From positions 2,091,501-2,155,500 of the forward strand of contig NC_016024.1 in NCBI RefSeq assembly GCF_000226295.1: DNA of 64,000 nucleotides, read 5' to 3'. Of this stretch, positions 1-64,000 are shown piece by piece (position 1 is the first letter of the stretch; each line of letters starts with the position of its first letter). A program made the translations under genes and the position numbers. This stretch comes from Chloracidobacterium thermophilum B. Lineage in GTDB: Bacteria > Acidobacteriota > Blastocatellia > Chloracidobacteriales > Chloracidobacteriaceae. The notes beneath the pieces are model-generated. The model ran no database searches and was not told the origin of the DNA. It was given only the letters and a program-made list of their open reading frames with translations.

Positions 1-1
1 G

Positions 2-985
2 CTGCCGGTCTATGACGCCTATGCCCTCTTTGCCCAGAGCACGGGCAGCCATCCGGCGGAGGCCACCTACTGCTTTACGGATGTCGAAGGCGAGTTGCTG
101 GCGCTGCGCCCGGATTTGACCTCGCTGGTGGCACGCACCGTCGCCACGCGCTGCCGGGACTGGCCGCGGCCCATCCGGCTGTGCTACGGCGGCGAAGTTT
201 TCCGCAACACCCACGCCGCCCGCCGTGTCGCCAGCGCCACCTGGCAACTTGGCGCGGAACTTTTCGGCAATGACCGCCTCGAAGCCGATGTCGAAGTCCT
301 GCTCGTGGCGCTGGAAGCCCTCGAACGGCTTGGACTGGAGGAAGTGCAGGTGTTGCTGGGCCATGCCGGAATCCTCGCCGGTGTCGCCGAAGAACTGGAA
401 CTCTCTGCCGGACAGCGCGAAACCCTGCGCCAGCTTATTGACCGGCGGCAGTACGCCGCTCTGGAGACGTGGCTGCGCGAGCAGTCCGCTCCTGCCCTCT
501 GGCGCGACCTGCTGAGCGTCCATGGGCAGAGCGCAGCCCTGCACCACCTGCGTGCGCAGACCCGCAATGACCACATTCTGGCGGCGCTGGACGACCTCGA
601 ACACGTTTTTGATGTTGCGTCCGCCCTTGGCATTGCCGACCGCCTGACCTTCGATGCCGGCGCCGTCGGCCGCCTGGGGTACTACACCGGGATGACGTTT
701 CACATTTACGTTCCCGGCAGCGGGCTGGCCGTCGGGAGCGGCGGACGGTACGACGCCCTGACCCGTCTGTTTGGCGTGGATGAGCCGGCCGTGGGCTTTC
801 AGCTTTCGCTCGACCAGCTCATCCGGGTGCTGCCGACACTTCCCGTTCCCACGCCCCGGACGACGGCGCTCGACGCCGATGGCGACGACCTGACCGCCGC
901 CTTCCGGCATGCCCGGCAGTGCCGGCGGGCCGGTGAACGAGTCGAAATTCGCACCGCGCGCCATTCCAGCCCGCCCGAAAGATAA
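2..985 (+). CDS. hisZ: ATP phosphoribosyltransferase regulatory subunit HisZ (5' truncated by window edge)
   Basis: HisZ is a catalytically inactive paralogue of histidyl-tRNA synthetase that activates the short form of HisG in the first step of histidine synthesis. The frame is open from base 2, so the start lies outside the window; about 327 residues are present. It shows the class II synthetase-like core: a motif 2-type stretch (RLCYGGEVFRN) and the late motif YYTGMTFHIYVPG followed by GSGGRYDALTRLFG, typical of HisZ. The protein stops soon after a short tail, with no room for the anticodon-binding domain of a true HisRS, which favours HisZ. HisZ presence implies a short HisG elsewhere in the genome. 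No other his gene is in the window. Confidence 0.9.
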   Translation: MPVYDAYALFAQSTGSHPAEATYCFTDVEGELLALRPDLTSLVARTVATRCRDWPRPIRLCYGGEVFRNTHAARRVASATWQLGAELFGNDRLEADVEVLLVALEALERLGLEEVQVLLGHAGILAGVAEELELSAGQRETLRQLIDRRQYAALETWLREQSAPALWRDLLSVHGQSAALHHLRAQTRNDHILAALDDLEHVFDVASALGIADRLTFDAGAVGRLGYYTGMTFHIYVPGSGLAVGSGGRYDALTRLFGVDEPAVGFQLSLDQLIRVLPTLPVPTPRTTALDADGDDLTAAFRHARQCRRAGERVEIRTARHSSPPER

Positions 986-1059
986 GTCGTTTCCCTTTTG
1001 TTTTGTTGTATTTGCACTCCGGGACCGGCAAAATTCTGCCGCATCGCGTCACTTTCCGC

Positions 1060-1087
1060 TTGACTTTTTGACGCAGTGCGTTATCCT
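1060..1087 (+). promoter_or_regulatory. Putative sigma70-type promoter of the PhaR-like gene
   Basis: TTGACT at 1060-1065 and TATCCT at 1082-1087 are separated by 16 bases, about 60 bases before the PhaR-like start at 1145. The fit to consensus is good at -35 and moderate (4 of 6) at -10. No experimental support. Confidence 0.4.
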
Positions 1088-1144
1088 GCCAGCAGCGTCG
1101 GTCTACGACGTAACTTCCGATGCCACAGGATGGAGGCAACGCTT

Positions 1145-1813
1145 ATGGCACGCACGATCAAACGTTATGCCAATCGCAAACTGTACGATGTCGTCGCCCG
1201 ACGCTACGTGAAACTGGAGGAACTGGCCGACCTCATCCAGGCGGGAGAAGAAGTGCAGGTCATTGACAAGGAAAGCGGCGAAGACATTACGGAAGCCACG
1301 CTTTCCAAGATTGCGGCGGCGACGGTGCGCCAGCCAACGGAGCCGATTTCCCGCAACGCGCTGGTGTCGTTTATCCGGCAGCCGAGTGATTTATTTTTTG
1401 GCTACATGCGGCGGACGGTCTCAGCCGGGCTGGACACGGTGCAACAGATTGACCGGCAGTTTGAACGGCTGGGGACAATGCTCCGGGATGCTTTCCGCCA
1501 CAGCCTGAAAGGCACAGCGAGTGCCGATGAAAGCGCCGAGCAACTGGCGCCAGCGCTGCGGGCCGTCATCGAAACCTTTGTTTCACAATGTGTTACTGAG
1601 CAGCTTGCGGCGCACGGCGTGCCTTCGGCAAGGGAATTCGGACGGCTTCAGCGGCGGGTGACTGAACTCGAAAAGCAGCTTGGAAAGCTTACCCAGGCTG
1701 CGCCGCTGGATGGTGCCGGCGTGGACGGCGCAGGAGCTGCTGAGTCTGCCCAACGTGTCACCAACGGCCACGGGATGACCACCCGGAAGCGCACACGCGC
1801 CGTCCGGTCGTAA
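1145..1813 (+). CDS. PhaR-type polyhydroxyalkanoate synthesis regulator (PHB accumulation N-domain)
   Basis: This 222-residue protein begins MARTIKRYANRKLYD and continues with VKLEELADLI and IDKESGEDIT, the hallmark of the PHB-accumulation regulator N-terminal DNA-binding domain (about residues 3-62). In known systems PhaR represses phasin genes and is released when it binds nascent polyester. The rest is mostly helical, with a coiled-coil-like segment near residues 165-190. The ATG at 1145 was chosen because GGAGG lies 8 bases upstream (1132-1136) and the conserved domain starts at once; an in-frame extension to 1076 adds only unconserved residues. The next gene is phasin-like, matching the usual regulator-phasin pairing. 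No PHA synthase is in the window, so the polymer role is inferred. Confidence 0.85.
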   Translation: MARTIKRYANRKLYDVVARRYVKLEELADLIQAGEEVQVIDKESGEDITEATLSKIAAATVRQPTEPISRNALVSFIRQPSDLFFGYMRRTVSAGLDTVQQIDRQFERLGTMLRDAFRHSLKGTASADESAEQLAPALRAVIETFVSQCVTEQLAAHGVPSAREFGRLQRRVTELEKQLGKLTQAAPLDGAGVDGAGAAESAQRVTNGHGMTTRKRTRAVRS

Positions 1814-1902
1814 TCCCTCACTGTCAACTGCCCCCCGTACAACCCACCACACGGACTTCATTTTTCTGAATACATACCCTCGCAATAAAGGAGCGCACTC
1901 GT

Positions 1903-2520
1903 ATGGCAACGACCAAGACCACCCGGAAAACAACCCGCAAGACGACAACCACGACTTCCAAGCCCCGTTCCCGGGCTGCCCAGCGGTTGGCTGAACAATC
2001 AACCTCCCGTCCGCCCTTTGCAATCCTTTCCGAGGCGGCGGTCAAAGGCGTCAAGTTCGGGATTGGCACGACGCTGGTTGTGCGTGACACCGTGAAGAAG
2101 TTTTTTGACGATGCCGTGGCCCGTGGCAATGAAGTCGAACTCACCGTTCCGACATTGCCTATGCCCAACCTGAACCTGCCCACGCCGCAGGACATCGAGC
2201 GGCAGGTCAGCAAACTCAGTGAAATGCCTGTCGCCCAGATCAGGCAGGTGACGGAGCACCTTCAGAAGTTTTTTGACGGGTTGGTGCGCCAACTCACGGA
2301 GCTGACCACCTCGCGGTCGAAGAAGGCGGCACTGGACAAGGAAGCCCTGCGGGAGGAAGTCCTCAACGTCGTGGCGTCGCTTGACCTCGCCAACGGCTCG
2401 GACATCAAGCGCATTCTCAATCAGGTTGAAAAGATGTCGCGCAAGCTCGACAAGGAAATCAAGGCACCGACCCGTCGCAAAGCCGAACCGGCCGGTGAAC
2501 CGACGCCTGCTGTGGCCTAG
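1903..2520 (+). CDS. Phasin-like granule-associated protein with Lys/Thr-rich N-terminal tail
   Basis: This is a 205-residue, mainly helical protein without a signal peptide. Residues 1-28 are a Lys/Arg/Thr/Ser-rich low-complexity tail, reminiscent of the basic tails of PhaF/AlgP-type proteins that contact DNA. Residues about 40-180 form long amphipathic helices, as in phasins and PhaI/PhaF-like proteins that coat polyester granules. A short Pro/Leu-rich patch (LPMPNLNLPTPQ) interrupts the helices. AAAGGAG at 1887-1893 supports the ATG. It follows the PhaR-type regulator, which would be its natural repressor. Known: phasins bind granules, and PhaF-like tails tie them to the nucleoid. Inferred: the same role here. 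A generic coiled-coil protein cannot be excluded. Confidence 0.65.
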   Translation: MATTKTTRKTTRKTTTTTSKPRSRAAQRLAEQSTSRPPFAILSEAAVKGVKFGIGTTLVVRDTVKKFFDDAVARGNEVELTVPTLPMPNLNLPTPQDIERQVSKLSEMPVAQIRQVTEHLQKFFDGLVRQLTELTTSRSKKAALDKEALREEVLNVVASLDLANGSDIKRILNQVEKMSRKLDKEIKAPTRRKAEPAGEPTPAVA

Positions 2521-2596
2521 TTGTTTACTCACTGCGGCACCGGGCTGCCGACCGGGCAGCACCGTCATCCTGCGACGGCTTTCTGGCAAATTCCGC

Positions 2597-2623
2597 GACG
2601 CGCTCCAACCGGGGCGCGTCTTT
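2597..2623 (+). terminator. Hairpin terminator after the phasin-like gene
   Basis: A perfect 7-bp GC-rich stem (2597-2603 with 2614-2620, arm GACGCGC) encloses a 10-base loop and is followed by TTT at 2621-2623. It lies 77 bases after the phasin-like stop codon. The U-tract is short, so strength is uncertain. Confidence 0.45.
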
Positions 2624-2642
2624 GGCATGTACTGGGCCTTGG

Positions 2643-2706
2643 TACGGGCGGTTCGCGAACCGCCCCTACTCGCCACTCGCCAGTATGGGCGACCGGCCGG
2701 TCGCCC
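2643..2706. repeat. Two perfect 20-bp palindromes, REP-like
   Basis: The palindromes at 2646-2665 (half-site GGGCGGTTCG) and 2687-2706 (half-site GGGCGACCGG) are both perfect and lie 21 bases apart. The first is framed as TAC-GGGCG...CGCCC-CTAC, the same frame as the hairpin at 36108-36133, so both belong to one dispersed hairpin family. They sit between the phasin-like gene and the convergent hrpB and could act as bidirectional terminators. Confidence 0.7.
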
Positions 2707-2710
2707 CTTC

Positions 2711-2759
2711 CACTCGCCACTCGCTACTCGCTATTCGCTATTCGCTATTCGCTACTCGC
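2711..2759. repeat. Seven-copy 7-bp tandem repeat overlapping the hrpB stop codon
   Basis: There are seven consecutive heptamers: CACTCGC twice, TACTCGC, TATTCGC three times, TACTCGC. Related TACTCGC and CACTCGC copies lie just upstream near 2667-2681. The minus-strand stop codon of hrpB (2752-2754) falls inside the array, so copy-number change could alter the HrpB C-terminus or its stop. Confidence 0.8.
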
Positions 2760-5232
2760 CACCAACTTCCGGGAAGGCGTGCTTTGGATAGCGCCGGGCA
2801 AGTTGCGGGCGCAGTTCACGGTAGGCCCGTTTCCAGAAGCCGGCCAGATCAGTTGTGACCTGAACCGGCCGCCGATTGGGTGCCAGCAGGTGCAGGGTGA
2901 CAGGAACGCGCCCGTGGGCCAGGCGCGGTGTTTCCCGGATGCCGAAGAAATCCTGGATGGGCGCAGCGATGAATGGCGGCCCATCCACCGGATACCCGAT
3001 GGACACACGGCGGCGGCCCAGCAGCAGGTTTTCCGGTGCAATGTCATCGAGCTGCGCCCGCTGCACCGGTGTCAGCCGTGCCAGCAGCAAGGCAGACAGA
3101 CGCTGCTGCTGAAGCGCCTGCCGGACTTCCTCCAGGGTTACGCAACCGGGACACAGTTCCTCCACAGCCGCCCACACATCATCGTCGGTAAAGGGTTTGA
3201 GACCGGCTTCCGGGACATGGGCCGCCGCAAAGGCCAGTCGCGCCTGCAGACGGTCAAGCGCCGGCTCGGCCGGCCAGACACTTCCTCCGCTCGCGCGCAG
3301 ACGGTCAACAAGCAGCCGGGACGCAACGGCCGGCTCAACTGTCGGAAGCGTCCGTTCCTCAAAGACAATGCCCTGATAGAGCAGCCGCCGGAAGCGGACG
3401 ACACGCCCTTCGGCGTTCAGCTCGTGCGTGTCCGTTTCCTCGATGGCATCGAAAAACAACTCCAGCAGCCAGTCCGGTGAGATTTGGCTTGCCAGCCGCA
3501 CGAGCGTCGTTCCATCCATCTGCGTTTCGGCATCGAGTGCCAACGCCAGCCCCGGTTCAGTCACTACGCTCGACGCCGCCAGCCGGGCCCGTCCGCCGCC
3601 GGGCAGAAGCACCTCCCGTTCTCCGTCGGGCCGCCGCCGTATCCGGCCCACCCGGTCGGGAAACGCCACGAGCAGGCAGCGCCCAAGCCGGGATTCAACT
3701 TCCCCGGCAACCTCACCCGCCGACGCCGCCAGCCATTCCGGCGACAGACGGCGCACACACCGCAGCAGTTGCTGCTCGACCTGCCGCACCCGTGCTACCG
3801 TGGCGGCCTCGTTGGCGGTCTCGAACGTATCGAGCAGCGCCAGAACATCCGATTGTCCGTAGCCGGGCGGGACGGTTGCCGCCCGACGGACATCGCGCTC
3901 ACCCAATAGTGCCGCCACCCGGCAGGCTTCCCGTACCATGCCCTGCCGGTGGCCTTCGACGACCAGCCGCGCCAGACGCGGTGCGACCGGCAGTTCGAGC
4001 ATAGCGCGGCCAACGGCCGTCAACCCTTCGGCGTCAAGCGCCCCCAGGCGATGCAGGGCCGCTTCGGCCGCGGCCAGCGCCTCGGCCGTTGGCGGCTCAA
4101 ACCACGGAAAGGTTGATATGTCGCAGATGCCAGCGGCCCGCAGTTCCAGGACGGCCTCCGCCAGATCGGTACGGTGAATCTCCGGTGTCTCAAAAGGCGG
4201 GCGCAGGTTGAAATCCGCCTCGGTGTAGAGCCGCAGGCAGCGTCCGGGACGGGTCCGGCCGGCGCGGCCGGCGCGCTGGATGGCGGACGCCTGGGAGACG
4301 CGCCCAATCGTCGTCTGGGGCAGGCCCGTCCAGCTTGCGTACTCCACGCGGCGCACCAGACCGCTGTCAATGACAACCGCCACCTGTTCAATCGTGATGG
4401 CCGACTCGGCAACGTTGGTCGCCAGAATGACCTTGCGGCGCGGCCCGGGCCGTACGGCAGCATCCTGCTCCGCCGCCGGCAGGCTGGCGTGCAGAGCATG
4501 CAGCGCCAGATTGTGGCGCGCGGCCAGCGGGGCGCACTCGCGCAGACAGGCGCGAATCTCGGCCATGCCCGGCAGGAAGACGAGTACATCCCCGTCGGGT
4601 CCCTCCCGGAGGCACCGCTCAAGAGCCGCTGCCACCTGCCGGGACAGGGGCACCGCACCCGGCGGCGGCAGGTAGTCCACCGTCACCGGAAAGGTCTGCC
4701 CCGGCACCGTCACCACCGGCGCGTCGGCAAGGAAGGCGGACACCCGTTCGGCATCGAGTGTCGCCGACATGACCACCACCTTGAGATCAGGACGCACACC
4801 CTGCCGCAGCCGGTGCAGGTGCGCCAACGCCAGGTCAGTGGAGAGATGCCGTTCGTGGAATTCATCCACGATGACGATGCCCGTGCCGCGCAGGGTTGGG
4901 TCGTGGAGCAGACGGCGCGTGAGAATGCCATCCGTCACGAAGCGCAGGCGCGTTGCCGGGCCGGTGCGGTCATCGAAGCGAACCGTGTAGCCGACCGTCT
5001 GCCCGACCGCTTCCCCGTACGACTGGGCCACGAAACGGGCTGCCAGGCGCGCCGCCAGGCGACGCGGGACAACCACCACGATGTCGCCTGATGCGGACAG
5101 CCCGGCTTCCAGCAGCGCCGCCGGGACACGGGTCGTCTTTCCAGCGCCGGGAGCGGCCTGAATGACCAGCCGACCGGCTGCGTGCAGGGTCTCAACGATG
5201 CCGGGCAGAAAGGCGTCAATCGGAAGCGGCAT
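2752..5232 (-). CDS. hrpB: ATP-dependent helicase HrpB (DEAH/DExH family)
   Basis: This is an 826-residue superfamily 2 helicase of the HrpA/HrpB group, close to the usual HrpB length (about 810-850). Visible motifs are Walker A near residues 28-34 (PGAGKTT), motif II as DEFHERHLSTDLAL (HrpB typically has DEFH rather than DEAH), SAT as VMSATLDAERV, and motif VI as QRAGRAGRTRPGRC. The winged-helix/ratchet region and the HrpB-specific C-terminus follow. The role of HrpB is poorly known; RNA helicase activity is assumed from the family. A GTG directly precedes the chosen ATG, and GGGAGG lies just upstream. The last codons enter the heptamer array, so the extreme C-terminus (FPEVGGE) may be evolutionarily unstable. 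It diverges from the S46 peptidase gene. Confidence 0.95.
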   Translation of the reverse strand: MPLPIDAFLPGIVETLHAAGRLVIQAAPGAGKTTRVPAALLEAGLSASGDIVVVVPRRLAARLAARFVAQSYGEAVGQTVGYTVRFDDRTGPATRLRFVTDGILTRRLLHDPTLRGTGIVIVDEFHERHLSTDLALAHLHRLRQGVRPDLKVVVMSATLDAERVSAFLADAPVVTVPGQTFPVTVDYLPPPGAVPLSRQVAAALERCLREGPDGDVLVFLPGMAEIRACLRECAPLAARHNLALHALHASLPAAEQDAAVRPGPRRKVILATNVAESAITIEQVAVVIDSGLVRRVEYASWTGLPQTTIGRVSQASAIQRAGRAGRTRPGRCLRLYTEADFNLRPPFETPEIHRTDLAEAVLELRAAGICDISTFPWFEPPTAEALAAAEAALHRLGALDAEGLTAVGRAMLELPVAPRLARLVVEGHRQGMVREACRVAALLGERDVRRAATVPPGYGQSDVLALLDTFETANEAATVARVRQVEQQLLRCVRRLSPEWLAASAGEVAGEVESRLGRCLLVAFPDRVGRIRRRPDGEREVLLPGGGRARLAASSVVTEPGLALALDAETQMDGTTLVRLASQISPDWLLELFFDAIEETDTHELNAEGRVVRFRRLLYQGIVFEERTLPTVEPAVASRLLVDRLRASGGSVWPAEPALDRLQARLAFAAAHVPEAGLKPFTDDDVWAAVEELCPGCVTLEEVRQALQQQRLSALLLARLTPVQRAQLDDIAPENLLLGRRRVSIGYPVDGPPFIAAPIQDFFGIRETPRLAHGRVPVTLHLLAPNRRPVQVTTDLAGFWKRAYRELRPQLARRYPKHAFPEVGGE

Positions 5233-5353
5233 CACCGGCCCGGCCTCCCTGACAGGCTGCCTACGGACTCTTGCTTTCGGCCGGTGTCATTTCCGGTTAT
5301 CGTCTGCGAATGCACGACACACAACATCCTGAAATGGAGCGCGTTTGTTTCCT

Positions 5354-7558
5354 ATGTACAAGCGACTGATTGCCGGGGGGCTGGCCCTGGTGCTGTCTTC
5401 CGGCTGCTTCTTTACCCTCACCCAGGCCGAAGAAGGCATGTGGCTGCCGGATACGGTCAACACCCTGCCTCTTGCCAAAATGCGGGCCAAGGGTTTCACC
5501 CTCAAACCTGAAGACATTTATAACCCGAACGGCCCCAGCCTCAAGGATGCCATCGTCATCATTGACGGCGGCACGGGGGAGTTCATCTCTCCCGAAGGGC
5601 TTCTGCTGACCAACCACCACGTTGCCTTCGACGGCATCGCCAGCCTGAGCACCCCGGAAAAGGATTATGTCGCCCATGGCTTCGTCGCCAAAAACCGGAG
5701 TGAAGAACTGCCGACGCCGGGCTACACCGTTCAGGTGCTCGACATTATGAAGGATGTCACGGCGGAAGTCCTTGCCGGCGTCACACCGGAGATGACCGCC
5801 GAGGAACGGGAGGAAAAAATTGCCGAAAACCGCAAAAAGATCATTGACGCCCAGACTCAGCCGAACCGGCAGGCCCAGGTCGTCGAAATGAACAGCGGGT
5901 TGCAGTTTTACCTCTACGTCTATGACGTGTTTCCCGACGTGCGGATGGTCTATGCCCCACCCAAGGACATCGGCTACTACGGCGGCGACCCGGACAACTT
6001 CGAGTGGCCGCGCCACTGCGGGGATTTCACCTTTTTCCGCGTCTATGCCAACAAGGACAACCGCCCGGCGGCCTATGCCAAAGACAACGTGCCCTACCGC
6101 CCGAAGAAGTACCTGACGATTTCGCTGGCCGGTTACAAGGAGGGCGACTTCACCATGGTTATGGGCTATCCGGGGCGCACGAACCGCTACCGCGAAGCCG
6201 CAGCCGTTGAAACCAGCGAGCGGGTTCAGATTCCGCTGCTCATTGACTTTTTTACCGGCCAGATTGCCGCGCTCGAAGAGGCCGCCAAGACTGACCGCAA
6301 GACGGCGCTGGCGCTGGCTTCGCAGATTTTCGGGCTGAGCAACTCGCTCAAGGCGTACCAGGGCGCCCAGCGTACGCTCCGCCGCGTCCAGTTTCTCGAA
6401 CGCCGCCGCAAGGAAGAAGCTGCGTTGGCGCAGTTCATCGCTGGCACACCGGAAAACCAGAGCAAGTACGGCGATGTCATTCCCAAACTGACCAAACTCA
6501 ACGAGGAGCAGCGGCCGTTCGTGCCCACAGATTTCCTGCTGCCGCGGATTCCCGGTTTCGTCAGCCAGGTGGCTGGCGTGGCCAGTCTGGCGGTGGCGCG
6601 CGCGCTGGACGCTGAAAAGCCAGCCAGTGAACGCAATCCACAGCTTGAAGCTCAGGTGAGCCGGGCCAAGGCTGCCATTCCGAACCTGTTTCGTGACCGG
6701 AACGCGAGTCTTGAACAGCAACGGCTGGTGGCGCTCTTTGAACTGGCCGATAAGCAGCCGGCAGGCTACCGTGTGGCTTTTCTTGACAGGCAGTTTGAAG
6801 GCAAAACCGGAGAAGCGCGCGCGGCAGCACAGCGGGAACTCGCCCGGCACATCATCGAGTCGCCCTACTACAGCACGCCGGGGCGGCTACAGGTGCTGTT
6901 TGAGCTGTCGGCGGCCCAGCTCCGGGCGCTGGACGACCCCGGAATCAACTTCCTGCTGGCGCTGGCCCCCGAAAACGATGCCGCACGCAAGCGTACGGAA
7001 CGCTTCAATACTGAAGTTACCCCGCTGCGGGCGCGCTACATTGCAGCACTGGCAGCCAGTCGCGGCAACCAGTCCTTCTACCCGGACGCCAACCGTACGC
7101 TGCGGTTCACCTACGGCGAAGTCAAGGGCTACACACCCAAGGATGGGGCCACTTATCGCTACTACACGACCCTGTTTGGGGTTGTCGAAAAGGACCGTGG
7201 CGTTGAACCGTTTGCCGCGCCCCAGGCGGTCATTGACCTGTACCGGCGCAAGGATCACGGCCGGTACTTTGAGCCACGTTTCGGCGATGTGCCCGTGAAT
7301 TTTCTCTCCACGAATGACATCATTGGGGGCAACTCGGGAAGTCCCATCCTGAACGGGCGCGGCGAAATCATCGGCGTCGTCTTCGACGGCAATTTTGAAG
7401 GGTTGGGCAACGACTTCCTGTATGATTACGACAGCCAGCGCACCATCAGCGTGGACATCCGCTACGTACTGTTCCTGACCGAGAAAATGGCAGGGGCGGA
7501 TTACCTGTTCAAGGAAATGACCTTTGCACCGGCCAGCGGCGCGGCAACGCGCCGGTAA
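5354..7558 (+). CDS. S46 family dipeptidyl-peptidase (DPP7-like)
   Basis: This exported serine peptidase of about 734 residues is in the size range of DPP7/DPP11 exopeptidases, which remove dipeptides from periplasmic oligopeptides. An N-terminal signal (MYKRLIAGGLALVLSSG...TQA) is followed by mature EEGMWLPDTVN. The chymotrypsin-like double barrel is split by a helical insertion, as in the family: the catalytic His is in LLLTNHHVAFDG, and the Ser is in GGNSGSPILNG near the C-terminus. The residue 18 positions after that Ser is Gly (FDGN), where DPP11 enzymes have Arg; this predicts DPP7-like preference for hydrophobic P1 rather than Asp/Glu. A TTG at 5345 is closer to GGAG (5336-5339) and is a possible alternative start. 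The S55-like gene 33 bases downstream may be co-transcribed. Confidence 0.93.
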   Translation: MYKRLIAGGLALVLSSGCFFTLTQAEEGMWLPDTVNTLPLAKMRAKGFTLKPEDIYNPNGPSLKDAIVIIDGGTGEFISPEGLLLTNHHVAFDGIASLSTPEKDYVAHGFVAKNRSEELPTPGYTVQVLDIMKDVTAEVLAGVTPEMTAEEREEKIAENRKKIIDAQTQPNRQAQVVEMNSGLQFYLYVYDVFPDVRMVYAPPKDIGYYGGDPDNFEWPRHCGDFTFFRVYANKDNRPAAYAKDNVPYRPKKYLTISLAGYKEGDFTMVMGYPGRTNRYREAAAVETSERVQIPLLIDFFTGQIAALEEAAKTDRKTALALASQIFGLSNSLKAYQGAQRTLRRVQFLERRRKEEAALAQFIAGTPENQSKYGDVIPKLTKLNEEQRPFVPTDFLLPRIPGFVSQVAGVASLAVARALDAEKPASERNPQLEAQVSRAKAAIPNLFRDRNASLEQQRLVALFELADKQPAGYRVAFLDRQFEGKTGEARAAAQRELARHIIESPYYSTPGRLQVLFELSAAQLRALDDPGINFLLALAPENDAARKRTERFNTEVTPLRARYIAALAASRGNQSFYPDANRTLRFTYGEVKGYTPKDGATYRYYTTLFGVVEKDRGVEPFAAPQAVIDLYRRKDHGRYFEPRFGDVPVNFLSTNDIIGGNSGSPILNGRGEIIGVVFDGNFEGLGNDFLYDYDSQRTISVDIRYVLFLTEKMAGADYLFKEMTFAPASGAATRR

Positions 7559-7591
7559 ACCGCCGGTCAACACGGTGTGTGGGAGGTTGGC

Positions 7592-9454
7592 ATGCTCGGG
7601 CGACTCATGTGGCGTGGACTTTGTGGTCTGGTCGGTCTCGTTCTCATCAGCGGCGTGGTCGTGGCCCATGAACGCGGACATGGCCCTACCCGCGACAGCG
7701 CCCGTGCGGCGCTGCGGATGACGGCTGACGATCCCCGTTTCTTTCCGCTGCACGCCATCCGGCCCGGACTGGTCGGCGTGGGCCGCACGGTATTTCAGGG
7801 CGACCGCGTGGAAGACTTCGGCGTGGAAATCCTGGGAATTTTGCCCGGCACACCGAATCCGAAACAGTCCTTCATCGTGGCGCGGCTGACCGGCTCCAAC
7901 GTCGAGCGCACGCTGGTCTTTGCCGGGATGAGCGGCAGCCCGGTTTTCATCGAAGGCAAGCTCGTCGGCGCGATCTCGGCGGCCTTTGCCTTTGCCAAGG
8001 AGCCAATTGCGCTCATCATGCCGATTGCCCACATGATTGAAGTCTTTGCTGAAAGCGACCCGGCGCCGCTCGCCCGGCGGACCGGGGCGCTTTCGCCTAT
8101 CCCGGTTGACGCGACAGCCGTGGCGCACATTCCGGCGCTGCGTGATGCCTGGCGCGAAGGCGGAGCCTTCCTACCGATTGCCACGCCACTGGCGGCGTCC
8201 GGCTTTGCTGTGGATGTCCTGACCCCCTTTGCGGCCACCTTTGAAGGGCTGGGTTTCCGGGTTGTCAACGGTGGCGGCGCTCCGGCGCAACCAGCCGGAT
8301 TGGGCGTCATCACCCCGGAAACCCTTGCGCCGGGGCGGACGGTCTCCGTGGACCTCATGCGCGGCGACTTCGGTCTGAGCGCCTCCGGCACGGTGACGTG
8401 GCGCGATGGCGATGACATTCTGGCGTTCGGTCATCCCTTCTTCAGCCCCGGCGGGATTGGCGGCGTGATGTTTCCGATGTCAGAAGGCGAAGTGGTGACG
8501 GTCATCCCGAACGTCGGCAACTCCTTCAAGCTGACCGTGCCCAAAGCCCCGGTCGGAGCCATGACGCAGGATCGCTCGGCAGCCATCCGTGGGCGGCTGG
8601 GCATCACGGCCCCGATGATTCCGGTGACGGTTGAGGTCAAAAGCGCGCTTGGTGCTGCCCGGCGCTACCATTTTGAGATTGTCGAAGACGGCTTCCTGTC
8701 GCCGATTCTGGCCAACATCGGCGTCGCGGCCAGTCTGACGGCCACGGAACGCAGCATCGGCGAGGCGACACTTCGCGCCGAAGGGCGGATCGAGCTGGAC
8801 GGCGCACCGCCGGTCCGGTTCGCCCGTTCGATTGCTTCCAACTTCAGCCCGGCGACAGGCGTTGGCGTCAGCGTGGCGCAACCGCTGGCGACATTGCTCA
8901 ACAGCGGGCTGGCCAAGGGGAAGGTACGCGCCATCCACGTCACTGTGACAGCACGGGATGCCCGGCTCAACGCCACCCTGGACGGACTGTGGGCCGACCG
9001 CCTGCGCGTCCGGCGGGGTGAAACCCTCCACCTGACGCTTGTGGCCCACAATGCCCAGGGGCAGACTTTGGTCGAGAAGGTGCCCGTCACCATTCCGGAC
9101 GATGCGCGTCCCGGTATGGTGACACTGCTCGTCGGTGATGGCCGCGTCATGGATGCCCTCGATCCGGTTGTGACCGGTACGGCTGAGAACCTGGGGCAGC
9201 TTGCGGCGGCGCTCAATCGCCTGCACCGCCCTGACCGGCTCTACGTTCGGCTCTACCGTACTGAGCCGGGTGCAGTCATCGGCGAGGAGGCCATGCCGGC
9301 GCTGCCGGCTTCCTATCTGGCGACCATCAGCAGTGCGCGCATCAGAACCGAAGGAAAAGCCCTGCCGACCCTGACCCTGCTCAAGCAGGAACTACCACCC
9401 GGCGAGTGCGACGTGAGCGGCCGCCAGCAACTGGAGGTTGAAATCCTGCCGTGA
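7592..9454 (+). CDS. Exported SpoIVB-type (S55) peptidase-domain protein
   Basis: This 620-residue protein has a signal peptide (MLGRLMWRGLCGLVGLVLISGVVVA). The N-terminal region carries the S55-family pattern: PLHAIRPGLVGVGRTVFQG, then FGVEILGILPG, and the nucleophile motif GMSGSPVFIEGKLVGAIS with the continuation FAKEPIALIMPI. Known S55 members (SpoIVB) are PDZ-containing serine peptidases that cleave signalling proteins. Acidobacterial and other Gram-negative homologues of this length are uncharacterised. The C-terminal 300 residues look like beta-rich repeats of unknown function. GGGAGG 5 bases before the ATG fixes the start. It lies 33 bases after the S46 gene, suggesting a two-gene periplasmic proteolysis unit. 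Substrate unknown. Confidence 0.8.
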   Translation: MLGRLMWRGLCGLVGLVLISGVVVAHERGHGPTRDSARAALRMTADDPRFFPLHAIRPGLVGVGRTVFQGDRVEDFGVEILGILPGTPNPKQSFIVARLTGSNVERTLVFAGMSGSPVFIEGKLVGAISAAFAFAKEPIALIMPIAHMIEVFAESDPAPLARRTGALSPIPVDATAVAHIPALRDAWREGGAFLPIATPLAASGFAVDVLTPFAATFEGLGFRVVNGGGAPAQPAGLGVITPETLAPGRTVSVDLMRGDFGLSASGTVTWRDGDDILAFGHPFFSPGGIGGVMFPMSEGEVVTVIPNVGNSFKLTVPKAPVGAMTQDRSAAIRGRLGITAPMIPVTVEVKSALGAARRYHFEIVEDGFLSPILANIGVAASLTATERSIGEATLRAEGRIELDGAPPVRFARSIASNFSPATGVGVSVAQPLATLLNSGLAKGKVRAIHVTVTARDARLNATLDGLWADRLRVRRGETLHLTLVAHNAQGQTLVEKVPVTIPDDARPGMVTLLVGDGRVMDALDPVVTGTAENLGQLAAALNRLHRPDRLYVRLYRTEPGAVIGEEAMPALPASYLATISSARIRTEGKALPTLTLLKQELPPGECDVSGRQQLEVEILP

Positions 9455-9511
9455 GGCTGGCCGGTCACGGCCGGGGCCGCAACCGCACCCGGTAAGGAGG
9501 AACGGAACTCG

Positions 9512-12175
<2,664 letters not shown>

Positions 12176-12228
12176 CCCAGGGGCACTTGGCGGCACAACG
12201 CGCGCAGCCAAAGGCTTTTGACCCATCC

Positions 12229-13644
12229 TCACCCCTGGCTGGTCTTCCGGTTCAAGGCTTGCAGCAGCTTGTCGTGCAGGCCGTCAAAACCGCCATTGGA
12301 CAGAATGGCGACGACTTCCCGTGGCTGGAGATGCCCCAGCAGGTACTCCACAATGGCCTCTGCGCCAGCGCGTACAACCGCCGTCTTTCCGCGCGCGGTC
12401 AGGTCGGCGCCGAGCTGTTCGGGTGAAAAGCGGTCGTCTTCTGCCACTTTGGCGCTTTCAAACACCGGCGCGATAACAACCTGCCGGGCAGCGTCAAACG
12501 CCTCGGCATAGGCCGCCTGAAACACCCGCTTGCGCGATGACCACGAGCGCGGCTCAAACACGGCCGTCAGGGGACGCCCCGGAAAGCGCCGCGCCAAGGC
12601 TTCCAGGGTTTCCCGAACAGCCGTCGGATGGTGCGCGAAGTCGTCAATGACGGTGATGCCGCCGACTTCCCCCCGGACTTCCATCCGCCGTTTGACCGCA
12701 CGAAACGTAGCCAGTCCCGTGGCGATGCGTTCCGGGGAAACGCCCCAGCGGGTAGCGGCAGCAATGACGGCCAGCGCGTTGCGGACGTTGAACGCGCCAA
12801 AGGTCGGCAACTCGAACGTTGCCCACGGCATACCGGCCCGACTGACACGGAAACGCATACCGTTCGCCGTGTATTCCAGGTCGTGGGCGCGCCAGAGCGC
12901 ATCGGGTGCATCGAGTGCAAACCCTTCCACCGGGGCCCACGCCTGCGCCGCCACGTCGCGCGCGTGCGGCGAGTCAAAGCCGACGATGCATGCACCGTTG
13001 CGCGGAATGAGATTGACGAAGCGCCGGAAGGCCAGCTTGACGGCATCCAGGTTGGGGTAGATGTCCGCGTGATCGAATTCGACGTTGTTGACGATGCCGA
13101 TTTCCGGCAGGTAGTGCATGAACTTCGGCCCCTTGTCGAAATAGGCCGTGTCGTATTCATCGCCTTCGAGCACGACATAGTCGCTTTCCGTCACGCGAAA
13201 GCTGGAGCCGAAATTTTCGGCCACCCCCCCGACGAGAAACGTCGGCTCCAGCCCGCCAACCGTAAGCACATGGGCGGCCAGCGCCGTGGTCGTCGTTTTG
13301 CCGTGAGTGCCGGTGACGACCAGAACGCGTCGCCCCCAGAGAAATTCCTGCCTGAGCACTTCCGGCAGCGAAGCATAGCGCCAACGCTGTTCCAGTACGT
13401 ACTCCACCTCCGGGTTGCCGCGTGGAATGGCATTGCCGATGACGACGACATCCGGCCGGCGGTGCGCCAGATGCGCCGGGTCATAGCCCAGGTTGACCGG
13501 AATGCCCAGGCGGGCGAGTTCATCCGACATCGGCGGATAGACGTGGGCATCCGAACCGGTGACTTCGTGGCCACGCGCCTTGAGCATCCCGGCCAGCGAG
13601 GCCATGGCTGTGCCGCAAATGCCAATGAGATAGTAGTGGGTCAT
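12229..13644 (-). CDS. mpl: UDP-N-acetylmuramate:L-Ala-gamma-D-Glu-meso-DAP ligase Mpl
   Basis: Mpl ligates recycled murein tripeptide directly to UDP-MurNAc, short-cutting peptidoglycan precursor synthesis. The 471-residue protein is a Mur ligase: N-terminal UDP-binding motif HYYLIGICGTAMASLAGML, ATP loop GTHGKTTTTALAAHVL, central EGDEYDTAYFD and NNVEFDHADIYPNLD, and the C-terminal domain with DDFAHHPTAV. The last motifs are characteristic of Mpl rather than MurC. The ATG at 13644 is preferred because GGGAGC lies 8 bases upstream and it starts one base after the stop region of the upstream gene. It is the last gene of the dacB-ORF-mpl operon, so PBP4-type trimming and murein recycling appear co-expressed. 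Confidence 0.95.
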   Translation of the reverse strand: MTHYYLIGICGTAMASLAGMLKARGHEVTGSDAHVYPPMSDELARLGIPVNLGYDPAHLAHRRPDVVVIGNAIPRGNPEVEYVLEQRWRYASLPEVLRQEFLWGRRVLVVTGTHGKTTTTALAAHVLTVGGLEPTFLVGGVAENFGSSFRVTESDYVVLEGDEYDTAYFDKGPKFMHYLPEIGIVNNVEFDHADIYPNLDAVKLAFRRFVNLIPRNGACIVGFDSPHARDVAAQAWAPVEGFALDAPDALWRAHDLEYTANGMRFRVSRAGMPWATFELPTFGAFNVRNALAVIAAATRWGVSPERIATGLATFRAVKRRMEVRGEVGGITVIDDFAHHPTAVRETLEALARRFPGRPLTAVFEPRSWSSRKRVFQAAYAEAFDAARQVVIAPVFESAKVAEDDRFSPEQLGADLTARGKTAVVRAGAEAIVEYLLGHLQPREVVAILSNGGFDGLHDKLLQALNRKTSQG

Positions 13645-13645
13645 A

Positions 13646-14023
13646 TCATGGCGCTCCCGTGACACCTTCCGTTGGTTGGCTCTGGCTCAACTCGCGGGTC
13701 AGTGCCGCAAGTGGCCGCCAGTCCCGGTCGGCAATGCGGACTTCGGTGGCTTCCCAACCCCGGGCCGTCCGGGCCAGCTTGAACGTGGCCTCCACCTGCG
13801 CTTCGACGATGGCATCGCCGGGTGAAAAGCCGGGCAGAACGCGCCGGATGCGAATGCGGTCACGCTCGTAGCGTCCGCCCAAGGCGCGCTGAAGCACCTG
13901 CTGCGCCTCCCGCGCCGAAAGCTGCCGGCCGGCAGCCAGCCCGGCGGCAAAAGCCGCTGCCGCCAGACCACTGCCAACAGCGACCGCCAGGAAGGTGACT
14001 TTCCAGAAGCGTCGGTTCATCAT
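13646..14023 (-). CDS. Small single-pass membrane or exported protein, unknown
   Basis: This 125-residue protein is not recognised. It has one N-terminal hydrophobic segment (about residues 8-31, rich in Ala/Gly/Val) after a basic MMNRRFWK. The rest is soluble and basic: YERDRIRIRRVLPG followed by a short alternating stretch (AIVEAQVEATFKLAR). This looks like a signal-anchored periplasmic alpha/beta domain. It overlaps dacB by four bases (ATGA) and ends one base before mpl, so it is translated with two peptidoglycan enzymes. A cell-wall accessory role is only inferred from position. Confidence 0.75.
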   Translation of the reverse strand: MMNRRFWKVTFLAVAVGSGLAAAAFAAGLAAGRQLSAREAQQVLQRALGGRYERDRIRIRRVLPGFSPGDAIVEAQVEATFKLARTARGWEATEVRIADRDWRPLAALTRELSQSQPTEGVTGAP

Positions 14024-15684
14024 TGCTCCGTTTCCACAGCAGCCGTTTTGGCGGCTGCGCCGGTGTATTCGGCCATGGCCTTGCCCAGGTCGTCGCCGGC
14101 GGCCACTCCGGCCGTACGGGCGGTGTTGAGATGGTTGGCCACGAAACTGAACACGAGCACCCGCCCGTCGGCGGCGGTGACGTAACCGGCCAGCGCGCTC
14201 ACGTCATCGAGCGTGCCAGTCTTGGCCCGCAGATTTTCGGCGGCGCGCGTCCCCTTCATGCGGCTGCGCAGCGTGCCGTCCACACCGGCAATGGGCAGCG
14301 AATCGTAAAACACATCCCAGGTTGGATGTTTGCGCATAAAGCGGAGCAGGGTCGTCAGTGCGCCCGGCGTCAGGTTGTCAAGCCGTGACAGCCCGGAACC
14401 GTCGCGGATTTTCAGTTCGGTCACGGCAACCCCGGCGCGGGCGAGGAAATCCGCCACGACTTCACAGCCGGCCACGTCGGCATCCTTGTCCGGCGCACCA
14501 CGTGCCTTTCCCAGATGGCGCAACAGGAGTTCAGCGTAGAGGTTGGAGCTGATTTTGTTGGTCGTCCGCACCCAGAGCGCCAGCGGCGGCGACTCGATGA
14601 AAGCCACTTCCCGGAGCGTCTCCAGCGCCAGCGGCTGCCGCTGCCGCAGGTTGGCGTCAGCGCGCCGGATGCCACCCCGCACGACGATGCCCCGGCGCAC
14701 GAGCATGTCCCGGAACAGGTGCGCGGCAAAGCGGGCCGGGTCGTGAATGGCCACGCCCAACTCACGTCCCCCGTTGGGCGGCAGTGCGCCGTACAGTTCG
14801 ATGACGTTGTCAGCCAGGCCGCGGTGCAGCCCAAAGGTGTCGGTTTCCTTGCCGGCGGCCGTCACGGCTTCGTTGCGCAGGGTGATGTAATCCGTCGCTG
14901 GCGTACAGGTGACGGCCACCTTTTCTCCGGGGCGCGTCGGCGCCACGGTCAGCGTCACGTGGTTGTCAGCGACGGACAGCGCACTGACTTCCGCGCCGTA
15001 GTACCACTGCAAGTCATCCCAGCCCCAGCCGTCGCCGAGCGGCGCGGCGCGGAAGTAGCTTTCATCGCCGACGACATCGCCGGTGATTTCCCGGATGCCG
15101 GCCGCCGCCACCTGGTCGGCAAGCTGTTCGAGCGGCGTCAGGCGGGTGTCTTTTTTGTCGGCGTTATAGCGGTCGGAAATGGTCGGATCGCCGCGGCCAA
15201 CGAGTGTCAGATCGCCGGTGACGACGCCGTTGGCATCCGGCGGCGGCACATAGACCGAGGTGCGTACGCGGAAGTCCGGCCCCAAAACATCGAGCGCCGC
15301 AGCCGTGGTGACGAGTTTCATGTTCGAGGCCGGTAAAAACCGCTTCTCGCCGGCGACATCGGCCAGAACTTCGCCCGTTTCAGCATCTTCAATGTGGATG
15401 CCGAGACGCGCGCCCTGCAATGCCGGACGGGCAGCCAACTGCTCCACAAACGCCTGAAGTGCCCCCGCTGGCAGTGGTTTGCCTGGCGACGCCAACGGGG
15501 CCGAAGGTGACTGCGGGGTGCCTTTCGGTGATGATTTCGGCGCTGCTTTCTGTACCGGGCGCGCGGCTGACCGACCGGCCCGCTGCGCTTCGACCACCGG
15601 AGCAGGTTTCCAGAGCAGTCCGGTAGTGAGCGCCAGCCCGACGGCCGCCTTCAACCAGAATGCCGGGCACGGTTGCTGAAGCAT
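14020..15684 (-). CDS. dacB: D-alanyl-D-alanine carboxypeptidase/endopeptidase (PBP4, S13 family)
   Basis: This 554-residue penicillin-binding protein of the DacB/PBP4 type removes terminal D-Ala and cuts DD-crosslinks in the periplasm. A hydrophobic N-terminus (about residues 11-27) is the export signal, and residues 33-70 are a Pro/Ala/Lys-rich linker. The active-site triad is clear: SxxK as SNMK near residue 120, SxN as SSNLYAELLL, and KTG as AKTGTLDDVSALAGYV. The large insertion between the first two motifs is typical of S13 enzymes. It is the first gene of a three-gene minus-strand operon ending with mpl. Its upstream region (15685-15905) is shared with the divergent bchG. Confidence 0.95.
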   Translation of the reverse strand: MLQQPCPAFWLKAAVGLALTTGLLWKPAPVVEAQRAGRSAARPVQKAAPKSSPKGTPQSPSAPLASPGKPLPAGALQAFVEQLAARPALQGARLGIHIEDAETGEVLADVAGEKRFLPASNMKLVTTAAALDVLGPDFRVRTSVYVPPPDANGVVTGDLTLVGRGDPTISDRYNADKKDTRLTPLEQLADQVAAAGIREITGDVVGDESYFRAAPLGDGWGWDDLQWYYGAEVSALSVADNHVTLTVAPTRPGEKVAVTCTPATDYITLRNEAVTAAGKETDTFGLHRGLADNVIELYGALPPNGGRELGVAIHDPARFAAHLFRDMLVRRGIVVRGGIRRADANLRQRQPLALETLREVAFIESPPLALWVRTTNKISSNLYAELLLRHLGKARGAPDKDADVAGCEVVADFLARAGVAVTELKIRDGSGLSRLDNLTPGALTTLLRFMRKHPTWDVFYDSLPIAGVDGTLRSRMKGTRAAENLRAKTGTLDDVSALAGYVTAADGRVLVFSFVANHLNTARTAGVAAGDDLGKAMAEYTGAAAKTAAVETEQ

Positions 15685-15850
15685 GTTCAGTCTTCACAAG
15701 GTGTCCAAGGTGTGGCACCGGCGGCTTTTGCCCCCGGCGCCTCAGATGACTCACCTTAGCATGGCGGACGAAAAGCTTTCGACCGGCAAAGTTTCCGTTG
15801 CAGTCAGCCCTACCATGAGCGAAGTTGGAAGGGAAACGTCCCGCTGATTC

Positions 15851-15881
15851 CTGACAAGCTGACCCACTGACTTTCTGTCAG
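15851..15881 (+). promoter_or_regulatory. Phased 8-bp CTGAC direct repeats and CTGACA/TGTCAG dyad upstream of bchG
   Basis: CTGAC occurs at 15851, 15859 and 15867, with a degenerate CTGTC at 15875: four units at exact 8-bp spacing. The outer ends also form an inverted pair, CTGACA (15851-15856) and TGTCAG (15876-15881). The block ends 24 bases before the bchG start. It is a candidate operator; the regulator is unknown. Confidence 0.4.
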
Positions 15882-15905
15882 CCCGTCCATCGGCTGCTGA
15901 TTCCA

Positions 15906-16820
15906 ATGGCGAACCAATACGTACCACAGGCTTGTTCCGTACCGCTCGCAACGTCGCGGGCCGACTTCTGGCGTGCTGTTCTCGAACTGATGAAACCGCT
16001 CACCTGGTTTGCCCCGATGTGGGCGTTCCTGTGCGGAGCCATCAGCAGTGGGGCCGCGCCGACGGGTGAGTTCCTGTGGAACCTGTTTCTGGGAGCCATT
16101 CTGGCCGGGCCGCTGATGTGTTCGATGTCACAGGTCATGAATGACTACTGTGACCGGGAAGTGGACCGCATCAACGAGCCGCAGCGGCCGTTTCCTTCCG
16201 GGCGGATTACAGAAGCCCAGGGGCTTTGGCTGTGTACGGCGCTGACGCTCGCCTCTTTCGGAATGGCCTGGATTGTTGGCGCCTGGCCGGTACTGCTCAT
16301 CACCGTTGCGGCTTTTGTGATGTCGTTGCTCTACAGCGCGCCGCCGGTACGCGGCAAACGCAATGGCTGGTTCGGCAACGGGCTGGTGAGTTTTGCCTAC
16401 GAAGGCGTGGCGTGGGCGACGGGCTGCCTGGCGGTTTCCGGGGCCTTTCCGCCAGCGAGCCTTGCCGGGGCGGTGCTCTACAGCATTGGCGCGCACGGGA
16501 TCATGACGCTCAACGACTTCAAGAGTGTGCCGGGCGACACGGCGCTGGGGATTCGTTCCGTGCCGGTGCAGCTTGGCATTCCACGCGCCGCGCGGGTGGC
16601 CTGCTATGTCATGAACATTCCGCAACTGCTGTGTGTGGGCCTGCTGGCGTGGTACGGGGAATGGCTGTGGGCGGCCGTCCTGATGGGGCTGCTCGTGGCC
16701 CAGATACCCCTTCAGGTCAAGCTCGTCCGGGACCCGGAGGCACGCGCCCCCTGGTACAACGCCACCGGGACGACGCTGTATGTGCTGGGCATGATGGCTT
16801 ATGCCATTGCGATTCGCTGA
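15906..16820 (+). CDS. bchG: Bacteriochlorophyll/chlorophyll synthase (UbiA family), probably BchG
   Basis: This membrane prenyltransferase of 304 residues attaches the phytyl/geranylgeranyl tail to (bacterio)chlorophyllide, the last step of pigment synthesis. The first Asp-rich Mg-prenyl diphosphate motif is NDYCDREVDRINEPQRPFPSG; the second region is GAHGIMTLNDFKSVPGDTALGIRSVPV; the end is PWYNATGTTLYVLGMMAYAIAIR. The GAHGIMTLNDFK form and the C-terminus resemble BchG of purple bacteria more than cyanobacterial ChlG, so bchG is favoured. In a multi-pigment phototroph, bchK (BChl c) or chlG (Chl a) remain alternatives that sequence comparison could decide. About eight membrane segments are visible. 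No strong ribosome binding site precedes the ATG. The arsA-like gene and csmA follow on the same strand. Confidence 0.85.
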   Translation: MANQYVPQACSVPLATSRADFWRAVLELMKPLTWFAPMWAFLCGAISSGAAPTGEFLWNLFLGAILAGPLMCSMSQVMNDYCDREVDRINEPQRPFPSGRITEAQGLWLCTALTLASFGMAWIVGAWPVLLITVAAFVMSLLYSAPPVRGKRNGWFGNGLVSFAYEGVAWATGCLAVSGAFPPASLAGAVLYSIGAHGIMTLNDFKSVPGDTALGIRSVPVQLGIPRAARVACYVMNIPQLLCVGLLAWYGEWLWAAVLMGLLVAQIPLQVKLVRDPEARAPWYNATGTTLYVLGMMAYAIAIR

Positions 16821-16895
16821 GCGGCCCGGTCGCCGTAGATGCCCCCTGAACACGCGCTTGGGCGCAGACTTGCACGAGACGAGAAGACGGAACGT

Positions 16896-18083
16896 ATGAG
16901 AATCATCATCTACACCGGCAAGGGCGGAGTTGGAAAAACCAGTGTTGCGGCAGCAACGGCACTGCTGGCGGCCGAGCGCGGCCTGCGTACGCTGGTGATG
17001 AGCACAGACCCGGCCCACAGCCTTTCGGATTCCTTCGACCTTCCGCTTGGCCCCGAACCGGTACGGATTGCCGACCGGCTCGATGCCCTGGAAACCAACG
17101 TCTATCGGGACCTGGAAGAAAACTGGGGCGTGGTGCGCGCCCACTTTGCCGAAATCCTCGCCAGCCAGGGGGTGGATGGAGTTCTGGCAGACGAGTCCGC
17201 CATCCTGCCCGGCATGGAAGAACTGTTCAGCCTGACGCGCATTCGGAAGTACCGGGAAAGTGGCGAGTACGACCTGCTCGTGGTGGATGCCGCGCCCACG
17301 GGAGAAACCCTGCGCCTGCTTTCGATGCCGCAAACCTTGAACTGGCTCATCCGGCTGGTGCGCGGACTGGAAGCCTCGCTTGTACGTCCCATTGTGCGCC
17401 CCCTGGCGAATGCCACACCCGGACTGCGGAAGTACATGGCGTCAGAGAAGGTCTTTTCCGAAGTTGATCGCATGTTCCGCAACCTCGAAGTCATGCACGA
17501 CATTCTGTGTGACGGCACGACAACGACGGTGCGCCTGGTGATGAACGCCGAAAAGATGGCCATCAAGGAGTCCAAGCGGGCACTGACTTACCTGAATCTC
17601 TACGGACTGCTTTCGGATGGCATCGTGGTCAACCGGCTTTTGCCGGTTCACGAAAACAGTGGTTTTCTGGAAGGATGGAAGGACGTTCAGCAGCGTTACC
17701 TGGCGGAGATTGAGGACTCATTTCAGCCGTTGCCAATTCTGCGGGCACCGATGTACGGTTCAGAAGTCGTCGGTATAGACCGCCTGCGGGTGCTGGCCCG
17801 CGATCTCTTTGGCGACACTGACCCGGCAGCGCGGCTCTACGACGAGCGTCCCTTTGAAATGTGCAAATCCGAGCATGACTGCCGCATTCGCATCCGGCTG
17901 CCGTTTCTGGAGCCAGACCGGCTCGAAACCTGGATTGCGGGCGATGAACTCGTCATCCAGATTGGCAACCAGCGGCGGATGGTTGGTTTGCCGACCTCGA
18001 TGATTGGGCTGGAACCCAGTCATGCCGAGTATCAGAATGAATGGTTGAGTATTTGCTTTGAAACCCCGGTCGGGGTTGGCTGA
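16896..18083 (+). CDS. ArsA/Get3-family ATPase with C-terminal ArsA-HSP20 domain
   Basis: This is a single-domain ArsA-type ATPase of 395 residues. It starts with the P-loop MRIIIYTGKGGVGKTSVAAAT, then has MSTDPAHSLSDSF (A-loop), VVDAAPTGETLRLLSMP (switch II) and a large helical central region. The last 80 residues (LPFLEPDRLETWIAGDELVIQIG...RRMVGLP) match the alpha-crystallin-like ArsA-HSP20 domain seen in ArsA homologues of phototrophs such as Chloroflexi and cyanobacteria. It lacks the second ATPase half of arsenite pumps, and no arsB or arsR is near. Position between bchG and csmA suggests a role in pigment-protein or chlorosome assembly, possibly membrane-protein targeting as for Get3. 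An in-frame ATG at 16839 would add 19 unconserved residues. Confidence 0.88.
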   Translation: MRIIIYTGKGGVGKTSVAAATALLAAERGLRTLVMSTDPAHSLSDSFDLPLGPEPVRIADRLDALETNVYRDLEENWGVVRAHFAEILASQGVDGVLADESAILPGMEELFSLTRIRKYRESGEYDLLVVDAAPTGETLRLLSMPQTLNWLIRLVRGLEASLVRPIVRPLANATPGLRKYMASEKVFSEVDRMFRNLEVMHDILCDGTTTTVRLVMNAEKMAIKESKRALTYLNLYGLLSDGIVVNRLLPVHENSGFLEGWKDVQQRYLAEIEDSFQPLPILRAPMYGSEVVGIDRLRVLARDLFGDTDPAARLYDERPFEMCKSEHDCRIRIRLPFLEPDRLETWIAGDELVIQIGNQRRMVGLPTSMIGLEPSHAEYQNEWLSICFETPVGVG

Positions 18084-18096
18084 AACCCGACCGGGG
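18064..18096 (+). terminator. GC-rich stem-loop at the end of the ArsA-like gene
   Basis: Arms 18064-18077 and 18083-18096 (CCCCGGTCGGG core) pair with one mismatch around a 5-base loop that contains most of the stop codon. No T-tract follows, so it may be a weak or Rho-type end, or an mRNA processing/stability element upstream of csmA. Confidence 0.4.
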
Positions 18097-18115
18097 CGGC
18101 GGCGTCGCCCTGACG

Positions 18116-18156
18116 TACCTGACAGGTAGCGCGCCCTGCCGGTTGTTGCGTGTCAG
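18116..18156 (+). promoter_or_regulatory. Palindrome and CTGACA/TGTCAG pair upstream of csmA
   Basis: TACCTG-A-CAGGTA (18116-18128) is a perfect palindrome that includes CTGACA at 18119-18124; TGTCAG follows at 18151-18156. The same CTGACA and TGTCAG hexamers flank the repeats before bchG. The pair lies 110-150 bases before csmA. No convincing -10/-35 pair was seen here. Confidence 0.3.
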
Positions 18157-18267
18157 TGTCCAGCGCAAGCAGCCAGGTGCCTGCCAGCATGGCCACGGCG
18201 TGTCCGGTTTACGTCCCCAAAGTTCAGCTCACTTCCTTTCCATCCGAACTTCGGAGGACTTGTTGCT

Positions 18268-18495
18268 ATGGGTCAGTTCAAAAAAGTCGTGGACTCCATC
18301 GTCGAGATCGGCGAGATCAACCTTGAAGGTCACATCAACCTCGTGGGCGACATTTACCGCGCCATTGCCTACAACTTCGACCGCATTCAGGGACGTATGT
18401 TTGACAACCTGTATGACGGCGGCGGGGCACGGCGCAGTATGGGCGCGTCTCCGGCGGGCAAGACCACGGCTTCCCGCTTCACAGCCGAAGGATAG
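18268..18495 (+). CDS. csmA: Chlorosome envelope/baseplate protein CsmA
   Basis: This 75-residue protein resembles the CsmA precursor of green bacteria (79 residues in Chlorobaculum tepidum). CsmA forms the paracrystalline baseplate that binds BChl a and passes energy from BChl c aggregates to the reaction centre. The segment VVDSIVEIGEINLEGHINLVGDI matches the amphipathic helix with the conserved EGH; His22 would be the BChl a ligand. NFDRIQGRMFDNLYDGGG corresponds to the family's second half. The C-terminal tail after about residue 50 is Gly/Ser/Ala-rich; in other species such a tail is removed on maturation. GGAGG (18253-18257) is 10 bases before the ATG. Its neighbours bchG and the unknown downstream gene strengthen the call. 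Confidence 0.92.
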   Translation: MGQFKKVVDSIVEIGEINLEGHINLVGDIYRAIAYNFDRIQGRMFDNLYDGGGARRSMGASPAGKTTASRFTAEG

Positions 18496-18612
18496 TCCAG
18501 GATGGGAAGTTCGGGTTGGGCGCCGGGAGCCACCTGGTGCGCCATCCGGGCTTCCCGTTTCATCCACCCAGTCCATCCACGCCCCATCAAGGCGGTTTGA
18601 GGAGAAACGACG

Positions 18613-19923
18613 ATGGCCAACGTCGCGCTGGAGCTGCCTGTCCCTTACATTGGCAAAAATGTCGAACGGAAACACATCGAGGAGTTTTTCCGCTATCACC
18701 GCGAACCGGATGAAGTGGTCATTGCCCTGTTTGACGGGATCATCTTCGATGGCGACGGCAAGCGGGTTGGCGGGCTGACCCTGCACGACTACGTCATTCT
18801 GACCGACCGGCACTTTGTGCTCTGGGCGCGTGGCTTGCAGTCGGATGTTCTCGACCGCCTGGATTACCGTGGCGTGAACCTGAGCGCCAAACCGGCTGAT
18901 ACCCTGCATGGTGAGTTGGCGCTGGAGTTTACACCGCCGGCTGTTCCCAAGCCCCTGACGGCGCGGGTGGACCTGCTGCCCATTATGGACCTGCCGGCGC
19001 TGGAAGAGTTGTTTGAACTCACCAAAGCGGTGGTGACACGAAGTGCCGGGCAGGCTGGCGGACAGCAGGCTGGCGGACAGGCAGAAACATCCACAGGCCA
19101 GCCGCTATCGTCTTCCCAAAGCAGTGCCGCTTCCCAAAGCAGCGCCGCTGACGCCACAGCAGCTCAGATTGAGCGCATCCGGGCCATTGTCCAGGAATCC
19201 CATGCCAGGCGGGGTACGACGTTCCGGGTCCCGCCACCGACCCCAACGGCGCGGCCTACCCCGCCCGATGCACCATCCGGCAGAGTTCCATCTCCTGATT
19301 CCCCCTTTGGCACCGGACGCCCGGTTTCCAACGCGAGCTATGCCGTTTATCGCGTCGCGCAGGTTGCCAAAGATGCTGTCGGGACACTTCCGACGGAAGT
19401 CGGCAAAACCATCGGGCTGGATGAAACCCTCTCGAAATTGGTGGACCGCATTCCCAAAGTTGAGGACATTGGTCAGATTACAGCTCTGATCGAGGCGCTC
19501 AACAAGCTGCTCATTACGGTGAGCGAAAACCCGGCCGCGCGGGCATTTCTGCTGCAGGCCATTGACCGGATGGTTGAGCAGGGTAGCCCCCTCAAACAGC
19601 TTCTGGCCTTCATTCAGAATGCCGGCAAGCCGGTCGCAAAGCCCGCCGGTCAACCTGTGACGGCGGCTGCGGCCCCGGCTGCCGGAGAAGCGGCTTCAGC
19701 TACAGCAGGCGTGACCAGCGAAACAGTCGGAAAAGCAACTGAGAGGACAACCGGGCCCATACCCGGGCCGCGCCGGACGGCCGTCAAGGTCAGCTTTGCG
19801 ACCGACAAGCCACCCAAGCCGGCCGCAGAAGCGGCTGTCTCTTCACCCCCGCCGCTCTCGATTGCCTATAAACCAAACGTGGCGGCTGAAACCACACCCG
19901 AACTGGCTAACGCCAACTCGTGA
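18613..19923 (+). CDS. Unknown 436-residue protein beside csmA; candidate chlorosome-associated protein
   Basis: I do not recognise the family. Residues 1-140 form a compact alpha/beta domain (FRYHREPDEVVIALFDGIIFDGDGK, then LHDYVILTDRHFVLWARG) that recalls bacterial PH-like domains. Residues about 150-240 are disordered, rich in Gln/Ser/Pro, with short repeats (GQAGGQQAGGQ; SSQSSAASQSSAAD, encoded by a tandem 18-base repeat near 19117-19152). Residues 245-345 are helical (LVDRIPKVEDIGQITALIEALNKLL), and the tail is Ala/Pro-rich. There is no signal peptide. A GAGG lies about 10 bases before the ATG. It sits 117 bases after csmA on the same strand, probably co-transcribed, so a baseplate or envelope role is a reasonable guess. 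PH-like folds could bind lipid head groups of the chlorosome monolayer. Confidence 0.7.
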   Translation: MANVALELPVPYIGKNVERKHIEEFFRYHREPDEVVIALFDGIIFDGDGKRVGGLTLHDYVILTDRHFVLWARGLQSDVLDRLDYRGVNLSAKPADTLHGELALEFTPPAVPKPLTARVDLLPIMDLPALEELFELTKAVVTRSAGQAGGQQAGGQAETSTGQPLSSSQSSAASQSSAADATAAQIERIRAIVQESHARRGTTFRVPPPTPTARPTPPDAPSGRVPSPDSPFGTGRPVSNASYAVYRVAQVAKDAVGTLPTEVGKTIGLDETLSKLVDRIPKVEDIGQITALIEALNKLLITVSENPAARAFLLQAIDRMVEQGSPLKQLLAFIQNAGKPVAKPAGQPVTAAAAPAAGEAASATAGVTSETVGKATERTTGPIPGPRRTAVKVSFATDKPPKPAAEAAVSSPPPLSIAYKPNVAAETTPELANANS

Positions 19924-19987
19924 GCACTTTCTGTGCGGCCCGGATGGAACTCGTCTGAAGGCGGTCAAGAGGCTGCCTCCCGACTGG

Positions 19988-20019
19988 TGACGGATACCAC
20001 TGCCGGATACCATCCGTCA
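19988..20019 (+). promoter_or_regulatory. Dyad TGACGGAT-N16-ATCCGTCA with internal direct repeat, upstream of ispH
   Basis: TGACGGAT (19988-19995) and ATCCGTCA (20012-20019) are perfect inverted copies. Within them GGATACCA is repeated directly at 19992 and 20005 (13-bp period). The dyad lies about 120 bases before the ispH start, in the 214-base gap after the csmA-neighbour gene. It could be a protein-binding site or an RNA hairpin. Confidence 0.35.
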
Positions 20020-20137
20020 GTTTGTCTTGGCGGCCGTGGCGTGCAGCGATTAGATTTCGCTTTACGTCGTGACCGCTGGCGCGATCGCGTCGGTTTTGCC
20101 CCCAAGCCATCCTGCAAGACGAGGGCATTCGGTCAAC

Positions 20138-21364
20138 ATGGCCAGTCAGGTTGCGGTCACGCTTCCCGAAAGCGTTCACACGCGGTCACGTTTATTCGTC
20201 CAGTCCAGCACCCGTCAAACCGTCGCGCACCACTTTGGCAGTGCGATTGTCGAAGCCATCCGTCAGCAGGATTATACCTGCCGGGTTGGCCGCCTCACCC
20301 TCCACCTGGCACGTGAATTTGGCTTCTGCTACGGCGTGGACGATGCCCTTGAGCTGGCTTACGAGGCACGCCGCCGGTTCCACGACCGGAAGATTTATCT
20401 GGCCGGGGAAATCATCCACAACCCGATGGTCAACGGGCAGCTCGCCGCTGTCGGCATCCAACCGCTCGACGGACTGGCCCATCTCACCCCTCAGGATGTG
20501 GTCATCATCCCGGCCTTTGGCTTGCCTACCCCGGAGTTGTCCCGGCTGCGCCAGACGGGCTGCACCCTCATTGACACCACGTGCGGTTCGGTCGTCCACG
20601 TGTGGAAGCGCGTGGAACGCTATGCGCGCGACGGTTTCACTACCGTGATTCACGGGAAATACGACCACGAAGAGACGGCGGCGACCCGCTCGCAGGTGCT
20701 GGCCATACCCGGTGGGCGCTACGTTGTCGTCCGTGACCTGTCGGAAGCAGAGCGTCTGGCCGATGTCATCAGTGGACTGCAACCGGTGGACATGCTGCAC
20801 GACTTCTTCGCCCGGTTCGCCTCGCCCGGCTTTGACCCCCGGCGCGACCTGGAAAAGATCGGTCTGGCCAACCAGACCACCATGCTGGCCAGCGAGTCCC
20901 TGGCGATTGCCGAGCGCTTGCGCGCCGCCATGACAGTGCGGTATGGCGAAGACGAAGTGCCATTCCGTTTCCGGTCCTTCGACACGATTTGCAGCGCCAC
21001 CCAGGTTCGGCAGGATGCTGTGGCGCAGTTGCTGGCTTACGGTCCCGACCTGATGCTCGTTGTCGGCGGCTACAACAGCAGCAACACTGGCCACCTCTGC
21101 GAAATGGCTGCGGCGGTTTGCCCGACCTACCACATTACGGGTGCGGACTGTCTGGTGTCTGCCGAACGCATCCGCCACAAGCCGGCTTTTCAGACCGGTG
21201 AAGTTGAATCCCACCACTGGCTGCCTGCCGGCAAGCTCACCATCGGGCTGACTTCCGGCGCTTCCACGCCCGACCGCATCCTTGGGGAAGTGATCGTGCG
21301 GCTCATTGACGTGGCCGGCGAGTCCCTTCCCCCGGAATGGTCTGTTTCAGGCGCCGGAGCGTAA
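20138..21364 (+). CDS. ispH: 4-hydroxy-3-methylbut-2-enyl diphosphate reductase IspH (long cyanobacterial/plant type)
   Basis: IspH (LytB) is the last enzyme of the MEP pathway, making IPP and DMAPP with a [4Fe-4S] cluster. The 408-residue protein has the first cluster Cys in AREFGFCYGVDDALELAYEAR, then AGEIIHNPMVNGQL, the second Cys in TLIDTTCGSVVHVWKR, and the third Cys in FDTICSATQVRQDAV. SSNTGHLCEMA and GASTPDRILGEVI close the fold. The roughly 70-residue N-terminal extension and overall length match the cyanobacterial/plant form rather than the 310-residue E. coli form. The ATG at 20138 follows GAGGG by 12 bases. Its place after the chlorosome genes fits supply of phytyl and carotenoid precursors. 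It converges with the Fe-S oxidoreductase gene, with only 6 bases between stops. Confidence 0.95.
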   Translation: MASQVAVTLPESVHTRSRLFVQSSTRQTVAHHFGSAIVEAIRQQDYTCRVGRLTLHLAREFGFCYGVDDALELAYEARRRFHDRKIYLAGEIIHNPMVNGQLAAVGIQPLDGLAHLTPQDVVIIPAFGLPTPELSRLRQTGCTLIDTTCGSVVHVWKRVERYARDGFTTVIHGKYDHEETAATRSQVLAIPGGRYVVVRDLSEAERLADVISGLQPVDMLHDFFARFASPGFDPRRDLEKIGLANQTTMLASESLAIAERLRAAMTVRYGEDEVPFRFRSFDTICSATQVRQDAVAQLLAYGPDLMLVVGGYNSSNTGHLCEMAAAVCPTYHITGADCLVSAERIRHKPAFQTGEVESHHWLPAGKLTIGLTSGASTPDRILGEVIVRLIDVAGESLPPEWSVSGAGA

Positions 21365-21370
21365 AACCAC

Positions 21371-23440
21371 TTACGCCTGTCTGTCGCCACCCGTCGCCTG
21401 ATCGAGCAGTTCGGCGATGTCAAAGGCTTTGACCCGCTCTTCGTTGTGGGCTTTGAGGCCGTCGGTCAGCATCGTCAGGCAGAAGGGACAGGCGGCCGCG
21501 ATCATATCGGGCTTGGTTTCGAGCGCCTGGCGCGTGCGTTCGACGTTGACGCGCGGGGCCGCTTCTTCCATCCACATGCGCGCACCGCCCGCGCCACAAC
21601 ACATGCCCTTGTCGCGGGAGCGTTCCATCTCGGTCAATTTCGCGCCAATCTGGACAAGCACCTGGCGCGGCTCCTCATAGACACCATTTGACCGTCCCAG
21701 GTAACAGGAATCGTGATAGACCGCCGTGGCTTCAATCTTCTGCGTGGGTGTGATACGTCCTTCGGCCACGAGTTTCGACAGGTACTGGCTGTGATGCATG
21801 ACCTCGAACGTGCCGCCAAACTGCGACCATTCATTCTTGATGGCGTTGAAGCAGTGCGGACAGGACGTGAGCACCGTCTTGAAACGAGGCTTGTAGTTGT
21901 TCAGTGTTTCGACGTTTTCCTGAATGAGCATCTGGGCCAGGTACTCATTGCCGGCACGGCGGGCCGGATCGCCGGTACATTTCTCCTCCTTGCCGAGAAT
22001 GGCAAAGGAAATCCCGGCCTTTTTGAGCAGGCGCGCCACAGACCGGACGACCTTGCGGTAGCGATCATCGTACGATCCGGCGCAACCAACCCAGAACAGC
22101 ACTTCGACCTGTTTCTGGTCGGCTTCGATCATGGACATCAGTGGTATTTCCAGCCCTTCGGCCCAGTCGGCGCGCCCGTCATGGCTGAAAGCCCACGGCG
22201 AGTATTTGTTTTCGAGGTTTGTAAACAGCGTGTTCAGTTCGCTGGGGAAGTCGGCTTCCTGCAGGACGAGGTTGCGGCGCATATCCACAATCGTGGGCAC
22301 GTGCTCGATGCTGACCGGGCACTCCTGCATGCAGGCCTGGCAGGTCGTACAGGCCCAGAGTTCTTCGGGTGTGATGAACCGTTCGCTGATGATTTTCTGC
22401 GCCAGTACGTCTTTGACATGTTCGGGCAGTTCCCCGTTGCCATTGCCGTGGCCGTTGGCCGCAATGCCTTTGGTGAACGTCCCCAGCTTGCCGATGGTCA
22501 ACTCGCCCTTTTCCTCGATGCGGTGGCGGATGTCCATCATGATCTTGCGCGGTGACAGCGGCTTGCCCGTGTTGTTGGCGGGACATACGGCTGTGCAGCG
22601 TCCGCACTCCGTACAGGTGTAGCTGTCGAACAACTGTTTCCAGGTGAAGTGTTCGATGTCTGAAGCGCCGAAGGTTTCGATGTCCTCGGCTTCGAGGTCC
22701 ATTTTGGGTAGTACGCCTGACGATTGATGTGAGGCGAAAAAGACATTTGGCAGGGAGGCAATGACGTGCAGGTGCTTTGAGAATGGCAGGTAGTTGAGAA
22801 ACACGAAAAGCACCAGGGCATGCGTCCACCACGCGGCTTCAAACAGCAGTTCGTTCTGGCTCCCACCCAGATAGAAGCCGACGACATCCGAAATGGGACG
22901 GAAGCCGAAAATGACGCTGTTGGTGGCCGGATGCGTGCCGTTGGCGATGAACATCGTCACCATCAGGGCAATGATCATGAGCAGGATGATGGTGGCATCC
23001 AGCCGGCTGGCCGGGGTCATTTCGCGCCCGGAAAACCGCTTGGGCTTGGTGACGTAGCGGCGAAACAGGAAGGTCAGGGAAGCGACGAGGACGAGCACGC
23101 CAAAAATGTCCTGTACACAGGTCAGCAGCTCATAACCGGGCAGAAAATACAGTGAAGCCTGTGGATGGAAGCCTTCCAGCACGACCTCGAAGGAGGCCAG
23201 TGTCAGGATGCAGAAGCCCCAGAAGACAGTGACGTGGAGTGCACCGGCCCACCAGTGGCGCATGATTTTTGTCTGGGCAAACCCGATGACGAGCAGGTCC
23301 CGGAGCCGCCGGGGCAGGTTGTCGAAGCGGTTTTCCGGCTTGCCAACCCGGATGTATTCAATGAGCCGCCAGGCATTGAACAGGAAGTAGCCGATGGCGG
23401 CGAAGAACAGCACGATGAAGATGGCGTTTTTGATGGTCAT
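21371..23440 (-). CDS. FadF/EMO-type membrane Fe-S oxidoreductase (NarI-like domain plus HdrD-like CCG domains)
   Basis: This 689-residue protein has an N-terminal membrane domain of about six helices, resembling the NarI/DsrM haem b subunit. Next comes a dicluster ferredoxin region (TCTECGRCTAVCP and CTTCQACMQECP), then two CCG domains (FWVGCAGSYDDRY with SCPHCFNAIKNEW, and HDSCYLGRSNG with GMCCGAGGARMW and AACPFCLTML). The architecture and length match B. subtilis FadF (YwjF) and the EMO proteins that move electrons from ETF, reduced by acyl-CoA dehydrogenases, to (methyl)menaquinone. No etf or acad gene is in the window. The start at 23440 (MTIKNAIFIV) is chosen because the membrane domain begins there; a longer frame to 23800 adds unconserved residues and overlaps a likely operator. 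Confidence 0.88.
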   Translation of the reverse strand: MTIKNAIFIVLFFAAIGYFLFNAWRLIEYIRVGKPENRFDNLPRRLRDLLVIGFAQTKIMRHWWAGALHVTVFWGFCILTLASFEVVLEGFHPQASLYFLPGYELLTCVQDIFGVLVLVASLTFLFRRYVTKPKRFSGREMTPASRLDATIILLMIIALMVTMFIANGTHPATNSVIFGFRPISDVVGFYLGGSQNELLFEAAWWTHALVLFVFLNYLPFSKHLHVIASLPNVFFASHQSSGVLPKMDLEAEDIETFGASDIEHFTWKQLFDSYTCTECGRCTAVCPANNTGKPLSPRKIMMDIRHRIEEKGELTIGKLGTFTKGIAANGHGNGNGELPEHVKDVLAQKIISERFITPEELWACTTCQACMQECPVSIEHVPTIVDMRRNLVLQEADFPSELNTLFTNLENKYSPWAFSHDGRADWAEGLEIPLMSMIEADQKQVEVLFWVGCAGSYDDRYRKVVRSVARLLKKAGISFAILGKEEKCTGDPARRAGNEYLAQMLIQENVETLNNYKPRFKTVLTSCPHCFNAIKNEWSQFGGTFEVMHHSQYLSKLVAEGRITPTQKIEATAVYHDSCYLGRSNGVYEEPRQVLVQIGAKLTEMERSRDKGMCCGAGGARMWMEEAAPRVNVERTRQALETKPDMIAAACPFCLTMLTDGLKAHNEERVKAFDIAELLDQATGGDRQA

Positions 23441-23466
23441 GGTGAGAGTGCGCGTCCTTCCGTAAA

Positions 23467-23484
23467 TGAATGATGGCTCATTCA
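23467..23484 (-). promoter_or_regulatory. FadR-like operator TGAATGA-TGGC-TCATTCA
   Basis: This is a perfect palindrome with 7-bp arms (9-bp if flanking A/T pairs at 23465-23486 are counted) and a 4-base centre. It matches the TGAATGA-N4-TCATTCA form known for the TetR-family FadR of Bacillales, whose regulon includes fadF. It sits 26 bases upstream of the FadF-like start, where bound repressor would block transcription or early elongation. No TetR gene is in the window. Confidence 0.6.
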
Positions 23485-23785
23485 TTCTCCCTGCCACAAC
23501 CCTGCCCGGCGGGGCGGACCGGGAAGGACCAGCAGGTACGTGGAGATGAGGTGGAATGTCGGCTGAAGCTGCCTTCAGCCGGTGGAGCGTATCAAGCCTA
23601 ACACTCTCTGGCTCGGTTGTCTTGTCGAACTGCTGGAAAATTTCCGAAACATCGCCACCCACCACATCCCTCGGCGGAGCCTCCAGCGGCAGACAGCGCC
23701 TTGTCAGGACAATTGTTTCGCCGCCTGAGGGACGCGACCGGTGCATGCAGCTTTGCCAATGGAGACGAGCGAACAAAAGCCACAC

Positions 23786-23814
23786 TTGACGGGCAATCAC
23801 TTGATACGTATGGT
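23786..23814 (+). promoter_or_regulatory. Putative sigma70 promoter of the DNA methyltransferase gene
   Basis: TTGACG (23786-23791) and TATGGT (23809-23814) are separated by exactly 17 bases. The expected transcript would start near 23821, leaving a leader of about 26 bases before the ATG at 23847. A constitutive M promoter separate from C/R control is the usual arrangement in C-controlled R-M systems. Confidence 0.5.
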
Positions 23815-23846
23815 CATCAACCGTCGCAGGGGTTCATGGGTTTCCG

Positions 23847-24614
23847 ATGACAGCCAGGAAAAAGCGTAAATCGCCGGACGGCACACCCACCAACGATCTC
23901 GTCTTCAGTGCATACGTAGGCACAAATGACGAGGTATTCCCCTTCGTCCTTTCCCTCTATGTCGAGCCTGGCAGCACTGTCGCCGACGTGACTTATGGGA
24001 AAGGGGTTTTCTGGCGAAACGTCCCTCCCGATGCCTACAAGCTCCTGGCGACTGACCTTCAGTCCGGGGTGGACTGCCGGAGCCTTCCATACCAAGATGG
24101 GTCTATTGACTGCGTTGTGTTCGACCCGCCGTACATGCACACGCCCAGCGGGACAGCGCATGTTGACCATCAAAACTACGAGGGTTACTACAAGAACAAT
24201 CTCACCAGGTCAGAGAAGAAGTACCACGAGGCAGTCCTTGACCTTTACTTCAAAGCAGCCCGCGAGGCGTGGCGGGTTCTAAGGGAAGGTGGGACTTACG
24301 TGGTCAAGTGCCAGGACGAGGTTTGCGCCAATCAGCAACGCCTGACCCACGTTGAGATCATCAACGAACTTCAAAGTTATGGCTTTGTTGTGGAAGACCT
24401 CTTTGTTGTCGTGCGCAACGGAAGACCGGGGGTAAGCCGCCTGCTGAAGCAGGCTCACGCAAGAAAAAACCACTCCTATTTCCTTGTGTTTCTCAAGCCC
24501 AAGGGCCGGAAGCGATGGGCGGGACTCAAGAACCGACTGCAGATCACGACCAACGGTACAGGGAAACCACGGCTGCCCCCTGCTAAGAATGAAGAATTTC
24601 CTCTCTTTCACTGA
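23847..24614 (+). CDS. DNA adenine-N6/cytosine-N4 methyltransferase of a type II R-M system
   Basis: This 255-residue SAM-dependent amino-methyltransferase has motif I as [12 protein letters not shown] (a divergent form of FxGxG), the following acidic residue in [11 protein letters not shown], and catalytic motif IV as [12 protein letters not shown]. Motifs V-VI lie around [19 protein letters not shown]. The order I before IV fits the gamma/alpha-like arrangement. It would protect host DNA from the adjacent nuclease. The gene converges on the putative nuclease gene with a 32-base overlap at the 3' ends. Base composition is visibly lower in GC than flanking genes, suggesting acquisition by transfer. 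Recognition site unknown; the DPPY form argues against a C5-cytosine enzyme. Confidence 0.85.
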
Positions 24615-25455
24615 AAAACTCCCCGAACTGTTTGATGGATATCAGGTTCGGGAATTGCTGCATCAGCTTTTGGTATCGGACAGGAATATCAAAGTAGTAG
24701 ATGCGGTCCATGCGGGCGAGCAAACTCTGATAGACCAGCCATTGGTCAGGCACACATATCTCAACAACTTTCAGGGACTGCGAGTCAAGTTTCGTCTCAG
24801 AAAATAGCACCATTATTCCTTGGTACGCATGGCTCCCATAGGCTTCATTGAGAAGCCGCTGGTGCGCCCACGCCTGGACTACCCGCTCCTTGGAAGACAT
24901 CTTCACCGGCAGGTGCACTTTCTTCCTGCCGATGTCCATCAAAAAGTCCATGGTCATCAGAACATCCCGCCCGTGAACGGGCAATCTGGCGCGCTTTGTC
25001 GGATTTACACTTACGGCTCGAGCGAAAAGATGTCCTACGTAGCACTCAAAGAATGTCGCCGGACCTTTTTTGTTCTGGCGGTCAAATATCTCCAGCGCCA
25101 GGCCTGGTGCAAGCGCCACGGTGTAGGTCAATTGCCCAAACTCCACGGTGGTGATGGTTTCCGCCTGCCACCTCTCCCACAGCCGGGATACGGCGTCAGG
25201 ACAGAGTAGAAAGAATTCCTTGTTCGCGGGACGTGCGACGATGTTGTCCTTCCTGAAGCTGAAATACTTCTTTTCGGGAACACAGGAGACAAGATTAAGC
25301 TGCTGGCATTCGTTTACGAGGAATGTCAGCGACTTGAGCGCAAGCTGCAATATCGCGCATCCAGCAGCGTTGCTCTTCAAATCAACGCGGCACTGCTGCT
25401 TTACTTCGCCATAAGCTTCCTTGATCAAATCTTCCGTCATGTCTTTAGAGTCCAC
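24583..25455 (-). CDS. Putative type II restriction endonuclease
   Basis: This 290-residue protein is not assigned to a named enzyme. Context is the main evidence: it overlaps a C-protein-like gene by 11 bases on the same strand (start 25455, C stop 25445) and converges on a DNA methyltransferase. A plausible PD-(D/E)xK-type core is [20 protein letters not shown] followed by [16 protein letters not shown], giving Asp then Lys at about the right spacing, but the first part of the motif is not clean. The N-terminal 90 residues are helical and may bind DNA. The coding sequence has lower GC than neighbours (about 45-55% by eye against more than 60%). Alternative: another nuclease-fold protein of the R-M cassette. 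Confidence 0.7.
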
Positions 25456-25666
25456 GCATCAATTCTGAGAGGGATATATCCAAGGCTTTCGCAATGTTCT
25501 CGATATTGCGCAGGGCCAGGTTCCGTTCGCCGCGCTCAATACCACCTATGTAGGTTCGGTCCAAACCGCACTTGGCCGCAAAAGACTCCTGTGAGTAGCC
25601 TTTGCTCAAACGCAACTCCCGGACCCGGGCTCCAAACCGAACGAGAATATCCTGCCGATGTTCCAT
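25445..25666 (-). CDS. Controller (C) protein, XRE-type HTH regulator of the R-M system
   Basis: This 73-residue single-domain helix-turn-helix protein has the typical C-protein plan: [35 protein letters not shown], then [20 protein letters not shown] proteins delay nuclease expression after entry into a new host: they activate their own and the R gene's promoter, then repress at high dose. The gene overlaps the nuclease start by 11 bases, the classic C-R arrangement. The start is either ATG at 25666 or TTG at 25678 (four more residues); C genes often have leaderless transcripts, so the short leader does not decide. Its DNA site should lie within about 60 bases upstream. Confidence 0.88.
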
Positions 25667-25690
25667 GATCCGACCCAATCAAAGCTGCTG

Positions 25691-25719
25691 TCTATAGGGC
25701 TACCGCACGGGCTGTCCTA
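25691..25719 (-). promoter_or_regulatory. Possible C/R promoter with weak -35
   Basis: On the minus strand a TATAGA -10-like box (25691-25696) lies about 25 bases before the C-gene ATG; the -35 position (25714-25719) is poor. A weak -35 is expected for a promoter that needs the C protein. GACAGC occurs twice in this region (around 25687-25692 and 25711-25716) and may be part of the C-box; I could not fit a standard C-box consensus. Confidence 0.3.
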
Positions 25720-25731
25720 CCGGGAATCGCG

Positions 25732-28128
25732 TCAGGTTTTGGCAGACAGCAGGAGATACAACCCGCCGCTGCCGAACAACAGGTTCGGCCCCCAGGCCGA
25801 CCAGAACAGCGGCAGCAGGCGATAGTAACCGAGCTGCTCAAACAGGTTGACTGTTCCCCAGAACGCCACGGCCAGCCCAATACCGATGGCAATTCCCACC
25901 ATGGCCCCGCGCCGCCCGACGGTGAGGGCAAAGGGAATGCCAACCAGCACCATGATGAAGCAGGCCAGCGGAGCGGCGATTTTCACCTGAATGGCCCGTT
26001 GCAGGTTTTCGACATCCAGCCCTTGCGCAGTGAGCTCCGCCACCTGCTGCTGCAACTGGCCGATACTCATTTTGGTGATGTCCGTCGTGCTTTGCCGGAA
26101 GTAATCCGGTGTTTCCGCCAGTTTGAGACGTAGCTCGCCAATCGGCTGGCGTTGGCTTTCCAGCCCATCCGCCGGGAAGGTGCGACGCCAGCCATTGGTC
26201 AGCACCCACTCTTCGGTTACGGCATCCCAGCGGGCTTTGGCCGCATACGTACGCGACACCAACCGCGCCGTCGTGGGATGAAGTTCATACATGCCAAAGC
26301 TCGTAAACTCGTTGCGCTCGGTGTCAAAGACGGCAAAGTTGAATATCCGGTGGTCACGCCCACGAAACCACTTGCGGTTTTTCTGATGGAAGGTCTGCGG
26401 CGGCAAGGTCCCGCCACGAATCTGGTAACGCAGGTAATCCTGGCGTGGATTCGACACCGGCAAGACAAATTCCTGCAAGCTGACCATCAGTAGTGCGGCC
26501 AGCCCGCCGCCCAGAAACAACGGCAGCGACAGCCGGTAAAGACTCTGCCCGCTGGCATAGAGCACCACGAGCTGGGCCGATTTCGCCAGCAGCCCCAGCG
26601 TGACAAGCGTAGCCACCAGCACGGCAAAGGGCAGCATGTAGTTCAGGATTTGGGGCGTCAGAAACAGCAGATAGCCAGCGACGATGCCAAAACCGATGCG
26701 GTTCTGGACAATCGAATTGATGAGCTCAAACAGCGTGAACACGTGGAAGATGCCCACCAACCCAAGCAGGACGAGCAGAAAAGCGCCCACGGCTTCACGA
26801 AAAATCAGGCCGTCCACAATCCGGGGAAACCCCAGCCGGACACGGGGCGCAGAAAACGCCGCTGCTGTTCCCCTGGCCAGCCAGTCCGGGAGGTTCGTGT
26901 CAGAAGTCCGGCGCCACAGCCGCCGCCCGATGTACAGGGTCAGTTCCCAGACCCAACGCCCTCCCTGCCAAAACCAGTTCCAGACCGTCCAGCGCCGAAT
27001 CCACTGCCCGATGCCACCCGACATCACGCCGGCCAACCCCAGAAACAGCAGATTGGGCAACCAGACGGCCAGCGCGACCGGCAGGGCACCGCTGCGTGCA
27101 GCCCGCTCGCCCCCCAGCATCAGCAGGTAAAAGGCCAGCGCCAGCATAATGCCAATCAACAAGCCGCCTGACCGCCCGCTGCGCAGGGTTGTCACCCCCA
27201 GCACCACCCCAAAGAGTGCAAATATCAGGCAGGCCGCCGGCAGGGCCATACGCTTGTGTATCTCGGTTGCTGCGGCCCGTGCCTGAGCCGGGCTGCTGGG
27301 CTTGAAACGCCACAGGTCGGGAAAGGCAAGCAGCTCCGGTCCCGGCGGCGGGGCTTGCAGGTCGGGATCGCCATCATCCTTGCCAAGCGCAAAACTGGCC
27401 GTCAGGCTTCCCGAAGCATTCACGAAGTAGCCTGCCACCTCATCCGGCTGCCGTGATTCCTGGCCATAAACCCGCGCCTTTTCCAGCCGCAACTCACTGT
27501 CCTGCAACGTTCTGCCGATGATGATCTGCCCGGATTCGGCCGAGTAGATTTTGGGTTCCTCGTTCGGCTGGGACGAAGTCTCGGCAATGAAAATCCGCTG
27601 CCACTTCCCTTCCCCGTCGCTCCGGTCAACGTAGAGAATCTTGCCCGGCAGGTCTTCGGTGAACGTGCCGGGCTTGATGTAGGTCTCGATGCTGCGCAGC
27701 AACAGCTCGGAGCGTGTTTTCTTGAGCTGGTTAAGAGATTTGACGGCCGTCGGCAGCAGATAAAAGGTGTTGTAGCCGGTGATGCCTGTCACGGCGATGC
27801 CGACCAGCAGCGGCGGACGCAACAGCGCCCAGCGTCCCACTCCGCCCGCCTGCAGGGCCACGATTTCGCGGTCGCCAGACAACCGCCCCATCGCCATCGT
27901 GACGCCCACCAGAAACGCAATCGGCAGGGTGAAGATGACAATGCCGGGCAGCAGCGACAGAACAAGTTTGACAAGTGGCGTGCTCGACAGACCACGCCGG
28001 GCAAAAACGACGAACAGTTCCGAGAAACGTCCGGCCTCGTGAATGAAAATCACCGCCGTCAGCAGAAAAAAGACGGTGGCGACGTAGGGCAGAATTTCAC
28101 GGATGAGATAGCGGTCGAGAAGCCGCAT
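25732..28128 (-). CDS. Fused LptF-LptG-type LPS transport permease
   Basis: At 798 residues this is about twice a normal LptF or LptG (about 350-400). Residues 1-380 form one complete permease module: MRLLDRYLIREILPYVATVFFLL, membrane helices, a periplasmic beta-jellyroll segment, then three more helices. A second module starts near residue 445 with VDGLIFREAVGAFLLVLLGLVGIFHVFTLFE and repeats the same plan to the C-terminus. LptF and LptG are the membrane pair of the LptB2FG exporter that extracts LPS from the inner membrane; here one chain could supply both. A GTG at 28146 would add six residues but overlaps a terminator hairpin, so the ATG at 28128 is preferred. LptB is not in the window. 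Confidence in the family is high, in LPS as substrate moderate. Confidence 0.88.
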   Translation of the reverse strand: MRLLDRYLIREILPYVATVFFLLTAVIFIHEAGRFSELFVVFARRGLSSTPLVKLVLSLLPGIVIFTLPIAFLVGVTMAMGRLSGDREIVALQAGGVGRWALLRPPLLVGIAVTGITGYNTFYLLPTAVKSLNQLKKTRSELLLRSIETYIKPGTFTEDLPGKILYVDRSDGEGKWQRIFIAETSSQPNEEPKIYSAESGQIIIGRTLQDSELRLEKARVYGQESRQPDEVAGYFVNASGSLTASFALGKDDGDPDLQAPPPGPELLAFPDLWRFKPSSPAQARAAATEIHKRMALPAACLIFALFGVVLGVTTLRSGRSGGLLIGIMLALAFYLLMLGGERAARSGALPVALAVWLPNLLFLGLAGVMSGGIGQWIRRWTVWNWFWQGGRWVWELTLYIGRRLWRRTSDTNLPDWLARGTAAAFSAPRVRLGFPRIVDGLIFREAVGAFLLVLLGLVGIFHVFTLFELINSIVQNRIGFGIVAGYLLFLTPQILNYMLPFAVLVATLVTLGLLAKSAQLVVLYASGQSLYRLSLPLFLGGGLAALLMVSLQEFVLPVSNPRQDYLRYQIRGGTLPPQTFHQKNRKWFRGRDHRIFNFAVFDTERNEFTSFGMYELHPTTARLVSRTYAAKARWDAVTEEWVLTNGWRRTFPADGLESQRQPIGELRLKLAETPDYFRQSTTDITKMSIGQLQQQVAELTAQGLDVENLQRAIQVKIAAPLACFIMVLVGIPFALTVGRRGAMVGIAIGIGLAVAFWGTVNLFEQLGYYRLLPLFWSAWGPNLLFGSGGLYLLLSAKT

Positions 28129-28146
28129 AGGGCGGGCAGAAAACAC

Positions 28147-28192
28147 AACGGGGCTTCCACTCCGGCGGACGGCCGTGAGCGGAAGCCCCGTT
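28147..28192 (-). terminator. Rho-independent terminator after the GWxTD gene
   Basis: Perfect 12-bp arms (28147-28158 and 28181-28192, AACGGGGCTTCC) enclose a 22-base loop that is itself GC-rich and partly self-complementary. On the minus strand the hairpin is followed by GTGTTTTC. It begins 5 bases after the GWxTD stop and ends just before lptFG, so lptFG probably has its own promoter or depends on read-through. Confidence 0.7.
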
Positions 28193-28197
28193 CCCGG

Positions 28198-29850
28198 TCA
28201 GGATTTGGCCGGCTCGACGGTGAAGAACGTCTTGGGCGTGAGCGTCTTCCGGGCCACTTTGTCGGTCACGACCACGGTGATTTCATAGCTGCCCGGCTCC
28301 AGCTTTTCGAGCGGGATAAGCCGCCCCAGCACGATCTGCTGCCCGTAACCGCTCAGGTCGGAAATGCCATTTTTGCCGTCCTCGCGGATACGCTGCACTT
28401 CCTGCCCGGTTTTGACATTGGTGATGACGTATTCGGCTTCAATGGCCGGGCGCAATGAAGCCTGGTCAATCTGGACGTTGTACACCTGCATGTACACGCC
28501 CAGTGACTGATTCTGCTTGAAGCGTTGCGTCACACTCGGCCGCACTTTGTTGGCGCCGATGATGAACTGGCTGCCCGAAACGCGCGTGACCGGCTCCACG
28601 ATGTCCGCCAGAATGAGCGAACTCGTTGAAAGCGCATCCGGTGAGTAGCGCGGCACTTCAAACCCCTGGCGGACGATGCCGGTGTGCCCGCTCGTCACGT
28701 CGCGGACAACGAAATCAATCTTGTAGTTGCCCGGCGGCAGGATCAGGCTTTTCTGATAGACGGAGTTGAGCTTGCGCCCGACCTCAAACTGGGACTGCTG
28801 ATAGGTGATGATGGGTGCTTCCTCGAAAATCCCCACCCGTTTGCCGGTCAGCGCCGACACGCGGGCATAGATGTTGAGCTGGGCTTTCTGAATGCCACCC
28901 TCGTCCTTGAAGCCCAGGTCGGCGTTGTTGAACATCAGGGTAAAGGTCGTCACGATGGCGGATTCGCCGGCGCGCAGGAAGTCCGTGCGTACGTCAAACG
29001 GCAGCACGTCAAACTCCACCTGCTGGTCAACCCGCTCGGCCAACTGGCGATAGCGTACTGAAGGAGCGCGTTGCAGGTTGGTGAGAATTGCCAGGCGCTC
29101 GAAGGGCATGTCCTGCGTCCGCATCGGATACAGCGGATTGTTGCCATACCGGTTGCCGGGATTGAAGAACGGCCGGTCCACCTTCGAGGCCAGCCCAAGT
29201 TGCTCGGCCAGGGTCAAGCCGGCATTCGGGACAAACAACAGGGCGTCTTTTTCGTCCGCATGGCGGGCGATACGGTACTCGCCGCTTCCCGTCGGGTCCA
29301 CAAACTCAATTTCGATACCTGAACCGACGCCTTCCAGATACCGGTAGAACCAAATCTCGAATGGGTAGGTCGAGGTCGTTCCGCCACCTTCGTAAATCGG
29401 GCGCTCGTAGGGGCCTCCAGCCGGACGTGACTCAATGCTATCCGGCGGCCCCCAAGTGATGTAGATGCGCCCCCGGTCGGTCTTCCAGCCGGGAATGCCG
29501 GAGGTGAACTTTTCATTGGCGTAGGCAATACGCCGGTAGTACTCCTCGCGGTACTCATTTTCTGGCGTGTCCGGGTCCGGGTCGCGCCGCAGCCAGAACT
29601 GCTCGATGAATTCCTCGCGCTCTTCGTCGGTCTGAAGCTTCTTGAAGGCTGCGCGCTCTTCCGGCGTGATGATGTAGTCCACGTCCTCGTTGACCCAACG
29701 CTGGTAGATTTTGTCGAGTTCGATCTTGCGCTGTTTCTTCTTCCTGGGTTGTGAATCTTCCTGCCCGTATGTCGCCAGTGGTGCCAGCGCCGTGGCAATC
29801 CCCAGCCCCGTGGCTAGCACCAGACGCCCAATATCCTTCAGGCTTAACAT
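28198..29850 (-). CDS. Exported GWxTD-domain protein
   Basis: This 550-residue protein has a signal peptide ([29 protein letters not shown]) and a Lys/Arg-rich stretch after it. The region [49 protein letters not shown], about residues 55-105, leads into [20 protein letters not shown], the motif that names the GWxTD domain, common in Acidobacteria and Bacteroidetes and of unknown function. The C-terminal half is beta-rich, suggesting Ig-like modules ([25 protein letters not shown] at the end). The ATG at 29850 has GGAGG 12 bases upstream; a longer frame to 30054 adds no conserved sequence. It is probably periplasmic or outer-membrane associated. Confidence 0.85.
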
Positions 29851-30087
29851 GGTCGGCAAAACCTCCACGACCGCTTCCGTGTTTTTGAAACCAAGGGTTA
29901 CGTACCCAGCCGAAGCCGCTCCCGTCAGTGCGCTCCGGGAGCCGTTCATCAATGCAAACCTGAGTTTAGAACACCTGCCGGCCGGCGGCGCAAGTCCAGG
30001 GAAACAGGACTTTGCAGCGGCGCGGCGGCTTCCGCCACCTTGCCAGGCGCACATTCAGATGCACCGGGCCGCACAAGGCCGGGCGCA

Positions 30088-31410
30088 CTATGCGGAGGCA
30101 GGCTCAATAGCCACCGCGCGCCGCCGTAAAACCGGCGACACGCCGGCAAAGATAATCCCACTAAGCGCCGTGGCGGCCACACACAGCAACATTGCCTGCC
30201 GAAGCGCCTCGGTCATCACGGATGCCGAAGCATGCTCACCGGCAATCACATCCGACAGGAATCCCACAATCACCGGCGAAGGCATATCCCCCAGGATATG
30301 AATGGCAAACATGTAGAAGGCAATAGCCGTGGCGCGCAGCGAGGCGGGAACGAGATCGGTGACGATGGCTGCAACGGGTCCGTGGTAGAAGCTCATAAAG
30401 AACGTGGCAATGAAACCAGCCGTGATGAACTGGCCCAACGTCGGGGCATACAAGCCCCAGTACAGGAAGGGTGCGCCGAGCAGAAAGGCCACGGCCATAG
30501 TGAGCGCCCGGCCGGCCGCAAATCGCTGCTGCAACCAGTCGGCAACAACCCCCCCGGCAATTACCCCTAGAAAAGCTGCGATGACGATGGGCGTCAGTCG
30601 TACGGCGGCCTGTGACGAGGGAACGGCATAGACTTCCGTGACCAGCTTCGGCAGGAAGTGCACCAGAGCCCCGGCGGCGAAGGTTATGCAGGCCGCTCCG
30701 GCAATCACCAGCCAAAACGACTTGATCTGCAACACCTGAACCGTGTCGGCCCATTTTGGCGGTTCGGTCAGGTGACTGCGTGGCGGCTCACGAAACAGCC
30801 AGACGACAACGGTCAGCAGCAGGCCCGGCAGGCCGACGACGAAAAAACAGGCCCGCCAGCCGATTTTCTCGCTCAACACGCCGCCCAGCACCAACCCCAC
30901 GGCCGCGCCAATGACCAGTCCAAGATTGAAAATCCCGATGACCTTGGCCCACATCCGCGCCGGGAACATGTCACTGAGCAGGGAGGTGGCCGCCGGCGCG
31001 TAAGCTGCTTCGCCCACCCCCACCGCGCCACGTGCCAGCAGGAGGTGACTGTAGGATGACGCAAATCCGGCCCCTGCCGTCGCCAGACTCCAGAAGCCGA
31101 CACCGGCGGCAATGATTTTCCGGCGCGCCACACGGTCGGCGAGAACCCCCAGTGGAATGGCCGCCAGGGAATGCACCAGCATAAAGGCCGTCCCGAGGAA
31201 CCCGACCGCAGTGTTGCTCAGATTCAGCTCGTCCTGAATGGGCTTGAGTAAGGGCGGGATAATTTGCCGGTCAACGTAGTTGACAACCTGCACCAGGGTA
31301 AGGATGAACAGGATGTACCAAGCATAACGCGAAGCTGACGCCGAAGCCCCGGCGTCAGCCGCGTCCGTCGTCGCAGGCGCAACCCGATGGGGCGCCGGAA
31401 CATGACTCAT
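30088..31410 (-). CDS. Major facilitator superfamily transporter (Spinster-like)
   Basis: This 440-residue protein has twelve predicted membrane helices. Motif A between helices 2 and 3 is GVLADRVARRK; helix 1 ends VNYVDRQIIPPLLKPIQDEL, a form common in Spinster/sugar-phosphate-like MFS carriers; helices 4-5 carry LARGAVGVGEAAYAPAATSLLSDMF. The N-terminal 28 residues are Ala/Ser-rich and cytoplasmic. Substrate cannot be told from sequence: the RGAVGVGEAAY motif occurs in carriers for organic anions, sphingolipids and drugs alike. The gene stands alone, 37 bases from the upstream bacilliredoxin-like start region on the same strand. Confidence 0.88.
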   Translation of the reverse strand: MSHVPAPHRVAPATTDAADAGASASASRYAWYILFILTLVQVVNYVDRQIIPPLLKPIQDELNLSNTAVGFLGTAFMLVHSLAAIPLGVLADRVARRKIIAAGVGFWSLATAGAGFASSYSHLLLARGAVGVGEAAYAPAATSLLSDMFPARMWAKVIGIFNLGLVIGAAVGLVLGGVLSEKIGWRACFFVVGLPGLLLTVVVWLFREPPRSHLTEPPKWADTVQVLQIKSFWLVIAGAACITFAAGALVHFLPKLVTEVYAVPSSQAAVRLTPIVIAAFLGVIAGGVVADWLQQRFAAGRALTMAVAFLLGAPFLYWGLYAPTLGQFITAGFIATFFMSFYHGPVAAIVTDLVPASLRATAIAFYMFAIHILGDMPSPVIVGFLSDVIAGEHASASVMTEALRQAMLLCVAATALSGIIFAGVSPVLRRRAVAIEPASA

Positions 31411-31452
31411 AGGTTTTTCAATCGGACAACATCACCAGGGTTGTGAGGGAAA

Positions 31453-31905
31453 CTAGGCCGTCGCCACACCAGCCCGGTTGCAGTGCTTCTGAAAGGCCGT
31501 ACGGATGTCAGCCGCAATATCACTGGCACTCCGGTGCTCGATCTGGTGTCGCTCCAGCTTGAAGACCACCTCACCATCCTTGAGCAGCCAGACCGACGGT
31601 GAAGATGGCGCAAACCCCTTGAAGTACTCACGCGCCCGCGCCGTAGCTTCCTTGTCCTGCCCGGCAAAAACGGTGGTGATATGGTCCGGCAGGACGGGGC
31701 TTGTCTTGAGTGCCTCGACAACGCCCGGACGCGCCGCCCCGGCGGCACACCCGCACACTGAGTTGACGACAACCAGCGCCGTGCCCTCTTTTTTGCCCAG
31801 AACGGCATCCACTTCTTCCGGCGTGCGCAGTTCCTGCACACCATGATTGGTCAGTTCCGCACGCATGGCGCGCAGCGCGCGCTCCATATCGAATCCGTAC
31901 ATCAT
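31453..31905 (-). CDS. BrxA/BrxB-family bacilliredoxin-like protein
   Basis: This 150-residue protein of the YphP/YqiW family has a thioredoxin-like fold, with the active site in VVVNSVCGCAAGAARPGV (CGC). LRAMRAELTNHGVQEL and LPDHITTVFAGQDKEATARAREYF are also typical. In Bacillus these proteins remove bacillithiol from S-bacillithiolated targets; whether this organism makes bacillithiol is not visible here, so a general thiol-disulfide role is safer. The first of two adjacent ATG codons (31905) has GGAGG ten bases upstream. It diverges from tsaD. Confidence 0.92.
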   Translation of the reverse strand: MMYGFDMERALRAMRAELTNHGVQELRTPEEVDAVLGKKEGTALVVVNSVCGCAAGAARPGVVEALKTSPVLPDHITTVFAGQDKEATARAREYFKGFAPSSPSVWLLKDGEVVFKLERHQIEHRSASDIAADIRTAFQKHCNRAGVATA

Positions 31906-32064
31906 CGGGGGTCATTCCTCCACAAGTAAGGCAAAGTATAGGCCAGGATGGTGATGCAAAGCGATGTCCACGAAACTGGCCCGGTCATTCCTGTTTCACC
32001 CTAGCATGACCATTGGCATCCGTCGCCTTGTGCCGCCGTTTTGATTCCTAGTATCGTCTCGCCC

Positions 32065-33147
32065 ATGCGGACGGTGTTGGGCATTGAAACATCCTGTGAT
32101 GAAACGGCTGCCGCAGTCGTCATCGAGGGACGGCAGGTCATCTCGAACATCATCGCCTCCCAGATGGAGTTTCATCGTCCCTACGGTGGCGTCGTTCCAG
32201 AAATTGCTTCCCGCCAGCACCTGGAGGCGATGGCGGACGTGGTTGCATGTGCCGTGGCCGAGACCGGCTTTGATGGTCTCGATGGGATTGCCGTCACTTA
32301 CGGCCCCGGACTCGTGGGCGCGCTGCTGGTTGGCCTGTCTTACGCCAAGGCGCTGTCTCTGGCGCTGGATGTTCCGCTGGTCGGCGTGCACCACATTGAA
32401 GGACACCTGTTCTCAACGGTTTTTGAATACGGCGACTGGGACTATCCGGCCCTGGCTCTGATTGTCTCCGGCGGGCATACCGACCTGTTTTACCTTCCAG
32501 CAGCACTGACCTATGAGCGTCTCGGACACACCCGTGACGACGCCGCTGGTGAAGCCTACGACAAAACCGCCCGCCGTCTGGGCCTTGGCTACCCCGGCGG
32601 CCCTATCCTCGACCGGCTGGCGCAGACCGGACGCGCGGAAGCTGCGCCGCTGGTGTACCGTCCGCCACTCATCCCCGATGCCCCCTATGATTTTTCGTTC
32701 AGCGGTCTCAAAACAGCGGTGTTGCGCTACATCCGCGAACAGCAGATTGTGCCGCTGCCGGAAGGGCTGACCCGGGACGCCATCCTGGCGCAGGCCCCCG
32801 ACAACATCCGCCATCTGGCGGCCAGTTTTCAGCAGGCGGTGGTCAACACATTGGTCGGCGTACTGGAGCGGGCCATTGTGGCTTACCGTCCACGGGTGGT
32901 CCTCACAGGCGGGGGCGTGGTGTGCAATTCAGCCCTGCGGCAGGCGCTGGCCGAACTGGCGGAGCGCATGGGTGTCGGGATTCGCATTCCGCATCCCAAG
33001 TACACGACCGACAATGCCGCCATGATTGCGGCCGCCGGCTATGCCCACCTTGTGCGCGGCGAACGGCACAACTGGTCTCTGGAACCCGCTCCGTCGCTGC
33101 GCCTTGGAAACCACACTGCCGCGCGCCCGCAGCCTTTTCGAGCATGA
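32065..33147 (+). CDS. tsaD: tRNA N6-threonylcarbamoyladenosine transferase TsaD
   Basis: TsaD transfers the threonylcarbamoyl group to A37 of ANN-decoding tRNAs, in a complex with TsaB and TsaE. The 360-residue protein starts MRTVLGIETSCDETAAAVV and has the metal-binding HHIEGH motif, the ASKHA ATPase segments (LIVSGGHTDLFY; VLTGGGVVCNSALRQAL) and the C-terminal HPKYTTDNAAMIAAAG. All family landmarks are present and length is normal. The ATG at 32065 is used because the conserved N-terminus starts exactly there, although no strong ribosome binding site is seen. Its stop overlaps the start of the TPR membrane protein (ATGA), so the two are translationally coupled. tsaB and tsaE are not in the window. 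Confidence 0.97.
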   Translation: MRTVLGIETSCDETAAAVVIEGRQVISNIIASQMEFHRPYGGVVPEIASRQHLEAMADVVACAVAETGFDGLDGIAVTYGPGLVGALLVGLSYAKALSLALDVPLVGVHHIEGHLFSTVFEYGDWDYPALALIVSGGHTDLFYLPAALTYERLGHTRDDAAGEAYDKTARRLGLGYPGGPILDRLAQTGRAEAAPLVYRPPLIPDAPYDFSFSGLKTAVLRYIREQQIVPLPEGLTRDAILAQAPDNIRHLAASFQQAVVNTLVGVLERAIVAYRPRVVLTGGGVVCNSALRQALAELAERMGVGIRIPHPKYTTDNAAMIAAAGYAHLVRGERHNWSLEPAPSLRLGNHTAARPQPFRA

Positions 33148-35114
33148 CCGGAACCGACCAACCAACGGCAAGCCAGAAAAAAACACCTATCTGGGTTGTG
33201 TTCCTCTGGGGGCTGCTCATCGGCGTCCTGGGTTGGTACAGCTTTGAAAGGACCCTCACGCACGGCTATGTCATTGATGACGTAGGTATTGTGGAGAGCA
33301 ACCCCAATGCAGCCGCAACGGCCAGCCTGCCGGCGCTGTTTCGGAAGCACTACTGGCAGGACACTTACCCAACGGACAGAGTGGATCAAAACATTCATTA
33401 CCAGCATTACCGACCGTTGGCCATTGCCTCTTACGTTCTCGTAGCGCGTTCTTTGGGAAACGGCCCGGCTCCGCAGCACCTTGTGAATGTGGCGCTGCAT
33501 ATTGTCGTTTCCTGGCTCATTCTCTGGGTGGTTTATGCCTGGCTTCAGGAGGCCCTTGTGGCCGGACTGGCTGGAGTCGTCTTTGTCACACATCCGCTCC
33601 ACACCGAAGTCGTTGCCATGCTTGTCGGTCGGACTGAACTTCTGGCAGCCCTTGGCGCGCTCAGCGCCCTTGGGCTGGCGTTGGCAGCCTGGAAGCTCCC
33701 ATCAGAACAACCCCTCTGGCAACACTGGCTTCTGGCAGGTGGAGCCGCCCTCTGTCTGTTTGCCGGATGGCTTGGCAAGGAATCCGCCGTGTTGTTTTTT
33801 CCGCTCTGGTTGCTCATCGGATGGGCGTGCGTAACCAGCACAGGCTGGCAGCGATTGCGCGCTTTCGTCGGACGGGGCTGGCGCACCGGCATCGCCTGTG
33901 GCGCGAGTACGGCCTTCTTCTGGTATCTCCACCAGCGGATTCAGTCCAGTGCGCAAATTATCCCGATTGACTTTGTGATGAATCCCCTCGCTTATGCCGG
34001 GCTGTGGGAACGCTGGCTCACTGGTCTGGTCCTGCTGGCGAAATACCTGGTCATGCACTTCTGGCCCTTCCCGCTGCAGGTGGACTATTCCTTCGACAGC
34101 ATCCCGGTCGTGACCACCTGGCGCGACACGCGGCTGTGGTCGGCCGTGGCCGTTCTTGCCGTAGCCGGCAGTCTGCTGGCGGTCAGCTACCGCCGCCGGT
34201 CGCCGGCCTGGGTCGGGCTGGCCTTTCTCGTTGGCGGAGCGGCCCTGTTTTCGCACTTCATTCGTCCGTTTGGCTTCGTTTTCGCCGAGCGGGTGATGTA
34301 CCTGCCCAGCGTGGGGTACGCACTGGCCGCAGCCGTTGGCTTCCGCGCCCTCTGGAACAGCACCGCGTCACGTCCGTGGGCGCGGTGGCTGGCAGCCGGG
34401 GCAATCGCTCTGCTGATAGGGCAGTCCGCCCGGCAGACACGGCAGGAAAGCGTTTTTTACCGCGACAGCCTGACCGCTGTGGCCCGCTCGCTGACCACAG
34501 GCAACCAACGCAGTGTCTGGTTGTGGCTGGCTTACGGGACAGAACTGCTCAACGCTGGACGGCTGGAAGAAGCCATTGCCGCCCTTGAACGTGCCCACAC
34601 CATCCTTCCGCTGGCGGAAACCTGCGCGATATTAGCCAAAACCCACCTTGCGCTGGGCAATTCGGACGCCGCGCGGGAGGCGGCACAGGAAGCCGTGACC
34701 CGCGACCCCACATGGATGCCCTACCGTGAACTGTTTGGTGTGATACTGTTCGGGACAGGGCAGTTGGATGCGGCCGCAGCCCAATTTGAAGCCGCACTTG
34801 CGCTTGCCCCGGAGGATGCCAAACTCCATGCCCAGCTTGCGGTTATCCGCCAGCGCCAGGGACAAACCTCCCAGGCCATCCGGCATTATGAACAGGCGCT
34901 CCGCTTTCAGCCTGATGAACTGCGCTGGTGGGCCGCCCTTGGCCGGCTGCACCTCGCCGCCGGAAACCCGGAGCGGGCGCGGTTTTGCTATCGTCAAGTT
35001 CTTGAAGGACGCCCTGACCCGGCGCTGCGCGACGCGGTCGAACAGCAGTTGAAAGACCTCGACGCCCAGCGCCAACCCTTTTCAAGCCCAGCACCCAAGC
35101 CGCCACAGCACTGA
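33144..35114 (+). CDS. TMTC/PMT-like multi-pass membrane protein with C-terminal TPR repeats
   Basis: This 656-residue protein has about ten membrane helices (residues 14 to about 430) followed by a soluble TPR region. The first periplasmic loop holds VIDDVGIVESNPNA, with the Asp pair placed as in C-type mannosyltransferases, and NIHYQHYRPLAIASYVLVA, which recalls TMTC/O-mannosyltransferase-like proteins of acidobacteria and planctomycetes. The C-terminal half has at least four TPR-like helices (AGRLEEAIAALERAHTILP; GQLDAAAAQFEAALALAPED; TSQAIRHYEQALRFQPDE). A role in protein or lipid glycosylation is suggested but not shown. The start overlaps the tsaD stop. A longer in-frame start inside tsaD was rejected because it lies in another coding frame. 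Confidence 0.75.
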   Translation: MTGTDQPTASQKKTPIWVVFLWGLLIGVLGWYSFERTLTHGYVIDDVGIVESNPNAAATASLPALFRKHYWQDTYPTDRVDQNIHYQHYRPLAIASYVLVARSLGNGPAPQHLVNVALHIVVSWLILWVVYAWLQEALVAGLAGVVFVTHPLHTEVVAMLVGRTELLAALGALSALGLALAAWKLPSEQPLWQHWLLAGGAALCLFAGWLGKESAVLFFPLWLLIGWACVTSTGWQRLRAFVGRGWRTGIACGASTAFFWYLHQRIQSSAQIIPIDFVMNPLAYAGLWERWLTGLVLLAKYLVMHFWPFPLQVDYSFDSIPVVTTWRDTRLWSAVAVLAVAGSLLAVSYRRRSPAWVGLAFLVGGAALFSHFIRPFGFVFAERVMYLPSVGYALAAAVGFRALWNSTASRPWARWLAAGAIALLIGQSARQTRQESVFYRDSLTAVARSLTTGNQRSVWLWLAYGTELLNAGRLEEAIAALERAHTILPLAETCAILAKTHLALGNSDAAREAAQEAVTRDPTWMPYRELFGVILFGTGQLDAAAAQFEAALALAPEDAKLHAQLAVIRQRQGQTSQAIRHYEQALRFQPDELRWWAALGRLHLAAGNPERARFCYRQVLEGRPDPALRDAVEQQLKDLDAQRQPFSSPAPKPPQH

Positions 35115-35123
35115 CGTATTGGC

Positions 35124-36104
35124 ATGTCCAGCACCACACCTTCCACTGCTGCCCTTGCCGAGGCCATTCTGGCCCGCAGTCCCCGCGCCGTAGCGCGCGG
35201 TATTTCCCTGGTCGAAAACGATGCCCCAGAAGCCACGGACCTGCTGAAGCTGATTTTTCCCCACACCGGACACAGTCGGGTGATCGGGCTGACCGGCGCG
35301 CCCGGTGCCGGCAAAAGCTCACTGACCGACAAGCTGGCCCACGTCTATGTTGACCGGGGGCAGCGCGTCGGCATCGTGGCCGTTGATCCGTCCAGTCCCT
35401 TCTCCGGCGGCGCCATTCTTGGCGACCGGATTCGCATGCCCAAACTGGCAACGCATCCGCAGGTGTTCATCCGCAGCATGGCCACACGCGGCAATCTGGG
35501 CGGGCTGGCGCGGGCGACGACGGAAGCCGTCCTGCTGCTCGACGCAGCCGGCTACGAGGTCATCATTGTGGAAACCGTCGGCGTGGGACAGGATGAAGTG
35601 GACATCGTCAAAACCGCCGATGTGACGGCCGTCGTCGTCGTTCCCGGCATGGGTGATGATGTGCAATCCATCAAGGCCGGCATCATGGAAATCGGCGATG
35701 TGTTTGTCATCAACAAAGCCGACCGGGAGGGCGTCGAACGGACGCAGATGGAACTCGAAGCCCTGCTCGAACTCGCCGCGCGCCCGGATGGCTGGCAACC
35801 GCCCATCGTGCGGACGATTGCCACGGCGACGCCACCGGTCGGACTCGATGCCCTGGCGACGGCTCTGGACAGCTACCTGACCTTTGTCGCAGCACACCCG
35901 GAGGTGCGCGCCGAGCGCCGGCGGCGCATCCTGGAGCGACGGCTGCTCGAACTCATCCGCGACCGCCTGCTGCGCCACGTCTGGCAGCGCGAACTGCACG
36001 ACGGCAAACTGGAAGCGGCTGTCCAGCGCATCGTCAACCGCGAAACCGATCCCTACACCCTGGCCGATGACATCGTCCGGCGGTTGACCGCCTCCCCGGC
36101 CTGA
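35124..36104 (+). CDS. meaB: MeaB/ArgK-family G3E GTPase
   Basis: This 326-residue P-loop GTPase chaperones adenosylcobalamin-dependent methylmalonyl-CoA mutase, loading and protecting the cofactor. G1 is GAPGAGKSSLTDKL; GIVAVDPSSPFSGGAILGDRIRM is the family-specific switch region; G3 is IVETVGVGQDEVD; G4 appears as VINKADREG. The C-terminal dimerisation helices end with VNRETDPYTLADDIV. It follows the TPR protein by 9 bases. No mutase gene is in the window; ArgK is an older name for the same family, not an arginine-transport kinase. Confidence 0.93.
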   Translation: MSSTTPSTAALAEAILARSPRAVARGISLVENDAPEATDLLKLIFPHTGHSRVIGLTGAPGAGKSSLTDKLAHVYVDRGQRVGIVAVDPSSPFSGGAILGDRIRMPKLATHPQVFIRSMATRGNLGGLARATTEAVLLLDAAGYEVIIVETVGVGQDEVDIVKTADVTAVVVVPGMGDDVQSIKAGIMEIGDVFVINKADREGVERTQMELEALLELAARPDGWQPPIVRTIATATPPVGLDALATALDSYLTFVAAHPEVRAERRRRILERRLLELIRDRLLRHVWQRELHDGKLEAAVQRIVNRETDPYTLADDIVRRLTASPA

Positions 36105-36107
36105 AGT

Positions 36108-36133
36108 TACGGGCGAACGCCATTCGCCCCTAC
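36108..36133. repeat. Hairpin repeat TAC-GGGCGAA...TTCGCCC-CTAC
   Basis: A perfect 7-bp stem (36111-36117 with 36123-36129) with loop CGCCA lies 7 bases after the meaB stop, in the gap before the convergent murI. The TAC...CTAC frame is shared with the palindrome at 2643-2669. It could serve as a bidirectional terminator. Confidence 0.6.
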
Positions 36134-36171
36134 GCGCCGTGTCTTCGCGTCCGGCCCGGGCTACGGCCCGA

Positions 36172-36984
36172 TTACAGCTCGATGCGGACCTTTTCCAACC
36201 GTGTCACTTCCTCGCCCAGACACAGCGTTGCCACGCGGCGGAAACGCTCACTGGCATCCGTGACGCAAAAGCGCGTTGCCGCCGGAAGGTTTCCGGGCGG
36301 TGCAAAACAGGCGTTCTGCTCCAGCACAGCCACGACTTCTTCGGCGGCGCAGGCGCCTGAATCCACAAGGGTGACGCCTTCCCCCATGACGCGCCGGATC
36401 ACGTCTGCCAGCACCGGATAGTGCGTGCACCCCAGAACGAGCGTGTCCACCTCGGCTTCCCGCAATGGTGTCAGGTATTCGGCAGCTACCGTCACCGTCA
36501 CCGGATGCTGCGCCCAGCCTTCTTCGACCAGTGGGACGAACAGGGGGCAACTCTGCGAGGTGACGCGCACGGCAGGCGCCAGTTGCCGAATGGCCCGCGG
36601 ATAGGCGGCACTGGCGATGGTGGCTTCCGTACCAATGACGCCGATGTGTCCACAGCGCGTCACGGCAGCAGCCTGCCGCGCGCCCGGCTCGATGACACCC
36701 ACCACCGGCACCGGATAGTCCGCCTGAAGCAGGTCAAGCGCCACCGAAGAGGCCGTGTTGCAGGCAATGACGATGAGCTTGACACCGCAGGCTAGCAGAA
36801 AAGCCGCATCCTGGCGGGCATACGCACAGACAGTTTCCGGCGAGCGCGTTCCGTAGGGGATGCGGGCCGTGTCGCCCAGATACACGAACGACTCCTGGGG
36901 CAGCCGGGCGCGGAGCGCACGATAGACCGTCAGACCGCCTACCCCGGAGTCGAAAATCCCAATCGGGCGGGCGTCACCGGGCAT
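36172..36984 (-). CDS. murI: Glutamate racemase MurI
   Basis: MurI makes D-glutamate for peptidoglycan. The 270-residue protein has the substrate-binding IGIFDSGVGGLTV, the first catalytic Cys in VIACNTASSVAL and the second in LVLGCTHYPVL, plus YLGDTARIPYGTRS. All are standard and length is normal (about 260-285). The ATG at 36984 lies inside the end of the SUFU-domain gene (11-base overlap), so translation is probably coupled to it; no good ribosome binding site is seen. A TTG at 36999 could add five residues. The pairing with a SUFU protein has no obvious metabolic logic. Confidence 0.96.
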   Translation of the reverse strand: MPGDARPIGIFDSGVGGLTVYRALRARLPQESFVYLGDTARIPYGTRSPETVCAYARQDAAFLLACGVKLIVIACNTASSVALDLLQADYPVPVVGVIEPGARQAAAVTRCGHIGVIGTEATIASAAYPRAIRQLAPAVRVTSQSCPLFVPLVEEGWAQHPVTVTVAAEYLTPLREAEVDTLVLGCTHYPVLADVIRRVMGEGVTLVDSGACAAEEVVAVLEQNACFAPPGNLPAATRFCVTDASERFRRVATLCLGEEVTRLEKVRIEL

Positions 36985-38005
36985 CGTCTGTCGGTACAAC
37001 CGTTACCACCACCTCACCGCCAATGTTGAAGCGGTGGGTGGCAGGAACCGGCTTGAGGGCCTGCGCCAGCGGCTCGATGAGTTCCGGCGTGATGTCGAGC
37101 ACAAGCACGCCGCTGCCGGCATCCTGCATGCCGGGCGTTGTTGCCGGACGAAACACCAGAGTCTGCTTGGGTCCCCAGATGAGAAACTCCCGGCCAAACT
37201 TGAGACGCGCCGGAAAGAGTTCGGCAAAATCCCGCAGCCCTTCGGTATCGAGTTCAATCTCCACGCCCTGCCGGGGCGGCTCGGCCATCTGCCACCGGGC
37301 AATCTCGACATATTCGCCCTGAAGCGATGAGCCTTCTGCCGTGATGCCATCGCGGATGCGCGCCAGAATATCGGGGCGGTCTGTAATCGAAGCCCGCTCC
37401 AAGTCGGTAATCCACAGCGGACAACTTTCCTCCAGCAGTCCCAGAACGCCGCGCGTGTTCCAGCGTTTGACCGCCTGCAACTCGTCCTTTGTCAGCCCGA
37501 CAATCTGCAAAAAGTGCATCCGCCCGTTGGGGGTGTCAATCGGGGGCAGTTCCGGGTCATCCACAAAAGCCACGCCCGAAAGCAGGGTGTCCGGTGCTTC
37601 CGGCGTCAGCGGCCCGTGCAGGTCCATGTGGTGTCCGGGACGAAAGGGATTGCCAGAGTTGAACACATACCGCGCCAGGTTGTTGAGAAACGGAATCACC
37701 CAGGTCGGAACCGTCTTGTCAGCCGCTCCCCGCGCCAGCCGGAACGTAAACTCAAAGCCCCACCCGCTCAAATCAGGCGCACTGCCGGGCGTTTTGGCAT
37801 ACAACTCGCTCATGCCAAAGGAAATGCAGTGCCAGTGGGGGATGGGTGTGTCGCGTTCGTAGAAGGAAATCCCATCCAGGGGATCGGGACCGCCCAGACT
37901 GTACCGGACGATGGTTCCAAAATGCGTCGGTTCGGTGTGCGGATAAAGCCGTTCCAGCGCCTCACGAATGGCGTCAATGCCGTAATCTGCCGCAGGGGAA
38001 CTCAC
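36974..38005 (-). CDS. Suppressor-of-fused (SUFU) domain protein
   Basis: This 343-residue protein matches the bacterial SUFU family: YPHTEPTHFGTIVRYSLGGPDPLDGISFYE, then HWHCISFGMSELY, GFEFTFRLARG and VPTWVIPFLNNLARYVFNSGNPFRPGHHMDL. In animals SUFU regulates Hedgehog signalling; in bacteria SUFU domains are found as stand-alone proteins and as immunity proteins to polymorphic toxins. The C-terminal 150 residues form a second beta-rich region ending FNIGGEVVVTVVP. GTG is the start, with AAAGGAAGG about 8 bases upstream. No toxin gene is adjacent, so the immunity idea is unsupported here. Function unknown. Confidence 0.85.
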   Translation of the reverse strand: MSSPAADYGIDAIREALERLYPHTEPTHFGTIVRYSLGGPDPLDGISFYERDTPIPHWHCISFGMSELYAKTPGSAPDLSGWGFEFTFRLARGAADKTVPTWVIPFLNNLARYVFNSGNPFRPGHHMDLHGPLTPEAPDTLLSGVAFVDDPELPPIDTPNGRMHFLQIVGLTKDELQAVKRWNTRGVLGLLEESCPLWITDLERASITDRPDILARIRDGITAEGSSLQGEYVEIARWQMAEPPRQGVEIELDTEGLRDFAELFPARLKFGREFLIWGPKQTLVFRPATTPGMQDAGSGVLVLDITPELIEPLAQALKPVPATHRFNIGGEVVVTVVPTDDAR

Positions 38006-38123
38006 GAAGCTGCCTTCCTTTCAGGATAAACCTTGTTCACGTGGTGCTAACGGGCGACGGCCAGCGCTGACCCTATCCGCCCTGTGTAACGTTTCCGTGA
38101 CCGGATGAGGGCCATCCAACCCA

Positions 38124-39200
38124 TTACCGCCATGACAGATGATATTCCGGCCACTCGACGGCGCGGGCTGCGTCCGTGACATGCAGTGGACGACGGGTGT
38201 CCACCATGACGGCATACTCATCGGTATGCGTCTTGGACCAGCTTTTTTCGATGGCCTTCGGATGCGGCCCGTGGTGGACGCCGTGCGGATGCAGCGTCAG
38301 CATCCCGGCCGTGATGTTGTCGCGGCTGAAAAAGTCGCCCGCGTGGTAAAACAGCACTTCGTCGTAGTCAATGTTGCGGTGGTAAAACGGGACCCGCTGC
38401 GCGCCGGGCGCCTCTTCCAGCGGACGCGGTACAAACGAACACACCACAAACCCCTCACCCACCAGCGTCACGTGAACGCTTGGCGGCAGGTGGGCGCGGT
38501 GGCTCATCACCGGACAGAAGTCGGCAATGTTGAGCGCCCACGGATAGAGATCGCCTTTCCAGCCGGTGACATCGAGCGGATGAAAGGGATAGAAAATCCG
38601 CGTCAGCTTCCCTTCGCGCTGGACGCGCACTTCATATTCCTCCGCCTGGGTCGTGACGGGCACGAGGTCGGGCGTCCGTATTGCCGTTGCGTCATAGAGC
38701 GAATACTGCCCCAGCAGCCCCCGGTCGGGCTGGCGCAGGCGCGTCCCCAGGCTCTGAATCACGAAAAAGAAGCACTCATCAGTGCCGACAAACCGGTAGG
38801 TCGTGCCGCGCGGAATCACCAGATAATCGCCAACCCCAAAGCGCAACTGCCCGTAGTCGGTTTCCAGAACGCCGCCTCCGACGTGGGCAAACCAGAGTTC
38901 GTCGCCGTCGGCATTGCGCTCAAAGTAGGGAGTCGCTCCGCGCCGCCGCGCGACGCCAAGCCGGACATCGGCGTTTTCCAACAGCACCGTCGGCCGGTCA
39001 GCGGATGTTTCGACGCGGTTGGTGTAAAAGGCCTGCGGACGACACTCCCCCTCGATCCGCGTCCAGCCGGTCGGGGGATGGCGATGATAAAGATGCGAAA
39101 CCGGCCCGAAGAACCCCTCCCGTCCGTGCTGTTCCTCATACGTGCCGGCGGGAATTTCGACGTGGGCCTGCTTTGTGATGCGTCCTTTGGTCTGATACAT
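38124..39200 (-). CDS. hmgA: Homogentisate 1,2-dioxygenase
   Basis: This 358-residue cupin-type Fe(II) dioxygenase opens the ring of homogentisate in tyrosine breakdown. It begins MYQTKGRITKQAHVEIPAGTYEEQHGREGF and has the ligand region VPFYHRNIDYDEVLFYHAGDFFSR (His and Glu ligands expected) and LTLHPHGVHHGPHP. It is shorter than the roughly 440-residue human enzyme, as is common in bacteria. CGGAG about 9 bases before the ATG supports 39200. The divergent gene is a SufR-like Fe-S regulator that could control it. The following steps (maleylacetoacetate isomerase, fumarylacetoacetase) are not in the window. Confidence 0.9.
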   Translation of the reverse strand: MYQTKGRITKQAHVEIPAGTYEEQHGREGFFGPVSHLYHRHPPTGWTRIEGECRPQAFYTNRVETSADRPTVLLENADVRLGVARRRGATPYFERNADGDELWFAHVGGGVLETDYGQLRFGVGDYLVIPRGTTYRFVGTDECFFFVIQSLGTRLRQPDRGLLGQYSLYDATAIRTPDLVPVTTQAEEYEVRVQREGKLTRIFYPFHPLDVTGWKGDLYPWALNIADFCPVMSHRAHLPPSVHVTLVGEGFVVCSFVPRPLEEAPGAQRVPFYHRNIDYDEVLFYHAGDFFSRDNITAGMLTLHPHGVHHGPHPKAIEKSWSKTHTDEYAVMVDTRRPLHVTDAARAVEWPEYHLSWR

Positions 39201-39293
39201 GCAGGATAGCTCCGGGGTGGACTGCGCCTGGCAGACGGGCGCTGCCACGACGAGTGGGTTTATCAGATGCCACGGCTGTGGCAAAATGCCGCC

Positions 39294-39941
39294 ATGAAAA
39301 CCAGCGGCATCAGCGGAAAAGATACGCGCGAAAAGATTGTTTTTCTACTGAAAACCCGTGCGCCCCTGAGCGTCGAGGAACTGGCGACGGAACTGGCCAC
39401 GTCCGGCGTCAACGTCCGGCGCTACCTCGAAGCCCTTGAACGGGATGGGCTGGTGGAGTCCACCCTCAAGCGCCGCGAGCGTGGCCGCCCAGTTCACCTC
39501 TACCGCCTGACTGAACGCGCCGATGAACTGTTCCCGCACGCCTACGATGTCCTGAGTGTCGAAATCCTCCAGCAGATCGAACAACGCTTCGGACGCGACG
39601 TGGTGACATCCATTCTGCAGGGACGCGCCGACACGCTGGCCGCCAAAATCAAGCCCCGGCTGCAAGGCAAAACGCTGCGCAAGCGGGTCGAGGAATTTGC
39701 GCGCGCCCTCGAGGAAATGGGCTACCTGGTACGGGTCGAAAACGGTACGCCGGACAGCTATGTCGTCGTCATGCATCACTGTCCGGTGCTGCTCATCGCG
39801 CGCGACTTTCCCGAAGTCTGCGACGGCGACTGCCTCATTGCCTCACAGTCACTCGATGCCGAGGTCATCCGTCAGTGCGCCCTTTCGGAAGGAGCTTCCT
39901 GCTGCCGCTTCATCATCCGCCGCCCCGGTGCGGAAGCCTGA
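39294..39941 (+). CDS. SufR-like winged-helix regulator with Cys-rich C-terminus
   Basis: This 215-residue regulator has an N-terminal winged helix (REKIVFLLKTRAPLSVEELATELATSGVNVRRYLEALERDGLVES, then RGRPVHLYRLTERA) and a middle region with HAYDVLSVEILQQIEQRFG, as in SufR and related DeoR/ArsR-like proteins. The C-terminus carries MHHCPVLLIARDFPEVC, matching the C-x12-C spacing of the SufR Fe-S site, followed by more Cys (DGDC, RQC, SCC). SufR represses suf genes while its cluster is intact. No suf operon is in the window; the nearest divergent gene is hmgA, an Fe(II) enzyme. The last 93 bases overlap the end of a convergent glycosyltransferase gene. Confidence 0.82.
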   Translation: MKTSGISGKDTREKIVFLLKTRAPLSVEELATELATSGVNVRRYLEALERDGLVESTLKRRERGRPVHLYRLTERADELFPHAYDVLSVEILQQIEQRFGRDVVTSILQGRADTLAAKIKPRLQGKTLRKRVEEFARALEEMGYLVRVENGTPDSYVVVMHHCPVLLIARDFPEVCDGDCLIASQSLDAEVIRQCALSEGASCCRFIIRRPGAEA

Positions 39942-40991
39942 CACCCGCGCCCACGCAGTGCGCAGCGTCATTTCTTCAGCGGGTTTGCGAAAGGTTCTGA
40001 CGTAGGGACGCTGCCGCACAGCGGCAAAGATGGCAGCTACTTCCCGGTCTGTGCGGCGGCTGTGGGCCTGTTCCTCGCGCCGCCGCCGCAAGGCCGCCTG
40101 CCGGCAGGCCCACGCCTGCCGGAACGCCTCCCGATAGCCGCGCCGCGTCACGACATCGGCCAGCAACAGCAACCCCGTCATCGCCAGATGGGCCAGCCAC
40201 CAGCGCGCGTCGTGCAGGTGTATCCAGTGCATCAGCAGCCGGTTCCGGGCGGATGTCACCTCAATGGCACGTGCCTCGAAACGCGACCGGATCGTGGCAC
40301 TCGACTGGTGAAACACCAGACTGCGCGGCTCGTAGCGGACTTCCCAGCCCCGCTTCCACGCGCGGTAGCACAGTTCAATGTCTTCCCAGTAAAACGGAGC
40401 CAGCAGTTCCTCGAAGCCACCCAGTGCGCGCAGCTTGGCCGCGTCAAAGAGACTGTAGCCGCCGCTTGCCGCAAAGGTCGGCAGAATCGCCTCCGGGGGC
40501 ATCCGGTCGGGAAAGACATCGTAGCCCTCAAACACTTTCCAGTAGCCCCGGACACACCGCCCCAGCCGCCCGGCCCCGTCAATGGCGTCGCTTCCCAACC
40601 GCTGCGCCCGCGACGCCACGGCAAAGACCGTGGGCGTCGAAAAATGCTCCACCAGCGGAAACAGTGCGTCCGGCATGACTTCAATATCGTTGTTGAGCAG
40701 CCAGATGAGGTCGTGGCGGGCGGCGGCGAAGCCCTGGTTGCACGTCGGCGCAAAACCCCGGTTGACCGGCAGGGCGAGCACCCGTACGAAGTCGAAGGCA
40801 GTCGCCGTCAGCCAGTCCACGGTGTCGTCCTGGCTGCCGTCATCCACCACGAGGATTTCCACTGGCGCACCCGTGGCCGTCGTGTAGGTACGCAGCGCCT
40901 TCACCACCGAGGGCAAAAAACGCGCCAGAAGGGCCTTGCCCTTGTAGGTTGGAATGACAACGCTGACGGAAAACGGCATACGAGGCGTCAT
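39849..40991 (-). CDS. Family 2 glycosyltransferase (rhamnosyl/N-acetylglucosaminyl-transferase-like)
   Basis: This 380-residue GT-A fold enzyme has SVVIPTYKGKALLARFL, DDGSQDDTVDW, the nucleotide-sugar/metal motif LIWLLNNDIEVMPDA and the acceptor/catalytic region LGGFEELLAPFYWEDIELCYRAWKRGWEV. A hydrophobic stretch (WWLAHLAMTGLLLLADVV) suggests membrane association. It resembles cell-surface polysaccharide GTs that transfer rhamnose or similar sugars; donor and acceptor are unknown. The last 31 codons lie antisense to the SufR-like gene and look unconserved, so the C-terminus may have been extended by loss of an earlier stop. MPFSVS at 40979 is an alternative start. Confidence 0.85.
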   Translation of the reverse strand: MTPRMPFSVSVVIPTYKGKALLARFLPSVVKALRTYTTATGAPVEILVVDDGSQDDTVDWLTATAFDFVRVLALPVNRGFAPTCNQGFAAARHDLIWLLNNDIEVMPDALFPLVEHFSTPTVFAVASRAQRLGSDAIDGAGRLGRCVRGYWKVFEGYDVFPDRMPPEAILPTFAASGGYSLFDAAKLRALGGFEELLAPFYWEDIELCYRAWKRGWEVRYEPRSLVFHQSSATIRSRFEARAIEVTSARNRLLMHWIHLHDARWWLAHLAMTGLLLLADVVTRRGYREAFRQAWACRQAALRRRREEQAHSRRTDREVAAIFAAVRQRPYVRTFRKPAEEMTLRTAWARVSGFRTGAADDEAAAGSSFRKGALTDDLGIE

Positions 40992-41111
40992 GGCAGGCGA
41001 CTTTAGGCGAGCCGCGGAGAACGGCCAAACCCGATGCCTCCCTGCCTTTCAACGGCGATGCGACCGGGCCGGCCGCAGGCAAACCGGGACACAGCGTTCT
41101 GAACAACGACC

Positions 41112-41582
41112 ATGCAGGTGACTTTTTTCGTCGTGGGCAAAACCAAATCACCACACTGGGAGGCCTTGGCGCGCGAGTACGAACAGCGCATCGCGCGTTT
41201 CCTGCCGTGTGGCACCAAAATCGTACGCGCGGCGGAAGGGTCTCTGGCTGCGCAACCTGATCCGTCCCGCGCCTACGAAGGCAAGCACCTTCTGGCGGCG
41301 CTGCCGGCCGAAGCCCAGGTCGTGCTGCTCGATGTGGCCGGCGAAATGGTTACTTCCGAAGCCTTTGCCGAAAAACTGCGCCGCTGGCGCGACGGCGGCA
41401 CCCGTCATCTCGCCTTCATCATCGGCGGCCACTGGGGCGTGGCCGAGGAAGTCCGGCAGCGCGCCAACTGGTGCTGGTCGCTGTCGAAACTCACCTTTAC
41501 GCACGAGATGACGCGCGTCCTGGCGGCCGAACAGGTCTATCGTGCGCTGGCCCGGCTGGGGAACGTCCCTTACGCAAAGTGA
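41112..41582 (+). CDS. rlmH: 23S rRNA (pseudouridine1915-N3)-methyltransferase RlmH
   Basis: This 156-residue SPOUT methyltransferase has the normal length. The N-terminal strand is MQVTFFVVGKTKSPHWEALAREYEQRI; the SAM-binding knot is LAFIIGGHWGVAEEVRQRANWCWSLSKLTFTHEMTRVLAAEQVYRAL. It modifies helix 69 at the subunit interface. Two sites differ from well-studied RlmH: GGHWG instead of the common GGxxG(L) with Pro/Ala-Glu/Asp, and the C-terminus NVPYAK rather than HPYHx. The SPOUT fold is otherwise intact, so function is likely. Its stop overlaps the end of the convergent response regulator by 13 bases. Confidence 0.92.
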   Translation: MQVTFFVVGKTKSPHWEALAREYEQRIARFLPCGTKIVRAAEGSLAAQPDPSRAYEGKHLLAALPAEAQVVLLDVAGEMVTSEAFAEKLRRWRDGGTRHLAFIIGGHWGVAEEVRQRANWCWSLSKLTFTHEMTRVLAAEQVYRALARLGNVPYAK

Positions 41583-42202
41583 AACATCTTGGCCTGGCCG
41601 CTGAACAGCCGCCGCAATTGCTCTTCAGGCGGTACGCCGCCATCGCCCACCACATCGGCGGCTTTTCCCTCGCGGAAGGCAATCTGTCCGCGCGAACCGT
41701 CCTGAAGCAGGAAGTGGAGCGTTCCATCCCGCGCGTTATGCACAATGTCCCGCAGCAACGCATCGAGCGTCTTCTGTTCCAGCGGATTCGGTGCCTCTGT
41801 GTCGTCGGCGCTCCCGGAAGAAGAGTTCTGCAAAAGCCAATTGACGCGCGCGATGAGTTCATCGAGCGCGAACGGTTTGGCCAGGTAGTCGTTGGCCCCG
41901 CGCGAAAGACCGGCCAGCCGCTGCTCAGTCGCCCCCAAACCGCTCAGAAAGAGAAACGGCACTCCCGCAAGCCGGGGATCAAGCCGCACGAAGTCGCACA
42001 CTGAAAGCCCTGACAGACTCGGCAACCGGATGTCGCAGATGACCAGTGAAAATGGCTGCCTGTCCCGGAGGGCGTCTTTGAGCAGGACGATGGCCGCAAT
42101 CCCATCGCCCGTCGCCGTAACGTCGTGCCCTTCGGCTTTCAGGGCCGCGACAACGACCTCACACACGTCCTGTTCATCTTCAACCACCAGAATATGGGCC
42201 AT
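41570..42202 (-). CDS. Response regulator with C-terminal DUF4388/PATAN-like region
   Basis: This 210-residue protein has a receiver domain at residues 1-122: acidic pocket VVEDEQD, phospho-acceptor Asp in LVICDIRLPSLSG, the SG position in FLFLSGLGA, and the Lys in LAKPFALDEL. After a short Ser/Asp linker, residues 145-210 (LLRDIVHNARDGTLHFLLQDGSRGQIAFREGKAADV) look like part of a DUF4388/PATAN module, found in acidobacterial and myxobacterial regulators and thought to mediate protein contacts. No DNA-binding domain and no adjacent histidine kinase are present, so it is an orphan signalling protein. The end overlaps rlmH by 13 bases. Confidence 0.85.
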   Translation of the reverse strand: MAHILVVEDEQDVCEVVVAALKAEGHDVTATGDGIAAIVLLKDALRDRQPFSLVICDIRLPSLSGLSVCDFVRLDPRLAGVPFLFLSGLGATEQRLAGLSRGANDYLAKPFALDELIARVNWLLQNSSSGSADDTEAPNPLEQKTLDALLRDIVHNARDGTLHFLLQDGSRGQIAFREGKAADVVGDGGVPPEEQLRRLFSGQAKMFHFA

Positions 42203-42289
42203 CGTTCAGCATGTTCCCCCTCTCTGCGGGTGTGGCGTGACCTTGAACTGTCCACCTGGGGAAGTTTTCCCATGGTACGAGCCAGGGGT

Positions 42290-42306
42290 GCGGGCAGGAT
42301 GCCCGC
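42290..42306. repeat. Short hairpin GCGGGCA-GGA-TGCCCGC
   Basis: A perfect 7-bp GC-rich stem with 3-base loop lies in the 134-base gap between the VWFA gene (stop 42337) and the response regulator start (42202). It could be a transcript end for the VWFA gene on the minus strand; no T-tract is present. Nothing else is evident in this gap. Confidence 0.45.
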
Positions 42307-42336
42307 GCTCCCGGAAGACGCTATCCAAGCCAACGA

Positions 42337-43944
42337 TCATTTTGGCATGACGTACCCTTGGCGCGTACGCACCACCGCACCTTCACGCCGTACCTTGACG
42401 TGAATCCGCCGGAAGCGACCATCCCGCTGTGCCTGTTTCGGATAGTATCCAAAACTATAAACGGCGCGCAGTTCGGCTGCCACAGCCGCATAGCAATCTT
42501 CGAGGTCTTCGACGGTTTTGGCGTAAAACAGCCGCCCGCCGGTCAGGGCGGCGAGTTCGCGCAACTGGTTGCGCGCAATAGCGTAACCCAGTCGCGCGCG
42601 CGCGCCGTAGCGCTCCACCACCTCGGCTTCGGTGTCGAGATAAATCGGCAGCAGCATGGCATCGCATTCCTGGGCCAGACGGCGCAACTCCTCGTAGGTG
42701 GTCACTGAGCCATAGTCAGGGCCGCCCGGCGGCAGGACGTTGTCCATCCCGTCGGTGACGAGCACAACGGCATTGCGCTCGCCACGGACTTCACGCAGGA
42801 CGGAGTTCATCGTACCGGCCAGCGCGTCATAGAAGTTGGTTCCGCCTTCCGGCCGGCGGATTTCATCAATGCGCTCCCGCAGTTTCCGGCGGTCATTGGT
42901 CAACGGGCACAGCAGGCGCGCCGTATCAGAAAACGTCACAATCGCCATGCGGTCTTCCGGCCGCAGCGTGGCCAGAAACCCCAGCGCCGCCCGGCGGATG
43001 ACGGCCAGCTTTTCACGGGTACTGCCGCTGAGATCGAGCAGCAACACCAGGTTGAACGGCGTTTCCAGCGTACCGAAATAGGTGATGTCCTGTGGCTCGC
43101 CGTCCTCCAGAACGACGACATCCTCAAGCTGTAATCCGCGAATTGGCGCTCCGTTGGGCGTCGTCACCACGGCGTTGAGCACCACCAGCGTCGTTTCCAG
43201 AACGACATCGCTGCCTTCAGCCGCACTGACCGGCTCCTCAACCGTAGCTGTTGCCGGCCGATGCAGCACCGGCCGCTCACGGGCGCTGTTTTCCGGCGGC
43301 AGGGCCGTGGCGACGACATCCCCCCGGTCGGCCTGAGCCACCAGAATCGCGCCGCCACGTCCCATCTGCCCGTGCAGCGCGCGGTCATCCGGCGTGCCGA
43401 ACTGTCGAAGCGGCACCTCGGCGCGCACCCGGCCGTGGACGCTCGTCCAGGTCACGTCCGCATCCGCCTCCGGTGGAAGGCACAGCTCGATGTTGCCGTG
43501 GTAGGCCGTGGCGATGAGTCCGGCCGGCAGGCCCTCCACGCGCAACGTGCCGATTTCACTCATCAGGCGCAGATAGGTCTGCTCCGGCACGAGCACTTCC
43601 AGGTCCACGCCGGTTGTGGTGTCGGGCGGGTCCGTGGTGATGTTGAGCTGCTGCGGGAGTTCTTCAATGATGACTTCTTCAGCGCGCACCGGCGGCCCCG
43701 GCGCAGCATGCCGGGTTGCCGTGATGAACACATCCGGGCGCGGGACGATGCGGACAGAAATGTTGCCCCGTGGATTGCGGATGCGCACCGTGCTTTTGGG
43801 CGGCAGCAACGTCCGGGTGTCGTCGAAGTAACGCTTGACGGGCATCCGTGGCTCGAACCCCTGCTGGGCGCGGCTTTCGGCACTCCAGAGCATCCACGCC
43901 GCCAGCACTCCAACCATGACGCGAAGCCATCCAACACACCGCAT
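42337..43944 (-). CDS. Exported VWFA-related acidobacterial protein with N-terminal DUF4097-like region
   Basis: This 535-residue protein has a signal peptide (MRCVGWLRVMVGVLAAWMLWSAESRA). Residues about 45-230 are a beta-solenoid-like region (STVRIRNPRGNISVRIV; YLRLMSEIGTLRVEGLPAGL; GNIELCLPPEADADVTWTSVHG) resembling putative adhesin domains. Residues 255-520 are a von Willebrand A domain of the acidobacterial VWFA-related type: EDVVVLEDGEPQDI, MIDAS motif LVLLLDLSGSTREKL, then VVLVTDGMDN and SFGYYPKQAQRDGRFRRIHVKV. Such proteins are hugely expanded in Acidobacteria; their ligands are unknown. The YkgJ gene ends 6 bases upstream of the start, so they may be co-transcribed. Confidence 0.88.
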   Translation of the reverse strand: MRCVGWLRVMVGVLAAWMLWSAESRAQQGFEPRMPVKRYFDDTRTLLPPKSTVRIRNPRGNISVRIVPRPDVFITATRHAAPGPPVRAEEVIIEELPQQLNITTDPPDTTTGVDLEVLVPEQTYLRLMSEIGTLRVEGLPAGLIATAYHGNIELCLPPEADADVTWTSVHGRVRAEVPLRQFGTPDDRALHGQMGRGGAILVAQADRGDVVATALPPENSARERPVLHRPATATVEEPVSAAEGSDVVLETTLVVLNAVVTTPNGAPIRGLQLEDVVVLEDGEPQDITYFGTLETPFNLVLLLDLSGSTREKLAVIRRAALGFLATLRPEDRMAIVTFSDTARLLCPLTNDRRKLRERIDEIRRPEGGTNFYDALAGTMNSVLREVRGERNAVVLVTDGMDNVLPPGGPDYGSVTTYEELRRLAQECDAMLLPIYLDTEAEVVERYGARARLGYAIARNQLRELAALTGGRLFYAKTVEDLEDCYAAVAAELRAVYSFGYYPKQAQRDGRFRRIHVKVRREGAVVRTRQGYVMPK

Positions 43945-43950
43945 AGCCCG

Positions 43951-44565
43951 CTACGCTTGCCCGTCGGGTTCAGACGCTGCGGCCGCCGTGGCTGCCAGGA
44001 TGATGTCGGCGATGAACTGACGCTTGCCAGTGGGGTCAAAGGCCAGACTGGCGGCGACCAGACGGGTGTTGACCACCGTCATGTCGAAGACATCCCAGTG
44101 CGTGATGGCATCTGCATCGTCTGTGAAGTTGAGCGGACAGACATCGAGGATGCCGTCGGTTGGGTCATCCTCATCCAGGTAAAGCAGCGGAAACCCGTGG
44201 GTGCGGCACAGCACCGGCCGCGCCGGATAGACGGCACAGGCGCCATCCACCAGCGCCGGGCAGGGCACCGCCGCAGGCGTCGGCGCGGCTTCCTGTTCCT
44301 GTGCTGCTTGTGCCTGCTGGCGCAGCCGCGCCCGGGTTGGGGCATCCAGACGGGACACATACTCGTGCAACGCGGCAGCTTCGATGGGCAGAACCGTCAG
44401 ATGTTGCTGGCAGCAGCCGGTACAACCCAGGCGGCAGGTAATGGACGTTGGAAAACGCTGGCGCAGCACGGCGGCAAAACGCTCGATGTCCGCCAGCAGT
44501 TGACGGTAGGCCGCCTGCGGTGCGGCTTCCGGTGAACATTCCGGTGAAGGCAGGGCTTCAGACAT
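43951..44565 (-). CDS. YkgJ-family cysteine-cluster protein
   Basis: This 204-residue protein has a Cys-rich putative metal or Fe-S site: ITCRLGCTGCCQQHLTVLPIEAA and CPALVDGACAVYPARPVLCRTHGFPLLYLD, with CPLNF further on. This matches the YkgJ/Fe-S oxidoreductase-like zinc/iron-chelating family of unknown biochemical role. The middle has an Ala/Gln-rich helix. The start at 44565 overlaps the purC stop by 8 bases, so it is probably translated from the purC message; the longer frame to 44760 is antisense-free but lies wholly inside purC. The C-terminus is Ala-rich. Confidence 0.85.
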   Translation of the reverse strand: MSEALPSPECSPEAAPQAAYRQLLADIERFAAVLRQRFPTSITCRLGCTGCCQQHLTVLPIEAAALHEYVSRLDAPTRARLRQQAQAAQEQEAAPTPAAVPCPALVDGACAVYPARPVLCRTHGFPLLYLDEDDPTDGILDVCPLNFTDDADAITHWDVFDMTVVNTRLVAASLAFDPTGKRQFIADIILAATAAAASEPDGQA

Positions 44566-45478
44566 GTTGTGGATCGCCTTGTGGTTCTCCAACCAGCCGG
44601 CGGTAGGCCTCCCAGTAGCGTTGGCGGGTCGCCTCGATAATAGCATCCGGCAGCGCCGGTGCGGGCGGCTGCTTGTTCCAGTCAAGCGTTTCGAGGTAGT
44701 CCCGGACGAACTGCTTGTCAAACGAAGCCGGACTGCTCCCTGGCGCATAAGCGGCCGCATCCCAGTAGCGCGAAGAGTCGGGCGTCAGGGCTTCGTCAAT
44801 CCAGACGAGTTGCCCGTCGCCGTCCAGCCCGAACTCAAACTTGGTGTCGCACAAAATCAGTCCACGGGTGCGCGCATAGGCCGCGGCTGCCGTGTAGAGC
44901 GCCAGCGTCAGTTCCGCCAGCCGGCGGGCGAGTTCCGACCCAATCCGGTCAGCCATCTGCACCAGCGAGATGTTTTCATCGTGGCCGGTCGCCGCTTTGG
45001 TCGCCGGCGTGAACAGCGGTTCGGGCAGGGGGTCGGCCTCCCGAAGACCCGGCGGCAGGGGATGTCCGCAGACCTGACCGGTACGCTGGTAATCCTTCCA
45101 GCCGGAGCCGGCCAGATAGCCTCGGGCCACACACTCGACCGGCAGCGGCGTGGTCTTGCGGACGAGCATTGTGCGCCCGGCGAGTTGGTCGCGGTAGGGC
45201 CGGACGGCGGCCGGAAAGTCCTCCGGCGCACAGGACAGCATGTGATGCGGCACGAAGTTGCCCAGGCGGTTGAACCAGAAGGCCGAAAGCGCCGTCAGAA
45301 TCCTTCCCTTGTCCGGGATGGGAGTCGGCAGCACACAGTCAAAAGCCGAGATACGGTCGGTGGCGACGATGAGCAGCGTCTCCCCGAGGTCATAGACTTC
45401 GCGTACCTTGCCGGAACGGAAGCGCGGCAGCGGGAGAAAGTCGGTCGCCATCAGCGGCGGCACGGGGCTGGGCAGCAT
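44558..45478 (-). CDS. purC: Phosphoribosylaminoimidazole-succinocarboxamide synthase PurC
   Basis: SAICAR synthetase joins aspartate to CAIR in purine synthesis. The 306-residue protein has GKVREVYDLGETLLIVATDRISAFD, IPDKGRILTALSAFWF, PVECVARGYLAGSGWKDY, the ATP/CAIR segment ATGHDENIS, and LCDTKFEFGLDGDG with IDEALTPDSSRYW. It is the long bacterial/fungal-like form (about 300 residues) rather than the 237-residue E. coli form. The first ATG (45478) is used; a second at 45451 (MATDFLPL) is equally possible. It overlaps the YkgJ gene downstream and follows pgsA by 21 bases. Confidence 0.97.
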   Translation of the reverse strand: MLPSPVPPLMATDFLPLPRFRSGKVREVYDLGETLLIVATDRISAFDCVLPTPIPDKGRILTALSAFWFNRLGNFVPHHMLSCAPEDFPAAVRPYRDQLAGRTMLVRKTTPLPVECVARGYLAGSGWKDYQRTGQVCGHPLPPGLREADPLPEPLFTPATKAATGHDENISLVQMADRIGSELARRLAELTLALYTAAAAYARTRGLILCDTKFEFGLDGDGQLVWIDEALTPDSSRYWDAAAYAPGSSPASFDKQFVRDYLETLDWNKQPPAPALPDAIIEATRQRYWEAYRRLVGEPQGDPQHV

Positions 45479-45499
45479 GGTGCAATCAGGGCGGCCGGC

Positions 45500-46276
45500 T
45501 TAGGGCGCTTCAGGCAGATCAGGCGTCGTTTTCCGCGCCCGCACCCGGGCAAACAGCGGACGCCGCCAGCGGATGCGTGGGCGCACCCGCCAGCGTTCCC
45601 GCAGGGGGATGCGCGGCGCGGTTTCAATCCGGTCGCGGACGGCAACGTAGAAGTCCTTGAAGTAGTTCCACATAGACCACAGCGCCGAAATCACCACGAT
45701 CCACAGCATGAGCCTGCCGGCGCCGTAGGCAATGATCCGCAGGGCTTCGACGCCGAAGGCTCCCTGCCACAGGGCGCGGAACGCCTGCTGCACGGCCGTC
45801 ACGGACGAAGTACCCACCGGCAGCGGCGGCCGCCCCTCGTGGCTGCCCAGCATCAGGCAGGTGATGGCCACGACCTGGGAGAGCATCTTGAACTTGGCCA
45901 TTTTGGAGGCGGCAATCGTCACGCCCTGCTGGGCGGCAATGCTGCGCAGACCGGAGACGGCAAACTCCCGGCCGATGATGATGACTACGGCCCAGCCTGG
46001 CGCGAGCTTGTTTTCGACGAGCGAGATCAGGGCCGCAGAAATGAGCAGCTTGTCGGCAATGGGGTCGAGCAGCGTTCCCAGGGTCGTGACCTGTCCCCGG
46101 CGCCGCGCCAGGTAGCCGTCGAGCAGGTCCGTCAGCGATGCGCCCAGAAAGAGCGTCACGGCAATCAACTGACGGGGCAACCCAAAGACGGACTCCGAGA
46201 CGCTCGTCATCAGCACGACCACCATGAGGGGGACGATGAAAATGCGCGAAACCGTCAGGGTGTTGGGCAGATTCAT
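45500..46276 (-). CDS. pgsA: CDP-diacylglycerol-glycerol-3-phosphate 3-phosphatidyltransferase PgsA
   Basis: PgsA commits CDP-DAG to phosphatidylglycerol synthesis in the inner membrane. The 258-residue protein starts MNLPNTLTVSRIFIVPLMVVV and has the CDP-alcohol phosphatidyltransferase signature DLLDGYLARRRGQVTTLGTLLDPIADK (DGxxAR...G...D...D). At least four membrane helices follow. The C-terminal 60 residues are very basic and Arg-rich (RERWRVRPRIRWRRPLFARVRARK), beyond the usual family end, and face the cytoplasm. Phosphatidylglycerol is a major thylakoid/chlorosome-associated lipid in phototrophs. The mlaD gene and a strong stem-loop lie upstream. Confidence 0.93.
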   Translation of the reverse strand: MNLPNTLTVSRIFIVPLMVVVLMTSVSESVFGLPRQLIAVTLFLGASLTDLLDGYLARRRGQVTTLGTLLDPIADKLLISAALISLVENKLAPGWAVVIIIGREFAVSGLRSIAAQQGVTIAASKMAKFKMLSQVVAITCLMLGSHEGRPPLPVGTSSVTAVQQAFRALWQGAFGVEALRIIAYGAGRLMLWIVVISALWSMWNYFKDFYVAVRDRIETAPRIPLRERWRVRPRIRWRRPLFARVRARKTTPDLPEAP

Positions 46277-46318
46277 GGCCAGTCACCAGGGGCGCCGGGC
46301 GCGCCGGAAACCAAGCGA

Positions 46319-46346
46319 CGCTTGCCGGTCAGGTGACCGGCAAGCG
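46319..46346 (-). terminator. Strong stem-loop after mlaD
   Basis: Perfect 12-bp arms (46319-46330 and 46335-46346, CGCTTGCCGGTC) with a 4-base loop lie 18 bases beyond the mlaD stop codon. No T-tract follows on the minus strand, so it is a probable but not classical terminator separating the mla operon from pgsA. Confidence 0.55.
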
Positions 46347-46363
46347 CAGGCTCACAACGGGTG

Positions 46364-47482
46364 TCAAAACAGCTTGAGACGAATGGTGAGGTACTTTTTC
46401 GGGTCCTGGCGAAAGTCTATCAGCAACTGGTTGGCCTGGGCAGAGGTTGCCGTCAGGTTATCGTAAAGTTGCGGATCGCGCAGCAGCTTTCCGGCTGAAC
46501 CATCGCCGCGCTCCAGTCCGGCGAGAACGTTGTTGAGGCTGACCAGTGTCTGCTCAGCTTCGCAGTAGAGTTTGTCGTCGCGGAGCAAACGCCCGGCCGT
46601 GCCTTCCCCCCGCTCCAGGCGGGTCATGGCGTCTTCGAGCTTGGCCGAGGTCCGGTCCAGCCGCTCCAGCACGGACAGCACTTCCTGGTAGGCCCGGTCA
46701 TCCGTGGCCAGCTTGCCAAGGGTGCCGCGTCCGTCGCTGATGTCCGCCAGCAGCTTTTCGACGCGCCGCACCGAAGCGTCAAGATCGTCATACAGGCGGG
46801 GGTCATTGATGAGTCTGGCAGCCGTGCCCTGTCCCGTCCGCACTTCCTGCACCAGACGGGACGCCTCGGCTACGGTGCGCGTCAGGTTGTCATACAGCTC
46901 CGCGTCGGAAACGAGTCGTCCCACCGTTCCCTGGCCGCGATTGATCTTGTCGGCAATCTGCTTGAGCGAATCCGAAAGGGTTGTGAAGTTGGCCAGAATG
47001 TCATCGGCACCGGAAATGATCTGGCGGATGGTCGTCTCGGAAGCCCCACCAATCAGATCGCCATCCTTGACGGGAGCCGCAGCCAGTGTGCCTGGGGTGA
47101 TGTCCACCACCTTGTCGCCCAACAGACCGACCGAACCCAGAATGACCTGCGAATCCTGCCGGACGCGCTCTCCGGCCGGCTTGCCGTCAATGACCGGATC
47201 GAGCGCAAGTTCCAGCTCCACGGTCTGGGCGGCATTCTGATCCTGGGGAACCGGCAGCAGCACAATCCGCTGTACCTTGCCCACCTTGACGCCGGCCAAC
47301 CGCACTTCCGCCCCCGGACGCAGACCATCCACGTTGGCGAGTCGGGTGCGGACGATGAGTTCCCGCCGGAAGGGATTGAGGTCGCCGCTAATCGTCAGAA
47401 TGGTGGCAATGAGTACGCCGATGGCCACCAGGGTCATCAGCCCCACCCGCAAATCAAGAATGGAGAGCTTCTTTTTCGCCAT
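46364..47482 (-). CDS. mlaD: MlaD-type MCE lipid-binding protein with repeated C-terminal tether
   Basis: This 372-residue protein is the periplasmic lipid-binding subunit of an Mla-like ABC transporter. An N-terminal membrane anchor (LRVGLMTLVAIGVLIATILTI) is followed by one MCE domain (about residues 38-125; VRTRLANVDGLRPGAEVRLAGVKVGKVQRI). The C-terminal 220 residues are helical and contain five degenerate repeats of the type GT-x-GRLxxDxxLYDxL (GTVGRLVSDAELYDNL, GTAARLINDPRLYDDL, GTLGKLATDDRAYQEV, GTAGRLLRDDKLYCEA, GSAGKLLRDPQLYDNL). These could span part of the periplasm, as in longer MCE proteins. It is encoded after mlaE and mlaF on the same strand. Confidence 0.9.
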   Translation of the reverse strand: MAKKKLSILDLRVGLMTLVAIGVLIATILTISGDLNPFRRELIVRTRLANVDGLRPGAEVRLAGVKVGKVQRIVLLPVPQDQNAAQTVELELALDPVIDGKPAGERVRQDSQVILGSVGLLGDKVVDITPGTLAAAPVKDGDLIGGASETTIRQIISGADDILANFTTLSDSLKQIADKINRGQGTVGRLVSDAELYDNLTRTVAEASRLVQEVRTGQGTAARLINDPRLYDDLDASVRRVEKLLADISDGRGTLGKLATDDRAYQEVLSVLERLDRTSAKLEDAMTRLERGEGTAGRLLRDDKLYCEAEQTLVSLNNVLAGLERGDGSAGKLLRDPQLYDNLTATSAQANQLLIDFRQDPKKYLTIRLKLF

Positions 47483-47508
47483 ACACCAGTCCTGCGTCTT
47501 GTCCCGGT

Positions 47509-48315
47509 TCAGTCCAGCTCCAGAAAGGTCCGAATGTAGGGGTCCGGTGAATTCCAGAAGGTGTCGGCATTCCCCTCCAGCAGCACCTTTCCGTGGTGCA
47601 ACATGATGAAATTCGTGGAACTTTCTATCTGCCCACGCGGGTTTTTCACAATGACAACTTCGCCATCATCGCCAATGGTGGCGTGGTGGTCAGCCAACAC
47701 TACAGCATCCTGAATCCGGTGGGTGACAAACAGTGAACTGACGCCTTCCAGGTCCCGCAGCTTGATAGCCAACTCGCAGATCGTGCGGGCCGTGGGCGGA
47801 TCGAGTCCGGCTGTCGGTTCATCGTAGAGGATGATTTTGGGATTGCCCACCAGAGCGCGGGCAATCCCGACCCGGCGGCGCATCCCGCCGGAAAGCTCGG
47901 AGGGCATCTTGTTGATGGCGTGTTCGAGGTTGACAAAACGCAGCATCCGCCGCACGGTTTCCTCGATTTCCTCCTCATCGGCGCCCTGTTCAAACAGGCG
48001 GTAGCCGACATTTTCGTACACCGAAAGGCTGTCAAACAGCGCCCCTTCCTGAAACACCATGCCAATCTTCTGGCGCATCACCGTCAACTGTGATTCGCTG
48101 AAGTCCGTGATGTCTTCGTTGTCCACGAAGATGCGGCCGCTGTCCGGCTTGAGCAGCCCCAGGACGAGCTTGAGTACGGTGGATTTGCCCGTCCCGGACC
48201 CTCCCATGAGAATCTTGGTTTCGCCCGGATGCACGCCAAAACTCACGCCGTCGAGCACCTTCTGCTCGCCAAACGCCAGGTGAACATCCCGGAACTCGAT
48301 GGCGTATTCGCTCAT
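47509..48315 (-). CDS. mlaF: MlaF-type ABC transporter ATPase
   Basis: This 268-residue ATPase powers lipid movement between inner and outer membrane. Walker A is [16 protein letters not shown], the Q-loop region is [21 protein letters not shown] (typical of MlaF/Ttg2A), the signature is [15 protein letters not shown] and Walker B is [13 protein letters not shown] with the H-loop in [10 protein letters not shown]. An insertion around residues 205-235 ([20 protein letters not shown]) is unusual and precedes the final [27 protein letters not shown] lies about 5 bases before the ATG. It sits between mlaE and mlaD, the standard gene order. Confidence 0.95.
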
Positions 48316-48348
48316 CGTTCTCCCACAGGACGGCCGCCACTTGGGCGC

Positions 48349-49113
48349 TTACGCCGTCCCGCTTAGCGTCAAAATCAGTCGGGTGAGGAAGAAATCCGAC
48401 ACCAGAATCAGCACGATGGAGACAACCACTGAGGTTGTCGTGGACTGCCCGACGCCGACCGTCCCTCCGCGCGTCCGCAGCCCACACCGGCAGCCCACCA
48501 CGGCCACAATCAGACCAAACACACCGGTTTTGAGGAACGTCCCCAGAATGTCGTCGTAGTTGAGCGCCTCACGCGCCGACGACAGATACACTGACGAGGG
48601 GATTTGCAACAGGGTGATGGCAACAATCAGTCCGCCGATGGTGCCGATGACATTGGCAAAAATCGTCAGCACCGGCGCCATGGTGATGAGCGCCAGCAGG
48701 CGCGGGCGCACCAGTTTGCGGAATGGGTCTGTCCCCAGGGCGCGCATGGCATCAACCTGCTCGCTGACACACATCGCCCCCAGCTCGGCGGCAATGCCCG
48801 AACCGGCGCGCCCGGCCAGCAGAATGCAGGTCAGGACGGGTCCCAGTTCCCGCAACAGCGACGTGGCCACCAGCCGCCCGGTGTAATTCTGCGCCCCAAA
48901 GGAGCGCAGTGTGCCAGCGGTTTGTAAGGCCAGCACGGCCCCGATGAAAAACCCGGCCAGCAACACGATGGGCAGCGTCCCGAACCCAATCGAGTCCATC
49001 TGGGCCACGGTCTCACGCCAGTAGCGCGGACGCCGGAACGGATGCCGCAGGGCGCGCCAGACAAGCAGGGTACTTTCCTGAAGCTCTACCAGAATGAGAA
49101 GAAAGAAGTTCAC
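48349..49113 (-). CDS. mlaE: MlaE-type ABC transporter permease
   Basis: This 254-residue permease has five to six membrane helices. It shows the family landmarks: IGFGTLPIVLLAGFFIGAVLALQTAGTLRSFG, LLRELGPVLTCILLAGRAGSGIAAELGAMCVSEQVDAMRALGTDPFRKLVRPRLLA (the EQ-x-D-A-M/LRxLGxDP loop contacts MlaF) and LGTFLKTGVFGLIVAVVGC. The start is GTG at 49113; no good ribosome binding site is visible, and the first 20 residues could be shorter. It is the first gene of the mlaE-mlaF-mlaD operon; MlaA, MlaB and MlaC are not adjacent. Confidence 0.94.
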   Translation of the reverse strand: MNFFLLILVELQESTLLVWRALRHPFRRPRYWRETVAQMDSIGFGTLPIVLLAGFFIGAVLALQTAGTLRSFGAQNYTGRLVATSLLRELGPVLTCILLAGRAGSGIAAELGAMCVSEQVDAMRALGTDPFRKLVRPRLLALITMAPVLTIFANVIGTIGGLIVAITLLQIPSSVYLSSAREALNYDDILGTFLKTGVFGLIVAVVGCRCGLRTRGGTVGVGQSTTTSVVVSIVLILVSDFFLTRLILTLSGTA

Positions 49114-49192
49114 GGACGGCGGAACAAAACCGGGGAAATCAGCAGCCCGCGACGGGTTTCGTTCAGAGACACCGCCGACAACGGCACTTTTA

Positions 49193-49209
49193 CGGACGGA
49201 AGCCGTCCG
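49193..49209. terminator. Stem-loop between carB and the mla operon
   Basis: A perfect 7-bp stem (CGGACGG, 49193-49199 with 49203-49209) and 3-base loop lie about 70 bases beyond the carB stop on the minus strand. No T-tract follows. The 164-base gap otherwise shows nothing clear. Confidence 0.35.
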
Positions 49210-49277
49210 GTGTCAAGCCTCCGGCAAGTCACAAGTTTTTGCATTCCGTACACTTTCCACCTCATGGTGCGCCGCCC

Positions 49278-52200
49278 TCACGAAGCCGAAGCCGCCTGCG
49301 CCGGGTAGGTCAGGCTGGGTTTCCCGGCGTGGTAGTCCTGCAACCGCCCTACGCTGAACTGGTCATGTTGCAGGGCATGGATGGCGCTGGTGACGGCAAT
49401 GGCACCCGTAATGGTGGTAATACAGGGGACGTTGTACTGGATAGCCGCCGACCGGATGGCCTTTTCGTCAAAGTGTGACGCCTTGCCCAGCGGGGTGTTC
49501 ACGATGAGGTCTATGCGCCGGCTGCGGATGAGGTCCACGATATTCGGGCGGCCTTCGTTGACTTTGAAGACGGGTTCAACCGGCAGACCGGCTGCCGCCA
49601 GCATTTCCTGCGTGCCACGGGTCGCCACGAGCTTGAAGCCCAACCGGTGCAGCCGCTGGGCCACTTTCAGGGCAGCCGGTTTGTCGCGGTTGTTGACACT
49701 GAGAAAGGCCGTTCCCGTGCGCGGCAGCGGCACGCCAGCGCCAAGTTGCGCCTTCCAGTAGGCCATTCCGAAGCTGTCCGCCACGCCCATCACTTCGCCA
49801 ATCGAGCGCATTTCGGGCCCCAGCACCGGGTCCACACCGGGAAACTTGATGAACGGAAACACCGGCGCCTTGATGAAGAAGCGCCCGACGGAGAGCATCG
49901 GCGGCAGGTTGAAATCCGCCAGACGGCGGCCAATCATCAGCCAGGCAGCAATTTTGGCAATCGGCACGCCGGTGGCCTTGCTCACAAAGGGCACCGTCCG
50001 CGAAGCGCGGGGGTTGACTTCCAGGACATACACGATGTCGTCCTTGACGGCAAACTGGATGTTCATCAGCCCCACGACCCGCAGGGCGCGGGCCAACTGC
50101 CGGGTGTACTGCCGCATGACATCGAGATGCCACGGCTCAATCAGATAGGTCGGCAGCACACTGGAGCTGTCGCCGGAGTGAACGCCGGCTTCCTCGATGT
50201 GCTCCTGAATGCCGGCAATACATACGTCTTCGCCATCGGAGAGCGCATCCACATCCACTTCCACGGCCGATTCCAGAAAGTGGTCAATGAGCACGGCGCG
50301 TCCCGGCGAAGCGCCCATGGCTTCCGCCACATAGGCGGCCAGGCTGGGTTCGTCGTAGGCAATCATCATCGCCCGTCCGCCCAGCACGTAACTGGGACGC
50401 ACCAGCACCGGATAGCCAACCTGGCGTGCCACGGCGCAGGCTTCATCCACCGTGGCCGCCATTCCCGACGGCGGCTGTGGAATTTCCAACTCCCGCAGCA
50501 GGCGGCCGAACCGTTCGCGGTCTTCGGCCAGGTCAATGCTTTCGGGTGAAGTGCCGATGATCGGCACGCCGGCCTGCCGCAGGCCATAGGCCAGGTTGAG
50601 CGGCGTCTGTCCGCCAAACTGCACGATGACACCGTCCGGCTGCTCCCGTTCGATGATGTGCATGACATCCTCGAAGGTGACAGGCTCGAAGTACAGCCGG
50701 TCGGAAGTGTCGTAGTCGGTTGAAACCGTTTCCGGGTTGCAGTTGACCATGATGGTTTCGTAGCCGGCTTCCTGCAATGCGAAACTGGCGTGACAGCAGC
50801 AGTAGTCGAACTCGATGCCCTGCCCGATCCGGTTCGGGCCGCTGCCCAGAATGACGATCTTGCGGCGGCTGGTAGGCTCGGCTTCGCACTCTTCCTCGTA
50901 AGTCGAGTAAAGATAGGGCGTGTGTGAGGCAAACTCGGCAGCGCAGGTGTCAATGCGCTTGAAGACCGGACGAATACCGCTGCGCAGGCGCCGGGCGCGC
51001 ACGTCCGCCTCGCTACAGCCAATCGTGCGCGCCACCCGGCGATCTGAAAACCCCAGCCGTTTGACGTGCCGCAGTTCGGCATCGGGGATGTCTTCGAGTG
51101 TCCGCCCCCGCAGGGCGTTCTGGGCATCGGCAATTTCCTTGAGCTGGTGTAGAAACCACGGGTCAATGGCGGTGAGTTCGTGCAGTTCGGTACAACTCCA
51201 GCCGCGTTCGAGCGCCATTTGCAGGTAGCGCACCCGCTCGGGGTTGGGCGTGATGAGATGCCGCCGCAGGTCGTCGTCATTGGTGTAGGTCGGCACCCGC
51301 GCCGCGCTGGCTTCCAACGACCGCAGCGCCTTCATGAAGGCTTCCTTGAAGGTGCGGCCGATGGCCATGGCTTCCCCTACGGATTTCATCTGCGTTCCCA
51401 GGACCGGCTCGGCCGCCTGGAACTTCTCAAAAGCCCACTTCGGAATCTTGACGACGACGTAATCGAGCGTCGGCTCAAAGCTGGCCGGTGTTTTGCGGGT
51501 GATGTCGTTGGGAATTTCGTCCAGGGTGTAGCCGACGGCGAGCTTGGCGGCAATCTTGGCAATGGGAAAGCCCGTGGCCTTCGAGGCCAACGCCGAGGAA
51601 CGGGATACCCGTGGGTTCATCTCAATGACCCGCACCCGCCCGTCTTTGGGATTGACGGCAAACTGGATGTTGGAGCCGCCGGTTTCCACCCCGATGCGGC
51701 GGATGATTTTCAGGCTGGCATCGCGCAGGGTCTGGTATTCGCGGTCGGTCAGGGTTTGCGCCGGCGCGACGGTAATCGAGTCGCCGGTGTGAACGCCCAT
51801 CGGATCGAAATTCTCAATCGAACACACGATCACGATGTTGTCGGCAGCGTCGCGCATGACTTCGAGTTCGTACTCTTTCCAGCCCAGGACGGACTCCTCG
51901 ACGACCACTTCGTGAACCGGACTCAACGCCAGGCCCCGCTCGACAATCTGGTAAAACTCCTCGTCGTTGTAGGCAATGCCGCCGCCGGCCCCGCCCAGCG
52001 TGAAGCTCGGACGTACGATAGCCGGATAGCCAATCGCCGCCCGGACTTCTTCCAGGTTGGTTTCCGGCGTCACGAACATGGCCTTGGTCATTTCGAGGCC
52101 AATGTCTTCCATGGCGGCTTTGAACTGCCGCCGGGATTCGGCCAGCTCGATGGCGGCAATGTTGGCCCCGATAAGCTGTACTCCAAGGCGGTCGAGAACG

Positions 52201-52517
52201 CCGGTCTGCGCAAGCTGCATGGCCAGATTGAGCGCCGTCTGACCGCCGACGGTCGGCAGCAGCGCGTCCGGGCGCTCGCGCTCCAGGACGGCGGTGACGG
52301 CTTCCAGCGTGAGGGGTTCGATGTAGGTGCCGTCGGCCATCTCCGGGTCGGTCATGATGGTGGCCGGGTTGGAGTTGATGAGCACCACCTCATAACCTTC
52401 GGCGCGGAGCGCCTTGCAGGCCTGGGTCCCGGAATAGTCGAATTCACAGGCCTGGCCGATGACAATCGGGCCGGAACCAATGACGAGAATCTTGCGGAGA
52501 TCAGTGCGTTTGGGCAT
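49278..52517 (-). CDS. carB: Carbamoyl-phosphate synthase large subunit CarB
   Basis: CarB makes carbamoyl phosphate for arginine and pyrimidines. The 1079-residue protein is full length. The first half begins [31 protein letters not shown], with ATP-grasp 1 at about residues 125-330 ([35 protein letters not shown]). The oligomerisation domain follows, then the second half with [26 protein letters not shown] and ATP-grasp 2 ([39 protein letters not shown]). The C-terminal MGS-like regulatory domain ([59 protein letters not shown]) would bind UMP/IMP or ornithine. It follows corA by 12 bases; carA is not in the window. Confidence 0.98.
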
Positions 52518-52529
52518 GGGAACAAGCGG

Positions 52530-53636
52530 TCAGAGCCATTTCTTGCGCCGGAAAAACATGAGCATCCCGCCGACGATGCCAATCATGACCACCCAGAGAA
52601 ACGGGTAAAACCACCACACCTTGAGTTCAGGCATATAGTCGAAGTTCATCCCATACACACCGACGATAAAGGTCAGTGGCATCCAGATGGTCGAAAAAAT
52701 CGTGAGAAACTTCATCACCTCGTTGGTGCGCCGGGAAGCCACAGCCAGGTGCGCTTCGGCGACGTTCGTCGCCAGTTCGATGAGCATGACACAGGTTTCT
52801 TCGAGCCGGACGGCGTGGTCGTACACATCCCGGAAGTAAATGGCCGTCTTGGCTTCAATGCAGGGCAGGTCCTCCCGCCGGCTGAGCCGGAGCAGCATTT
52901 CGCGCTGAAGCCCCATCAGCCGCCGCAGGGTCATCAGTTCCCGCTTGGTTTTGAGGACAGTGGGCAGAACATCCTGATCCTGCTCTGTGAAGATATGAGC
53001 CTCGATTTCCTGAATCCGGTCTTCGACCCCGGACAGCACGGGAAACACCTGATCGATCATGCGGTCCACAATGGCATGCAGCACCAGGTCAAGGTGCTGG
53101 TCCATGGTGGTATCACGTGCATCCACAATCTCGGCCACTTCTTCTACGGGCGCAAAGCCACGGTCATGAACCGTGACCAGAAAGCCGACGCCGAGATAGA
53201 CCGCCAGGCGATTGGTGGCGCAGTGCCCGACGCCCACCGTGGGCAACACCGTTTCATCGCTGATGCCAGCCACGCTCTGGAACATCATGAACAGGTAGTC
53301 TTCATGCTCATCAATCTTCGGGCGATGTTCTGGACTGAGGGCGTCTTCGACCGTCAGCGGGTGAAAACCAAACAGCGTTGCCACCGCCTGAAGGGCCGCC
53401 GGGGTTGGCGCGGTCAAATCCAGCCAGAAGGCCCGTTGCCGGCGCATCTGCCAGCATTCACGCAGGACAGTTTCGGTGAGTTCCTCCGGCACAGGGCGCA
53501 ACCCGACACCGTTGTGGATGCGCAGGGTGGCCGCCCGCCGGAGGTCGGCCAGGGGGTCAGACACCGGCCGGTGCTCCCCGGTCAGGTGGAGGTTGTCAAG
53601 CCGCGTCAGACGGCTGCTCGTCGAGAGTTGTTCCAT
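52530..53636 (-). CDS. corA: CorA-family magnesium/cobalt transporter
   Basis: This 368-residue CorA-type channel has a large cytoplasmic N-terminal domain (FWLDLTAPTPAALQAVATLFGFHPLTVEDALSPEHRPKIDEHEDYLFMMFQ), the long stalk helix region, and two C-terminal helices with the YGMNF selectivity loop (FIVGVYGMNFDYMPELKVW) ending in a basic tail FFRRKKWL. The start is ATG at 53636 with GAAGGG about 11 bases before it; GTG at 53648 is an alternative that would overlap the mgtC stop. mgtC directly upstream suggests a magnesium-homeostasis pair. CorA can also move Co, Ni or Zn; metal specificity is not deducible. Confidence 0.95.
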   Translation of the reverse strand: MEQLSTSSRLTRLDNLHLTGEHRPVSDPLADLRRAATLRIHNGVGLRPVPEELTETVLRECWQMRRQRAFWLDLTAPTPAALQAVATLFGFHPLTVEDALSPEHRPKIDEHEDYLFMMFQSVAGISDETVLPTVGVGHCATNRLAVYLGVGFLVTVHDRGFAPVEEVAEIVDARDTTMDQHLDLVLHAIVDRMIDQVFPVLSGVEDRIQEIEAHIFTEQDQDVLPTVLKTKRELMTLRRLMGLQREMLLRLSRREDLPCIEAKTAIYFRDVYDHAVRLEETCVMLIELATNVAEAHLAVASRRTNEVMKFLTIFSTIWMPLTFIVGVYGMNFDYMPELKVWWFYPFLWVVMIGIVGGMLMFFRRKKWL

Positions 53637-53644
53637 GGCTGGCG

Positions 53645-54397
53645 TCACCCTTCATCACTTGTCACGCGGCGCGATTCGAGCGTCGGTGTGGATTCATCAT
53701 CCACAAGCATTTCCCACCCAATGGCTGTAACGGAAGGTTCCATCGCCAGGCGGGCCGTAATGTCTTCGAGGCGGCGGGCTTCACTGGCCGTATTGCCGTC
53801 GCCGCTGAAGGTCGCTTCGAGGCGAACCTTGTCCGAACCCAGTAAGTCCACACTCCGCAGTGACTGCAACTTGAACTGACTGCGGGCAATCTCCTGGACG
53901 AGCAGCGGTCGGATGGTGGCCTCTTGGGAGTCGCCACACGTCAGCTCAATCTGGTATCGGGTTTCAAGGTCAGCCCCCTCAATGGGTTGCCGGTTGATGA
54001 GCCGCGCCAGCGGCCGCAGCGTCAGGTGTGCGGCCAGAACAAACATCGTCAGCAACACAGCTTCCAGCGGTAGCCCGGAGCCGGACAGAACGCCAATGGC
54101 AGAAGAACACCACAGGGTCGCGGCTGTGTTGAGGCCGCGCACCGACGCTCCCTCTTTCAAAATCACGCCCCCGGCCAGGAAGCCAATGCCCGAAACAACC
54201 TGGGCGGCGACGCGGGTCGGGCTGGTGTCGGTTTTGTCCACCAGCGCCGGCAGCGCAACATAGGCCGCCGCGCCAATGGCCACGAGAGCATTCGTACGCA
54301 ACCCGGCCTGTCGTTGCCGCCACTGGCGTTCCAGCCCGACGGCTGCGCCGCAGAGCGCCGCCAGCAGGAGATGCCCTGCAAACATCAACCAAGCCAT
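53645..54397 (-). CDS. mgtC: MgtC/SapB-family membrane protein
   Basis: This 250-residue protein has about five membrane helices with the family landmarks LLAALCGAAVGLERQWRQRQAGLRTNALVAIGAA, VVSGIGFLAGGVILKEGASVRGLNTAATLW and the C-terminal helix pair. A soluble ACT-like domain covers residues 150-250 (ETRYQIELTCGDSQEATIRPLLVQEI). MgtC inhibits F-type ATPase and supports growth at low magnesium in pathogens; environmental members are less understood. GGGAGG 5-6 bases upstream fixes the ATG at 54397. It precedes corA with abutting ends, so the two are almost certainly co-transcribed. Confidence 0.9.
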   Translation of the reverse strand: MAWLMFAGHLLLAALCGAAVGLERQWRQRQAGLRTNALVAIGAAAYVALPALVDKTDTSPTRVAAQVVSGIGFLAGGVILKEGASVRGLNTAATLWCSSAIGVLSGSGLPLEAVLLTMFVLAAHLTLRPLARLINRQPIEGADLETRYQIELTCGDSQEATIRPLLVQEIARSQFKLQSLRSVDLLGSDKVRLEATFSGDGNTASEARRLEDITARLAMEPSVTAIGWEMLVDDESTPTLESRRVTSDEG

Positions 54398-54426
54398 GCC
54401 TGCCTCCCGATAAGCACGCGCGCTGC

Positions 54427-55467
54427 CTAGTGGGCGTCTGTCTGGCGCTCGCGGAGCAGGGCCATGACCTGCTTGATGTCTTCCCACACTTCGCGCTTTT
54501 TGTCCGGCGCGCGCAACAGATACGCCGGGTGAAACGTCGGCATGAGGGGGATGCCGTGGTAGTCCTGGAAGCGCCCGCGAATTTTGGAAATGCCACCCAG
54601 TTTGGGATCACCCAGCAACGCGCTTGCGGCTGAAGCACCCAGCGCGACGATAACATGGGGACGGATGACCGCCAACTGGCGATGAAGAAAGCCCACGCAG
54701 GCGGCCACCTCATCCGGTTCCGGCGTCCGGTTTTCCGGGGGACGGCACTTGACGACGTTGCAGATATAGACCTCCTCCCGGCGCAAGCCCATGGCGGCAA
54801 TGATTTTGTCGAGCAACTGCCCGGCGCGTCCGACGAACGGCCGCCCGGTGGCATCTTCTTCCGCGCCCGGCCCTTCGCCGACGAAGACCACCGGCGCCCG
54901 GGCCGCCCCTTCGCCAAAGACGATGTTGGTCCGGCCGGCGGCGAGCTTGCAGCGTTGACAATCCCCCAGATCGGCGCGGATGGCTTCCAATGTTACGTCT
55001 GAAGAAACTGGCAGCGATGCCGGCGGGACTTCCCCAAACAACGAGTTCTGTTGAGGTTTGGAAGCGGTGTGGGCAGGCTGGTTGCGGTTCACCGGGGTTC
55101 TGGATAAAGTTTCGTCATCGGCTTTCGAGTGACTTGACAGTGTAAGCTGGCGGTGCAAGGAAGGGTCCATAAGCGGTTGGTGGCCACGACTTGGTTGCCC
55201 GGCACCCGGAGACTCCAAGGCCGAAGGTGCGATGACGCCTGCCTTGGCCGTGTCAGAGGATTCGGGTCCAAAGGACTCGGGCACGTGAGTATCAGAAACT
55301 ACTGAAGGATGTGGTGCACTGGAGGATACGGGCACGGATGGCTGCGGGACAGCCGTCTGCCCCGCGCTGACAAAGGAGACTCCGTTTCCGGTCAGAAACC
55401 GAAGCTGGTTGGCAATGTCTTCCAGTAGAGCGTGGATTTCAGTTTCCGGTGTGTTTTTCACAGGCAT
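54427..55467 (-). CDS. Type 4 Fe-S uracil-DNA glycosylase with long disordered N-terminus
   Basis: The catalytic part occupies residues about 150-346. It has LGDCQRCKLAAGRTNIVFGEG (first two cluster Cys), motif A VFVGEGPGAEEDATGRPFVGRAGQLLD, the Cys in VYICNVVKCRPPENRTPEPDEVAACVGFL and the late motif MPTFHPAYLLR. These are typical of thermophile-type UDGa, which removes uracil from DNA at high temperature. Type 4 enzymes are usually about 200 residues. Here residues 1-148 are an extra Ser/Pro/Gln-rich segment with no visible domain (SVPVSSSAPHPSVV; SLHRQLTLSSHSKADDE). The extension may tether the enzyme to replication proteins; this is inference. mgtC follows after 30 bases. Confidence 0.93.
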   Translation of the reverse strand: MPVKNTPETEIHALLEDIANQLRFLTGNGVSFVSAGQTAVPQPSVPVSSSAPHPSVVSDTHVPESFGPESSDTAKAGVIAPSALESPGAGQPSRGHQPLMDPSLHRQLTLSSHSKADDETLSRTPVNRNQPAHTASKPQQNSLFGEVPPASLPVSSDVTLEAIRADLGDCQRCKLAAGRTNIVFGEGAARAPVVFVGEGPGAEEDATGRPFVGRAGQLLDKIIAAMGLRREEVYICNVVKCRPPENRTPEPDEVAACVGFLHRQLAVIRPHVIVALGASAASALLGDPKLGGISKIRGRFQDYHGIPLMPTFHPAYLLRAPDKKREVWEDIKQVMALLRERQTDAH

Positions 55468-55836
55468 CCCACTCCATACGATTTCTGCACAGGCTGGACA
55501 ACTCGGCTTTGAGACGGAAGTCCGTTTGGAGTAATCTTGAGAAAAGTCTCACATGACACGGCGTAGCGTAGTCCACTGGGCCACAATCCATCAAAGGTTG
55601 CGACGCACGACACTTTTCTATGGTCTTTTGCCGGGCAACTTGTATATAAACCACCTATCCACTGGCTGGCTTCACTGACAAGCCTCATGCTTGCTGTCGT
55701 CACAAACGCCAGCCATTGCTTCCGGGAAGCAATGGCGTGTGGTTACGGTGAGCGCGCCGACGTGTCACGGGACTGACTGGCGCAGGGCCGCCGGCCGCCG
55801 GCGCTGGCCGCTAGGGGGAAGACCAAGGGTACGACT
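55468..55836. other. 369-base divergent intergenic region between the UDG and anchor-protein genes
   Basis: It is less GC-rich than the rest of the window and contains the 25-base inverted repeat listed below. A TATATAA stretch near 55643-55650 could be a -10 for either strand, but no matching -35 was found. Small frames on the minus strand (around 55439-55703) have no ribosome binding site and unlikely composition. No RNA gene is evident. Confidence 0.5.
55713..55737. repeat. Perfect 12-bp inverted repeat upstream of the anchor-protein gene
   Basis: GCCATTGCTTCC (55713-55724) is repeated in reverse complement at 55726-55737 around a single G. It is too tight for a stable RNA loop in the centre but would form an 10-bp or so hairpin; as DNA it is a near-perfect palindrome suited to a dimeric repressor. 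It lies 100 bases before the gene at 55837. Confidence 0.6.
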
Positions 55837-57405
55837 ATGGGTTTTTTCGACCGCTTTTTTGGCAAGAAAAAAGAAGAACCACCCGTCACACCGTCTCCTA
55901 CTTACGTTCCACCGGAACCACCACCGCTTCCGGCCGCGCCGCCACCCCGTTTGGAGCCAAAGGAGGCAGCGCCACCACCGGTTGAGCCGCGTTTTGAGAC
56001 CCAGCCGCAGACGCCCCATCCGGCTCTGGAAACTCCCGCCCCGGCACCAGGGGCAGACGCTCCCACCACGGCTTCCACCACCAAAGCAACGGTTTCTGAA
56101 GAAACAACGGACGCCCTCCTCCCCGATGCGCTCGCAGAAGAAGAAGACTTCACACTTTCAGGGCTGACCACGGACACCCACGACACGGCGCTGCCCCAAG
56201 TTGAGGAATCCCAAGTTGAGGAATCCCAGGATGTATCGGCAGCCGGGGTGGTTGAAGAAGTTGTCGTCGGCGTCGGGACACGGCTGGAAGTCACCCCTTC
56301 TGGTGCACGAGGACTGGACATTGCGGATACCACCTCGGCCGTGGACGAAGCCGAGGCAGACGACACAGATTTTGACATCCCCATGGTGCGCACCGATGGG
56401 GACGGTCGGACGGAGGTATCTCACCCCCAACTCGATGGACAGTCCGGCCGGCTTGTGGAGGATGAGGAAGACGACCTGGAAGGCTTTGACGACGCCTTCG
56501 AGCGCATCTTGGCCCAAGGTGACATGGATGGCCTTGGTGAAGATACCGAGCCGGCCGTCACCACCGACCAAACCGAGGTACGGACGCTTTTTTCCGAAAT
56601 TGCCGCCAATTACATTCGCCCGGTCAAAGCCTTCATCATCGAGTTGCGGTCGGGTGCGGCGCGCAAGGAATGGCTCGAAATGTGCCAACCGGCCATCAGC
56701 AGCCTGGGCAAATCCGCCTTGGGCATGGGGATGGAAGATGTCAGCGACGCCGTTCACGAATTTGAAACCCTGCTTGATGAGGCGCGAGCTTCCCGGGAGG
56801 GGATGGTGAGTGGTGAACTGCGGGAGCGCATCCTGCAGCACTACCAGACCTTGACCGACATGCTTCCGGCAACCTTCGTCATTGACGACACCACGCTTCA
56901 ATCCGAAGGCATGATCGTCAACTCGTTGCTGAAACAAATCCCTGAAGTCGGAAAGGTGACGATTGACAAACTCTACCGGGCCGGGCTGATCACTATCGAA
57001 AGCTTCCTTGTGGGCGCCAAGGAAGACTTGGCGGTAGCCACCGGGCTGCCCATCTGGCTGGCCGAAAAAATTGTCGAGAAGTTCAAATCTTACCAGCAAC
57101 AACTGGAAAGCGGACTGGTCCAGAGCGGCAAGGAGGGATTGCTCAATCGGCTGGAACAGCTCATGCGAGACCTCCACGATGCCCACGAAGCCTATGAAAT
57201 TGCCACGGCGGAAGAATCCAGCAACCCTTCGGCGGCCGAAGACCGAAGGTTTTACCGTCAGGCGCGCCAGGAAACACAGCTTCAAATCAACGTTCTCCTG
57301 GCCGAGTTGGGTGCTGTTGATCTGGCCAATGAGATTCAGCGCCTCTCGTTCGAGAAGCGCATCGAGCGATTGCGGCGCTACATAGCGGAAGAACGGCGGT
57401 CATGA
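55837..57405 (+). CDS. Putative membrane-anchored scaffold protein with helix-hairpin-helix region, unknown family
   Basis: This 522-residue protein is not recognised as a whole. Residues 1-14 (MGFFDRFFGKKKEE) form an amphipathic basic helix of the kind that anchors FtsY-like proteins to the membrane. Residues 15-240 are long, acidic, Pro/Thr/Glu-rich disorder with a short tandem repeat (QVEESQVEESQ, from a 15-base repeat at 56206-56235). Residues 248-330 are helical and HPt-like (FSEIAANYIRPVKAFIIELRSG; MEDVSDAVHEFETLLDEA) but without a clear phospho-His motif. Residues 375-420 hold helix-hairpin-helix-like segments (LLKQIPEVGKVTIDKLYRAGLITIESFLVGAKEDLAVATGL). A C-terminal coiled coil (430-522) ends EKRIERLRRYIAEE. 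It is followed by the pentapeptide and bactofilin genes; a polymer-anchoring role is inferred. Confidence 0.7.
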   Translation: MGFFDRFFGKKKEEPPVTPSPTYVPPEPPPLPAAPPPRLEPKEAAPPPVEPRFETQPQTPHPALETPAPAPGADAPTTASTTKATVSEETTDALLPDALAEEEDFTLSGLTTDTHDTALPQVEESQVEESQDVSAAGVVEEVVVGVGTRLEVTPSGARGLDIADTTSAVDEAEADDTDFDIPMVRTDGDGRTEVSHPQLDGQSGRLVEDEEDDLEGFDDAFERILAQGDMDGLGEDTEPAVTTDQTEVRTLFSEIAANYIRPVKAFIIELRSGAARKEWLEMCQPAISSLGKSALGMGMEDVSDAVHEFETLLDEARASREGMVSGELRERILQHYQTLTDMLPATFVIDDTTLQSEGMIVNSLLKQIPEVGKVTIDKLYRAGLITIESFLVGAKEDLAVATGLPIWLAEKIVEKFKSYQQQLESGLVQSGKEGLLNRLEQLMRDLHDAHEAYEIATAEESSNPSAAEDRRFYRQARQETQLQINVLLAELGAVDLANEIQRLSFEKRIERLRRYIAEERRS

Positions 57406-57544
57406 CGGTTTTGATGACACCGGGTTCGTATGTTGATTTTCAGACACCATCCAGCATGACCTGCTGGGGCGCAAAGGCGATGTATCAAACTGCGCGACCC
57501 GCCCCAACCACCATATTCAAAAAAACGGCGAAAGGGGTTCCTCC

Positions 57545-58804
57545 ATGCCTGAGTTCACCTTGGAAGAAGTCATCGAACGAGTAGCGCGCGGCGAATCGCT
57601 CGAACGTGCTGACCTGCGCGAACTCGACCTGGCGAAAGCCAACCTGGACAATGCCAACCTGCGGCGCGCCGACCTCGAAGGGGCCAACCTGGAAGAAGCC
57701 AGTTTGCGACGCGCCAACCTGGCCAGTGCCAGCTTACGGGATGCGTTTCTCGTGCGGGCCAACCTCGAAGGCGCCAACCTCCGGGGCGCTGACCTGGAAA
57801 GCGCCAACCTTGAAGGGGCGAACCTCCGGGGCGCTGATTTATCCCGGGCCAACCTCGAAGGGGCCAACCTCGAAGGGGCAGACCTGACCGGGGCGCGCCT
57901 CCCCTCAGCCCAGTTGATAGACGCCAAACTGGGCGTGGCCACCCTTGAAAACGCGGTCTTCGCCAACGCTGACCTGCGCAATGCCTACCTGGGCGGGGCC
58001 AACCTCACGGCGGTTGACTTCCAGAATGCCATTCTGGAAGCAGCCAACTTCGAGGAAGCCCTGCTGACTGGGGCCAACCTGCGGGATGCTGTTCTGCGCC
58101 GGGCCGTCCTTCCCGGGGCAGACCTCTCCGGTGCCAAGTTGGAGCGCGCCGTACTCGAAGGCGCCGACCTCTCCCAGGTCAGTCTGCTCGAAGCCGACTG
58201 CCGGCACGCCACATTCCAGGGCGCGCGCCTCAAAGGGGCAAAATTCAGCCGCACCCACCTCTACGGCAGTGACTTCTCCATTGAAGTGGCGGACGGCGCT
58301 GAAGTGGACGAAGTGGACTTCAGTGTGGCCGGCGATGGCTCGAAGTTGGTGCCAGCCTCGGCCTTGGCGGCCTTTCTCAATGGCAGGACAGATGGTGGCA
58401 CCGCCTCTCCTCAGGCCGTCGCCGTGGCAGTGGCCCCCATCCCAACCAATCGCCGCTACTTCGGTCACGGAGACGTACTGCGGGATGCCTCGCTCGAATT
58501 TGATGCTGATTCCATCGTTGAAGTGGATGGACGGTTTTTGAAGTGCAATATCACACTCGGTCAGGGTGCACAGCTCATCATCGGGCGCGAGGGACTGCTG
58601 GATAGCTGCCAGGTTCACGGGAGCGGCATCCTGGTGATTCACGGGCGGTTCACGTCTGAGGCCTCACCCGGCATTGATGGGGCGCGTCGCATCATCGTCG
58701 GCGCCACCGGCTGCCTCCGGGCAACCGTCAAACAGCCCGCAGGACATACCCACTTTGCCTTTGAACCAGGCTGCGTCCTGCGCCTCAAAACCGAAACGGC
58801 TTAG
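57545..58804 (+). CDS. Pentapeptide-repeat protein with bactofilin-like C-terminus
   Basis: This 419-residue protein has about 35 A(D/N)LxX pentapeptides over residues 18-245 (LERADLRELDLAKANLDNANLRRADLEGANL and on), which should form a right-handed quadrilateral beta-helix. The DNA shows matching imperfect 15- and 30-base repeats between about 57600 and 58250. After a linker (residues 265-300), residues 305-419 (FGHGDVLRDASLEFDADSIVEVDGRFLKCNITLGQGAQLIIGREG; VHGSGILVIHGRFTSEA) resemble a bactofilin-type beta-solenoid. This combination is unusual: two solenoid types in one chain. AAAGGGG lies 7-9 bases before the ATG. The gene precedes a bactofilin and could cap or extend its filaments. Confidence 0.88.
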   Translation: MPEFTLEEVIERVARGESLERADLRELDLAKANLDNANLRRADLEGANLEEASLRRANLASASLRDAFLVRANLEGANLRGADLESANLEGANLRGADLSRANLEGANLEGADLTGARLPSAQLIDAKLGVATLENAVFANADLRNAYLGGANLTAVDFQNAILEAANFEEALLTGANLRDAVLRRAVLPGADLSGAKLERAVLEGADLSQVSLLEADCRHATFQGARLKGAKFSRTHLYGSDFSIEVADGAEVDEVDFSVAGDGSKLVPASALAAFLNGRTDGGTASPQAVAVAVAPIPTNRRYFGHGDVLRDASLEFDADSIVEVDGRFLKCNITLGQGAQLIIGREGLLDSCQVHGSGILVIHGRFTSEASPGIDGARRIIVGATGCLRATVKQPAGHTHFAFEPGCVLRLKTETA

Positions 58805-58880
58805 TTTCCAACAGAACCAACATCAACTGATGCACGGTCATTGCGGATGATGCGTTCAACCCCTGACACTGAGGAAAGTC

Positions 58881-59306
58881 ATGGCGGAGAAACTTACAAT
58901 CGTTGAAGAAGGTAGTGAACTGACTGGTACACTCAAGTCCACCTGTGGCGTCACCGTCAGCGGCAAGGTCAGCGGTGAACTTCATGCACCGGCGCTGGTC
59001 GTCGCCGCCACCGGTGCCGTGCACGGCACCGTCAAGGTGGACAAACTCCTCTCCCAAGGCGAACTTTCGGGACGGATTGAAGCTGACACCATCGAGCTTT
59101 CGGGCCGCATCAACGACCAGACCACCATTACGGCCCGCTCCCTTGAAGTCAAAAGCTCAAGCGGTGATCAGCCAACGGCTATCTTTGGCAACTGTGTCAT
59201 TGAGGTCGGTGTTGATCCCAACGAGCCTGCCCCGCCAGCCGCACCACCTGCCAAGGAAGGCAAAGGCAAGAAAGGGCAACCGACACCCGAGCCGACGGGT
59301 GAATGA
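58881..59306 (+). CDS. Bactofilin (CcmA family) cytoskeletal protein
   Basis: This 141-residue bactofilin polymerises into nucleotide-independent filaments that organise envelope and chromosome processes. It begins MAEKLTIVEEGSELTGTLKSTCGVTVSGKVSGEL with the typical six-strand beta-helix through residue 100 (ATGAVHGTVKVDKLLSQGELSGRIEADTIELSGRINDQTTITA). The tail is Pro/Ala/Lys-rich (PAPPAAPPAKEGKGKKGQ) and probably interacts with partners or the membrane. GAGGAAA 6 bases before the ATG supports the start. It ends the three-gene plus-strand cluster with the anchor protein and the pentapeptide/bactofilin fusion. Confidence 0.93.
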   Translation: MAEKLTIVEEGSELTGTLKSTCGVTVSGKVSGELHAPALVVAATGAVHGTVKVDKLLSQGELSGRIEADTIELSGRINDQTTITARSLEVKSSSGDQPTAIFGNCVIEVGVDPNEPAPPAAPPAKEGKGKKGQPTPEPTGE

Positions 59307-59416
59307 CATTCGGCAAGTGACGCCAATATATCGGTCGGGCAAGCCTTGCCTGACAGTCGGTTCTCCGACACTTGGACTGCCGGCAAGGATACCCGACCAG
59401 TGGCACTCCGTGACCG

Positions 59417-59749
59417 TCAGGATTTGGCTTTAGCCATCCGGCGCTGTTTGGCTTCCAAAGCGCGGATGTACCGGCGCGGGTTCTTGTCGAACTTCGGTTT
59501 GCAGGCCGGGCAGCAGAAGTAATACCGCTTCCCCTGATAGTCGCTGTAAGCCGCGTCCGCAGGGTCTTCAACTTCATCCAGCATGACCGGACAGATAGGT
59601 TTGCTGGAGGGAGCGGTCGCCGCCAGCGGTGGCGGTTCGGCCTGTGCTCCAGTTTGTGCTCCGGTCTGGGGCAGGGCGGCAAAGGTTGCTCCGGGCAGCA
59701 TCAGCATCGCACCAGCGAGCAGGCTGGATGTCAGAAAACGGCGAAACAT
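59417..59749 (-). CDS. Small exported YHS-domain protein
   Basis: This 110-residue protein has a signal peptide (MFRRFLTSSLLAGAMLMLPGATFA), a Gln/Ala/Pro linker and a YHS-type metal-binding domain: ICPVMLDEVEDPADAAYSDYQGKRYYFCCPACKPKFDKNPRRYI, with Cys-x2-Cys and a further Cys pair. YHS domains often bind copper or other heavy metals in the periplasm and accompany efflux systems. No copper transporter is adjacent. The C-terminus is Lys/Arg-rich. The ATG at 59749 is chosen to give the signal peptide; an upstream frame to 59797 adds 16 residues. Confidence 0.85.
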   Translation of the reverse strand: MFRRFLTSSLLAGAMLMLPGATFAALPQTGAQTGAQAEPPPLAATAPSSKPICPVMLDEVEDPADAAYSDYQGKRYYFCCPACKPKFDKNPRRYIRALEAKQRRMAKAKS

Positions 59750-59848
59750 AACTTCAGAAAACTCTCCTGATTTGGGTTTGGCACAACCGGCAGCCAACGG
59801 TTTGTGTAGCGCAGATTGAAGTTTTCCAAAGAAAAACTTTCTGTATGC

Positions 59849-60259
59849 CTAACCACGCAACATGGCCCACCCGGAAACCAGTCCGTGGCCGGTAACTTCC
59901 CCCAAAAGCAACCCAATCGCCCCACACAGGACACTGGCGACAACATATCCAACCGACCAGAGCGCACCGTGCTCGCGCCACACCGTTACGGTTTCGTATT
60001 CAAAGGTCGAGAAGGTCGTAAAAGCCCCCAGAAAGCCTGTGGTAAGCGCCAGCCGCAGCCACACGGGCATACCAAGGGCGTCTTTCAGCAAGGCCATGAC
60101 CAGCCCAAACAGAAAAGACCCCATGACATTGATGAAAAATGTCGGAACGGGAAAACGGAGCGACCACGTTCCCAAAGCGGAAATGCTGATGACATACCGG
60201 AGCACTGCGCCCCCTGCTCCCCCAAGGGCAACGACGGCATAGCTTTTGAGAGAAGCCAT
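59849..60259 (-). CDS. crcB: Fluoride-specific channel CrcB/Fluc
   Basis: This 136-residue four-helix membrane protein has ALGGAGGAVLRYVISISAL, FFINVMGSFLFGL and the central GFLGAFTTFSTFEYETV motif that lines the fluoride pore and sodium site. Functional channels are antiparallel dimers. The ATG at 60259 begins the conserved sequence (MASLKSYAVVALGG); an upstream frame to 60292 is unconserved. I checked the 170 bases upstream for a fluoride riboswitch and could not find its conserved pieces. It stands between the YHS and MBL genes on the same strand. Confidence 0.93.
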   Translation of the reverse strand: MASLKSYAVVALGGAGGAVLRYVISISALGTWSLRFPVPTFFINVMGSFLFGLVMALLKDALGMPVWLRLALTTGFLGAFTTFSTFEYETVTVWREHGALWSVGYVVASVLCGAIGLLLGEVTGHGLVSGWAMLRG

Positions 60260-60435
60260 CACACAAAACCTTGCAGGCGATTTCAGACACAAGGCAACCC
60301 ACGCAACGGCGCGAAGCGCTCGCCGGGGACAGCCAGAGTATCAGGAAAAACAATACGGCCGCCGTACGGTGGGATACCAGGTGCAGTTCAGCGCCGTTCC
60401 CGGTTCGCCAGACGCGCCAGGGATTCAGATAACCT

Positions 60436-61353
60436 TCAGCAGCCGGAAAGGGACATCTCCGCCCCGGCGTCAACCGGTTCGCCGGCGTCTGTTTCCACGG
60501 CTGACGGACACAGTGGACGGGCAGCGTACTTCCCGTCTCCCGTAGCGACAATGTACCCCCAGGGGCAGTAGTGGTCATGCTCAAACACGTTGATCCACCC
60601 TTCGGCGGCTGCCTGGGGAATAAGACGCTTCTTGTTTTCCAGCAACTCAACCGGGTAGAGGTCGTAGCCCATCACCCAAGCAAAGGGAATGTGGGCCGTG
60701 GTGGGCAGAATGTCCGCCCAGAAAAACACTGTCTGCCCACCCGGTGCCACGACCCGGACGCACTGCAGGAAGTCGTTGTGGCCGCGCACCGGAATGACCC
60801 ATACGCCCGGTGACACCTCGGCTTCGCCCTCGATGAAAATGAACTTCCCGGCAGCGGCAATCGGCTCCCAGTCCTCTGGACGGTAACTGGCCCGGTCGCG
60901 TTCGTGCGGGTTGCGCGCATGCTCATATTCGGCACGCTGCACGACGTACCGCGCGCGGGGGAAGGTGGGACAAAGCTGCCCATCCGCAGCGCGACAGGTA
61001 TTGCCCCCGGCATGGTCAAAATGCAGGTGCGTGTTGATGACCAAGGTGATGTCCTGCGGCGCAAGGCCCAACGCCGCCAGCGAGTCCGGAACGGTTGTTT
61101 CGTGGGCAATCCCGTACATTTCGATGTGCTTGGCCTGCCAGTTCGAGCCAATACCGGTATCCACCAGAATGGTATCGTGGGGCGTCCGTACCAGCAGCGT
61201 GTTCAGCCCCAGCACAATCCGGTGCCGGTCATCGGGCGGCATGACCTTTTCCCAGAGCACACGCGGCACGACGCCAAACATGGCACCACCATCCAGGCGG
61301 AATGTGCCATCCGAAATGATGTCGAAGCGAAAGTCACCGATTGTCAGTCCCAT
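60436..61353 (-). CDS. MBL-fold metallo-hydrolase
   Basis: This 305-residue metallo-beta-lactamase-fold hydrolase has the metal site THLHFDHAGGN (HxHxDH), VRGHNDFLQCVRVV, WADILPT and the late FEHDHYCPWG. It resembles the group of quorum-quenching lactonase/organic-hydrolase-like proteins, but the substrate is unknown; many of these are promiscuous lactonases or thioesterases. GGAAGGA lies about 7 bases before the ATG at 61353. It follows a small membrane protein gene, ending 25 bases away, on the same strand. Confidence 0.9.
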   Translation of the reverse strand: MGLTIGDFRFDIISDGTFRLDGGAMFGVVPRVLWEKVMPPDDRHRIVLGLNTLLVRTPHDTILVDTGIGSNWQAKHIEMYGIAHETTVPDSLAALGLAPQDITLVINTHLHFDHAGGNTCRAADGQLCPTFPRARYVVQRAEYEHARNPHERDRASYRPEDWEPIAAAGKFIFIEGEAEVSPGVWVIPVRGHNDFLQCVRVVAPGGQTVFFWADILPTTAHIPFAWVMGYDLYPVELLENKKRLIPQAAAEGWINVFEHDHYCPWGYIVATGDGKYAARPLCPSAVETDAGEPVDAGAEMSLSGC

Positions 61354-61378
61354 CCGGGAGTCCTTCCTCCAAACGCGG

Positions 61379-61765
61379 TCAATAGCCCCCAACAGCGCCA
61401 AAGATACTGGTGCCGGCGACCAGAAGGGCGCAAGCGCCGACGAGCAGGACAGGCACCAGAAACGCCAGCGCAGCCCCGGCCAACACGCCCCACCAGCGAA
61501 AATACAAGGTTACGAAGAGGATAATGGCCACGCCCAAGCCCGCCCCGCCAAAAAAAATGAGTTCGGTGATGATTCGCGGCACGTAACTCAGGGCTGTGAA
61601 CAACACGGAAAAGAAAATAAGTGTGCCGTAGGCCAGCGTCCCCAGAAAGCCAAGCACAAGCTGGATGAGGAAGCGCAGGTTCGGCCCTCCCCCTCCGGGA
61701 GCTGGCGGCATACGGCCGTAGGGAGGCGGAGCTCCATAGGCCGGCAGAGGTGGAGGCACAGACAT
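61379..61765 (-). CDS. Small membrane protein, paralogue of the next gene
   Basis: This 128-residue protein is not recognised. The N-terminus (residues 1-28) is Pro/Gly/Tyr-rich and disordered. Three to four membrane helices follow: LIQLVLGFLGTLAYGTLIFFSVLF, IITELIFFGGAGLGVAIILFVTLYFRWWGVLAGAALAF and LVPVLLVGACALLVAG. The segment GLGVAIILFVTLYFRWWGVLA is nearly repeated in the neighbour at 61905-62291, so the two arose by duplication. The MBL gene follows. Confidence 0.8.
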   Translation of the reverse strand: MSVPPPLPAYGAPPPYGRMPPAPGGGGPNLRFLIQLVLGFLGTLAYGTLIFFSVLFTALSYVPRIITELIFFGGAGLGVAIILFVTLYFRWWGVLAGAALAFLVPVLLVGACALLVAGTSIFGAVGGY

Positions 61766-61904
61766 GTTGTAATCTTTCAGGCGTCAGCAAAAAGTTTTTT
61801 TGAAGGCAGCCTGATCTGCTCACCAAAGTACGCCCGGCATAACACCAGGCATCCTGCTTCCAGCAAGGCGAAACGTGCGCTCCGAAGCCATGTCGAACCG
61901 AAAG

Positions 61905-62291
61905 TCACCAAACCCCAAACCCTAGCGAGAAAAGCGCCAGAAACCCGCCAACCATCAGAGAAGGCATTGAAAACGCCAGCAGGGCTTCAGCTAACACGCC
62001 CCACCAGCGAAAATACAGGGTAAGGAAGAAAATGACAACAATCCCCAGTCCACCAGCACCATAGAAAATCAGCTCTAAACTGTTTCCGTCTGATCCGGGG
62101 CCGAGAGATCTCAGCATGGTCAGTGCCATGAGACAAAGGACACCCGCGTAATAACCGACCGTCCCCAGAAAACCCAATACAACCTGAAGCACAAAAAGGG
62201 CACTCTTCTCCGCTATGCCAACGAGTTTGTCAGGTCGGATCGGAACGTGCTGGAGTTGTCTGTGAGGTGGCAGGGGGGCAGGCGAGGACAT
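61905..62291 (-). CDS. Small membrane protein, paralogue of the downstream gene
   Basis: This 128-residue protein is the partner of the gene at 61379-61765. It has a polar N-terminus with Pro/His (residues 1-25) and helices VLQVVLGFLGTVGYYAGVLCLMAL, LELIFYGAGGLGIVVIFFLTLYFRWWGVLAEALLAF and LMVGGFLALFSLGFGVW. It shares LGFLGT, GLGxxxIxFxTLYFRWWGVLA and overall helix layout with its paralogue. Function unknown. The unknown gene at 62298-63068 ends 6 bases upstream of its start. Confidence 0.8.
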   Translation of the reverse strand: MSSPAPLPPHRQLQHVPIRPDKLVGIAEKSALFVLQVVLGFLGTVGYYAGVLCLMALTMLRSLGPGSDGNSLELIFYGAGGLGIVVIFFLTLYFRWWGVLAEALLAFSMPSLMVGGFLALFSLGFGVW

Positions 62292-62297
62292 GGCAGC

Positions 62298-63068
62298 TCA
62301 GGAACGGGCAAACAGTTTTGAAATGAGATCCATGACCTCGGCATAGCCACATGGCTTGCCCGACGACTGCTCGATGGCCTTGAGTTTCCGCGCCATCTGC
62401 AGGATCGGGGCTTCCAGTTCCCCAAAAGCAATCTGAAGCGCCGTATGCCGGGCGGCTTTGTCCTCCGGCGGAAGCTGGTTGACCCGGTCGTTGAGATAGT
62501 TCACGAACAGACTCAGCATGGCGGCGGCTGTTTCTGCTGTTGTCTGTACGATCTGCTGCTGCTGCTTGAGCAGTTCAGCCAACTGCCGCGTCCGGCGGCG
62601 GTAAATGTCCGCCTCAGCCGCGATTTCGGGCGCGGCATAGGCGTTCTGGTCAAAGTTGACCGGCGGCAACTCCTGGGTGATGCGCCGGTACTTGCCGGAG
62701 ACATACTCCTTGAGGATGGCATCCGATTCCGTCACGCCACGAATCTGAAGCTGCTCCTGCAACTCATGCCGGTAGCCAAAGACGCTGCGCAGGTAGTCCT
62801 GGAGGTCAGGGCGCTCCATGGCCCCCAGCTCCAGCAACAGAAGGCGCAAAAAGTCCTTGTCTTCCACCAGCCGCGCCAGCCGTTCAAGCCGCTGGCGGTA
62901 CTCACCGACCAGAAAGCGCGTGAGTTTTTCTCCAAGTTCGGGCTGGAAATGGGCCACCCGCTGACTCTGCTCAAACGCCAACAGCAGTTCCATGTCGTTG
63001 ATGAGCGAGATCAGCAGTTCACCAGCGATGGTCTCTTGGTCTGGAGGAAAAGACTCAGGAACTCCCAT
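62298..63068 (-). CDS. Unknown helical protein
   Basis: This 256-residue protein is not recognised. It is mainly alpha-helical and polar, with no signal or membrane segment: LINDMELLLAFEQSQRVAHFQPELGEKLTRFLVGEYRQRLERLARLVEDKDFLRLLLLELGAMERPDLQDYL, then a coiled-coil region (RRRTRQLAELLKQQQQIVQTTAETAAAML), and it ends SGKPCGYAEVMDLISKLFARS. The start is uncertain: ATG at 63068 or TTG at 63152 (28 more residues, overlapping the end of the binding-protein gene by 25 bases). Neither has a good ribosome binding site. Confidence 0.7.
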   Translation of the reverse strand: MGVPESFPPDQETIAGELLISLINDMELLLAFEQSQRVAHFQPELGEKLTRFLVGEYRQRLERLARLVEDKDFLRLLLLELGAMERPDLQDYLRSVFGYRHELQEQLQIRGVTESDAILKEYVSGKYRRITQELPPVNFDQNAYAAPEIAAEADIYRRRTRQLAELLKQQQQIVQTTAETAAAMLSLFVNYLNDRVNQLPPEDKAARHTALQIAFGELEAPILQMARKLKAIEQSSGKPCGYAEVMDLISKLFARS

Positions 63069-63127
63069 AAATGTCGCGCAAACAGCAGCCTTTTGAGATT
63101 TGGCCCCGGGCTTGAGGGGATTGGTGA

Positions 63128-64000
63128 CTACCTGGACTTGATAACTGTCCAATAGTAATCGTATCGCGGCAAAATTGCACCGACATCTTCAATGACGGCA
63201 CAGCGCCGCAGCCACGTCTCCGGCGGAAACACATAGGGGTTGTTGGCCCAGTCCGGCGGGAGGAAGTCCCGTACGGCGCGGTTGGGTGTTCCGTAACCTG
63301 TGACCTGCACGATTTCAGCCGAGGCCTGTGGTTCGAGGACGTAATCAATGAACTGTTCCGCCAGCTCCGGGTGGGCCGCATTGACCGGAATGGCCAGGCA
63401 GTCCACGGCCCGCGTCCCGCCTTCCTGCGGCACAACAAAGGCAATGTTGGGATTCTGGCGCGCAGCTTTGGCAATCTGACCGTTGAACCCGTGGACCAGC
63501 CAGGCTTCGCCATTGAGTAAAAGCTGCTCAAAGGTCGCGCTGTCGTAGGTTTTGACCAGCGGCTTCTGCGCTGCCAAGTCATCGGCCGCACGCGCAATTT
63601 CCTGCTCATCCTGGCTGTTGGGCGAAGCGCCGCGCCGGCGCAGGGCCGCCGCAAAGCACTCCCGCTGATCATCCAGCATGGCAATACGTCCCCGGTAGCG
63701 GGTATCCCACAGCGCATCCCAGTGCTCTACCGGCTCCGGCACCTTGTCCCGCCGGTAGCCAATGCCAGTGACAACGAACGTGTAGGGCACCGTGTAGCGA
63801 TTTTCAGGATCGTAGGGTGCATGCAGAAAATCCGGGTCGAGGTAGTGCCAGTTCGTCAGCCGGGACCGGTCAATCGGACGCAGCAACCCCTGCCGGATGA
63901 GTACACCCGCCATGTAGTCGCTCGGAACAATGAGATCATAGCGGGCCACTCCGGTCTGAAGCTTGGCCAGCAGAGCCTCGTTCGAGTCGTAGGTTTCGAC
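63128..64000 (-). CDS. PotD-like ABC transporter substrate-binding protein (5' part beyond window)
   Basis: The frame is open to the window end, so the N-terminus and signal peptide are missing; 290 residues remain. Recognisable family motifs are the start VETYDSNEALLAKLQTGVARYDLIVPSDYMAG, VPYTFVVTGIGYRRDKVPEPVEHWDALWDTRYRGRIAMLDDQRECFAAAL, and the later EAWLVHGFNGQIAKA, IPVNAAHPELAEQFIDYVL, VTGYGTPNRAVRDFL. These match spermidine/putrescine-binding proteins (PotD/PotF group) that feed PotABC-type importers. The exact polyamine or other ligand cannot be assigned from this fragment. Confidence 0.9.
   Translation of the reverse strand, partial: VETYDSNEALLAKLQTGVARYDLIVPSDYMAGVLIRQGLLRPIDRSRLTNWHYLDPDFLHAPYDPENRYTVPYTFVVTGIGYRRDKVPEPVEHWDALWDTRYRGRIAMLDDQRECFAAALRRRGASPNSQDEQEIARAADDLAAQKPLVKTYDSATFEQLLLNGEAWLVHGFNGQIAKAARQNPNIAFVVPQEGGTRAVDCLAIPVNAAHPELAEQFIDYVLEPQASAEIVQVTGYGTPNRAVRDFLPPDWANNPYVFPPETWLRRCAVIEDVGAILPRYDYYWTVIKSR

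Follow-up and report, generated by a model that had tools for sequence, protein, structure and literature searches.

Conserved linkage of ArsA-HSP20 ATPase genes to photosynthesis clusters in Chloracidobacterium suggests that Get3-like ATPases may aid assembly of the photosynthetic machinery

The window analysed here is a 64,000-nucleotide stretch of Chloracidobacterium thermophilum B DNA. Five consecutive genes on its + strand encode a BChl a-type (bacterio)chlorophyll synthase (bchG, 15906..16820), an ArsA-HSP20 ATPase (arsA1, 16839..18083), the chlorosome baseplate protein CsmA (csmA, 18268..18495), an unknown protein of 436 residues (18613..19923) and the HMBPP reductase IspH (ispH, 20069..21364; 458.6 bits to PRK13371, cut-off 440). 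The open reading frames and profile matches confirm the statement in the initial annotation that these genes are consecutive on one strand. Its grouping stands in that all five are adjacent, but the true order is synthase, ATPase, csmA, and ispH does not belong to the conserved block.

The order bchG–arsA1–csmA–436-residue gene is kept in all seven Chloracidobacterium genomes examined and in the divergent phototroph G251, whose ATPase is 78% identical; as the block recurs in eight genomes, the adjacency is not due to chance. Both in G251 and on contig L009 the block is retained while the flanks differ, and in G251 the neighbouring dacB and ispH genes are gone. The L009 contig (11.8 kb) carries the block and has no ispH, which is thus an adjoining gene outside the block. 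Within the genus ArsA1 is 93–98% identical, exceeding dacB or ispH in most genomes.

The synthase is a member of the UbiA family (PF01040) and one of three chlorophyll synthases in the genome, among which it scores highest on TIGR01476 (327 bits, cut-off 212). The C2 copy is more ChlG-like (TIGR02056, 225 versus 182) and the copy at C1:1464808 is more BchK-like (PRK12392, 236 versus 144). Judged by these profiles, the copy at 15906..16820 is a BchG: it lies above the TIGR01476 cut-off and is nearer to BchG than to ChlG or BchK.

CsmA (75 residues; PF02043, 33.7 bits, cut-off 25) is 89–100% identical across the eight genomes; it is amphipathic, lacks a transmembrane segment and is not a tail-anchored protein. 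The csmA leader (18200..18267, + strand) is conserved, with a mean column identity of 84% over eight genomes, and occurs as a single copy per genome; a predicted consensus hairpin in it, for which covariation is absent, pairs with the Shine–Dalgarno sequence. A second hairpin (18504..18556, + strand) is found in the consensus fold of the gap between csmA and the next gene, where seven pairs carry two-sided changes that preserve pairing (seven genomes); it is possibly an mRNA stabiliser. The 436-residue protein, encoded by a single-copy gene that adjoins csmA in all eight genomes, is 56–86% identical among them. It has a conserved N-terminal α/β domain, proline/alanine-rich linkers and a helical C-terminal part. 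No Pfam or NCBIfam match was obtained, with nothing credible even at an E value of 10, and a homologue search of plasmids found none. An AlphaFold model from five sequences was poor (pLDDT 39). We regard the protein as a candidate chlorosome envelope protein, which may be one of the envelope proteins CsmR–V of Chloracidobacterium.

ArsA1 consists of a single ATPase unit (PF02374, E = 1.7e-91) followed by an HSP20-like (α-crystallin) C-terminal domain (PF17886, ArsA_HSP20, E = 1.7e-16, 60 bits, residues 349–407; 17883..18059, + strand), both over the gathering score; it also matches TIGR00345 with 255.6 bits (cut-off 135). The true start is probably the ATG at 16896, giving 395 residues, because the aligned orthologues are conserved from MRII onward. 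The P-loop (GKGGVGKT), switch I (STDPAHSL) and an A-loop-like motif (PMYGSEVVG) are intact; in switch II a Glu replaces the signature His, and the sequence contains no CXXC zinc motif. On these motifs ArsA1 is predicted to be catalytically intact. It keeps the helical region of the client domain, which is amphipathic; this favours a role in assembly, as do the parallels in the Get3d literature (PMC10248533). The HSP20 domain is the best-conserved part of the protein, at 88% identity compared with 79% overall (window versus L009). The AlphaFold model of ArsA1, from five sequences, was of low confidence (pLDDT 44); this counts against an assembly role, as does the fact that gene linkage cannot identify a client.

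The genome encodes two further paralogues. The ArsA3 gene lies in the reaction-centre cluster pscA–pscB–fmoA–arsA3–pscY–pscX, directly after fmoA, downstream of pscA and pscB and before the reaction-centre cytochromes, and this cluster is kept in the same eight genomes as the arsA1 block. A 4 bp overlap between fmoA and arsA3 was set aside, as it needs an unlikely TTG start. In ArsA3 the pattern is opposite to that in ArsA1, with conservation lowest in the HSP20 domain (65%). ArsA2 has degenerate switch I and II motifs and no phototrophy neighbours; those it has are lost in G251, although the arsA1 and arsA3 blocks remain there. In a tree containing only Acidobacteriota, one actinomycete, Fusobacterium and archaeal Get3, the three paralogues form deep, separate clades and are not recent copies. 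Retention of both blocks in eight genomes, that of arsA1 despite different flanks in L009 and G251, the depth of the clades and a degenerate ArsA2 lacking phototrophy neighbours or a stable context all speak for a role in assembly. Neither photosynthesis cluster encodes a tail-anchored protein, that is, one with a single C-terminal transmembrane segment, and this counts against such a role; PscA terminates in a transmembrane segment, yet is polytopic, and FMO has none.

The ArsA-HSP20 family is not confined to phototrophs. Two-domain homologues occur in about 24 of the 244 other Acidobacteriota sampled, in which neither a chlorophyll synthase above cut-off nor FMO was found, and also in Nonomuraea and Fusobacterium. 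These proteins contradict the idea that the family marks chlorosome organisms, and their abundance in non-phototrophic Acidobacteriota, beside other genes, counts against an assembly role. Their neighbours are varied (acetate kinase, lipid inositol genes, HypF, glycosyltransferases, MMPL). Within the same class, full-length homologues are present in three of three phototrophs versus none of 23 others, a distribution that favours assembly. An association with phototrophy in related genomes therefore fails for the family but holds for the ArsA1 paralogue, which in the class is found in phototrophs only. A scan of genome contigs with the ATPase returned four loci, all Chloracidobacterium-like, and searches of plasmids and viral contigs with FMO and the ATPase found no phototroph carrying these clusters. 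The conserved, non-arsenic link between an ArsA-HSP20 protein and the baseplate gene that the initial annotation proposed is borne out: the block outlasts changes in its flanks, the genome has no ArsB and ArsA3 lies in the pscAB–fmoA–pscYX cluster.

We favour, with a probability of roughly 45%, the reading that ArsA1 is an ArsA-HSP20 protein recruited as a dedicated assembly factor of the photosynthetic apparatus, and ArsA3 likewise; the chaperone or targeting activity, the client and the cycle are what we infer, and the conclusion applies to one phototrophic lineage. An ATP-bound ArsA1 homodimer would use its helical client-binding chamber, closed or regulated by the HSP20 domain, to hold a product of its own operon that is hydrophobic or amphipathic, and ATP hydrolysis would free this client at the membrane site of BChl a and baseplate assembly. 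The likeliest client would be CsmA, as apoprotein or carrying BChl a, and the 436-residue protein encoded next to it would come second; ArsA3 would serve the PscA/PscB/FMO/cytochrome complex in the same manner. With two paralogues fixed in two photosynthesis clusters, there are concrete candidate clients: CsmA and BChl a for one, and PscA, FMO and the cytochromes for the other. A bolder and rather unlikely version would make the phototroph Get3d-type ATPases operon-specific assembly chaperones, with ArsA1 loading or delivering the CsmA–BChl a baseplate and ArsA3 doing so for FMO and the reaction centre, and possibly BChl a carriers. If true, this would for the first time give a role to an ATPase family that is conserved between green bacteria and chloroplasts.

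It is also conceivable, if doubtful, that the ATPases are general membrane-protein targeting factors or stress chaperones for any hydrophobic protein and that their position in photosynthesis clusters merely couples their amount to phototrophic growth. The spread of the family through non-phototrophs with varied neighbours fits this, but two diverged paralogues occupy two photosynthesis clusters, each conserved separately, and the constraint on the HSP20 domain differs (88% and most conserved in ArsA1, 65% and least conserved in ArsA3); both features point to specialisation. Inherited linkage, in which the block arrived as part of one unit with the phototrophy genes and persists without functional need, is unlikely. 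The genomes compared represent one lineage, and close species keep operons intact by descent; however, G251 has lost dacB, ispH and the ArsA2 neighbours while both blocks stay, and the within-genus identity of ArsA1 lies above that of dacB and ispH in most genomes.

We consider it quite improbable that ArsA1 and ArsA3 act as BChl a carriers, or keep hold of the apoprotein during pigment insertion, and so link membrane-bound BchG to CsmA and FMO; in that case pigment and not peptide would occupy the hydrophobic chamber. The arrangement is suggestive, with arsA1 between a BChl a-type synthase and csmA and arsA3 straight after fmoA, and neither CsmA nor FMO has a transmembrane segment. However, we know of no family member shown to bind chlorophyll, homologues are abundant where chlorophyll synthase is absent, and arsA3 is also near pscA, pscB and the cytochromes. 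Density in the chamber of Arabidopsis Get3d was fitted as a phospholipid (PMC10248533), which is in favour of a pigment-carrying role.

ACR3 arsenite transporters can function without ArsA. That ArsA1 energises an export pump for arsenite or another oxyanion, its neighbourhood being accidental, has the Pfam name and an ACR3 gene on the other replicon to recommend it, but is very improbable: this ACR3 gene is unlinked to arsA1, the switch II His is replaced, the single-unit protein scores 94 bits against a cut-off of 650 on the ArsA model TIGR04291, and the identity was rejected because the genome has no match to ArsB (PF02040), for which positive controls were detected.

Among known systems, the ATPase domain of ArsA1 is homologous to that of the ArsA arsenite pump, from which ArsA1 differs in being a single unit and not a tandem, in its lack of an ArsB partner and in scoring below the ArsA model cut-offs. 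It shares the core ATPase fold family with archaeal and eukaryotic Get3 (TRC40), as seen in its TIGR00345 match and best PDB matches (3zq6 and 3ug6), but it has an HSP20 domain and lacks both CXXC and the switch II His; unlike in the GET pathway, there is no tail-anchored gene near arsA1. The protein type is already known, because its architecture, ArsA_ATPase plus ArsA_HSP20, equals that of Get3d, published in 2023 and tied to photosynthesis through its distribution and structure (PMC10248533). In plants and cyanobacteria, Get3d has ATPase activity, a hydrophobic chamber and the ability to bind a transmembrane client, and its clients were suggested to include reaction-centre proteins (PMC10248533). 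ArsA1 has the same domain order (PF02374 then PF17886) and single ATPase unit as Arabidopsis At1g26090 and Nostoc All4481, with the Walker A Lys and without CXXC, and its intact switch I and A-loop-like motif are those described for green sulfur and non-sulfur Get3d (PMC10248533). In contrast to Get3d its gene sits within a photosynthesis cluster, its catalytic motifs are more intact than those of the Nostoc and Arabidopsis proteins, and it scores 145 bits on the Nostoc-type equivalog NosAFP (NF050088), under the cut-off of 325. The presence of ArsA-HSP20 proteins outside phototrophs as well sharpens the published view of Get3d and photosynthesis. The genes and order of the Chloracidobacterium pscAB–fmo and pscX/pscY operons described in PMC10968294 are identical here; the operon description there places pscX/pscY directly downstream of pscAB–fmo and mentions no intervening ATPase gene, whereas in this genome arsA3 lies between them.

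The baseplate gene csmA (18268–18495) lies on the plus strand and is neighboured on that strand, as the initial annotation had it, by bchG, a (bacterio)chlorophyll synthase gene (15906–16820), by an ArsA-HSP20 ATPase gene, arsA1 (16839–18083, likely start 16896), by an unknown gene of 436 residues (18613–19923) and by ispH (20069–21364); the order is synthase, ATPase, csmA. The genome (3,695,372 bases, two replicons) encodes three chlorophyll synthases. Two resemble ChlG and BchK, while the copy adjoining csmA is the most BchG-like and hence, judged by sequence, probably the BChl a synthase. CsmA is a BChl a-binding baseplate protein.

The block of bchG, arsA1, csmA and the unknown gene was found in all seven Chloracidobacterium genomes compared and in a divergent phototroph, G251, whose ArsA1 is 78% identical to the window copy. 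On the G251 contig the flanks of the block are unlike those in the window: it is preceded by a serpin-like and a transporter gene and followed by a VWA-like gene (all named from sequence), and neither dacB nor ispH was found there; the block is retained though its surroundings have changed. G251 carries the contig label 'WN_Acidobacteria' under the record title Actinomycetota. Its gene content (csmA, bchG, fmoA, pscA and three ArsA-HSP20 genes) is that of a phototrophic acidobacterium, and it is probably mislabelled or a mixed bin.

About 70 bases 5′ of csmA (18200–18267) are conserved in all eight genomes, and this leader occurs once per genome in the seven of the genus. A hairpin predicted in it pairs with and covers the csmA Shine–Dalgarno sequence, making translational control of csmA possible. 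The hairpin 3′ of csmA (18504–18556) shows compensatory changes across seven genomes and may serve to stabilise the csmA mRNA or in its processing; neither element had a match in Rfam. Both could allow a common transcript to yield far more CsmA than it does of the neighbouring enzymes, co-transcription of the block, as of the arsA3 cluster described next, being suggested by spacing and strand.

The genome has three ArsA-HSP20 paralogues. The gene for ArsA3 (C1:2583125–2584429, minus strand; L062:9123–10463) lies between fmoA and pscY/pscX in the order pscA, pscB, fmoA, arsA3, pscY, pscX, with matches to the reaction centre (PF00223), FMO (PF02327) and two c-type cytochromes (PscY and PscX); the two-cluster iron–sulfur protein after pscA is taken, on its sequence, as PscB. 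This order is kept in 8/8 genomes (one contig, of G250, stops within pscY), a stronger tie than that of arsA1 to the baseplate block. A review, in the available part of its text, places pscX/pscY directly downstream of the pscAB-fmo operon and does not mention the intervening ATPase gene (PMC10968294). The third gene, arsA2 (C1:1752345–1753499, minus strand; L061:9346–10566), has no phototrophy genes around it; in G251, where it adjoins a dnaE-like gene, its surroundings are not the same. In a tree each of the three paralogues forms a deep clade of its own with complete or almost complete support, although long branches make their exact placement unsure; two anciently separate copies, ArsA1 and ArsA3, thus became tied to photosynthesis. 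The HSP20 domain is the best-conserved region of ArsA1 (88%, against 79% overall) but the least-conserved of ArsA3 (65%), which would fit different partners.

The family itself is wider than phototrophy. Homologues with a match reaching the HSP20 domain (30–44% identical) occur in 24 of 244 other sampled Acidobacteriota, and both domains are present in all 12 non-phototroph proteins checked (ten acidobacterial, plus Nonomuraea and Fusobacterium). A chlorophyll synthase exceeded the cut-off in this sample only in the three Chloracidobacterium genomes, and an FMO model that recovered 4/4 Chloracidobacterium-like genomes gave no match in the 24 carriers. Among the neighbours of fourteen homologues, bchG, csmA, the unknown gene and ispH had no match. 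Association with phototrophy therefore fails for the family as a whole; it holds within the class, where full-length homologues occur in 3/3 phototrophs and 0/23 other genomes, a pattern that is suggestive only, since it reflects a single evolutionary event. In several families of non-phototrophic Acidobacteriota an inositol-1-phosphate synthase gene lies near the ArsA-HSP20 gene (L069:11135–12908, L070:9170–11017, L077:569–2470, L074:3016–4125), joined at three of these loci by a CDP-alcohol phosphatidyltransferase gene; such neighbours suggest a link to membrane lipids.

An arsenite-pump role for ArsA1 is very unlikely: the genome has no ArsB and its ACR3 transporter is encoded on the other replicon, which agrees with the earlier remark that no arsenic genes lie near the ATPase. 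Proteins of the Get3d type have ATPase activity, can bind transmembrane segments and contain a closed hydrophobic chamber (PMC10248533). Classical tail-anchored targeting is nevertheless not the obvious job of ArsA1 or ArsA3, because neither cluster encodes a tail-anchored protein and no transmembrane segment was found in CsmA or FMO. The most economical reading is that ArsA1 and ArsA3 would be assembly chaperones, each dedicated to the products of its own cluster. The role in chlorosome assembly proposed initially is partly supported, through the conserved link to the csmA block, and is extended by ArsA3 to the reaction centre; it is not a family-wide trait of phototrophy. More boldly, the ATPases might assist in supplying CsmA and FMO, the two BChl a proteins needing membrane-made pigment, with BChl a.

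The double linkage of ArsA-HSP20 genes to photosynthesis clusters appears to have no account in the available literature, and it makes the question of Get3d clients directly testable. The protein type is already known: the architecture of ArsA1 (PF02374 and PF17886) was described in 2023 under the name Get3d from plants as well as from cyanobacteria and green bacteria (PMC10248533). ArsA1 has an intact P-loop, switch I and A-loop-like motif and no CXXC motif in its sequence, and differs from Get3/ArsA in a His-to-Glu change in switch II. ArsA2 has lost the canonical switches I and II (SVNAGHNL and DTPPTAGM instead), and in this it resembles the degenerate Get3d type.

Follow-up and report, generated by a model that had tools for sequence, protein, structure and literature searches.

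Three adjacent genes of Chloracidobacterium thermophilum B, here called A, B and C, form a conserved and apparently undescribed trio that encodes one divergent bactofilin (C), a two-solenoid protein (B) and a putative tether (A) that carries the kind of membrane-targeting peptide (MTS) that C lacks. We propose that the three products may build one membrane-attached bactofilin scaffold in which A tethers in trans and B co-assembles, a reading that we hold to be evenly poised between right and wrong, and that draws on the obligate co-occurrence of the genes, their co-inheritance, and the MTS being missing in C but present in A. The genes are three real open reading frames on the + strand of the window, the 64,000-nucleotide stretch of DNA analysed here (G000:C1:2091501-2155500), and lie where an earlier note on this DNA had placed a ‘three-gene bactofilin cluster’. 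The three genes stand, but only C is a proven bactofilin, since the C-terminal domain of B is not called by Pfam and falls below threshold in profile comparison. The features of the locus are as follows.

55837..57405, + strand: gene A, open reading frame of 522 aa, putative membrane tether/adaptor, orthologues upstream of B
55837..55884, + strand: A aa 1-16, bactofilin-MTS-like peptide MGFFDRFFGKKKEEPP (compare the MTS consensus MFSKKKK; PMC12448750)
55885..56469, + strand: A aa 17-211, Pro-rich acidic linker, pI 4.05, predicted disordered
56470..56532, + strand: A aa 212-232, short helix DDLEGFDDAFERILAQ, acidic and conserved (215-230 helical in the model)
56557..56880, + strand: A aa 241-348, HPt-like four-helix domain lacking the phospho-histidine (CheA P1 profile, Foldseek)
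56887..57108, + strand: A aa 351-424, acidic HhH_5 domain (Pfam PF14520; RadA profile; pI 5.05)
57109..57402, + strand: A aa 425-522, C-terminal helical hairpin/bundle (structure model)
57545..58804, + strand: gene B, open reading frame of 419 aa, two-solenoid protein, AF2 mean pLDDT 89.6
57590..58279, + strand: B aa 16-245, pentapeptide repeats forming a quadrilateral beta-helix (PF00805, 271 bits)
58451..58801, + strand: B aa 303-419, the second of the beta-solenoids, with a bactofilin-like predicted fold and three conserved Cys (334, 355 and 410)
58881..59306, + strand: gene C, 141 aa, divergent bactofilin (PF04519, 49.5 bits), no MTS

The trio is strictly maintained wherever B occurs. Searches with A covered 58 relatives and those with the C-terminal domain of B covered the class (162 genomes) and the phylum (396 genomes). 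Within the class, B turned up in 13 genomes, which belong to families f1, f2 and f6; outside it, G348, a member of another class, also has B. Each time A lies directly upstream and C directly downstream. The A-B-C order is thus kept in 14 genomes (10 from one family, two from its sister family, one from another family and one from the other class), and co-occurrence across genomes, which had been set beforehand as the test on which the cluster would stand or fall, is complete among B-bearing genomes. A further genome, G013, is compatible with the same order, although its contig ends inside B. In the window's locus A and B are separated by 139 bp and B and C by 76 bp, and sequence scans found no promoter-like match upstream of the trio and no terminator-like match on the coding strand. 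Gaps of 8–55 bp in f2, f6 and G348 (for example 8, 14, 15 and 20 bp) argue for an operon; as the A-B gap exceeds 120 bp in several genomes, however, a single transcript remains putative.

The genes also appear to travel together. G348 groups with G010 and G011 in each of the three gene trees (support 0.995 for A, 0.97 for B and 0.83 for C), and this agreement suggests that the trio moved or was inherited jointly; on these sequence grounds, joint transfer to another class is probable. Trio GC content tracks each host, and in G348 it is 66% on a contig of 70% GC whereas the nearest relatives have 40–48%, a host-like composition by which we rejected contamination as the source of that trio. Outside the window's family no other neighbouring gene is conserved, unless one counts a possible, partial match at a single distant locus, and additional genes were therefore rejected as members of the system. 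An upstream uracil-DNA glycosylase recurs in two more loci of the family, and one distant locus may contain a short match to it. Taken with the agreeing trees, the lack of a further conserved neighbour indicates that the trio is a self-contained unit. The arrangement had not been recognised as a described system from its sequence, and among the papers searched we likewise found none coupling ‘bactofilin’ with ‘pentapeptide repeat’; ‘bactofilin’ together with ‘Chloracidobacterium’ returned only a broad phylogeny paper with one mention of bactofilins.

Such linkage might mean simply that three ancient genes are co-transcribed, with C forming its own filament while A and B act elsewhere. The close paralogues of A outside the cluster would fit this explanation, but we think it rather unlikely, given that gene order is kept at 37–49% identity (the values for the most distant members), that the genes share a common tree and a probable joint transfer to another class, and that all other neighbours vary while the trio stays.

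Bactofilins share the property of polymerising into filaments independently of nucleotides. C scores 49.5 bits with the Pfam bactofilin model, for which the curated cut-off is 27.9, matches the solved bactofilins 6ria and 2n3d in a profile search, ends in a basic, Pro-rich tail and is the sole bactofilin in the 3.70-Mb genome, so that the third gene is, as first read, a plain bactofilin, if a divergent one. The host genome comprises 3,695,372 bases, split between a contig of 2.68 Mb and one of 1.01 Mb. C shares its beta-helix with canonical bactofilins (Caulobacter BacA, Thermus ThBac, Helicobacter CcmA), but differs from them in lacking an N-terminal MTS, in belonging to a separate divergent group and in being obligately linked to A and B. 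The divergence is general to the cluster, whose bactofilins score 46–56 bits versus 65–94 for the other above-cut-off bactofilins of the same genomes.

The membrane-targeting peptide may have changed partners. A global N-terminal motif, MFSKKKK, emerged from a survey of 14,337 bactofilins, and in Caulobacter the bactofilin MTS drives membrane binding, for which the client PbpC can substitute (PMC12448750). Under our own rule for an MTS-like start (a hydrophobic residue at positions 2–4 and at least two K/R near the start), applied to the first 16 residues of A and the first nine of bactofilins, with hand-picked canonical starts, such a start occurs in none of 13 cluster bactofilins (MAEKLTIVEE), in 13 of the 16 canonical bactofilins taken from the phylum (for example MGLFKKDE, MRFGKQQ and MFGKRDD) and in all 15 type I orthologues of A (14 upstream of B and one on a cut contig). 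This difference in scored length has no bearing on how C compares with canonical bactofilins. An N-terminal MTS is common rather than universal among bactofilins, and its absence does not bar C from the family.

The peptide of A, MGFFDRFFGKKKEE, is a conserved, hydrophobic and basic 16-residue start that is absent from the type II and type III paralogues of the A module, and it falls in a low-confidence region of the structure model. The earlier note had called it an FtsY-like amphipathic anchor; its conservation is borne out but its amphipathicity is not, as 46% of shuffles reach its hydrophobic moment, and we accordingly prefer ‘bactofilin-MTS-like’ to ‘amphipathic helix’. Behind it comes the long acidic linker noticed at first sight, ~195 residues with 42 D/E and 28 P, of which aa 36-211 have pLDDT < 50 in the model. 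The linker leads into DDLEGFDDAFERILAQ, and a motif similar to this acidic helix stands ahead of the module in all A-module paralogues.

The C-terminal module of A is a folded unit of ~280 aa, modelled as an HPt-like bundle followed by an HhH domain and then a helical hairpin, and HhH_5 is the only Pfam family that it matches. The region once read as a coiled coil is instead modelled as a helical hairpin/bundle (helices 431-458, 465-490, 494-500 and 505-521; pLDDT about 88–96), while the suggested HPt-like and HhH regions were both recovered. For the latter, the match at aa 364-417 has E 1.2e-4, under the curated cut-off when the window sequence is taken alone, and HhH_5 is matched in 22 of 22 relatives of the module (best E 3.2e-5); among solved structures, the N-terminal domain of RadA is the nearest relative (profile E 1e-7). 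This likeness invites the idea that A uses the HhH domain to hold the scaffold on DNA and so serves to tether or segregate chromosomes, comparable to the bactofilin and ParABS scaffolds of Myxococcus. We find this improbable. The domain is acidic (8 basic versus 10 acidic residues), its second hairpin reads TGLP and so has lost the glycine of the second GxG hairpin, and indeed all folded domains of A are acidic; the same HhH domain, moreover, occurs in paralogues associated with receiver-type proteins, and neither ParA nor ParB was seen among the conserved neighbours. The acidity of the domain leaves the DNA contact that had been suggested for this protein without support.

Protein B is built of two solenoids. 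The first contains 45–46 uninterrupted pentapeptides in perfect register, rather than the roughly 35 counted previously, with Ala at the first position in 40 of 46 and Leu or Phe at the third in 45 of 46. It satisfies both marks of the pentapeptide-repeat family, tandem A(D/N)LXX repeats and a beta-helix (by Pfam score, repeats and model), and its nearest natural fold is HetL (3du1), with which, as with other pentapeptide-repeat proteins, it shares the quadrilateral beta-helix; B differs from HetL in being fused to a second beta-solenoid and in lying between A and the bactofilin. That second solenoid has 43 invariant columns across 13 orthologues and is predicted by AF2 to consist of rungs of ~20 residues, with pLDDT 85–95 in most blocks. 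In comparisons by hhalign it matches bactofilins at P 4e-4 to 4e-3, yet at a probability of just 8–36%, as against P 0.2–1 for a pentapeptide control and a probability of 94% for C versus canonical bactofilins. A profile search of the PDB with this domain returned nothing meaningful, and no bactofilin stands among the matches listed by Foldseek for B, where pentapeptide matches fill the list. The earlier description of a bactofilin-like solenoid is thus upheld for the predicted beta-solenoid, while the sequence likeness to bactofilins stays below threshold; on sequence and model together, a relationship to bactofilins is suggestive.

B might alternatively be a DNA mimic or topoisomerase protector of the Qnr/MfpA kind, with its bactofilin neighbour reflecting co-regulation only. 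Qnr and MfpA do appear among its fold matches and the pentapeptide solenoid is acidic, but the repeats run on without the Qnr loops, HetL is the best natural relative, a second solenoid is fused to the first, and B is never found without a bactofilin. As the family models also score far under cut-off (75.4 bits against 240 for Qnr, 67 against 360 for MfpA), we rejected this explanation as very improbable.

The HPt-like domain of A resembles CheA P1 both by profile (E 2.6e-4 and 5e-4) and by fold (Foldseek match to 1tqg with a target-normalised TM of 0.70), and the Pfam Hpt model has no match to single A-module sequences. The likeness could be taken to mean that A is an HPt phosphorelay component that exchanges phosphate with a receiver and is merely localised by the bactofilin. 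However, none of the 22 module sequences has His at the CheA P1 phospho-His column (S, N, R, V, L, Q, T, E or M stand there instead), so that the domain cannot relay phosphate and may at most bind, and the conserved neighbourhood of the trio contains no kinase or receiver; this role was rejected as extremely unlikely. A scaffold specific to the phototrophic machinery is barely conceivable: the window's genome and genus bear chlorosomes, but six of 12 tested cluster genomes, from six other genera and four families, lack a CsmA match, a distribution that excludes a chlorosome scaffold.

We therefore return to the membrane-attached scaffold. C would polymerise through its beta-helical core, as its family does, having lost the N-terminal MTS typical of ordinary bactofilins; A would supply a membrane peptide in trans, its N-terminus lying on the membrane, its disordered acidic, Pro-rich linker serving as a spacer, and its degenerate HPt, HhH and helical hairpin domains forming a protein-docking adaptor for the B/C scaffold and/or for receiver-type signalling clients. 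B would contribute a rigid rod of roughly 5 nm, its pentapeptide beta-helix making ~11 coils, whose second, bactofilin-like solenoid may co-assemble with, cap or cross-link C polymers. The membrane-tethered filament system first suggested for the locus is sustained in part, with one genuine bactofilin and a candidate tether on another protein; an interaction among the three products is putative, as is a bactofilin within B.

The proposed tether has a parallel in Caulobacter BacA and PbpC, where the partner is itself bound to the membrane, has a disordered stretch rich in Pro and is able to supply attachment (PMC12448750), but A lacks both a transmembrane helix and a catalytic domain, and carries instead an anchoring peptide and, as its adaptor, an HPt-like/HhH module. 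For the adaptor role our argument is an analogy with FimL of the Pseudomonas Pil-Chp system, a homologue of the ChpA N-terminus through which the response regulator PilG is linked to FimV, the polar hub (PMC10519157). The resemblance of A to this ChpA-related link between hub and response regulator would be one of logic only; A contains an HhH domain and a helical hairpin, and its partner is a bactofilin rather than FimV. A more specific version, which we put forward tentatively, is a regulated three-component scaffold, in which a pseudo-HPt/HhH, peptide-anchored adaptor recruits an MTS-less bactofilin and the B rod co-polymerises. Equally tentative is the accompanying idea that membrane attachment and signalling input might be split onto a dedicated adaptor whose paralogues pair with receivers.

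To our knowledge, bactofilins are widespread but have few known partners, and the control of their membrane attachment is an open question. An operon with the membrane peptide on a partner would be a natural test of published client-supplied membrane binding, and B offers a pentapeptide solenoid for a cytoskeletal role. The A module itself, with three architectures in this lineage, may represent a new kind of adaptor that cannot be phosphorylated. At least three proteins of the window's genome contain it: A, a type II paralogue of 492 aa (L025 6384-7862) and a type III paralogue of 1228 aa on the second replicon (L026 7156-10842). A receiver-like protein directly follows this type II paralogue (Response_reg E 3.9e-4, below cut-off) and is the next gene in four of 11 type II loci, all four in the window's family; of the three Pfam matches to this receiver partner, two are below cut-off. 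A weaker, fourth relative of the module is found at C1:1286633.

The C-terminal HPt-like/HhH/helical module of A, the putative membrane tether encoded with B and C in the bactofilin-linked trio, recurs outside the trio in this genome (G000):

L025 6384-8593 (G000:C1:2214383-2216592), type II paralogue of A and a receiver-like gene
L026 7156-10842 (G000:C2:701155-704841), minus strand, type III protein of 1228 aa with the A module at its end

In the type II paralogue a helical domain lies N-terminally, followed by the HPt-like/HhH module as in A, and the gene is joined by a start-stop overlap to that of the receiver-like protein (244 aa), a neighbour seen beside it again within the window's own acidobacterial family. 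At locus L033 the opening region of the receiver-like protein appears PATAN-like by eye; Pfam gave no PATAN call there. DUF4388 (PATAN) matches number 17 genome-wide in G000 and up to 45 in relatives, a large repertoire that may be linked to type IV pilus or surface signalling. The type III protein, in whose N-terminal part Pfam matched nothing, represents a third architecture of the module and is present in most trio-bearing related genomes.

Within the window, three further features deserve mention:

54427-55467, minus strand, putative uracil-DNA glycosylase family gene
58544-58774, Cys 334, 355 and 410 (aa) of the second solenoid of B
18271-18456 (C1:2109771-2109956), match to CsmA, chlorosome envelope protein

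The first seems to encode a member of the glycosylase family whose N-terminus is extended by a long stretch of low complexity. It is divergently oriented to A, and two other genomes of the window's acidobacterial family have kept it on the upstream side of the trio. The B cysteines are invariant in 13/13 orthologues and may serve in core stacking or metal binding; Cys 105 of the divergent bactofilin C is invariant too. The CsmA match is to PF02043 (32.6 bits).
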